Program-made: the position numbers and the translations under genes
In this document: positions 1 through 41,485 of the stretch, in pieces
Layout: the number at the start of each line of letters is the position of its first letter
Numbering within the stretch: the first letter of the stretch is position 1
Notes under the pieces: model-generated
What the model was told of the DNA's origin: nothing
Seen by the model: the letters and a program-made list of their open reading frames with translations, nothing else
Database searches by the model: none
Assembly (NCBI GenBank): GCA_016788565.1
Contig: JAEUSP010000084.1
Coordinates: forward strand, 1 to 41,485
Length of the DNA stretch: 41,485 bases
Origin: Chlorobiota bacterium
Lineage (GTDB): Bacteria; Bacteroidota; Ignavibacteria; OLB7
Direction: 5' to 3'

Positions 1-127
1 TTCACCGACACCAGCCATTCTTCCACCCGCTACGGGGCTATCCAACCGAAATGTTTTCACGATCCCCAAGGCTTACGCCATTGGGCTATGTTGGCTGTCG
101 CCCCATTCGGGGCTTTGGTGGCTTCGC
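1..127. repeat. Long dispersed repeat, copy 1 (block X)
   Basis: This stretch is nearly identical to about 4876-5004: both run from TTCACCGACACCAGCCATTC to CCCCATTCGGGGCTTTGGTG in the same orientation. It contains the palindromes CCCCATTCGGGG and GCTTACGCCATTGGGC, so it looks like a REP-type structured repeat. No credible gene lies in it. The short frames that read through it share translated phrases with other copies, as expected of a repeat. Confidence 0.8.
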
Positions 128-133
128 TGTTCA

Positions 134-194
134 GTGGCTCAGGCTCATACTTCGACGGAGCTCAGCATGAGCGGCGGGCGGGGTTCGGTGGTGG
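134..194 (+). repeat. Dispersed palindromic repeat R1, copy 1
   Basis: Copy of a roughly 60-bp repeat with the core GCTCATACTTCGACG followed by GCTCAGCATGAGC. The GCTCAT/ATGAGC ends pair, giving a hairpin. Five further good copies and one fragment occur in the window. Confidence 0.8.
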
Positions 195-234
195 ACGCAA
201 GTTTTTTTCGGAACTCACGCCCCGTCATCACCCT

Positions 235-342
235 GTCATCGCGAGGAGTCTTCGACGAAGCGATCTCGCGGGTTTCTGGGAAGTCATCGGCCACACAGCC
301 AGCCGCGAGATCGCCACGTCGCTAATCGCTCCTCGCGATGAC
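235..342. repeat. 108-bp palindromic element with 14-bp inverted ends
   Basis: The ends are perfect inverted repeats: GTCATCGCGAGGAG at 235-248 and CTCCTCGCGATGAC at 329-342. Inside, GCGATCTCGCGG and CCGCGAGATCGC form a second inverted pair. There is no coding capacity. It resembles a MITE or a large bacterial palindromic unit. A truncated left half recurs at 4671-4745. Confidence 0.75.
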
Positions 343-361
343 GAAGAAGAGAGCCGCCCTG

Positions 362-424
362 TTCGGTGGCTCCACTCATACTTCGACGAAGCTCAGCATG
401 AGCGGCGGGCTGGGTTCGCTGGCG
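362..424 (+). repeat. Dispersed palindromic repeat R1, copy 2
   Basis: Same core as copy 1, with CTTCGACGAAGCTCAGC between the pairing arms, directly after the 108-bp palindromic element. Confidence 0.8.
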
Positions 425-600
425 GCTTTTCTTCAGCATTACTCCGTGCTTCAGCGCGGAACTTGTGAGGCCACCTCACATCCCCCTCTTCGGTTCCTTC
501 CCGGCTTTGGCTCCCTCTCCCACCCGACTAATGTGAGGCAACCAGCAGCACCACTTGTTTGGGAGAGGGCGGGGGGTGAGGGCAGGCAGCGGCGGCGGCT
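425..600. repeat. Long dispersed repeat, copy 1 (block Y)
   Basis: About 175 bp that recur with some divergence at 4482-4657 in the same orientation. Both copies contain CTCCCTCTCCCACCCGAC and, further on, TTTGGGAGAGGGCGGGG, which pair as a large hairpin. No gene is supported here. Confidence 0.75.
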
Positions 601-603
601 GGG

Positions 604-667
604 TTCGGTGGCTCACGCTCATACTTCGACGGGGCTCAGCATGAGCGGAGGGCGGGATTCGGAGGTG
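604..667 (+). repeat. Dispersed palindromic repeat R1, copy 3
   Basis: Third copy of the GCTCATACTTCGACG ... CAGCATGAGCGG unit. With blocks X and Y and the 108-bp palindrome, it makes 1-667 essentially pure repeat. Confidence 0.8.
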
Positions 668-726
668 GGTGCAGGGAGATTTCTACGGTGATTCGCTGTT
701 CGGCGAAAACTCCATCACTCTCTTCT

Positions 727-758
727 ATTCGACATTCGACATTCGGCACTCGACATTC
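727..758. repeat. Short near-tandem ATTCGAC repeat
   Basis: Three to four imperfect units of ATTCGAC / ATTCGGCACTCGAC lie head to tail upstream of the porQ-like gene. Its role is unknown. Confidence 0.5.
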
Positions 759-801
759 CAAGATTCCGTTGGCTTTGGAAAAATATCCCCCCACCGTTGG
801 C

Positions 802-831
802 TTGACAACCCCATTATGGCTTGGCTACTTT
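802..831 (+). promoter_or_regulatory. Possible promoter of the porQ-like gene
   Basis: TTGACA at 802-807 is a perfect -35 hexamer. TACTTT follows after 18 bp, and the TTTG just after it also partly fits the Bacteroidota -7 box. It lies about 70 bp upstream of the chosen start at 904. The call rests on motif match and position only. Confidence 0.4.
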
Positions 832-903
832 GCGTCTGTGGCCGAAGTCTGCTGTATATTCGCCGCAGTTCAGCCAGAACCTCCCGATACTAAACCAAGC
901 ATC

Positions 904-1839
904 ATGCGCATCCTTTCGCTTCTGTTCTTTCTGGTTTCGGCCTCCGCTGCCTTTGGCCAGCGCGCGTACGTGTATGATTTCCTCCGCAACGAATCCTCGG
1001 CCCGGGCGGCGGCGATGGGTGGGGCGTTCCTCACCGTCGGCGGGGATGTTTCCGGGATGTTCTACAACCCCGCATTGCTGAACACCATTGACTCATCGCA
1101 GGTCTCGCTGACGTTCCAGAAGCACTTGTTGGATATGAACAGCGGCTACGCAACCTTCACCACTGGGATTGAAGACGTTGGGCAGATTGGGGTGGGGGTC
1201 AATTACAACAGCTACGGTTCGTTCAACCGCACCGACCGCAACGGCCAAGCCGACGGTTCAACATTTGGCGCAAGCGACATCGCCTTCACGGTTGGGTGGG
1301 GAAGCACGCTGGGGGAAGGATTTTCTGCAGGGATTTCCGGCAGCTTCGTTAGCAGCACGATTGACAACGCAGGCTCCAGCGCGCTGGCGTTGGATGGCGG
1401 GCTGCTGTTTGAAGACACCGCCGCACGATTCCAGGCGGGGCTTTCGCTGCTTCATGTTGGCGGCCAGGTCTCGGCTTTTGGCGAAGAGAGTGAGGAGTTG
1501 CCAACCGATCTTCGGCTTGGCATTTCGCACCGGCTGCGCGGGTTGCCACTGCTGATTGCGTTGAACTTCACCCGATTGCTTGATCCGCAGGAAGATTTTT
1601 TCAACCGTTTTGCTTCGTTCTCGGTTGGTGGCGAATTCCGCTTATCGAACCCGCTTCGGTTGCGGCTTGGCTACAACAACCAAGTCCGCTCGGATGTAGC
1701 GTATGGCTCATCGAAAGGGCTGGGGGGATTGTCCGCCGGAATCGGAATCCTGGTGAAAGATTACCGTTTTGATTACGCTTTCAACAGCCTTGCGCGGCTT
1801 GGTGCGCAGCACCGCATCACCCTGAACGCAGCTTTCTAA
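904..1839 (+). CDS. porQ: PorQ-like outer-membrane protein (type IX secretion family)
   Basis: The predicted product is 311 residues. The frame is open further upstream, but the ATG at 904 starts a clear signal peptide (MRILSLLFFLVSASAAFGQ, cleavage after about residue 19), so this start is preferred. After it comes the pattern RNESSARAAAMGGAFLTVGG ... NPALLN, typical of the PorV/PorQ branch of FadL-like beta-barrels. Alternating amphipathic strands with aromatic and Gly-rich turns fill the rest, and the protein ends in Phe as outer-membrane barrels usually do. In type IX secretion, PorQ works with PorZ in attaching cargo at the cell surface. No other T9SS gene lies in the window, so the exact PorQ assignment is inferred from family resemblance. 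A generic PorV/UPF0164 barrel is the alternative. Confidence 0.7.
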   Translation: MRILSLLFFLVSASAAFGQRAYVYDFLRNESSARAAAMGGAFLTVGGDVSGMFYNPALLNTIDSSQVSLTFQKHLLDMNSGYATFTTGIEDVGQIGVGVNYNSYGSFNRTDRNGQADGSTFGASDIAFTVGWGSTLGEGFSAGISGSFVSSTIDNAGSSALALDGGLLFEDTAARFQAGLSLLHVGGQVSAFGEESEELPTDLRLGISHRLRGLPLLIALNFTRLLDPQEDFFNRFASFSVGGEFRLSNPLRLRLGYNNQVRSDVAYGSSKGLGGLSAGIGILVKDYRFDYAFNSLARLGAQHRITLNAAF

Positions 1840-1848
1840 CGTTTCATC

Positions 1849-2010
1849 ATGCGTTGGTTCCTTTCGCTTCCGCTCCATTTCCAGATTGCTGCTGCTGGCA
1901 TGGCCGTTCTGCTGGTGGCCCTTGCCGTGAAGAAGATGCTGAAGCTCTTCTTCCTGCTGATTATTCTGGTGGTGATTCTTGCGTTGATCTACCCGTTGTT
2001 CAACTATTAG
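1849..2010 (+). CDS. Small two-helix membrane protein, unknown function
   Basis: A 53-residue frame begins 9 bp after the porQ-like stop, in the same reading frame and strand. It starts MRWFLSLPLHFQ, followed by two hydrophobic segments (about residues 10-27 and 33-50) separated by a basic KKMLK turn, and ends in NY. A hairpin of two membrane helices is therefore likely. Tight spacing after porQ and before mgtE suggests co-transcription. No family is recognised. It could be a chance frame, but its composition is strongly membrane-like. Confidence 0.5.
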   Translation: MRWFLSLPLHFQIAAAGMAVLLVALAVKKMLKLFFLLIILVVILALIYPLFNY

Positions 2011-2076
2011 CCGCCGCTGCCGCAATATCTTGCGTTCCATTTCTCGTCCTTCCCACCGCTTAGCACACACTGCCTG

Positions 2077-3456
2077 ATGATTGAAAAACTGCTTCGGCCG
2101 GAGCTACAGGACCTAATTGCTGTTGGCGATTTCGAGACCTTCCGCGACATCATTGAAGATTGGGAACCGGCGGACTTTGCTGCCCTTGTGGACGAGCTTT
2201 CCGAAGAGGAACAGCTTGCGGTGTTCCGCAACATTGACACCCCGGTGGCATCGGCAATGTTTGCCCACCTTGATTTGGCGCAGCAGTATGAGTTAATCGC
2301 CCAGCTCCCCTACGATAACGTCCGCAACATCCTGAACGCAATGCCGCCGGACGACCGCACGGCGTTGCTGGAAGGGCTTCCCGAGGAGTCCGCCGAGAAG
2401 CTGATGCGGATGCTGACCCGTGAGGAGCGCACCGTTGCCGAGACGCTGCTATCCTACCCCGAAAACAGCGTTGGCCGTTTGATGACCCCCGACTTCCTTG
2501 CCCTGAGGCCCGACTGGACTGTTCGGCAAGTGCTGGATTATATCCGCCGCCAAGCAAAAGATATCGAGACGCTGGATTGGATTTATGTGGTAGATGACGA
2601 GGAGCGATTGATTGACGACATCCGCATCCAAGAATTCCTGATTGCACCGCTGTACGCTACGGTCCGCTCCATCATGGATAACCAGTACGTGCAGCTTTCA
2701 GTGATGGATGACCAAGAGTCGGCAATCGAGAGCTTCCGGAAATATGACCGCACCGCGCTTCCGGTTGTGGACAACGTTGGCGTGATGGTCGGCATCGTTA
2801 CCGTGGATGACGTGCTGGATGTGGTGGAAGAAGAAGCCACCGAGGACATCCAGAAATTCGGTGGCCAGGAAGCATTAGATGAACCGTACATTGACACCCC
2901 AATTCTTCAGCTTGTGAAGAAGCGGGCAACGTGGCTGGTGGTGTTGTTCTTGGGTGAGATGATGACCGCCACCGCCATGCAGTACTTTGAAGAAGAGTTA
3001 GCACGCGCCATTGTGCTTGCTTCCTTTGTCCCGCTGATTATTTCCAGTGGCGGAAACTCCGGCTCGCAGGCGGCAACCTTGATTATTCGCGCAATGGCAC
3101 TGGGTGAATTCCGGTTGAAAGATTGGTGGATGGTGATGCGCCGCGAACTCTTTTCCGGGGTGGTGCTTGGAATGATCCTCGGGATCATCGGCTTCTGCCG
3201 AATTGCGGTGTGGCACACCCTGTTTGATTACTACCCACAGCATTGGGCGTTGCTTGGATTGACGGTGAGCGTGTCGCTGGTCTGCATTGTCCTGTTCGGA
3301 ACCATCGTCGGCTCGATGCTGCCGTTTATTCTGAAGCGGCTGGGGCTGGACCCCGCAACGTCGTCGGCCCCGTTTGTGGCAACGCTGGTTGATGTGACAG
3401 GGTTGGTGATCTACTTCACCATCGCCTTGATGATCCTTCACGGAACATTGCTCTAA
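2077..3456 (+). CDS. mgtE: Magnesium transporter MgtE
   Basis: The 459 residues match the usual family length and order. An N-terminal helical Mg2+-sensing domain (about 1-130, rich in Asp/Glu) is followed by two CBS domains (about 135-255, with SVGRLMTPDFLALRPDWTV and LPVVDNVGVMVGIVTVDDVL), a connecting helix and a five-helix membrane domain (about 285-459). The conserved pore-region motif SSGGNSGSQAATLIIRAMA is at about 323-341. MgtE is a homodimeric inner-membrane Mg2+ channel that closes when the cytosolic domains bind Mg2+. The next gene starts 5 bp after its stop, so the two are probably co-transcribed. Confidence 0.95.
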   Translation: MIEKLLRPELQDLIAVGDFETFRDIIEDWEPADFAALVDELSEEEQLAVFRNIDTPVASAMFAHLDLAQQYELIAQLPYDNVRNILNAMPPDDRTALLEGLPEESAEKLMRMLTREERTVAETLLSYPENSVGRLMTPDFLALRPDWTVRQVLDYIRRQAKDIETLDWIYVVDDEERLIDDIRIQEFLIAPLYATVRSIMDNQYVQLSVMDDQESAIESFRKYDRTALPVVDNVGVMVGIVTVDDVLDVVEEEATEDIQKFGGQEALDEPYIDTPILQLVKKRATWLVVLFLGEMMTATAMQYFEEELARAIVLASFVPLIISSGGNSGSQAATLIIRAMALGEFRLKDWWMVMRRELFSGVVLGMILGIIGFCRIAVWHTLFDYYPQHWALLGLTVSVSLVCIVLFGTIVGSMLPFILKRLGLDPATSSAPFVATLVDVTGLVIYFTIALMILHGTLL

Positions 3457-3460
3457 CTGC

Positions 3461-4426
3461 ATGATCCCCGTCACCATCATCACTGGCTTCCTTGGCTCCG
3501 GCAAAACAACGTTGCTGAACAACATCTTGCGCGGGGATCACGGCGTTCGGTTTGGGGTGATCCAGAATGAGTTCAGCGATGTTGGGATTGATGCCGAACT
3601 CACCGTCCAAGTGGATGCCGACATCTACGAACTGAACAACGGCTGCCTGTGCTGCACCGTGCAAGATGACCTGCTTCGCGTGGTGGACGACTTGCTGGAA
3701 CGGCGCAATCGTTTGGATCACCTGCTGATTGAAACCACCGGAATGGCCATTCCCGCCGCAACCATTATCTCACTGCTGAATCACCCCGAATATGCGCAGA
3801 GCTTCCGGCTGGATGGAGTGATTGCCCTGGCCGATGCCTGCCACCTTCCCGGACAGCTTGCCACAACCGAAGAAGCCGCCCAGCAGCTTGCGTATGCCGA
3901 TCTGATCTTGCTCAACAAAATTGACCTTGCCAGCGATGCCATGCTTGCCGAAGTCGAATCGCAGGTTCGCGGAATCAATCCGTTGGCGCAGATTCGGCGG
4001 GTGGAGCAAGCGGCGGTGGATGTTAGTGAAATGCTGTCGGTCGGTGGTTTTGGCGCGACGGAAATAATGCAGCAGCAGGAGGGAGGAGGGGAGCATCACC
4101 ACCACACGCATCAATCGCAGATTGGCTCGGTTGGAGTAGTGATTCCCGGGCAGATGAACCTGCTGGCGTTCGAGGCATGGATTGATCTGCTGCTGGCACT
4201 GAACCATGAAAATATCTTCCGAATGAAGGGGGTGCTGAACCTTCCCGGGGCATCGCGAAGGTACGTGCTGCAAGGGGTGCACCGCCTTTGGAGCGGCCAG
4301 TACGGAAACCCCTGGGGTGAAGCCGAGCGCGCCAACCGCATTGTGTTCATCGGGAAAAATCTGAATGCCGAGCAGCTGAAGCAAGGGGTGCGGAGTTGTT
4401 TGATGGTGGAGAGCGGTGGGCGGTGA
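3461..4426 (+). CDS. CobW/COG0523-family GTP-binding metallochaperone
   Basis: A 321-residue P-loop GTPase of the G3E family. Visible are the Walker A motif GFLGSGKTT (residues 9-17), the family metal-binding motif CLCC (62-65) in NNGCLCCTVQDDL, ETTG (91-94) and the guanine-specificity motif NKID (152-155). A His-rich linker EHHHHTHQ (211-218) leads into the CobW C-terminal domain (about 225-315). COG0523 proteins deliver metals, often Zn2+, to target enzymes using GTP. The linker and CLCC motif fit zinc or cobalt handling, but the client is unknown. Translation is probably coupled to mgtE (4-bp gap). The generic name is safer than cobW because no cobalamin genes are nearby. Confidence 0.88.
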   Translation: MIPVTIITGFLGSGKTTLLNNILRGDHGVRFGVIQNEFSDVGIDAELTVQVDADIYELNNGCLCCTVQDDLLRVVDDLLERRNRLDHLLIETTGMAIPAATIISLLNHPEYAQSFRLDGVIALADACHLPGQLATTEEAAQQLAYADLILLNKIDLASDAMLAEVESQVRGINPLAQIRRVEQAAVDVSEMLSVGGFGATEIMQQQEGGGEHHHHTHQSQIGSVGVVIPGQMNLLAFEAWIDLLLALNHENIFRMKGVLNLPGASRRYVLQGVHRLWSGQYGNPWGEAERANRIVFIGKNLNAEQLKQGVRSCLMVESGGR

Positions 4427-4481
4427 TCGGGGGGCTGGATTTGTGGTGGGCATTAGTCAGTGGTCAGTGGTCAGTGGTTAG

Positions 4482-4657
4482 TGGGGGCTTCTCTTTAGCA
4501 TTACTCCGAGCTTCAGCGCGGGGATTGAGTGCCACCTCACTTCCACTCTTCTTCAATTCCTTACTTGGCTTTGGCTCCCTCTCCCACCCGACGGATGTGA
4601 GGCAACCAGAACTATACTCCGTTTGGGAGAGGGCGGGGGGTGAGGGCAGGCAAGCGA
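4482..4657. repeat. Long dispersed repeat, copy 2 (block Y)
   Basis: Direct repeat of 425-600 with scattered substitutions and small indels. It shares TTAGCATTACTCCG-like, TTTGGCTCCCTCTCCCACCC and GGGAGAGGGCGGGGGG segments. It starts the repeat block between the CobW gene and paaA. No gene is seen in 4427-5328. Confidence 0.75.
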
Positions 4658-4670
4658 AACCCAACGCGCT

Positions 4671-4745
4671 GTCATCGCCCCGACGAGTCGGGGTCCTTGA
4701 CAAGGAGTCTTCGACGAAGCGATCTCGCGGGTTTCTGGGAAGGCA
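4671..4745. repeat. Truncated copy of the 108-bp palindromic element
   Basis: It begins with GTCATCGC, then carries an inserted CCCGACGAGTCGGGG mini-palindrome. It continues with GGAGTCTTCGACGAAGCGAT and CTCGCGGGTTTCTGGGAAG as at 245-283. The right inverted end is missing. Confidence 0.65.
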
Positions 4746-4786
4746 TCGGACACCGTGCTGGCTACCAGATGGGCTTCTTGTTTTTA

Positions 4787-5004
4787 GCCCCGAATGGGGC
4801 GGTAGTCCCATAGCCCAGCGGCGCAAGCCCTGGGAACATCGCGCACATCAACAACCCACAGCCCCGAATGGGGCGACAGAGTTCACCGACACCAGCCATT
4901 CTTCCGCCCGCTACGGGGCTATCCAATCCTGATGTTCGCGCAATCACCCAAGGCTTACGCCATTGGGCTAAGCTGGCTGTCGCCCCATTCGGGGCTTTGG
5001 TGGC
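4787..5004. repeat. Long dispersed repeat, copy 2 (block X) with inverted flank
   Basis: 4876-5004 repeats 1-127. Upstream, the inverted motifs GCCCCGAATGGGGC and CCCAGCGGCGCAAGCCCTGGG (about 4787-4845) pair with the forward motifs at 4950-4998. The whole is a mosaic of opposed REP-like hairpins. Confidence 0.7.
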
Positions 5005-5012
5005 CGCGCGGC

Positions 5013-5071
5013 TCGGTGGCTCACGCTCATACTTCGACGGAGCTTCAGCATGAGCGGCGGGCTGGGTTCGG
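5013..5071 (+). repeat. Dispersed palindromic repeat R1, copy 4
   Basis: Matches copies 1-3 (GCTCATACTTCGACGGAGC then CAGCATGAGCGGCGGGCTGG), directly after block X as in the first repeat cluster. The remaining 257 bp before paaA show no gene. Confidence 0.8.
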
Positions 5072-5328
5072 AATCATTCGCTCTTGCTTCTACTTCCTAC
5101 TTCCTTCCTCCTGCTTCCTCTCTCACCCGAAAAAAGCACGAAAAAACAGTGACCTCCGTCAGTGTTGCCAGCTCGGCGGGGGGCGTATGTTTATTGTAAC
5201 GGTTGAACTGTCTGCCGCAGTTTTCTTCTTTGCGTAACTTGCCCGCCATCTGAAAATCATCTTCCGAAAACCTTCGGAAGCAACGCTAATCCAGCATCCA
5301 ACCAGCAATCCCACACGGAGCACCAGCG

Positions 5329-6312
5329 ATGTACGGAAATCTTTCAATAGTTGACACACCGGTCGGCCAGCAACCTGCCGACGATCCTGAACTTCTTGCC
5401 GCGTTCGAGGCACGCATTGATCGTGGGGAAAAGATTGAGCCGCACGATTGGATGCCCGCCGAATATCGCCGCCAACTGATCCGAATGATCGAGCAGCACG
5501 CCCACTCCGAAATCATCGGCGCGCTGCCGGAAGGGACTTGGATCACCCGCGCCCCAGGCTTCAAACGGAAAATGGCGTTGATGGCAAAAGTGCAAGATGA
5601 AGTTGGCCACGCCCAGCTTCTGTACAGCGCGGCCGAAACGCTTGGCAAACCGCGCGAGGCAATGATTGATGACCTGCTGAACGGCAAATCCAAATACTCC
5701 AACGTCTTCAATTATCCAGCCGTCACCTGGGCTGATACCGCCGTGATTGCTTGGCTGATTGATGCCGGGGCAATCATCAACCAACACACCAACGCAAAGG
5801 GGAGCTACGGCCCATACTGCCGCGCCCTGGATCGCATCTGCATCGAGGAATCATTCCACCTGAAATATGGCTACGACAACGTTGTCACCCTGGCAACCGG
5901 AACACCAACCCAACGGGCAATGCTGCAAGAAGCATTGAACCGCTGGTGGCGGCCAATCATGCACTTCCATGGCCCCCCCGACAAGGCCTCGCAGCACACC
6001 GAAAAATTAGTCCGCTGGAAAGTGAAAATGGCCACCAACGACGAGATGCGCCAGGAATTCCTTGAAAGCTACGTCCCAAAAATCTGGGACTTAGGGCTTA
6101 CCGTCCCCGACCCCAACCTCCGGAAAAACTCTGAGACCGGGCAATGGGAGTTCAGCGACCCCGATTGGGATGAGTTCAAGCGGGTCATCAACGGCAACGG
6201 CCCTTGCAATGCCGAGCGGCTTGCGGTCCGCCGGATGGCCGAAGAACAAGGCCGCTGGGTTCGCCAAGCACTTCGCAAACCCAACCACGCCTACGTTGCG
6301 CCGTTGTCGTAA
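5329..6312 (+). CDS. paaA: 1,2-phenylacetyl-CoA epoxidase catalytic subunit PaaA
   Basis: The 327 residues fit the usual PaaA length (about 310-330). PaaA is the diiron oxygenase subunit that epoxidises the ring of phenylacetyl-CoA in the aerobic hybrid phenylacetate pathway, in complex with PaaC and PaaB. The carboxylate-bridged diiron helices are visible: [17 protein letters not shown] (about 54-70) and [13 protein letters not shown] (about 86-98, a DExxH motif), then [14 protein letters not shown] (about 169-182). The C-terminal half ([21 protein letters not shown]) is also characteristic. It heads paaABCD, although paaB starts 351 bp away because of a repeat-containing gap. Confidence 0.95.
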
Positions 6313-6395
6313 CTCAGCGTCTGCTCCGTAAAATTTACGGCTCAATTATAGGTAGCGTGCGAAGGGGACACCTCCAGTTCTCCCTCTAAACATTT

Positions 6396-6413
6396 CCCCC
6401 CAGAATTGGGGGG
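6396..6413. other. G/C-only hairpin in the paaA-paaB gap
   Basis: CCCCCC, loop AGAATT, GGGGGG. It has no T-tract, so it is not a clear terminator. With an R1 copy and the weak CCGTAAA/TTTACGG inverted repeat at 6326-6340, it occupies the 351-bp gap between paaA and paaB, where no gene is seen. Confidence 0.4.
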
Positions 6414-6457
6414 ACGCGAAGCTCGCCAGAGCGGAGCAGGGGGGGCGGATTTGCAGT

Positions 6458-6517
6458 TCGGTGGCTCCGTTCATATTTCGACGGGGCTTAGCATGAGGGG
6501 GAGGGCGAGATTCGGTG
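6458..6517 (+). repeat. Dispersed palindromic repeat R1, copy 5 (between paaA and paaB)
   Basis: A diverged copy (TTCATATTTCGACGGGGCTTAGCATGAGG) in the same orientation as copies 1-4. Its position inside the paa gene cluster suggests insertion into a formerly compact operon. Confidence 0.7.
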
Positions 6518-6663
6518 ATTGTTGCACCCTAACCATGATGAGTAAAGTTTGCAAGGCACGGAGAGTGACCACACACATAGAGCGCAGTCCTGTATCTGGT
6601 GTGTTTCCCCCCTCGGTGCCTTTTTTGTTCCTTGTAGAAAAACCAACGAACGACCCATCCAGC

Positions 6664-7065
6664 ATGACCATTCAATCGCTTGACCCTCGCATCACACGAG
6701 CAGGAATCCCTACCGAAGATTCCAGACCCTTAGAACCGAAAGAAGACCTTGACCAGTTCGAGACGTGGGAAGTATTCCACCAGCAGAAACGGGGGGGCCA
6801 CCCAGAACACGCTGGTTCGCTTCACGCGCCCAATGCCCAGCTTGCATTGGTGATGGCCAAGGAGCAATATGCCCGCCGATTCAAATGCGTTGGAATCTGG
6901 GTAGTCCGCACCGCCGACATCCTGACGTTAAGCACCGAAGATGAAGACATCTTTGTCACCAACTCCGAGAAGAAATACCGCGATGCCGGCGGATACCGCG
7001 TTGGCAATCGGGTAAGCGCATTCAAGCAACAACAAGCACAAGCCAATGCCGAGGGCACCCCATGA
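6664..7065 (+). CDS. paaB: 1,2-phenylacetyl-CoA epoxidase subunit PaaB
   Basis: The frame is open upstream into the repeat. The ATG at 6664 gives a 133-residue protein of normal design and is preferred. The PaaB signature is clear: WEVFHQQKRGGHPEHAGSLH (about residues 33-52), then NAQLALVMAKEQYARR and a C-terminal KYRDAGGYRVG. PaaB is the small non-catalytic subunit that bridges PaaAC heterodimers in the epoxidase. Its stop overlaps the paaC start (ATGA), indicating translational coupling. Confidence 0.92.
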   Translation: MTIQSLDPRITRAGIPTEDSRPLEPKEDLDQFETWEVFHQQKRGGHPEHAGSLHAPNAQLALVMAKEQYARRFKCVGIWVVRTADILTLSTEDEDIFVTNSEKKYRDAGGYRVGNRVSAFKQQQAQANAEGTP

Positions 7066-7829
7066 ACGAAGCAGCAATCAACAACCTGATTACTCAATTT
7101 GCGGATGATGCGCTTATCATCGCTCATCGCAACTCCGAGTGGACTGGCTTGGGTCCGCTTTTAGAAGAGGACATCGCCTTTTCCTCCATTGCCCAGGATA
7201 AGCTGGGGCACGCGCAAGCACTCTACAACATCCTGCACACCAATTTCGGTGGGCCGTCCCCCGATGCCGGTGCCTTCACCCGCGACGAGTCGCAGTTCCG
7301 TTGCTGTCACCTTGTGGAGCTTCCCATCGGCGACTACGCCTTCAGTCTGATGCGCCACTTCCTGTACGATGCAGCCGAGTGGGTCCGGTACGAGGCGTTG
7401 GAGTCATCCACGTTTGTGCCGCTGGCGCAGCTTGCGCGGAAGATCAAAGGGGAGATCAAGTATCACCTGTTTCATGCAAAAACGTGGGTGGTGCAGCTTG
7501 GCGCGCAAGGGAACGAAGAAAGCCACGCCCGAATGCAATCGGCATTGAACGAGACGTTCGCGCTGGCGTTGGGGATGTTCGAGCCATCGGAGTTTGACGG
7601 CGAGCTTGCCGCTGCCGGAATCTACCCGGGCGAGCAGCAGGTTCAGCAACGCTGGTTGGAGCTTATCGCGCCGGTGATAGAGCAAGCCACATTGCAGCTT
7701 CCGTCGGTAGAAGAAATTGACCGCTCGGCAAGCTATGGTGGAAGGAAAGGATACCACACCGAGCATCTGCAGCCGATGTTGAACGAGATGACGGAGGTCT
7801 ATCGAATTGACCCAACAGCCGAGTGGTAA
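7062..7829 (+). CDS. paaC: 1,2-phenylacetyl-CoA epoxidase structural subunit PaaC
   Basis: A 255-residue ferritin-like four-helix protein, the normal length. It has RNSEWTGLGPLLEEDIAFSS followed by IAQDKLGHAQALYNIL, and later EIKYHLFHAKTWVVQLGAQG, all typical of PaaC. PaaC is homologous to PaaA but does not carry the working diiron centre. It stabilises PaaA and completes the substrate channel. The start overlaps paaB by 4 bp, and paaD begins 12 bp after its stop. Confidence 0.94.
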   Translation: MNEAAINNLITQFADDALIIAHRNSEWTGLGPLLEEDIAFSSIAQDKLGHAQALYNILHTNFGGPSPDAGAFTRDESQFRCCHLVELPIGDYAFSLMRHFLYDAAEWVRYEALESSTFVPLAQLARKIKGEIKYHLFHAKTWVVQLGAQGNEESHARMQSALNETFALALGMFEPSEFDGELAAAGIYPGEQQVQQRWLELIAPVIEQATLQLPSVEEIDRSASYGGRKGYHTEHLQPMLNEMTEVYRIDPTAEW

Positions 7830-7841
7830 GGATGATGCATA

Positions 7842-8324
7842 ATGCCCACAGTTAACGAAATCTGGGAAGCATTGAAATCGGTGAAAGACCCCGAGATACC
7901 GACCATTTCACTGGTTGATCTTGGGGTCATCACCGCCGTTAGCCTTGACGATGCTGGAATCCCGCACGTGCGGATGACCCCAACCTTTGTCGGCTGCCCG
8001 GCAATGGATTTCATGCAGCAGCAAGTGCGCGAACGCCTTGCCCAGCTTGGCTTCCCGCACAGCGACGTGCAGATGACGTTCGAGGATGAGTGGAACACCA
8101 ACAAGATCACCGAGGAAGGGTTGCGGGCCTTGAACCAGCACGGTCTTGCGCCGCCACCCCGCTACGAAGGGGTGTTAGAATTGGAGGTGCTGAACAACAC
8201 CCCATGCCCATATTGCAAAAGCCACAACACCACACTTCACTCACCATTTGGTCCCACGCTCTGCCGTTCGCTGCACTACTGCAACAACTGCCGCCAAGCG
8301 TTTGAGGGGTTCAAGCCGGTGTAA
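7842..8324 (+). CDS. paaD: PaaD, MIP18-family maturation factor of the epoxidase
   Basis: The 160 residues comprise an N-terminal MIP18/DUF59 domain (VKDPEIPTISLVDLGVI at about 13-29; GCPAMDFMQQQV) and a C-terminal zinc-ribbon-like tail with CPYC (about 124-127), a further Cys and CNNC near the end. Members of this family act in Fe-S or diiron-protein maturation and are needed for phenylacetate oxidation. The Cys tail is the normal PaaD feature. The expected next gene, the reductase paaE, does not follow. Instead the sequence becomes AT-rich, so the operon may have been cut here or paaE may lie elsewhere. Confidence 0.92.
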   Translation: MPTVNEIWEALKSVKDPEIPTISLVDLGVITAVSLDDAGIPHVRMTPTFVGCPAMDFMQQQVRERLAQLGFPHSDVQMTFEDEWNTNKITEEGLRALNQHGLAPPPRYEGVLELEVLNNTPCPYCKSHNTTLHSPFGPTLCRSLHYCNNCRQAFEGFKPV

Positions 8325-8756
8325 CGTATATCTGAAGATTATGATCGAGACCAAACGAAAAACTGTGGCGGAACAGCGGAAGTACTCAGTTGTTGATGGT
8401 GCTTCAGCAAGAGCTATTTAGGGGATGTATTGAGCAGAAGTGAGCAGAAGATGAAATCTATGTAGTTTATTGATGCCGTAATAGACGAGGATAGAAGTGG
8501 AGTAGTTTTCGGCACAGATTGGACAAGTAGTAATGTGGCTGATCTGTCTAATAACCAAACTGATGGCAATAATAAGGAGGCAAGGGATGATAGAACAAAC
8601 ATGAACCTCAAGAACAAGCCCTTTGGGTAACCTGAACTTACAAGCGAAATACAGGTAGTGCGGTAATGCAACCGTTATGCGTAATCCGTTTGGCGGCTTT
8701 GCATTGAGCTTAAAAGAAATTGAACAAAACCGTTAACAAACAATACTAACTTTAGA
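8325..8756. other. Gene-free stretch at the left edge of the AT-rich island
   Basis: Base composition shifts from GC-rich to AT-rich within this stretch. No convincing gene is seen on either strand. Short open frames lack recognisable motifs and start signals. It may contain decayed coding sequence, since a plus-strand run near 8460-8630 reads like broken protein but cannot be assigned. Confidence 0.4.
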
Positions 8757-10565
8757 ATGAGTCAATATAGTCTGCATAATTTTCATATACCCGTAATGGG
8801 TCTGAGTTTCACTGTTGACACGCCAGTTAAGGTAGCTCGTTTTGGCATTTCATCAGTGGTTTCGATCACTGAGCACAACATGCTGGAATCCATGCGTAGT
8901 TTTTACTGCCATGAAACAAATCGGCCATATGTGGCCATTACTTCAAAAGATGATGACTACCGGTCGAAACGCATTACTGAATACCTCAACCTACTTAATG
9001 AAATAGTAAGCGGTCAAATTAGAGACTTGTGCAACGAGTCCTTCGAAAATGAAAACGACATTAATAAATATTTTTTGCTATTACCTGAATATTTAGATGT
9101 AAAACAGCTTTACAAACAAATGCTATCAACTGACGATGTGGCTAAAAAAAATAAATTGCAAAATAGATTACGTAACTATATAGTAGCTGGAGCCATTGAT
9201 GTAAACATAATGACCAAGGTTGATCGCCCCGCTTACGACACTAACGGCCAAGCACTGCCGCCTGAATTTTCAGATGCCATGACTGCACTGCGTGGCTTTG
9301 CAAACAGCAGTCTAAATTCTTCGGTGGTATTTTCGGCAGGTTTTAATTCGAAATTGTATTCGTATTGTGAACAATTTAGAGATTTTTTTCCAGATATTAA
9401 TGGTGTTGTAAAAAAGAAAATAATAATTAAAGTTAGTGATTTTCGCTCAGCACAAATTCAGGGAAGGTTCTTTGCAAAAAAAGGAATCTGGATTTCGGAA
9501 TTTCGTATTGAATCAGGTCTTAATTGCGGCGGCCATGCTTTTGCAACTAATGGACTGTTGTTGGGTCCCATATTGGAAGAATTTAAACAAAACCGGCAAA
9601 TTTTATACGATGAATTGTTTTCAATGTGCCAGGCTGCATTGGCACAAAAAGAAAGAACCTGTTTTACTGAAAACCCGGATATGCGCATAACCGTTCAGGG
9701 TGGCATTGGTACTGCTTCGGAAAACGCGTTTTTGCTGCAGTACTATGAAATGGATGGTACCGGATGGGGCAGCCCGTTTCTTTTAGTGCCTGAAGCTACA
9801 AATGTGGATGAAGAAACCCTACATCTATTAGCCACAGCCTCTAAGGACGATTATTACCTGAGCGATTCGTCACCTCTTGGTGTGCCGTTTAATAATTTCA
9901 GAAAAACATCAGCAGAAAAACAACGGAAGGAACGTATAGAAAAGGAACGGCCCGGCAGCCCATGCTATAAAAAATTCCTTGCATTTAATAATGAGTTTAG
10001 TGGTGAACCCTTATGCACAGCATCACGTAAGTATCAGCACCTGAAACTGAATCAACTTAATCAGGATGATACAAAAGCAACCGATGAACAGTTAAATGAT
10101 GTGATAGTAAAGGATTGCCTGTGCGAAGGCCTGTCGGCATCGGTATTTCTGGTCAATAGAATTCCTGTGCCACATAATCTGAAGGCAGTAACCATTTGTC
10201 CAGGGCCTAACTTGGCATATTTTTCAGGAGTGTTTTCACTTAGCCAGATGGTTGATCATATATATGGCCGTGGCAATGTACTTAATTCACTGGTCAGACC
10301 ACATATGTTTATCAATGAACTTCAGTTATATATTGATTATCTTGACAGGGAAATCAAAAAAACATTTGGTGAGCTAAACGAAAAAAAAGAAAAACAATTA
10401 ATTGCCTTTAAAGAAAACCTCTTTAAAGGAATTAATTATTATCGGCAGATAACCACTAAGCTGAAGATGGAGACTAGCCAGTTTGTCGAAAATTTTAAAA
10501 ACGATTTACTGGAATGCGAAATGAACTTGAAGATTATTTTGCTTCCTGAGCCAACCGCTAAGTAA
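8757..10565 (+). CDS. Putative flavin-dependent enzyme, distant nitronate monooxygenase-like TIM barrel
   Basis: 602 residues, starting MSQYSLHNFHIPVMGLSFT. Two motifs suggest a nitronate monooxygenase/2-nitropropane dioxygenase-like, FMN-binding barrel: LNCGGHAFATNG (about 253-264, like the family GGH motif) and VQGGIGTASENAFLL ... DGTGWGSPFL (about 313-341, like the phosphate-binding GGI ... ADGVQMGTRFL stretch). The C-terminal half has conserved-looking Cys (KDCLCEG, CPGPNLAYFSG) and ends in a charged, probably helical region. Substrate and exact reaction are unknown. Codons are AT-rich (AAA, AAT, TTT, ATT), unlike the flanking genes, which points to horizontal acquisition. The gene stands alone, flanked by gene-free DNA and mobile-element debris. 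The fold call is inference from motif resemblance. Confidence 0.55.
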   Translation: MSQYSLHNFHIPVMGLSFTVDTPVKVARFGISSVVSITEHNMLESMRSFYCHETNRPYVAITSKDDDYRSKRITEYLNLLNEIVSGQIRDLCNESFENENDINKYFLLLPEYLDVKQLYKQMLSTDDVAKKNKLQNRLRNYIVAGAIDVNIMTKVDRPAYDTNGQALPPEFSDAMTALRGFANSSLNSSVVFSAGFNSKLYSYCEQFRDFFPDINGVVKKKIIIKVSDFRSAQIQGRFFAKKGIWISEFRIESGLNCGGHAFATNGLLLGPILEEFKQNRQILYDELFSMCQAALAQKERTCFTENPDMRITVQGGIGTASENAFLLQYYEMDGTGWGSPFLLVPEATNVDEETLHLLATASKDDYYLSDSSPLGVPFNNFRKTSAEKQRKERIEKERPGSPCYKKFLAFNNEFSGEPLCTASRKYQHLKLNQLNQDDTKATDEQLNDVIVKDCLCEGLSASVFLVNRIPVPHNLKAVTICPGPNLAYFSGVFSLSQMVDHIYGRGNVLNSLVRPHMFINELQLYIDYLDREIKKTFGELNEKKEKQLIAFKENLFKGINYYRQITTKLKMETSQFVENFKNDLLECEMNLKIILLPEPTAK

Positions 10566-10666
10566 GCAGTGATGAAAGCCCTCACTCAAAATCATACTTT
10601 TTGGTAACAATTTGGGTGTCACCAGTTCACGTGGATGAATGATGGTTGAGTAAACTGCAACAGGTT

Positions 10667-10769
10667 TATACTCAAATAAAAGGAGAATGCGAAAATCCTT
10701 CATTTGCCTTGCCCGTGAATGCAGACATCTATTTTATCGAATTTCGCAAACTCCAATATTCCGAGTATA
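10667..10769. repeat. Palindromic TATACTC/GAGTATA element, copy 1
   Basis: 103 bp bounded by TATACTC (10667-10673) and GAGTATA (10763-10769). The subterminal AATGCGAAAATCC and GAATTTCGCAAACTCC match the consensus inverted end TATACTC...TTTGCGAAA seen at 15730-15875 and 19572-19687. It carries no gene of its own and is MITE-like. Confidence 0.65.
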
Positions 10770-10786
10770 CACCAACTTCAAAGCAA

Positions 10787-11025
10787 ATGATGGAACGACC
10801 TGAGACCATAGAAGGTTGTCACAGTCTGATCGAAGAATTGTCGAGACTTATTGCACGCTTATGAATCGAGTTTACAGATTTACAAATCCAGAATGCAGAG
10901 TTCCTGACCCAAAGCAACTACCTTCAGCCTCAACTTGATCAAAAAAGACGGAACCGCCACCGCCCTCCCAGCAGCGACGGGCTGAAAAAATTAGGCATTC
11001 CCAAAACACCAACCGGTAAGAAGGG
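10787..11025 (+). pseudogene. Remnant of an IS66-type transposase (N-terminal part)
   Basis: Reading from the ATG at 10787 and through the in-frame TGA at 10862-10864 gives a coiled-coil-like stretch (HSLIEELSRLIARL, then IEFTDLQIQNAEFLTQSNYL). It is followed by RRNRHRPPSSDGLKKLGIPK. The (N)S(x)PPSSDG(L)KK motif after a Leu-rich helix is the hallmark of the IS66 TnpC N-terminus. The rest of the roughly 500-residue transposase is absent, and a solo palindromic-element end follows at 11041-11070. This is a dead fragment. Confidence 0.65.
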
Positions 11026-11040
11026 AATAACGACACAAGT

Positions 11041-11070
11041 TTTTCCGCAAATCATTTTCATTGGAGTATA
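11041..11070. repeat. Solo right end of the TATACTC/GAGTATA element
   Basis: TTTTCCGCAAATCATTTTCA then TTGGAGTATA matches the right end of the copy in the smc intein (CATTGGAGTATAGC). No matching left end is found upstream, so only half an element remains, next to the IS66 debris. Confidence 0.55.
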
Positions 11071-11101
11071 ACTGTAATATCAACAACCAAGGCATACCAT
11101 A

Positions 11102-11296
11102 ATGGAAGCTCATATCGAAATCGCCATCCCTGTTGTGGTTTTTAATGACGACGACGAGAATATCTGGTACGCTCACTCTCCTGTGCTGGATATTACTGGC
11201 TATGGTAGAAGTGAAGACGAAGCGAAGGAGTCATTTGCCATTATTCTGCAAGAGACTATGGACTACATGGTAACTCACGACACAAGGATTTGCTAA
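11102..11296 (+). CDS. HicB-like antitoxin-family protein, orphan
   Basis: A 64-residue acidic protein: IEIAIPVVVFNDDDENIWYA then HSPVLDITGYGRSEDEAKES. The pattern of an edge strand, an acidic turn, a D/E-rich G-(x)-G turn and EA at the start of a helix is that of the HicB RNase H-like fold. HicB normally pairs with the small HicA RNA-cleaving toxin, but no HicA-like frame adjoins it. It also lacks a DNA-binding C-terminus, so it may be an orphan or a relict. A repeat end lies about 30 bp upstream of its start. Confidence 0.5.
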   Translation: MEAHIEIAIPVVVFNDDDENIWYAHSPVLDITGYGRSEDEAKESFAIILQETMDYMVTHDTRIC

Positions 11297-11324
11297 CTAA
11301 ACTCAACCAGCATCCACACGCGCA

Positions 11325-12155
11325 ATGCCCCCACCAATCCTCCCCAACCCCACCGCCCGTTTCTCCAATCGTGTTTGCGATTATGTTCGCTATCGCCCAG
11401 GGTATCCTGCGGAGGTGGTTACGCTGTTGCAGCAGGAGTATGGCCTAACTCCTGATGCCGTTGTTGCCGATGTTGGCAGCGGAACTGGCTTGCTTACTCA
11501 GCTTTTTTTGAAGAATGGAAACGTGGTTTATGGCGTTGAACCAAACCAAGAAATGCGGCTGGCTGGGGAGGAATTTCTTGCAGAATATCCCAACTTCCAG
11601 AGCATTGCTGCCACTGCCGAATCTACTCAGCTTCCAGAACGGAGCGTGGATATTCTTGCCGCCGGACAAGCCTTCCACTGGTTCCAGCAGGAAGCCGCAA
11701 AAAAAGAATTTCAGCGCATTCTGAAACCGAACGGAATTGTTGTGCTGATCTGGAATGTTCGCCGCACCGATGCCACCCCGTTTCTTCGTGAGTACGAGGC
11801 GTTGCTTGCTGAATTTGGAGCAGAATACACCGAGGTTATTCACCGAACAATCACCAACACTGCCACCGATGACGGCGCGCGCGATATTCAGAATTTTTTC
11901 ACTCCGGAATACTACCGCAAGCACATCATCCCCGATAATTTCCAGCACTTTGATGCCGAGGGATTGATTGGCCGCGCCCGCTCCGCTTCCTACATGCCCG
12001 CGCCAGGCGACCCACGATTCAACGAAGCTATCCAAGCCTTGCAAGAACTCTTCAATCGCCACCAACAAAATGGGAAAGTGAGGGTGGAATACGACACCGA
12101 GCTTCACGTTGGATGGTGGGGCCAGGGACGCGCAGCAAAGGAGGGAAGAAGGTGA
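11325..12155 (+). CDS. Class I SAM-dependent methyltransferase
   Basis: 276 residues. SAM-binding motif I is VVADVGSGTGLLTQL (about 46-60), then the acidic end of strand 2 in VYGVEPNQEM (about 69-78). AATAESTQLPERSVDILAAG and QRILKPNGIVVLIWN give motifs II-III of the Methyltransf_11/25 type. The start MPPPILPNPTARFSNRVCDY and RYRPGYP match the group of small-molecule methyltransferases that begin F..R...Y..YRP.YP. The substrate cannot be inferred. The stop codon overlaps the GTG start of the next gene (GTGA), so the two are translationally coupled and may act on related metabolites. Confidence 0.85.
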   Translation: MPPPILPNPTARFSNRVCDYVRYRPGYPAEVVTLLQQEYGLTPDAVVADVGSGTGLLTQLFLKNGNVVYGVEPNQEMRLAGEEFLAEYPNFQSIAATAESTQLPERSVDILAAGQAFHWFQQEAAKKEFQRILKPNGIVVLIWNVRRTDATPFLREYEALLAEFGAEYTEVIHRTITNTATDDGARDIQNFFTPEYYRKHIIPDNFQHFDAEGLIGRARSASYMPAPGDPRFNEAIQALQELFNRHQQNGKVRVEYDTELHVGWWGQGRAAKEGRR

Positions 12156-13372
12156 GCAACGGAACCACCCTCCACACGGCTGAGTTTTTAATCCAACCCG
12201 GCGAATCGAATCCTCTGCAAGCCGATGCTGGCCTGCTGTGCGATTCCGCCGGAATAATCTTGGCGATTGGCCAAGCGCACGAACTCCGTTCCAAATCCGA
12301 TGTCACGGTTCACCACCAAATCCTGATGCCGGGGGTGGTGAACTGCCACGCTCATCTTACCGATGCTGGTATCGCAAAACCAGTTGGCGGGGGGGAAGGG
12401 TTGGTGCGGTGGGTGCAAGGGTTGCTTGCTTCGCGGGGCACGGCCCAACCGGAGGAAATTTTTCAGCAACAGGTTCGCGCAGTGTTGCGCCAAATGATGG
12501 AGCGCGGAACCGTGGCGGTTGGCGAAGTAGCCAACAACTTCCGAACAATTCCTGCGATTGCTGAAACGGGCATCCGCTGCCGTTTCATGCACGAGTTGCT
12601 GGGCTTCCCCGAAAACCGCGCTCATCAGGTAATGCTGGCTACGCTAACCGGTCAGCAACGTGCCGAGCTTCCATCAACGATTTTCTACACCCTTGCCGCC
12701 CATGCTCCTTACTCAGTTTCGCCGCCGTTGATGAAGCTGATCCAGCAGAAGAACGCCCAGCAAGGGACGTTCACCTTCCAACACCTTGCCGAGGACCCCG
12801 ACGAACGCTTACTCTACCAAGAAGCTGCCGGCCCGTGGCGTGAATTTCTGGAAAGGATTGGCGGCTGGGAACCAACATGGGAAGCGTTCGGAGTGCCGCC
12901 GATTGAGTTTTACGACCGCATGGGGTTGATTGATGGCAACTTCGTCGGGGTTCATCTGGCCGATGCTACCGAGCGTGAGATTGCGCTGATGGCAAGCCGG
13001 GGGGCGCGGGCAATCCTTTCGCCAGCCTCCAACCTCCATATCACGGGGAAATTTCCGGACGTGATGGCGATGGTGCGGCATGGATTGCAGTTCGGGTTCG
13101 GAACCGACGGGCGTGGCTCCAACCCCAGCATTGATGTCTTCGACGAAGCCGCAATGGTGCTGGAACGCTTCCCCAATCTTCCCGCCGGAATTTTGCTGAA
13201 AGCCTTGACGATTCACGGTGCGGAGATTTTGCAGTTCAGCGATTTGGGAAAACTCACCGTTGGCCAAGCATCATCGCTTCTGTCGGTGGCCGTGAACGGT
13301 TCGCCAAATGATTTGCGGGGGGTTGAGCAGGCTGTGGTGATGGATGCTGTTGGGCGGCAGCTTCAAGCATGA
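12152..13372 (+). CDS. Amidohydrolase-superfamily deaminase/hydrolase (TrzA/SsnA-like)
   Basis: An ATG at 12113 exists in the same frame. The GTG at 12152 is preferred because AAGGAGGG lies just upstream (from 12139) and the start overlaps the preceding stop as GTGA. This gives 406 residues, usual for the family. Metal-site motifs are in order: HAH (residues 66-68, in MPGVVNCHAHLT), AHAPYSVSP, QHLAEDPDE, VHLADATE and GTDGRGSNPSIDVFDEA near the C-terminus. These fit the mononuclear-metal ATZ/TRZ branch, which includes S-adenosylhomocysteine, guanine and aminofutalosine deaminases. A role in menaquinone (futalosine) synthesis is possible but unproven, since no mqn genes are near. Confidence 0.8.
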   Translation: MSNGTTLHTAEFLIQPGESNPLQADAGLLCDSAGIILAIGQAHELRSKSDVTVHHQILMPGVVNCHAHLTDAGIAKPVGGGEGLVRWVQGLLASRGTAQPEEIFQQQVRAVLRQMMERGTVAVGEVANNFRTIPAIAETGIRCRFMHELLGFPENRAHQVMLATLTGQQRAELPSTIFYTLAAHAPYSVSPPLMKLIQQKNAQQGTFTFQHLAEDPDERLLYQEAAGPWREFLERIGGWEPTWEAFGVPPIEFYDRMGLIDGNFVGVHLADATEREIALMASRGARAILSPASNLHITGKFPDVMAMVRHGLQFGFGTDGRGSNPSIDVFDEAAMVLERFPNLPAGILLKALTIHGAEILQFSDLGKLTVGQASSLLSVAVNGSPNDLRGVEQAVVMDAVGRQLQA

Positions 13373-13390
13373 GTGCGGTGGGGATTCGAT

Positions 13391-13410
13391 ACTCAGCATG
13401 AGTGGGGACC
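13391..13410 (+). repeat. Fragment of repeat R1
   Basis: ACTCAGCATGAGTGGGGACC matches the right half of R1 (CTCAGCATGAGCGG). The left half is missing. Confidence 0.4.
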
Positions 13411-13502
13411 ATGCTCAGTAACTCGAATCATTTGTGGAACGCTAACCGGTCAATGAGCCGCGAACATTACCTTCTGATTACCCACCATCCTCACCAAAAC
13501 CG

Positions 13503-13532
13503 TTTGCCGATTCCCTCACGTTCTTATTTTTG
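13503..13532 (+). promoter_or_regulatory. Bacteroidota-type promoter of pyk
   Basis: TTTG at 13503-13506 and TATTTTTG at 13525-13532 match the -33 (TTTG) and -7 (TAnnTTTG) consensus of Bacteroidota, with an 18-bp gap. The box ends only 6 bp before the ATG at 13539, so transcription may begin at or next to the start codon. Confidence 0.45.
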
Positions 13533-13538
13533 CGGCCT

Positions 13539-15011
13539 ATGTCGAAAACCAAGAAAGCAACCCTGGAAGAGCAACTCTTTTTCCCCCCTTCGCTTCAGCA
13601 CACCAAAATCCTTTGCACGCTTGGCCCGGCAACGGCAACCAAGGAACGCATTCGCCAGTTGATCCTGGCCGGTGCCGATGCTGTTCGGCTGAACTTCTCG
13701 CACTCCAAATATGAAACTCACCGGAAGTTAGCCGAGATGACGCGGGAGGTTTCCGCCGAGCTTGACCGCCACATCGCCATTATCCAGGATTTGCAGGGGC
13801 CAAAGATTCGTGTGGGAACGCTTCCTGATGGCCCCGTGCTGCTGCGCCCTGCCGAGCGGGTGATCCTTACCACCGATGCCGTTGCCAGCGGCGATAACCG
13901 AATCCCCGTTCAGTACAAAAAACTTGCCGACGACGTGCGCACCGGCGACAGCATCTTTCTGGATGATGGATTGCTGCGGCTTCGGGTAGTTGCCAAAAGT
14001 GGCCGCAACATTGCCTGCGATGTCATCAACGGCGGGTTGCTGAAGGAGCACAAAGGGGTGAACCTTCCGGGGGTGAACGTTAGCGAGCCAAGCCTGACGG
14101 CAAAGGATCGTCGCGATCTTGAGTTTGGGCTATCGCTTGAGGTGGATTATGTGGCGTTGTCGTTTGTCCGTTCGGCCAAAGATATTTATGACCTGAAGCG
14201 GCTGATTGCCAAGCATGGCAAAACCACCCCAGTGATTGCCAAGATTGAAAAAATTGAGGCGATCCGCGAGCTTGACGCGATTATCATGGCCGCCGATGCG
14301 GTGATGATTGCCCGCGGCGATTTGGGGGTTGAGCTTCCCAGCTACGAGGTTCCGTTGCTGCAAAAAAGGATCATCAGAAAGTGCCGTGAGCTTGGCAAGC
14401 CAGTGATCACCGCAACGCAGATGCTGGAATCCATGGTCCAGAACCCGCGCCCCACCCGCGCCGAAAGTTCGGACGTAGCCAATGCGGTGTATGATGGAAC
14501 CGATGTGGTGATGCTTTCGGCGGAAACATCGGTTGGTGCCTTCCCGGTCGAGACGGTGATGACCATGAACGACATCCTTCGCTCCACCGAAAGCGTCGTC
14601 CGGTTCGACCCCAACTGGAAACGATCAACAGCCGGGGAAACCGAGATGGAGATGGCCGAAAACGCGGTGGCAATGGCGGCCTGTGTGTTGTCGTCGCAGG
14701 TGAACGCCAGCGCAATTTTTTGCCTGTCCTACACCGGCAACACCGCCCGAACAATGTCGCGCCAGCGCCCCGATGCCCCGATTATTGTGATGACCCAGGA
14801 CCTTGATGTTTGCCGCCGTTTGTGCCTGTATCGTGGCATCTACACCATCACGATTGAGCAGCCGGAGGACACCGAGGATGCGGTCTCGGTGATGAAGCGC
14901 GCAGCAATCGAAGCGGGTGTGGTGGAGGAAGGGGAGGTGGTCATCATCACCACCGGCTACCCGTTGGATGAGAAAGCCAGCACGAACATGATTGTGGTGG
15001 ATAGGGTGTAG
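13539..15011 (+). CDS. pyk: Pyruvate kinase
   Basis: 490 residues from the ATG at 13539; a TTG 9 bp upstream is less likely. The enzyme converts phosphoenolpyruvate and ADP to pyruvate and ATP, the last step of glycolysis. Visible are TKILCTLGPAT (start of the A domain), GADAVRLNFSH, IIQDLQGPKIRVG, the B domain (about 85-185), VIAKIEKIEAI with the catalytic Lys, and the signature MIARGDLGVELP. Then come TATQMLESM and the C-terminal allosteric domain (about 365-490). Length and order are normal. It is monocistronic by context: 166 bp follow the preceding gene and 237 bp precede smc. The downstream gap shows no gene or clear terminator. Confidence 0.96.
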   Translation: MSKTKKATLEEQLFFPPSLQHTKILCTLGPATATKERIRQLILAGADAVRLNFSHSKYETHRKLAEMTREVSAELDRHIAIIQDLQGPKIRVGTLPDGPVLLRPAERVILTTDAVASGDNRIPVQYKKLADDVRTGDSIFLDDGLLRLRVVAKSGRNIACDVINGGLLKEHKGVNLPGVNVSEPSLTAKDRRDLEFGLSLEVDYVALSFVRSAKDIYDLKRLIAKHGKTTPVIAKIEKIEAIRELDAIIMAADAVMIARGDLGVELPSYEVPLLQKRIIRKCRELGKPVITATQMLESMVQNPRPTRAESSDVANAVYDGTDVVMLSAETSVGAFPVETVMTMNDILRSTESVVRFDPNWKRSTAGETEMEMAENAVAMAACVLSSQVNASAIFCLSYTGNTARTMSRQRPDAPIIVMTQDLDVCRRLCLYRGIYTITIEQPEDTEDAVSVMKRAAIEAGVVEEGEVVIITTGYPLDEKASTNMIVVDRV

Positions 15012-15248
15012 CCGTTTGCCCTTATCCGGCAACGCGGCTGGCCCCGCCTGCCGAGAGCGAAAATCACCGCCCCGCCGCCGGTCAAATTTCCGTAAGTTCG
15101 CGCCGTTCCAACGCCGCTTCAACCATGATCCCCAAGCATCGGGGAAGGGGCGGCTACTTCCCTATCAACCATTTCTAACTCCTACGGCTGGCGCATCCAT
15201 CGCCAGGTGTTTGCGCACAATCCGCGAAGCCAGCCACCCTGAACAGAT

Positions 15249-18200
15249 ATGTACCTTTCCAAACTCGAAATCGTCGGCTTTAAGTCGTTTGCGCACAAAA
15301 CCATCCTCCGTTTCAACGATGGCATCACCGCTGTGGTTGGGCCGAATGGTTGCGGGAAGTGTGTTGTTGGTTCTTCTGTTGTCACTCTTGCTGATGGGGG
15401 CAGGATAACAATCCAAGAACTTGTTCAGCAAGCGTTAGATAGCAACAACCACCGTGTTCACTACGACGACGGCGTCGCTGTGCTTGATAGAGAAGGGGCA
15501 ACGCAGGTTCTTTCGTTGAACCCTAATACTCTGCGCTTTGAAGCGCGTCCGGTGACTGCTTTTGTTCGCCGCACTGCGCCACCCACCTTGCTTCGTATCC
15601 GCACACGCAGTGGGCGCGAGGTGACAGCAACACCCTACCATCCGCTGTTTACGCTGAAAGAAGGAAAACTGCAAGCTGTGAAAGCTGAGGAGATAACGGT
15701 AGGGCTACGGATTGCGATACCACGCAAGCTATACTCGGAACAAAATAGTTTGCGAAATCCTACGAATCTGGATGCGCCGATAGACCGAATGGATTCACAT
15801 CGCAGGCCTATCGGCTCGCGCCTTCGGGGGAACAACAGTGTGAGTATTGTGGCAGACCACTTTCATTGGAGTATAGCAGCAAACTCCGTTGATACTGTTA
15901 GCTGGGATGAAATTATTGCTGTTGATGAACTACAACCCCAAGACCCCTGGGTATATGATCTCTGCGTAGATGAAACCCACAACTTCGTTGCTGACAATAT
16001 CGTTGTCCACAACAGCAATGTTATTGACGCAATCCGTTGGGCGATTGGCGAACAAAAAGCCTCGGTCCTTCGCTCCGATAAAATGGAAGAGGTGATCTTT
16101 AACGGGGCCGGAAAACGCCGCCCGCTTGGCATGGCCGAAGTCTCGCTCACCATCGAAAACACCAAAGGAATCCTTCCAACGGAGTACAGCGAAGTTGTTA
16201 TCACACGCCGGCTGTTCCGCAACGGCGATAGTGAGTATCTGCTGAACAAAACCCAATGCCGTTTGCGCGACATCGTGGACCTGTTCATGGACACCGGAAT
16301 GGGGGCCAACGCCTACTCGGTGATTGAGCTAAAAATGATCGAAACAATCCTCAGCGACCGCGCCGACGAACGCCGCCGATTGTTCGAGGAAGCCGCAGGG
16401 GTCACCAAATACAAAGTCCGCCGCCGCGAAGCTCTCCGCAAATTAGACTCCACACAAGCCGACCTACTCCGCGTTCACGACATCGTGAAGGAGGTGGCAA
16501 AAAAGGTGGCCGCGCTGGAACGCCAAGCAAAAAAAGCGGAAGAATACACCACCCTTGATGCCGAACGCAAACGGGTTGAGATTGAGGTGCTGGAACGTGA
16601 GTACGCCACCACCAGCGCACGCATTGCTCCGCTGGAACAACGCCTTGCCGAAGCCAAATCCAAACGAACCGAGCTGGATTCCGTGCTGGCCCAGGAGGAG
16701 ACAATCCTGCGTGAGTTGGAGCGGGAACAAGGTGAGATAGAGTCCGCCCTGATTGAAGCCCAGAAAGACCTGAACGCCGTCACCGAACGGATTGCCACGG
16801 TGGAGCAACGCCAGGCCGTTTCGGCGGAACGCCGCCGCTCGCTTACCTCCATCATCGAAAATTCCCAGCGTGACATCAAGGAAGCTGAAGGGGGGATTGA
16901 GGTGTTGATGAAAGAACGCGGCGAGGTGGAAGCCTTGATTGAACGCTTGGCCGAACAGAACCGCATTGCCGAAGCGGAGTACGAAGCGATCCGTTCGGAA
17001 GTGATGCTGAACGAAGCCGCGCTGGCCGGCCGCCGCGCCGAAGCCAAACGTTCGCAAGACCGGGTGATTGATGTGATTAACCGCTTGGCCGCGCTGCGCG
17101 GCGAAGAAGAACGCACCCGCGCCCGCATTGAGGTGATCCGCCAACGCTTGGATGAGTTCGACGAACAGGATGAAGAAGCCCGCCTTGATCTTGAGCAGAT
17201 TGAGGAAGTGCTGATTGGCCTAACCACCCAACTGAACCAAGCCACAGCCAACTTGGATGAAGCGCAACGCCAGTTTGAAGAAGGGCAAGCAGAAAAGGGG
17301 ACGCTCCGGGCCGAGATTGATGACCTTCGCACCCAAACGATTGAGCTTCACAACGCCATCAACAGCCGCAAATCGAAAATTGATTTCTTGAACGGCTTGG
17401 TGGATCAAGATGAATCAGTCCGATTCCTGGTTCAGCAACCCGATTGGACCCCGGTGGAGCGGATCACCGTTGCCGAGTCAATCTCCACCGATGAGCAATT
17501 CCGCACCGCCGTTGCTGCCGCGCTTGGCAACGCTGGCCGATTCCTGATTGTCCCCACTGCCGACGACGCTTTGCGCGGCGTGCAATCGCTGCAATCCAAC
17601 CGCAAGGGGAAAGCCACGTTCGTCTGCTTGGATCGAATCCCCCCAACCGCGCCACGCCCGTTGCCGGCTGGGGTGAGCGCAATCGGCTGGGCAGCCGACC
17701 TGTGCGTTTCGGCACCGAACTTCGATCATCTTCGCCACCACCTACTTGGCGGAACCGTCGTGGTTGAAACCTTGGAGCAAGCGTTTGCCGCATCGGCTCA
17801 CAACCTGGTGGAGCAGGCCGTGACGTTGGATGGTGTGCTGATCCGCAACGGCGGGCTGATCCGCGGCGGCGGGCGCACTGCCGACGAAGGGATCACGATC
17901 GGCAAACGCCAGCAGATTGAACGGCTGGAACAGGAGGCCGCAAAACTCACAACCCAACTTGACGCGCTAACCCGTGCCATTGCCGAAAAAACGGAGCAGC
18001 ACAACGCCATCAATCTGGGAACCCTGAGCAACGCCATTCGCCAAGCGCAGCAGCAGGTGGGGAACTTGGAGAAGCAGCGCGGGCAGGCTGAGTACGAGCA
18101 AGAATCGGCCAACGAACTTTTGGACGGCCACGAGAACGACCGCGCCCGCGCCCACGAGGAAATCCAACGGTTAGAAGGATTGCTGGAAGGGACCGAACCG

Positions 18201-19442
18201 CGCAGAAACGAACTGGCCCAGGAGCAATCCACCGCCGAGCAAACCGCACGCCAACTGAACACCGAATTAGAACGGATGGAGGTAGGCTTTGCTGAACAGT
18301 CGCGCCAGATGAACGAAAAACAAGTTCTGCTGGCTGGGCTGCGCGGCGACCAACGAAGCGCGCGCGCCGAGCTTGAGCGAATGGCCCGCGACCGCGAAAA
18401 TGCCGAGCGAACAATCCAACGCCGAACCCAAGAACAGGAGCGCGCCCAGGATGAACTTGGGCAGCTGGAAGGGGAGCTTGAGGAGTATGCGGTGCAGCTG
18501 CAGAGCTTCCGTGCCGAGCTTGCCGAGGCCCAAGCAAAGCGCGAGGAAGTGGTGCAACGCCAATCCGCAAAACGGGAGGAGATTTTCCGCCACGGCGAGA
18601 CCCTGCGCGAGGAACGCCGCGACTACGAACGCTCCATCGAGCAAATGCACGAGATTGAGTTGAAACTTGGCGAGTTGAAACTGAAAGCCGAAAGCCTTGT
18701 CCAGCGGGGCCGCGAGGAATTGGAGATTGAGCTTGAACTGAAAGAGTTCGGCGACGATGACATGAAGATGGGGGAGCTTCGCGAGACGCTGCGCCAGATA
18801 AAAGGGCGGTTGAAAATGATGGGTTCGGTGAACCTGCTGGCCTACGACGAATGGCGCGAGGAGAACGAACGCTACCAGTTCCTGCAAGGGCAGTTAGACG
18901 ACCTGAAGCAGGCCGAAGATTCCTTGATGAAAACCATTGCCGAGATTAACGACACCGCGCAGCGGAAATTTGTTGAGACCTTCGAGCAGATACGAACCAA
19001 CTTCCAGGACATCTTCCGAACGCTGTTTTTGGAAGGGGATGAGGCCGATCTGAAAATTGCCGACGGCGACCCGCTGGAAGCGCAGATTGAAATCATCGCC
19101 AAGCCTCGCGGGAAGCGGCCACACTCGATTGACCTGCTTTCCGGCGGCGAAAAAACACTGACGGCGATTGCCTTGCTCTTCTCCATCTACCTGGTGAAGC
19201 CCTCTCCGTTCTGCATTCTGGACGAAGTGGATGCCCCGTTAGACGATGCCAACATTGACCGTTTTGTGCAGCTAATCAAGCGGTTCGATAACGAAACGCA
19301 GTTTATCATCGTTACCCACAACAAGCGGACAATGGGGGCCGCCGACACCATGTATGGAGTTACGCAGGAGGAGGATGGCGTGTCGAAAATCGTCTCGGTG
19401 CGGTTCACCGAAACCAAAAAACAGGAGATCATTTACAGTTAG
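15249..19442 (+). CDS. smc: Chromosome segregation ATPase SMC, intein-containing precursor
   Basis: The frame encodes 1397 residues. Removing a 218-residue intein (residues 38-255) leaves 1179, the usual SMC length. Extein features in order: YLSKLEIVGFKSFAHKTILR, Walker A GPNGCGK/SN split by the intein, WAIGEQ with the Q-loop, then a long coiled coil (from about residue 395). A hinge domain with RFLIVP and VVVETLEQA comes at about 700-890, with Gly-rich RNGGLIRGGG at its end. A second coiled coil follows, then the ABC signature LLSGGEKTL (about 1296) and Walker B with FCILDEVDAPLDDAN. SMC dimers organise and segregate the chromosome together with ScpA/ScpB (not in this window). ATP binding cannot occur until the intein is spliced out, so activity depends on protein splicing. 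Confidence 0.95.
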   Translation: MYLSKLEIVGFKSFAHKTILRFNDGITAVVGPNGCGKCVVGSSVVTLADGGRITIQELVQQALDSNNHRVHYDDGVAVLDREGATQVLSLNPNTLRFEARPVTAFVRRTAPPTLLRIRTRSGREVTATPYHPLFTLKEGKLQAVKAEEITVGLRIAIPRKLYSEQNSLRNPTNLDAPIDRMDSHRRPIGSRLRGNNSVSIVADHFHWSIAANSVDTVSWDEIIAVDELQPQDPWVYDLCVDETHNFVADNIVVHNSNVIDAIRWAIGEQKASVLRSDKMEEVIFNGAGKRRPLGMAEVSLTIENTKGILPTEYSEVVITRRLFRNGDSEYLLNKTQCRLRDIVDLFMDTGMGANAYSVIELKMIETILSDRADERRRLFEEAAGVTKYKVRRREALRKLDSTQADLLRVHDIVKEVAKKVAALERQAKKAEEYTTLDAERKRVEIEVLEREYATTSARIAPLEQRLAEAKSKRTELDSVLAQEETILRELEREQGEIESALIEAQKDLNAVTERIATVEQRQAVSAERRRSLTSIIENSQRDIKEAEGGIEVLMKERGEVEALIERLAEQNRIAEAEYEAIRSEVMLNEAALAGRRAEAKRSQDRVIDVINRLAALRGEEERTRARIEVIRQRLDEFDEQDEEARLDLEQIEEVLIGLTTQLNQATANLDEAQRQFEEGQAEKGTLRAEIDDLRTQTIELHNAINSRKSKIDFLNGLVDQDESVRFLVQQPDWTPVERITVAESISTDEQFRTAVAAALGNAGRFLIVPTADDALRGVQSLQSNRKGKATFVCLDRIPPTAPRPLPAGVSAIGWAADLCVSAPNFDHLRHHLLGGTVVVETLEQAFAASAHNLVEQAVTLDGVLIRNGGLIRGGGRTADEGITIGKRQQIERLEQEAAKLTTQLDALTRAIAEKTEQHNAINLGTLSNAIRQAQQQVGNLEKQRGQAEYEQESANELLDGHENDRARAHEEIQRLEGLLEGTEPRRNELAQEQSTAEQTARQLNTELERMEVGFAEQSRQMNEKQVLLAGLRGDQRSARAELERMARDRENAERTIQRRTQEQERAQDELGQLEGELEEYAVQLQSFRAELAEAQAKREEVVQRQSAKREEIFRHGETLREERRDYERSIEQMHEIELKLGELKLKAESLVQRGREELEIELELKEFGDDDMKMGELRETLRQIKGRLKMMGSVNLLAYDEWREENERYQFLQGQLDDLKQAEDSLMKTIAEINDTAQRKFVETFEQIRTNFQDIFRTLFLEGDEADLKIADGDPLEAQIEIIAKPRGKRPHSIDLLSGGEKTLTAIALLFSIYLVKPSPFCILDEVDAPLDDANIDRFVQLIKRFDNETQFIIVTHNKRTMGAADTMYGVTQEEDGVSKIVSVRFTETKKQEIIYS
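15360..16013 (+). other. Mini-intein in SMC, inserted in Walker A
   Basis: In-frame intein of 218 residues between GPNGCGK and SN of the SMC P-loop. Block A begins with the nucleophile Cys (CVVGSSVVTLADGG). Block B is REVTATPYHPLFTL with its TxxH. Block F is VYDLCVDETHNFVADN, and block G ends VVHN with penultimate His and terminal Asn, followed by Ser as the +1 extein residue. All splicing residues are therefore present and it should be active. There is no LAGLIDADG motif and no room for a homing endonuclease, so it is a mini-intein that cannot home by itself. The segment between blocks B and F is partly encoded by a palindromic repeat (15730-15875). Confidence 0.92.
15730..15875. repeat. Palindromic TATACTC/GAGTATA element inside the intein
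   Basis: 146 bp bounded by GCTATACTC (from 15728) and GAGTATAGC (to 15877). The left side reads GGAACAAAATAGTTTGCGAA, matching the end of the intergenic copy at 19572-19687 read on its minus strand (AGAGCAAATTGGTTTGCGAA). In that orientation the two copies are also read in the same frame: KLYSEQNSLRNPTNL here, KLYSEQIGLRNSTQL there, and both end near WSIA. The element spans SMC precursor residues of about 161-209 and keeps the frame open. Confidence 0.8.
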
Positions 19443-19479
19443 CGAGCAAAGTCTGATTCAAGCTACCGACAAACAGAGT

Positions 19480-19528
19480 CCCCGCTCATGCTGAACCTCG
19501 TCGAAGTATGAGCGGAGCCACCGAACCA
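19480..19528 (-). repeat. Dispersed palindromic repeat R1, copy 6 (inverted)
   Basis: CCCCGCTCATGCTGAACCTC then GTCGAAGTATGAGCGGAGCC is the reverse complement of the R1 core. This is the only good copy in the opposite orientation. It lies in the 301-bp gene-free gap after smc. Confidence 0.75.
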
Positions 19529-19571
19529 AGAAGTAGCCGATCTTCCACATACCGTTTTCCCGTTCGCACGC

Positions 19572-19687
19572 TATACTCCAAACAGAGTGGTTTGCGAAAA
19601 ACTCAATCACTGTCATTCCCGCGAAAGCGGGAATCCATAGCACACCTAGCTGAGTAGAATTTCGCAAACCAATTTGCTCTGAGTATA
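19572..19687. repeat. Palindromic TATACTC/GAGTATA element, intergenic copy
   Basis: 116 bp with inverted ends TATACTC...GTGGTTTGCGAAA (left) and TTTCGCAAACC...GAGTATA (right). The centre holds the perfect hairpin ATTCCCGCGAAAGCGGGAAT. This is the best-preserved member of the family and explains the repeat embedded in the smc intein. Confidence 0.8.
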
Positions 19688-19743
19688 ACTTGAAATGAGC
19701 CAAAACAAGAATCAAACACAACACTTCCACAAACGGAGATAGC

Positions 19744-20600
19744 ATGAAACCACAACTGATGATCGCGGCAGCACACTGCTAACGCTTGGCATTGTTGCCT
19801 GCAACGAATCCACCACCGAACCAACGCCACAGCCAACCGGTGAGACGATGCAGTTCAAGCCCGGTGCGCGCTACGAATACACCACCTACAGCACCGACAC
19901 GGCCACGCAAGCCCCGATAGAAAGCACCCGCCGCACCAAAACCCGCACGCTGATAGCATCCAACGCCAGCGTGAATGGAAAAGCCGGAGTTGCTGTTTCG
20001 CTTGATAGTCTGTTTGCAACCGCTGGTGGATTCCTGAGCGTCACCGATTCGGTGCTGTTGCAGCAGGCATCGGGAACGAACGAAATCTACCGCTATGCAT
20101 CGTTGGCCCCGGAACTGGACTTCAGTGGGATTGCTGGATTATCGTTGGACATCGGCAGCGCATGGCGGCACGAGGCCACGCTTGGCGCGACCTCCGCAAA
20201 ATGGTTCCTGGGGGAAGTTGCCGACACCTTCCAGATTGACGGGCTTCCGCCGCAAGTGAAAGGGGTGAAAATCTCCGTCAGCGATTCCGCAATCGCCTCG
20301 GCAGCGGAGAACCTGACGGTTGATGGAGTCAGCTACAAAACCACAAAAACCACCCATCGGTTGGACCTGAAATTTAGCTTGATTGTCAATCTCGGTTTTG
20401 GTGGCGATCAGCTTATCGCGCTCAACACAAACTCCATTTTGCGGACTACGTGGATTTGTTCCGAGCTTGGCGCAATCATCCGCGAGGAGCGCGAAGCGAA
20501 GACGATCAGTTTGGGAAGCTACACCGGAATTGCCCTCCCAACGTTCCCCGCCTACGGCTCGGTGACCGCAATGACGAAGGTGATTGCCAAAGGGAATTAA
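19744..20600 (+). CDS. Putative lipoprotein, signal peptide frameshifted
   Basis: An uninterrupted frame runs from the ATG at 19848 (250 residues). Upstream in that frame the sequence reads TLLTLGIVACNESTTEPTPQ, a hydrophobic stretch and lipobox-like IVAC, but with no start codon before the stop at 19740. A well-placed start (GGAG then ATG at 19744, MKPQLMIAAA) lies in another frame and meets a stop after 12 codons. A one-base deletion near 19770-19778 would join the two into a normal lipoprotein signal. Either the gene is recently inactivated or the sequence has an error. The mature part (FKPGARYEYTTYSTDTA ...) is beta-rich and secreted-looking, of unknown function. Confidence 0.6.
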
Positions 20601-20672
20601 GCGCACGTAGTAGGCGACAACACACAACAAGGGCATCGTGCTTGATTGCAGGATGCCTTATTTTTCACCCCC

Positions 20673-21797
20673 ATGTCCAACAACTCAATCTTAATCATCA
20701 GCGGCGAGCAATCGGGGGAGACCTATGCGGGGATGATTGTTCACGAGCTACTCCAACGCAATCCTTCGCTCAATTTTTATGGAACGGGAGGGGAGAGGAT
20801 GAAGTCCGCAGGGGTTGAACTGCTGCATCACATCAACCAAATGGCGGTGGTGGGGATCAGCGAGGTTGTGCGGAAATACCGAACTCTGCGGAACATCTTC
20901 AACGATGTTGTTGCCTCCATCCAAGAACGCTCCCCACGGTTAGCAATTTTGGTGGATTACCCCGGCTTCAACCTGAAGCTGGCGGCAATCCTGAAGCAGC
21001 GTGGGATTCCCGTTGTTTGGTTCATGGCCCCGCAAGTGTGGGCGTGGAAGGAGTCGCGCGTGAAGCAGATGCGCCGCGTGATTGACACCTTAATTGTGGG
21101 GTTCCAATTTGAAGTTGAGTACTTCCGCAAGCATGGAATCACCCCACACTATTTCGGGCACCCGCTGGTTGACCTCCTCACGGAGTTGGAATCCCAAAAA
21201 CGTGCGGCGTTGCCGAACGCCAAAACCACAATCGCCTACTTGCCGGGGAGCAGGAAAGGGGAGATAGCACGGCATTGGCCGTTGGTGGTGGAAGTGGCCA
21301 CACTGCTTGGCGATCAATTCCGCCACGTGGTGCAGCGCGCCCCGTCCATTCCGGAGGGGATGCTGCGGGGGGGCGATGGAGTTGGTTTTGAAATTCTACA
21401 CCAACCCCACGCCGCGCTGATGCAGGCGGACGTTGCGTTGGTGAAATCGGGGACCTCCACAATGGAGGCAACAATGTTGGGCGTTCCCTACGCGCTGTTT
21501 TACCAGACCTCGGCAATCAACTACGCGATATTCAGCAGGATTGCAAAGGTGCACCAGTTGGGAATTGCGAACATCATTGCCGGGAAGGAGATCGTTCGTG
21601 AGTTTCTGCAGAAGCAAGCCACGCCCCAGGCTGTTGCCGATGAGTTACGGAAGCTGGCCACCAATCCCGAATATCGCGGGCAAGTTACCGCTGGCCTCCA
21701 GCAGGTGCGGGATAGCTTGGGGCAACCCGGCGTCCACTCCCGAATTGCGGAACATATCGCCCGCACGTATGGCTTGCTTCCGGCAAACAACCCCTAA
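20673..21797 (+). CDS. lpxB: Lipid-A-disaccharide synthase LpxB
   Basis: 374 residues from the ATG at 20673; an earlier TTG at 20646 is less likely. LpxB is a peripheral inner-membrane GT19 glycosyltransferase. It joins UDP-2,3-diacylglucosamine and lipid X into the lipid A disaccharide. Motifs: ISGEQSGETYAG (about 8-19), FYGTGGERMKSAG, ILVDYPGFNLKLA, WFMAPQVWAWKESR, YFGHPLVD, YLPGSRKGEI (about 190) and the C-terminal KSGTSTMEATMLGVPYALFY. All are typical and the length is normal. It stands alone here without other lpx genes. A TATTTTTC box 7 bp before the ATG resembles the pyk arrangement. Confidence 0.95.
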   Translation: MSNNSILIISGEQSGETYAGMIVHELLQRNPSLNFYGTGGERMKSAGVELLHHINQMAVVGISEVVRKYRTLRNIFNDVVASIQERSPRLAILVDYPGFNLKLAAILKQRGIPVVWFMAPQVWAWKESRVKQMRRVIDTLIVGFQFEVEYFRKHGITPHYFGHPLVDLLTELESQKRAALPNAKTTIAYLPGSRKGEIARHWPLVVEVATLLGDQFRHVVQRAPSIPEGMLRGGDGVGFEILHQPHAALMQADVALVKSGTSTMEATMLGVPYALFYQTSAINYAIFSRIAKVHQLGIANIIAGKEIVREFLQKQATPQAVADELRKLATNPEYRGQVTAGLQQVRDSLGQPGVHSRIAEHIARTYGLLPANNP

Positions 21798-21848
21798 TCT
21801 CCCAAGTTCGTGCCATTTTGTTAGACGTTGTTTTTTGCCAAAAAAACG

Positions 21849-21881
21849 TTTGGCAGCCCCTACCCGCTTCGCCTATATTTG
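21849..21881 (+). promoter_or_regulatory. Bacteroidota-type promoter of tRNA-Tyr
   Basis: TTTG at 21849-21852 and TATATTTG at 21874-21881 fully match the -33 TTTG and -7 TAnnTTTG consensus with a 21-bp gap. The same sequence also reads TTGGCA-18 bp-TATATT. It lies about 43 bp upstream of the tRNA. Confidence 0.6.
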
Positions 21882-21923
21882 CAGGCTCTTGAACAGAGGG
21901 ACACCATAATCCCCCTGAGCCAA

Positions 21924-22006
21924 GGGCAGGTGGCCGAGTGGTTAATGGCGGCAGACTGTAAATCTGCTCTCTTACGAGTACGGAGGTTCGAATCCTTCCC
22001 TGCCCA
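21924..22006 (+). tRNA. tRNA-Tyr (GTA)
   Basis: The acceptor GGGCAGG pairs with CCTGCCC. The anticodon stem-loop CAGACTGTAAATCTG carries GTA. A long variable arm (class II) is present and the T-arm is GAGGTTCGAATCCTTC. The length is 83 nt without an encoded CCA. Confidence 0.95.
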
Positions 22007-22244
22007 CTTCAGTTCTTTGTCAGGTTCATTTTCGAGTGACGTTACGGCTCCGGAAGATTCACCGGGGAAGACTACCGCTCAGCGCAGGTTCAATGGATAT
22101 TGAGCTTGCCGGCTGGGAAGCCATGCGGGAGTTGCTCTTTAGCACGATGTTGGGATCATCACGTTTCAGTGAAATTCCTCACCATCGTTTCCTTCCCCGA
22201 TCCTACCGCCGCCGTCACATCTCTTTCAGTCTTTGAACAAGTAA

Positions 22245-22317
<73 letters not shown>

Positions 22318-22345
22318 CTCTCTTTCAAATCATAGCTTTACCAAA

Positions 22346-22418
22346 GCGGGAGTAACTCAGTTGGTAGAGTCACAGCCTTCCAAGCTGTTGGTCGCGGGTT
22401 CGAGTCCCGTCTCCCGCT
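22346..22418 (+). tRNA. tRNA-Gly (TCC)
   Basis: The acceptor GCGGGAG pairs with CTCCCGC. The anticodon loop CTTCCAA in the CAGC/GCTG stem gives TCC. The T-arm is CGGGTTCGAGTCCCG. 73 nt, 28 bp after tRNA-Thr and probably co-transcribed with it. Confidence 0.95.
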
Positions 22419-22449
22419 CTTTCATGTACCATTTCAGAAGCCGATAACC

Positions 22450-22599
22450 ATGCGCGACATCATTACACTGGAATGCACCGAGTGCAAACGTCGTAACTAC
22501 ACGACGACGAAAAACAAGAAGAAGCAATCAGGGCGTGTGGAACATAAAAAATTCTGCAAGTGGGATAACAAGCGCACTGTCCACAAAGAAACACGCTAA
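22450..22599 (+). CDS. rpmG: 50S ribosomal protein L33
   Basis: A 49-residue frame reads [20 protein letters not shown], then [20 protein letters not shown] and KRTVHKETR. This is a textbook L33 in its usual place between tRNA genes and secE. L33 lies near the E site of the large subunit. The first CxxC (CTEC) is present, but the second pair has become CKWD, so one of the four zinc-binding Cys is missing. Zinc binding is therefore probably lost or weakened. It is too short for many gene callers. Confidence 0.93.
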
Positions 22600-22607
22600 G
22601 AGTGATT

Positions 22608-22680
<73 letters not shown>

Positions 22681-22689
22681 CAAGGAAGT

Positions 22690-22757
22690 AAGGAGTAGAG
22701 GTAGAGCACCCCGATGTCCAATCGGGGAGGTTGCGGGTTCAAGTCCTGCCGCCCGTG
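22690..22757 (+). pseudogene. Chimeric tRNA pseudogene
   Basis: The 3' half (from AGGTTGCGGGTTCAAG through CCGCCCGTGCAAGGAA) is identical to tRNA-Trp just upstream. The 5' half differs: there is no acceptor strand able to pair with CGCCCGT, and the D-arm is shortened to TAGAGGTAGAGCA. The anticodon stem CCCCGA/TCGGGG closes a loop TGTCCAA without U33. It cannot fold as a normal tRNA. It probably arose by duplication of the tRNA-Trp 3' half onto another tRNA or decayed copy. Confidence 0.65.
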
Positions 22758-22803
22758 CAAGGAATCCACAGAAGGAATCAGGTTTTTCAGATAAGCGATC
22801 CTT

Positions 22804-22986
22804 ATGAAGCAGACTATCATCGGTTTTGTTCGTGATGTCAGCAGCGAGATGAAAAAAGTCTCGTGGCCGACCAAGGAACAATTGCAGGAATCAACCGCCG
22901 TGACCATCATCGTCTGCTTGTGTGTGGTGGCGATGGTTGGCGTTGTTGATTTTGTCCTGACCAAAGTTTTTGAAATTCTGTTCTAA
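22804..22986 (+). CDS. secE: Preprotein translocase subunit SecE
   Basis: A 60-residue single-span SecE: an amphipathic N-terminus FVRDVSSEMKKVSWPTKEQL with the conserved KVSWPT motif, then one transmembrane helix (about 30-55). It is the essential clamp of the SecYEG channel in the inner membrane. The order tRNA-Trp, secE, nusG is conserved in bacteria. nusG starts 12 bp downstream. Confidence 0.95.
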   Translation: MKQTIIGFVRDVSSEMKKVSWPTKEQLQESTAVTIIVCLCVVAMVGVVDFVLTKVFEILF

Positions 22987-22998
22987 GGTTTCCCCCCG

Positions 22999-23577
22999 AT
23001 GTACGAACCCGAACATACGGCAACCGCTGGCGGCGAAATGGCGATTCAACGCCGTTGGTACGCCATCCGAACGTACTCTGGCCACGAAGCGCGTGTCAAG
23101 CAAATCCTTGATAGCGAAATCAAACGGCTTGGCTTGGATGAGCTTGTCCCCAACGTTCTGATCCCCCTTGAGAAAGTTTTTGAAGTTCGCGACGGCAAAA
23201 AACGAACCCGTCAGAAAAACTTCCTCCCCGGCTACGTTTTGGTGGAAGCGGTGCTGAACAAAAAGGTGAAGGACTTGATCCAAAACACCCCTTCGGTCAT
23301 CAGCTTTGTTGGAACAAAAACCGAACCAACACCCCTTCAGCCGGATGAAATCAACAAAATTTTGGATCGAGTGGAGGAGCGGAAGCATGTGGAGACGATC
23401 ATTGATGCCTTCCGCGAAGGGGACCCAGTGAAAGTGATTGAAGGTCCGTTCAATAATTTCAGTGGTGTTGTTCGCGAAGTGAATATGAGCAAGCAAAAGC
23501 TGAAAGTTGAAGTCTCGATCTTCGGACGGAAAACCCCAGTGGAATTGGATTTTTCGCAAGTGGAAATGGAGCGGTAA
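22999..23577 (+). CDS. nusG: Transcription termination/antitermination factor NusG
   Basis: 192 residues: a short extra N-terminus, then RRWYAIRTYSGHEARVKQIL (NGN domain, about 16-125) with FLPGYVLVEA. A C-terminal KOW domain follows (GDPVKVIEGPFNNFSGVVRE, about 140-160). NusG binds the RNA polymerase clamp and links transcription with translation or Rho. A second in-frame ATG at 23038 would remove 13 residues and is the alternative start. Confidence 0.95.
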   Translation: MYEPEHTATAGGEMAIQRRWYAIRTYSGHEARVKQILDSEIKRLGLDELVPNVLIPLEKVFEVRDGKKRTRQKNFLPGYVLVEAVLNKKVKDLIQNTPSVISFVGTKTEPTPLQPDEINKILDRVEERKHVETIIDAFREGDPVKVIEGPFNNFSGVVREVNMSKQKLKVEVSIFGRKTPVELDFSQVEMER

Positions 23578-23647
23578 AACGCCCCCTGTTGATACAACAG
23601 CAACGCAGCAGAAAGAATAGCAACAGCAATTAGATAGAGTTCCCGTC

Positions 23648-24073
23648 ATGGCAAAGAAACTACTCGGCACGTTCAAACTCCAGATCACCGCAGGTTCGGC
23701 AACAATGGCTCCGCCAGTTGGTCCCGCCTTCGGTCAGCGCGGATTGAACGGCATGGAGTTCGTGAAGCAATTCAACGCAAAAACGCAAAAGGATGGGGGG
23801 ATTCTGACCCCGGTTCTTGTGAGTTTTTTCTCCGATAAGTCGTTCACGTTCGTTGTAAAAAGCCCACCCGCTGCGGTTCTGATTATCAAAGAACTTGGCA
23901 TTCCAAAAGGTTCGGCCGAGCCAAACCGCAACAAAGTTGCAAAGGTGAAGCGTTCGCAGTTGGAGGAGATCGCCAAGATCAAGATGAACGATTTGAACTG
24001 CGACACCATCGAAAGCGCGGTCACGATGATGGCCGGCACAGCACGCTCGATGGGCATCACCGTCGAAGACTAA
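23648..24073 (+). CDS. rplK: 50S ribosomal protein L11
   Basis: 141 residues with [20 protein letters not shown] and [15 protein letters not shown], the highly conserved L11 N-terminal domain. The C-terminal rRNA-binding domain is [20 protein letters not shown] then [12 protein letters not shown]. It forms the GTPase-associated centre with 23S rRNA. It is first of the rplKAJL genes, 70 bp after nusG. Confidence 0.97.
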
Positions 24074-24218
24074 TCCCCCTTGCTCGCGGCCAAAAACCAT
24101 GTTGGTTTTTCACCGCAACCACTGGGTTTCGGTTCTTCGCTATCAACAAGGCGTTTTCCACACAGTCACCATTTGACTTCCCCGCAACAACGCGGCGGAT
24201 GGATTGAAGATTTTAGAT

Positions 24219-24929
24219 ATGTCAAAGCACAGCAAACGATTCAGCAACATCACTCGCAAGGTTAATAAGGACAACCAGTACGAGCTTCGCCAAGCCGTTC
24301 AACTTGTGAAGGAAAACGCAACGGCAAAGTTCGACGAGTCGGTGGATATCGCCATCCGTCTTGGTGTGGACCCACGTAAGGCCGACCAGATGGTGCGCGG
24401 TACGGTTTCGCTGCCGCACGGCATCGGCAAAACCGTTCGTGTTGCCGTCATCACCCGCGAGGCAAAACAGCAAGATGCCCGCGATGCCGGTGCCGACCAA
24501 GTCGGGTTCGAGGATATGCTGGAGAAGATCAAGGGGGGGTGGACTGATATTGACGTTATCATTGCTACCCCAGATGTGATGGGTGAGCTTGGTAAGCTGG
24601 GCAAAATTCTGGGTCCACGCGGCTTGATGCCAAACCCAAAATCGGGAACCGTCACCACCGATGTCGGCACCGCTGTCCGCGAGGTGAAAGCCGGTAAAAT
24701 TGAATACCGCGTTGACCGCGCCGGTGTGGTTCATGCCTCGGTTGGCAAAGCCAGCTTCGAGCTTGATAAGCTGATGGATAACATCCAAAGTTTTGTTGGA
24801 AGCATCCTTCGCGCAAAGCCACAAACAGCCAAAGGGAAGTACGTCCGCGGTATCACTCTTAGCTCCACAATGGGGCCTGGGGTTCCGGTGCTGGAAGCAA
24901 CCTTCACCGGCATTGCCGACCATCACTAA
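24219..24929 (+). CDS. rplA: 50S ribosomal protein L1
   Basis: 236 residues from the ATG at 24219 (MSKHSKRF). The frame is open 15 bp upstream, but this start gives the normal length. It has [34 protein letters not shown] and [18 protein letters not shown], the L1 signature. L1 forms the mobile L1 stalk and in many bacteria represses its own operon. The 145-bp gap after rplK shows no gene. Confidence 0.97.
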
Positions 24930-24961
24930 TTCGTTCGATTACGCACTCCCTCTTCCGCCGT

Positions 24962-24979
24962 GTGGTGATTAACCACCAC
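24962..24979 (+). promoter_or_regulatory. Hairpin in the rplA-rplJ leader
   Basis: GTGGTG, loop ATTAAC, CACCAC, lying in the 246-bp gene-free gap before rplJ. Such leaders often carry the L10(L12)4 autoregulatory site in bacteria. Only the small stem-loop is visible here, with no T-tract, so assignment to L10 control is a guess. Confidence 0.25.
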
Positions 24980-25175
24980 CTACAAAGGAAGGGGTTCCGC
25001 CTACTCCGGCATTTCCGATGTGTGTGTGTTTCCTGTTGTGTTTGGCTTGCGTCCGCTTATCGTGACTGTGCAAGGCTTCTCCAACACAATCAACGCTACC
25101 ACCCATCGGTTCTTGATCGGAATCAACATAGATCACCAAGAAGATTGAAGTGGATCAATCTGTCCACCGAAGACT

Positions 25176-25709
25176 ATGAACAGAGAACAGAAAGCACAAG
25201 TTGTGGCCGAAGTAGCCGAGATGGTGGATGGAGCCAGTGGCATCTACTCCATTGACTTCACTGGGCTGAATGTAGCCGACACCATCCGCCTGCGTCGCGA
25301 ATTCAAAAAGGCGGGGGTGAAATACAAAGTGGCCAAGAACACGCTGATTAAGCGTGCCTTGCAAGAACGGGGTGGCTACGATCACGTCCTTGATCGCTTT
25401 GTTGGGCAAACCGGCATTGCACTGGGATACGACGATCCCGCAGCCCCAGCCCGCATCTTGAAGGAGTTCATTGACCCAAAAACGGAACGCCCAACGCTAA
25501 ACTTTGCCGTGTTGGAAGGGGAAATCTTTGAAGGCCAACGCCTTGCCGAGATTGCCGCCATGCCTTCACGCAAGGATATGCTGGCCGCCATTGTTGGCTC
25601 AATCCAAGCTCCAATCTCCGGCATTGTTGGCGCGTTGAACGCCGTCATGCGCGACCTTTCCTCGGTGATTGAAGAGGTCGCTAAACAGAAAGAAGGGGTT
25701 TCGGCGTAA
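25176..25709 (+). CDS. rplJ: 50S ribosomal protein L10
   Basis: 177 residues: MNREQKAQVVAEVAEMVDGA, YSIDFTGLNVADTIRLRREF, KYKVAKNTLIKRAL and a C-terminal helical tail for L7/L12 dimers. L10 anchors the ribosomal stalk. It precedes rplL by 75 bp, as is usual. Confidence 0.97.
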   Translation: MNREQKAQVVAEVAEMVDGASGIYSIDFTGLNVADTIRLRREFKKAGVKYKVAKNTLIKRALQERGGYDHVLDRFVGQTGIALGYDDPAAPARILKEFIDPKTERPTLNFAVLEGEIFEGQRLAEIAAMPSRKDMLAAIVGSIQAPISGIVGALNAVMRDLSSVIEEVAKQKEGVSA

Positions 25710-25784
25710 GCGGAATCCCGCGAACGTCCCCTTCCGCACTTGAACATTGAACAAACAACTCACACATTCTTAGGGAATACAGAA

Positions 25785-26162
25785 ATGGCAAACGTAGAAG
25801 AACTGGTCGAAACGATTGGCAATCTCACCCTTCTTGAAGCCTCCGAGCTGAAGAAGGCGTTGGAAGAGAAGTTCGGCGTCACCGCCGCTGCGCCGATGAT
25901 GATGGGTGGCATGATGCCAGCCGCTGCTGCGGCCCCAGTTGTTGAAGAGCAAACCGAGTTCACGGTTGAGCTGACCGACGCTGGCGCACAGAAGATCAAC
26001 GTCATCAAGGTCGTCCGCGAGATCACCGGCTTGGGCTTGAAAGAAGCCAAAGATTTGGTGGAAGGCGCACCGAAGGCAGTCAAAGAAGGGATTGCAAAAG
26101 CTGAAGCAGAAGACCTCAAGAAGAAACTTGAGGATGCTGGTGCCAAAATTACCTTGAAGTAA
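25785..26162 (+). CDS. rplL: 50S ribosomal protein L7/L12
   Basis: 125 residues from the ATG at 25785 ([20 protein letters not shown]). An N-terminal dimer domain is followed by a flexible Met/Ala-rich hinge ([16 protein letters not shown]). The C-terminal factor-binding domain is [20 protein letters not shown] then [13 protein letters not shown]. The upstream extension of the frame is leader. A 469-bp gene-free gap with an attenuator-like hairpin separates it from rpoB. Confidence 0.97.
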
Positions 26163-26538
26163 TTTTGGCGGGCAGTCACCCCACTTGTGGCATTGCCACA
26201 GCGGTGTGATTACCCCAACCGAGCGCGCATCTTGAATCTCCCCGATAGTTCGTTTGGCTTGAAATGCCGCATCTGTCGGGGAGAACTCTATCTTTTTGAT
26301 GGTGAAGTGAAGGGATGCCAACTATGGCAGCGGGGCAATACAACGGCTGTTTGCTTCGTCAACCGTTCGCCGTATCTTCACAACCGTGATGACACAACAG
26401 AAGGGGATTCCAACAATCCAATGCCTTTAACTGGCGGATTTCGGTTCCTTGCCCGCTGTTGTTCGCGGCCCAAACGCTCATGTTCAGCGCACACACACTC
26501 TCATCAAGATCGCTCTCAACAAACACACAGAAGTTTTC

Positions 26539-26583
26539 AGGATTCTTCGCGATTCCACCAGAATCGGGACGAGTCCTTTTTTT
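26539..26583 (+). terminator. Attenuator-like intrinsic terminator between rplL and rpoB
   Basis: The outer stem AGGATTC (26539-26545) pairs with GAGTCCT (26571-26577, one G-U). The inner stem is GATTC/GAATC (26551-26555 with 26561-26565). The hairpin is followed directly by a run of seven T (26577-26583). It lies 49 bp before the rpoB start. The rest of 26163-26631 shows no gene. In E. coli partial termination between rplL and rpoB lowers polymerase synthesis relative to ribosomal protein. This hairpin may do the same here. Confidence 0.5.
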
Positions 26584-26631
26584 GTCTGACGTGACCTTGC
26601 AACTATTCTGATAGATCGGAGGATCATACCT

Positions 26632-30420
<3,789 letters not shown>

Positions 30421-30435
<15 letters not shown>

Positions 30436-30480
30436 TTCAAGATTGATTAATTCAAGATTGATTAATTCAAGATTGATTAA
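30421..30480 (+). repeat. 15-bp tandem repeat formed from the rpoB 3' end
   Basis: Four head-to-tail units: GTCAAGATTGATTAA (the real end of rpoB), then three copies of TTCAAGATTGATTAA. Each unit is a multiple of three and carries the stop codon in frame, so the rpoB stop is followed by three further in-frame stops. The pattern is typical of replication slippage. Confidence 0.95.
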
Positions 30481-30583
30481 CCCCCTGAGCAATCGCACTT
30501 CGCCGACGCGCTGGCACGCCACACGTGCCGAAGCACATCAACTGAATAACTGAAGCACTGAACTTATAAACCGGGAGATCATC

Positions 30584-34885
<4,302 letters not shown>

Positions 34886-34917
34886 GCCAGCAACAGCAAT
34901 CAGCAAAAAAAAACAGG

Positions 34918-34954
34918 AAGCCCCCGGCGCAGTGATGTGCCGGGGGCTTTTTTG
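34918..34954 (+). terminator. Intrinsic terminator of rpoC
   Basis: A perfect 11-bp stem AAGCCCCCGGC / GCCGGGGGCTT with a 10-nt loop, followed by a T-run (34948-34953). An A-rich run precedes it, so it could also work on the opposite strand. Confidence 0.92.
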
Positions 34955-34985
34955 TTGGGGAGCGTCTTTGGCTCAAGAGTTTGCG

Positions 34986-35189
34986 AGCAAGTCACCCCGT
35001 TGGGGCTTTGGAAGGTTTCCCCCGTGCGTGGTCATGGTGAGTGTAATCGCGTTTGGTTTTGGTTGTGAGCATCCGTTGGATGTTTGCATGTACCGCCCTG
35101 AAGGGGCATTCTATGCCAGCCCAGGGCAACGCCCTGGGAACAAAGGCAAGGAAGGATTCCAAGCCCTGAAGGGACGGCCTATCAGGTAG
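34986..35189. repeat. REP/BIME array, units after rpoC
   Basis: Partial a-unit (CACCCCGTTGGGGCTTTGGA) followed by a b-unit: GTTTGGTTTTGGTTGTGAGC, ACCGCCCTGAAGGGGCATTC, CAGCCCAGGGCAACGCCCTG and AAGCCCTGAAGGGACGGCC. Hairpins GCCCtgaaGGGGC and CCCAGGGCaacGCCCTGGG are evident. The b-unit is the inverted counterpart of the a-unit. Open frames through it are artefacts. Confidence 0.85.
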
Positions 35190-35214
35190 GGCAATTGCAG
35201 AGGTAGAATCCATT

Positions 35215-35480
35215 TTTTAGATCGCCCCTTCAGGGCTTTGGTTGGTTATGTGGCCTCGGGTCCCAGGGCGTTGCCCTGGGCTGTCGTGGTTCGCTCCGTT
35301 GGGGCTGTGGAAGGTATCCCCTGGGTGAGGTCATCGTGAGTGTAATCGCGTTTGGTTTTGGCTGTGAGCATCCGTTGGATGTTTGCATGTACCGCCCTGA
35401 AGGGGCATTCTATGCCAGCCCAGGGCAACGCCCTGGGAACAAAGGCAAGGAAGGATTCCAAGCCCTGAAGGGGCGGCCGA
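35215..35480. repeat. REP/BIME array, full a+b unit left of the Y1 transposase
   Basis: The a-half begins GATCGCCCCTTCAGGGCTTT and contains CCCAGGGCGTTGCCCTGGGC. The b-half ends AAGCCCTGAAGGGGCGGCC at about 35480. The complete unit is about 265 bp. The linker between the preceding b-unit and this one (GGGCAATTGCAGAGGTAGAA) recurs at 36270-36300. Confidence 0.88.
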
Positions 35481-35489
35481 ACGTGGGGA

Positions 35490-35942
35490 TCAATCCCACA
35501 CATACCGTTCATCAAACGTGATGCCGTGGCGTTGTAAGAAGGCGCGGTATTCCTCCTGAAATGTTTTTTGGCGATGGTGTTCCTGCTGCTTCGCAATGTA
35601 GTCACGGACGGATGGCACGTTGGATTGGCTGACGGTAAACGCCCCATAACCAGACTGCCATGCAAACTCTGCAAATTCTGGTCCTTGAATTTTGATCCAT
35701 TTGGAGGAGGATTTTTTGACATCCTCCACCACTTGGCTAACTGATACGGTTCGAGCGAGTTCAAAAAGGAGGTGGATATGGTCTTCAACAGAATTGATGA
35801 AAATGGGAACGCAGCCAAGATTTTTCAGCATGGTGGCGATGTAAGCGTGCAGTGAATGGCGTACAGTGTCAGTGATGCGTCGTTCACGGTGTTTGGTGCT
35901 GAAGACAAGATGAATGTAGAGACGTGCAAGAGATTGAGGCAT
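35490..35942 (-). CDS. IS200/IS605-type Y1 (HUH) transposase, RAYT-like
   Basis: 150 residues, an intact single-domain Y1 transposase. The HUH metal site is DHIHLLFE (about residues 53-60). The catalytic Tyr region is VRDYIAKQQEHHRQKTFQEE, and the protein ends HGITFDERYVWD, as in IS200-like TnpA. These enzymes cut and join single-stranded DNA at hairpins. No tnpB accompanies it. It sits exactly at a junction between a b-unit (ending 35480) and an a-unit (starting about 36007) of a palindromic repeat array, as REP-associated transposases often do. It may therefore mobilise or have spread these repeats. No separate IS ends are seen apart from the REP hairpins. Confidence 0.88.
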   Translation of the reverse strand: MPQSLARLYIHLVFSTKHRERRITDTVRHSLHAYIATMLKNLGCVPIFINSVEDHIHLLFELARTVSVSQVVEDVKKSSSKWIKIQGPEFAEFAWQSGYGAFTVSQSNVPSVRDYIAKQQEHHRQKTFQEEYRAFLQRHGITFDERYVWD

Positions 35943-36002
35943 AAAGTAGTTCGCAGTTTCAGTGGGTGGTTTTGTTTGTTCAATGGAGCCGTGATTGGGA
36001 AT

Positions 36003-36270
36003 TTTAGGTCGCCCCTTCAGGGCTTTGGTTGGTTATATGGCCTCGGGTCCCAGGGCGTTGCCCTGGGCTGATATGGGTCGCCCCGTTGGGGCTTTGGAAG
36101 GTTTCCCCCGTGCGTGGTCATCGTGAGTGAGTTCCCGATTTAGTTTTGGCTGTGAGCATCCGCTGGATGTTTGCATGTACCGCCCTGAAGGGGCATTCTA
36201 TGCCAGCCCAGGGCAACGCCCTGGGGGAACAAAGGCAAGGAAGGATTCCAAGCCCTGAAGGGGCGGCCTA
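36003..36270. repeat. REP/BIME array, full a+b unit right of the Y1 transposase
   Basis: Starts GGTCGCCCCTTCAGGGCTTT and ends AAGCCCTGAAGGGGCGGCC, with the same internal hairpins as the unit at 35215-35480. Together the two units flank the transposase gene. Confidence 0.88.
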
Positions 36271-36302
36271 TCAGGGAGGGCAATTGCAGAGGTAGAATCC
36301 AT

Positions 36303-36715
36303 TTTTTAGATCGCCCCTTCAGGGCTTTGGTTGGTTATGTGGCCTCAGTCCCAGGGCGTTGCCCTGGGCTGGTATGGTTCGCCCCTTCAGGGCTTTGGAA
36401 GATTTCCCCCTTGCGTGGTCATGGTGAGTGATTTGTTGTTTGGTGTTGGCTGTGAACATCGTTTCGATGTTTGCATGTACCGCCCTGAAGGGGCATTCTA
36501 TGCCAGCCCAGGGCAACGCCCTGGGGGAACAAAGGCAAGGAAGGATTCCAAGCCCTGAAGGGGCGGCCGAAAAGATTGTTTGGTTTTGGCTGTGAGCATC
36601 CGTTGGATGTTTGCATGTACCGCCCTGAAGGGGCATTCTATGCCAGCCCAGGGCAACGCCCTGGGAACAAAGGCAAGGAAGGATTCCAAGCCCTGAAGGG
36701 GCGGCCTACGAGGTG
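36303..36715. repeat. REP/BIME array, a+b unit plus an extra b-unit
   Basis: An a+b unit (36310-36568) is followed directly by a second b-unit (about 36578-36708) that lacks its a-half. All GCCC/GGGC and CCCAGGGC/GCCCTGGG hairpins are conserved. The array ends about 30 bp from the stop of the minus-strand helicase gene, so it may serve as its transcript end. Confidence 0.88.
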
Positions 36716-36741
36716 GGGGGATCAATCACAATGTCTGCGGC

Positions 36742-39282
<2,541 letters not shown>

Positions 39283-39410
39283 GGGTGTGTTCCTGCACGT
39301 TCGGTTCGCATTTTCAGACCGTGGGTTATTTGTTCATTGCATACCCAAGACATTGTTTTGGGTTTTCGTGAGGTATGCCGTTGAGGTTTGGATTGGGCGG
39401 AGTTTGACAT

Positions 39411-39794
39411 TTTTAGATCGCCCCTTCAGGGCTTTGGTTGGTTATGTGGCCTCGGGTCCCAGGGCGTTGCCCTGGGCTGGTATGGTTCGCCCCTTCAGGG
39501 CTTTGGAAGATTTCCCCTTTTTAGATCGCCCCTTCAGGGCTTTGGTTGGTTATGTGGCCTCGGGTCCCAGGGCGTTGCCCTGGGCTGGTATGGTTCGCCC
39601 CTTCAGGGCTTTGGAAGATTTCCCCCGTGCGTGGTCATGGTGAGTGATATGTTGTTTGGTTTTGGTTGTGAGCATCCGTTGGATGTTTGCATGTACCGCC
39701 CTGAAGGGGCATTCTATGCCAGCCCAGGGCAACGCCCTGGGAACAAAGGCAAGGAAGGATTCCAAGCCCTGAAGGGGCGGCCGAAAAGGCGGAG
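39411..39794. repeat. REP/BIME array invading the DUF1016 gene
   Basis: Two a-units in tandem (about 39414-39518 and 39522-39640, nearly identical) and one b-unit (about 39655-39782, ending AAGCCCTGAAGGGGCGGCC). The array begins about 130 bp upstream of the helicase start. It runs into the 3' part of the DUF1016 frame, whose family sequence stops at about 39795. Confidence 0.88.
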
Positions 39795-40230
39795 CCACCC
39801 GCATCAACGCCCGGTAGTGCGACCAGGTGAGCTGCGGCGAAAATCCGTGCGGCTTGTCACCCGCCCAGGCCGGTTGCTGGGGCGCGGGCAATTCTCCACC
39901 CAATGGGCGGAGAATGTTTTCGTGGTGCTGATACGCCAGATAGAACTGCCGGAAATACCAAAGGTTCGTTGCCGAAAACCCCTTGCCGTACCGCTCGGTT
40001 AGCCGGGCCGATAGTTCCTCCACAATGTTCTTCCCGTACTCCGCCCGTTCTTCACCCCCTTGCAGTTCCTGCACAATCTCGCGGCCAATCAGCCAGTAGG
40101 CCAGCACCATCTGGCTGTTCACCACCCTCACGATGTTCCCACGCGCACCCTCCACAATGGAAACCACGCGCCCAAATAATCCCTCCGGCGCAGAAGGTGG
40201 AAGGCTGGCCGCGCTATTCATCCGAAGCAT
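39550..40230 (-). CDS. DUF1016/YhcG-family protein, C-terminus replaced by REP sequence
   Basis: The 226-residue frame is chimeric. Residues 1 to about 145 are a DUF1016 N-terminal domain: VVNSQMVLAYWLIGREIVQE, RAEYGKNIVEELSARLTERY and GFSATNLWYFRQFYLAY, then LTWSHYRALMRV. At that point a normal YhcG continues into a PDDEXK-type nuclease domain. Here the frame instead runs into REP units (PPLQGLESFLAFVPRALPWA) and stops. The family domain therefore ends at about 39795, and the predicted catalytic part is absent. The start overlaps the methylase stop by 17 bp, so the gene belonged to that operon. It is probably inactive as a nuclease, though the remaining domain might still bind partners. Confidence 0.8.
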   Translation of the reverse strand: MLRMNSAASLPPSAPEGLFGRVVSIVEGARGNIVRVVNSQMVLAYWLIGREIVQELQGGEERAEYGKNIVEELSARLTERYGKGFSATNLWYFRQFYLAYQHHENILRPLGGELPAPQQPAWAGDKPHGFSPQLTWSHYRALMRVAPPFRPPLQGLESFLAFVPRALPWAGIECPFRAVHANIQRMLTTKTKQHITHHDHARGKSSKALKGRTIPAQGNALGPEAT

Positions 40231-41485
40231 CTCCGCTCAACTCCATCGGCCTGATCACCGCCTCGATGTACGCAATCTCCTCCCGCGTTAGCTTGTACTT
40301 CTTGTACAGCACAGCATCCGTCCATTGCCGATCCCACGTTTGGATGGGTACCCAGGTGTACATATGACTAAAGGCATCTTGAGTGATTTTGCGAAGGGAG
40401 ACTAAAAATCGGAAGAATTTCGTTGCATAATAGGATTGGATGCTTTCTACTTCTGTCGCTGAATCGGCGGCAATCATCAAAAAAGAACCAGTACACACAG
40501 ATGGTGGTGAACTCAGCCACGGCTTACCGAGAACTGAATCGGGTATTTTTTGACCACCGTCTGAACCTGCTTTTGGTATCAGCACTTTCCACTTATTGAT
40601 GAAAGGAACACTCTTTGTAATTACGCTCCGTTGGACAAACCCAATGGCGCGCTTCCCACTTCGGACATAATGGAGAGATATGTCCCTCGGCTTCTTTTCA
40701 TCATGGAATTCGTCAAAATTGGATTCAAGTTTAAATGGTTCCCTGTTTGAGACAAGCACATCCATTCCCAATGGTTTAGATGCAATCACCTTCTTAAGGA
40801 TGCCAACCGCTCTTGTGTCCCGCACAAAGACATCAAACTCATCTAACTGCCGCGATGAAGTTGTTTCCTCATCACCACGAATTACTGTGACATCGCATGA
40901 GCCGTTGTGAGTATCTGACCAGAGGAAGTAGCAAATACCACCCTTGACTTCAACATTCGGAAAGACTTCTCTTGAGACTGGGAAATCAATCAACTTGACA
41001 AGTTTGTGCGAACTGAGCATCTCCTTGCGGAACTCATCAAGCCCCCGTCCACCAGCCATCCAACGTGAGGGAACGACCATGGATAAAAAACGTGGCTTGA
41101 GCTTCTTGGCTTGCTCAACAAACAGGTGGTAAATGGAAGAATCGCTGGAGCCGCCAGCACCACCTTTCAGCTGATACGGCGGATTCCCAATAATGACATC
41201 GAACTGCATAGAGTCTCCAAAAAGCTCGGCAACCCGAGCGTTGATGTTGTTGGTGTGGATAAAGGCGTAGGCGTGGGTTTCCAGCCCTTCGTCGCGGTCG
41301 AAAATTGTTTTTGGCGCGCCGCAAAATTGGCATTTCTGGCCCTCCCACGTATGCTCCAACCGCTGGAACCAGATATTGCCAGAATCGTTGGCGAAGGTGC
41401 CGGCAATGGAGTGTTTGCTGTTGGCGTGTTTGGAGCAGTACAGGCTTCGGCGGGCAAGCAAGCTGGTAAGGTAGGTGATGCCGAT
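40214..41485 (-). CDS. Eco57I-type DNA methyltransferase, 5' part outside the window
   Basis: The minus-strand frame is open to the window edge, so the N-terminus and SAM motif I are missing; 423 codons are visible. The adenine-methylase motif IV is present as FDVIIGNPPYQLKGG (NPPY codons at about 41173-41185). VVPSRWMAGGRGLDEFRKEM follows, as in Eco57I/type IIG or type ISP-like methylases. The C-terminal part is a probable target-recognition region. A short Cys-rich stretch (QKCQFCGAPK, with CSKHAN before it) may bind zinc. It is the first visible gene of the methylase, DUF1016, helicase operon and should modify host adenines. Confidence 0.85.
   Translation of the reverse strand: MGITYLTSLLARRSLYCSKHANSKHSIAGTFANDSGNIWFQRLEHTWEGQKCQFCGAPKTIFDRDEGLETHAYAFIHTNNINARVAELFGDSMQFDVIIGNPPYQLKGGAGGSSDSSIYHLFVEQAKKLKPRFLSMVVPSRWMAGGRGLDEFRKEMLSSHKLVKLIDFPVSREVFPNVEVKGGICYFLWSDTHNGSCDVTVIRGDEETTSSRQLDEFDVFVRDTRAVGILKKVIASKPLGMDVLVSNREPFKLESNFDEFHDEKKPRDISLHYVRSGKRAIGFVQRSVITKSVPFINKWKVLIPKAGSDGGQKIPDSVLGKPWLSSPPSVCTGSFLMIAADSATEVESIQSYYATKFFRFLVSLRKITQDAFSHMYTWVPIQTWDRQWTDAVLYKKYKLTREEIAYIEAVIRPMELSGDASDE

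Follow-up and report, generated by a model that had tools for sequence, protein, structure and literature searches.

A composite REP repeat linked to an IS200/RAYT-like transposase stands in place of the nuclease half of a DUF1016 gene in a methylase-helicase operon

The stretch of Chlorobiota bacterium DNA analysed here (41,485 nucleotides, hereafter the window) is a complete contig of its genome, C137, and carries a DUF1016 gene in which REP repeat sequence has replaced the nuclease half. This truncation is real and well supported, and adds a further example to a type of event already described. We consider it very probable that a RAYT-linked composite REP spread locally into the gene and, with a deletion, replaced about 0.7 kb of it by about 0.5 kb of repeat. 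The affected gene lies between an Eco57I-type methylase and a T5orf172/ResIII helicase, which together give the window a methylase-helicase restriction-like layout:

40214-41485, minus strand: Eco57I-type DNA methyltransferase, 3' part (PF07669, E 7.2e-34), with its 5' end on contig C80
39550-40230, minus strand: open reading frame of 226 aa, DUF1016 remnant plus repeat tail
39789-40230, minus strand: what is left of DUF1016, some 146 codons of its N-terminal part (PF17761), ortholog of the gene in the same-genus genome G001
36742-39282, minus strand: helicase-like gene with T5orf172 and ResIII domains (Pfam), intact, 846 aa, 84% identical over its length to that of G001

The truncated frame reads as DUF1016 as far as HYRALMRV and as repeat from about residue 146 on. 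Pfam places a DUF1016_N domain (PF17761) at residues 22-146 (profile positions 2-104 of 137, E 1.5e-30), and returns no match in this frame to YhcG_C (PF06250), the PDDEXK nuclease; between 39283 and 39788 no DUF1016 coding sequence is recognisable. Two claims of the first-pass annotation are borne out by these results and by the 92-96% identity of the repeat, namely that a normal YhcG-like domain switches to REP-encoded peptide after HYRALMRV, and that the C-terminal PDDEXK domain is absent ahead of the helicase. The gene probably starts not at 40230 but with the ATG at 40221, which overlaps the stop codon of the methylase. DUF1016 is listed within the PD-(D/E)XK clan (PMC1913061), and the window's N-terminal part strongly matches DUF1016/YhcG proteins (PF17761 plus PF06250; PADLOC candidate PDC-S02), whereas the window gene lacks both their PDDEXK domain and the end of their N-terminal domain. 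Judged from its sequence, the truncated product should be inactive as a PDDEXK nuclease.

The first-pass annotation had proposed comparing orthologous loci, and in G001, the only same-genus genome found for comparison (locus on contig C71), a full DUF1016 gene of 388 aa stands directly before the orthologous helicase, which is convergent with rpoC, as in the window, and occupies the same chromosomal place. The G001 protein has a complete DUF1016_N domain (residues 20-191, profile 2-137) followed by YhcG_C (residues 217-370). Because the profile match in the window ends at 104 of 137 and that in G001 is complete, the breakpoint falls within DUF1016_N, whose last quarter was lost along with the whole nuclease domain. 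Synonymous divergence (dS) between window and G001 is 0.82 for the DUF1016 N-terminal part and 0.83 for the helicase, and this equality identifies the two DUF1016 parts as orthologous. The 40 nt before the window helicase match the 40 nt before the G001 DUF1016 gene (score 37, against 19 for the runner-up among 87 loci). What counts against the preferred explanation is that the comparison relies on a single same-genus genome, itself with a same-family REP unit just upstream of its intact DUF1016 gene. A second, lost DUF1016 copy was considered as an explanation for that upstream unit and, while conceivable, is unneeded, given that DUF1016 and helicase dS agree.

The sequence that replaced the nuclease half belongs to a set of composite REP units lying on both sides of the helicase gene, one group of which surrounds a transposase:

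39518-39788, minus strand: composite REP unit U6, entered by the DUF1016 frame, which stops at 39550; 92-96% identical to U2-U4
39410-39517, minus strand: U6b, a 108-bp tandem partial copy of U6
39283-39409, minus strand: decayed REP half and short flank, with a ribosome-binding-like site before the helicase ATG
36576-36718, minus strand: composite REP unit U5, truncated
36303-36574, minus strand: composite REP unit U4
36002-36268, minus strand: composite REP unit U3
35490-35942, minus strand: IS200-like Y1 transposase, RAYT by context (PF01797, E 3.7e-26; NF033573 above cut-off)
35214-35481, minus strand: composite REP unit U2
34992-35191, minus strand: composite REP unit U1, truncated

The array within DUF1016 consists of one composite unit of about 270 bp, the 108-bp partial copy and the decayed remnant. 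In a search of the genome, copies at least 91% identical were confined to C137, at 34992-36706 and 39432-39800, with only shorter and weaker matches elsewhere; the close copies span 5 kb around the one IS200/RAYT-like transposase. The core palindrome occurs at 18 genome sites, 11 of them in C137, against 0 in a reversed control, and the plasmid records searched gave partial REP matches only, in Candidatus Thiodictyon. A candidate RAYT leader at 39300-39345 scored 40, above 500 shuffles, yet 8 of 2586 contig windows reach the same score, and this segment is better explained as a decayed REP half.

The peptide tail of the truncated protein is the REP unit's own open frame. Units U1, U2 and U5 carry the same peptide (RPPLQGLESFLAFVPRALPWAG...), with slightly different first residues in U1, and the frame in U2 terminates at the same GPEAT stop as the DUF1016 frame. 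Since the tail is the element's own frame and is present in other copies, it bears no sign of a new function. The description of this junction as a new chimeric protein end was accordingly right about the fusion of a DUF1016 front to a repeat tail but overstated its novelty. One could still suppose that the shortened protein functions as a DUF1016 N-terminal domain on its own, its new end being the repeat-encoded tail: its 146 codons have stayed open, dN/dS against the ortholog is 0.26, and several PADLOC PDC-S02 models are short. We consider this very unlikely, as the DUF1016_N profile is itself interrupted (at 104 of 137), the repeat copies encode the same tail anyway, and the dN/dS is twice that of the helicase (0.12), most of that divergence possibly predating the truncation.

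The Y1 transposase sits between the composite REP copies and is single-copy, with one match in the window genome (G000); G001 contains no match to it. The NCBI model for REP-associated transposases, NF047646, stays below its cut-off (21.3 bits vs 80), and the RAYT assignment for this reason rests on context. No target-site signature of RAYT movement was found, which likewise counts against the preferred explanation. The arrangement resembles a REPtron (RAYT/TnpA_REP with REP/REPIN; PMC3116915, PMC8266576) in that a single IS200-like Y1 transposase is flanked by palindromic repeats that are also found elsewhere in the genome. It differs in that the repeat is a composite of about 270 bp with close copies at one locus only, and in that the transposase misses the NCBI model's cut-off.

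In the sequence of events that we favour, the RAYT cluster (35.0-36.7 kb) would have supplied a REP copy that entered DUF1016, moved either by the transposase or by inter-repeat recombination, and the rest of the gene, from codon ~146 to its end, would have gone through a deletion between repeats, at the same time or later. This account draws on the intact G001 ortholog in the corresponding position, on the replacement and its breakpoints, on intact flanking genes, and on a single transposase surrounded by repeats. Also in its favour are the equal dS of DUF1016 part and helicase, the restriction of close units to this locus, the absence of the missing half from the genome, the origin of the tail in the repeat's frame, the many related operons without DUF1016, and the situation in locus L153 (both described below). 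An ordinary deletion might instead have truncated DUF1016 first, with repeats filling the dead gene later. DUF1016 does decay without repeats elsewhere, for example in locus L100, where a short fragment remains with no matching palindrome or repeat; in the window, however, DUF1016 codons pass straight into repeat with no foreign sequence between, and we regard this order of events as unlikely. Repeat entry into a coding frame, as preferred here, has precedent, since in-frame fusions of small mobile repeats with genes are already known (PMC2229807). As in the MITEs and Rickettsia palindromic elements fused in frame (PMC2229807), a repeat with an open frame has become joined to the reading frame of a host gene; unlike in the Rickettsia inserts (PMC2229807), where the host protein is otherwise whole, the catalytic domain has been lost in the window.

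A further alternative, which the first-pass annotation had itself named as what would undo its reading, is a repeat-driven misassembly in which the REP array joins two unrelated ends and the true genome has an intact DUF1016. The window genome is split into 137 contigs, same-family repeats occur at contig ends in G001, and C137 itself breaks within the methylase gene. Against this, the methylase end of C137 shares an exact 141-bp overlap with contig C80, which suggests assembly at k = 141, a value derived from the contig overlap rather than from reads and one on which the assembly argument depends. No exact repeat of 130 bp or more exists inside C137, and at k = 141 the path through the array would therefore be unambiguous. 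The DUF1016-to-REP junction is located in unique sequence, and a search of the window genome assembly for the missing DUF1016 half found it absent, with no orphan second half; the best-matching sequences, no more than 43% identical, come from paralogs with their own N-terminal halves. The repeat lengths and the genome-wide absence of the missing half make misassembly at the REP array unlikely, to the point that we would give it the smallest chance of the explanations weighed here. The break between C137 and C80 (window 41345-41485) lies in non-repeat sequence within the methylase gene, and G001 contig C35 likewise ends within its methylase gene, perhaps reflecting strain variation at that gene. 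Elsewhere in the window, the Walker A region of an SMC gene (15249-19442, plus strand) is interrupted by an in-frame intein (insert about 15381-16013; PF14890, E 2.7e-22, aa 45-255).

The damage to the operon appears limited. That the REP array had disrupted, or recombined into, a defence operon stands insofar as REP sequence replaced the nuclease half, as shown against the intact G001 ortholog, but its extent was overstated, with methylase and helicase frames intact and most homologous operons devoid of DUF1016. Of 80 related loci, 64 have the methylase directly adjoining the helicase with no DUF1016, 10 have a gap between the two, and 6 have no upstream methylase in the locus. The slot before the helicase holds varied cargo, including RhuM, Fic, Bro-N, toxin-antitoxin-like genes (assigned by eye) and DUF1016. 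Given these 64 loci and the mixed cargo of the gaps elsewhere, DUF1016 is an optional neighbour in the methylase-helicase operon, and what the window lost is an accessory gene rather than the core system. At most loci the stop codon of the upstream gene overlaps the helicase start (ATGAGTAA), whereas in the window the DUF1016 frame ends 268 bp before it. The idea that a piece of the DUF1016 tail survives ahead of the helicase (QEHTHE in the ATGAGTAA overlap) was considered and rejected, its similarity to the G001 tail coming no higher than 8th among 87 loci. For methylase and helicase we expect no effect, or at most a change in translational coupling, and we infer that their core still works, as it usually occurs without DUF1016. 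Helicases of this type (T5orf172 plus ResIII), about 80-84% identical, occur in MAGs as well as isolates from many phyla, a spread pointing to frequent horizontal transfer. Some DUF1016 genes in the slot open with codons that repeat the beginning of the helicase gene (L135:3363-3863 and L022:219-260; MNKSIEEILAPKPD in L135, and less clearly MSRSTEG in G001), a pattern that an insertion duplicating the helicase start would leave.

Related repeats have reached this slot elsewhere. In L153, on a contig binned as Candidatus Kuenenia, the helicase is preceded by a REP-flanked RAYT that is 78% identical to the window's. The 40 nt leading up to this helicase match the end of the G001 DUF1016 gene (score 34, next best 20), and a related RAYT and its REPs thus adjoin a decayed DUF1016 tail. 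Together with the insert in the window and the unit upstream of DUF1016 in G001, this brings to at least three the genomes in which same-family repeats reached the DUF1016 slot, through one old event or several.

Four REP halves in the window match the Rfam family Acido-Lenti-1 (RF01687), at 38.6-38.8 bits vs a gathering score of 37:

36049-36093, plus strand: RF01687 match, Rfam covariance model
36350-36394, plus strand: RF01687 match, Rfam covariance model
39458-39502, plus strand: RF01687 match, Rfam covariance model
39566-39610, plus strand: RF01687 match, Rfam covariance model

Acido-Lenti-1 was proposed as a candidate RNA (PMC2864571) and is listed by Rfam as an sRNA, whereas the matches in the window, although above the gathering score, belong to a repeat that accompanies a transposase. 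In other genomes, repeats next to several RAYT relatives likewise exceed the RF01687 gathering score, and in a class-wide sample 21 of 150 best RF01687 hits, in 11 genomes, lay within 500 bp of a RAYT relative, compared with 0.08 expected (both lists hold best hits only, and the expectation assumes random placement). This clustering beside IS200/RAYT-like genes is more suggestive of mobile DNA than of an RNA gene. We tentatively raise the possibility, which we would not yet call probable, that Acido-Lenti-1, at least in this class, is the hairpin of an IS200/RAYT-linked DNA repeat and not an RNA gene, and that this repeat recurrently erodes the accessory slot of a widely transferred methylase-helicase operon. 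If the link to Acido-Lenti-1 holds, a database RNA family would move into mobile DNA. In the window itself, the removal of a catalytic domain by a REP/RAYT repeat is well resolved against an intact gene at the same locus, and DUF1016 is seen to be optional cargo, occupying an exchangeable slot of a methylase-helicase operon whose helicase is 80-84% identical across phyla.
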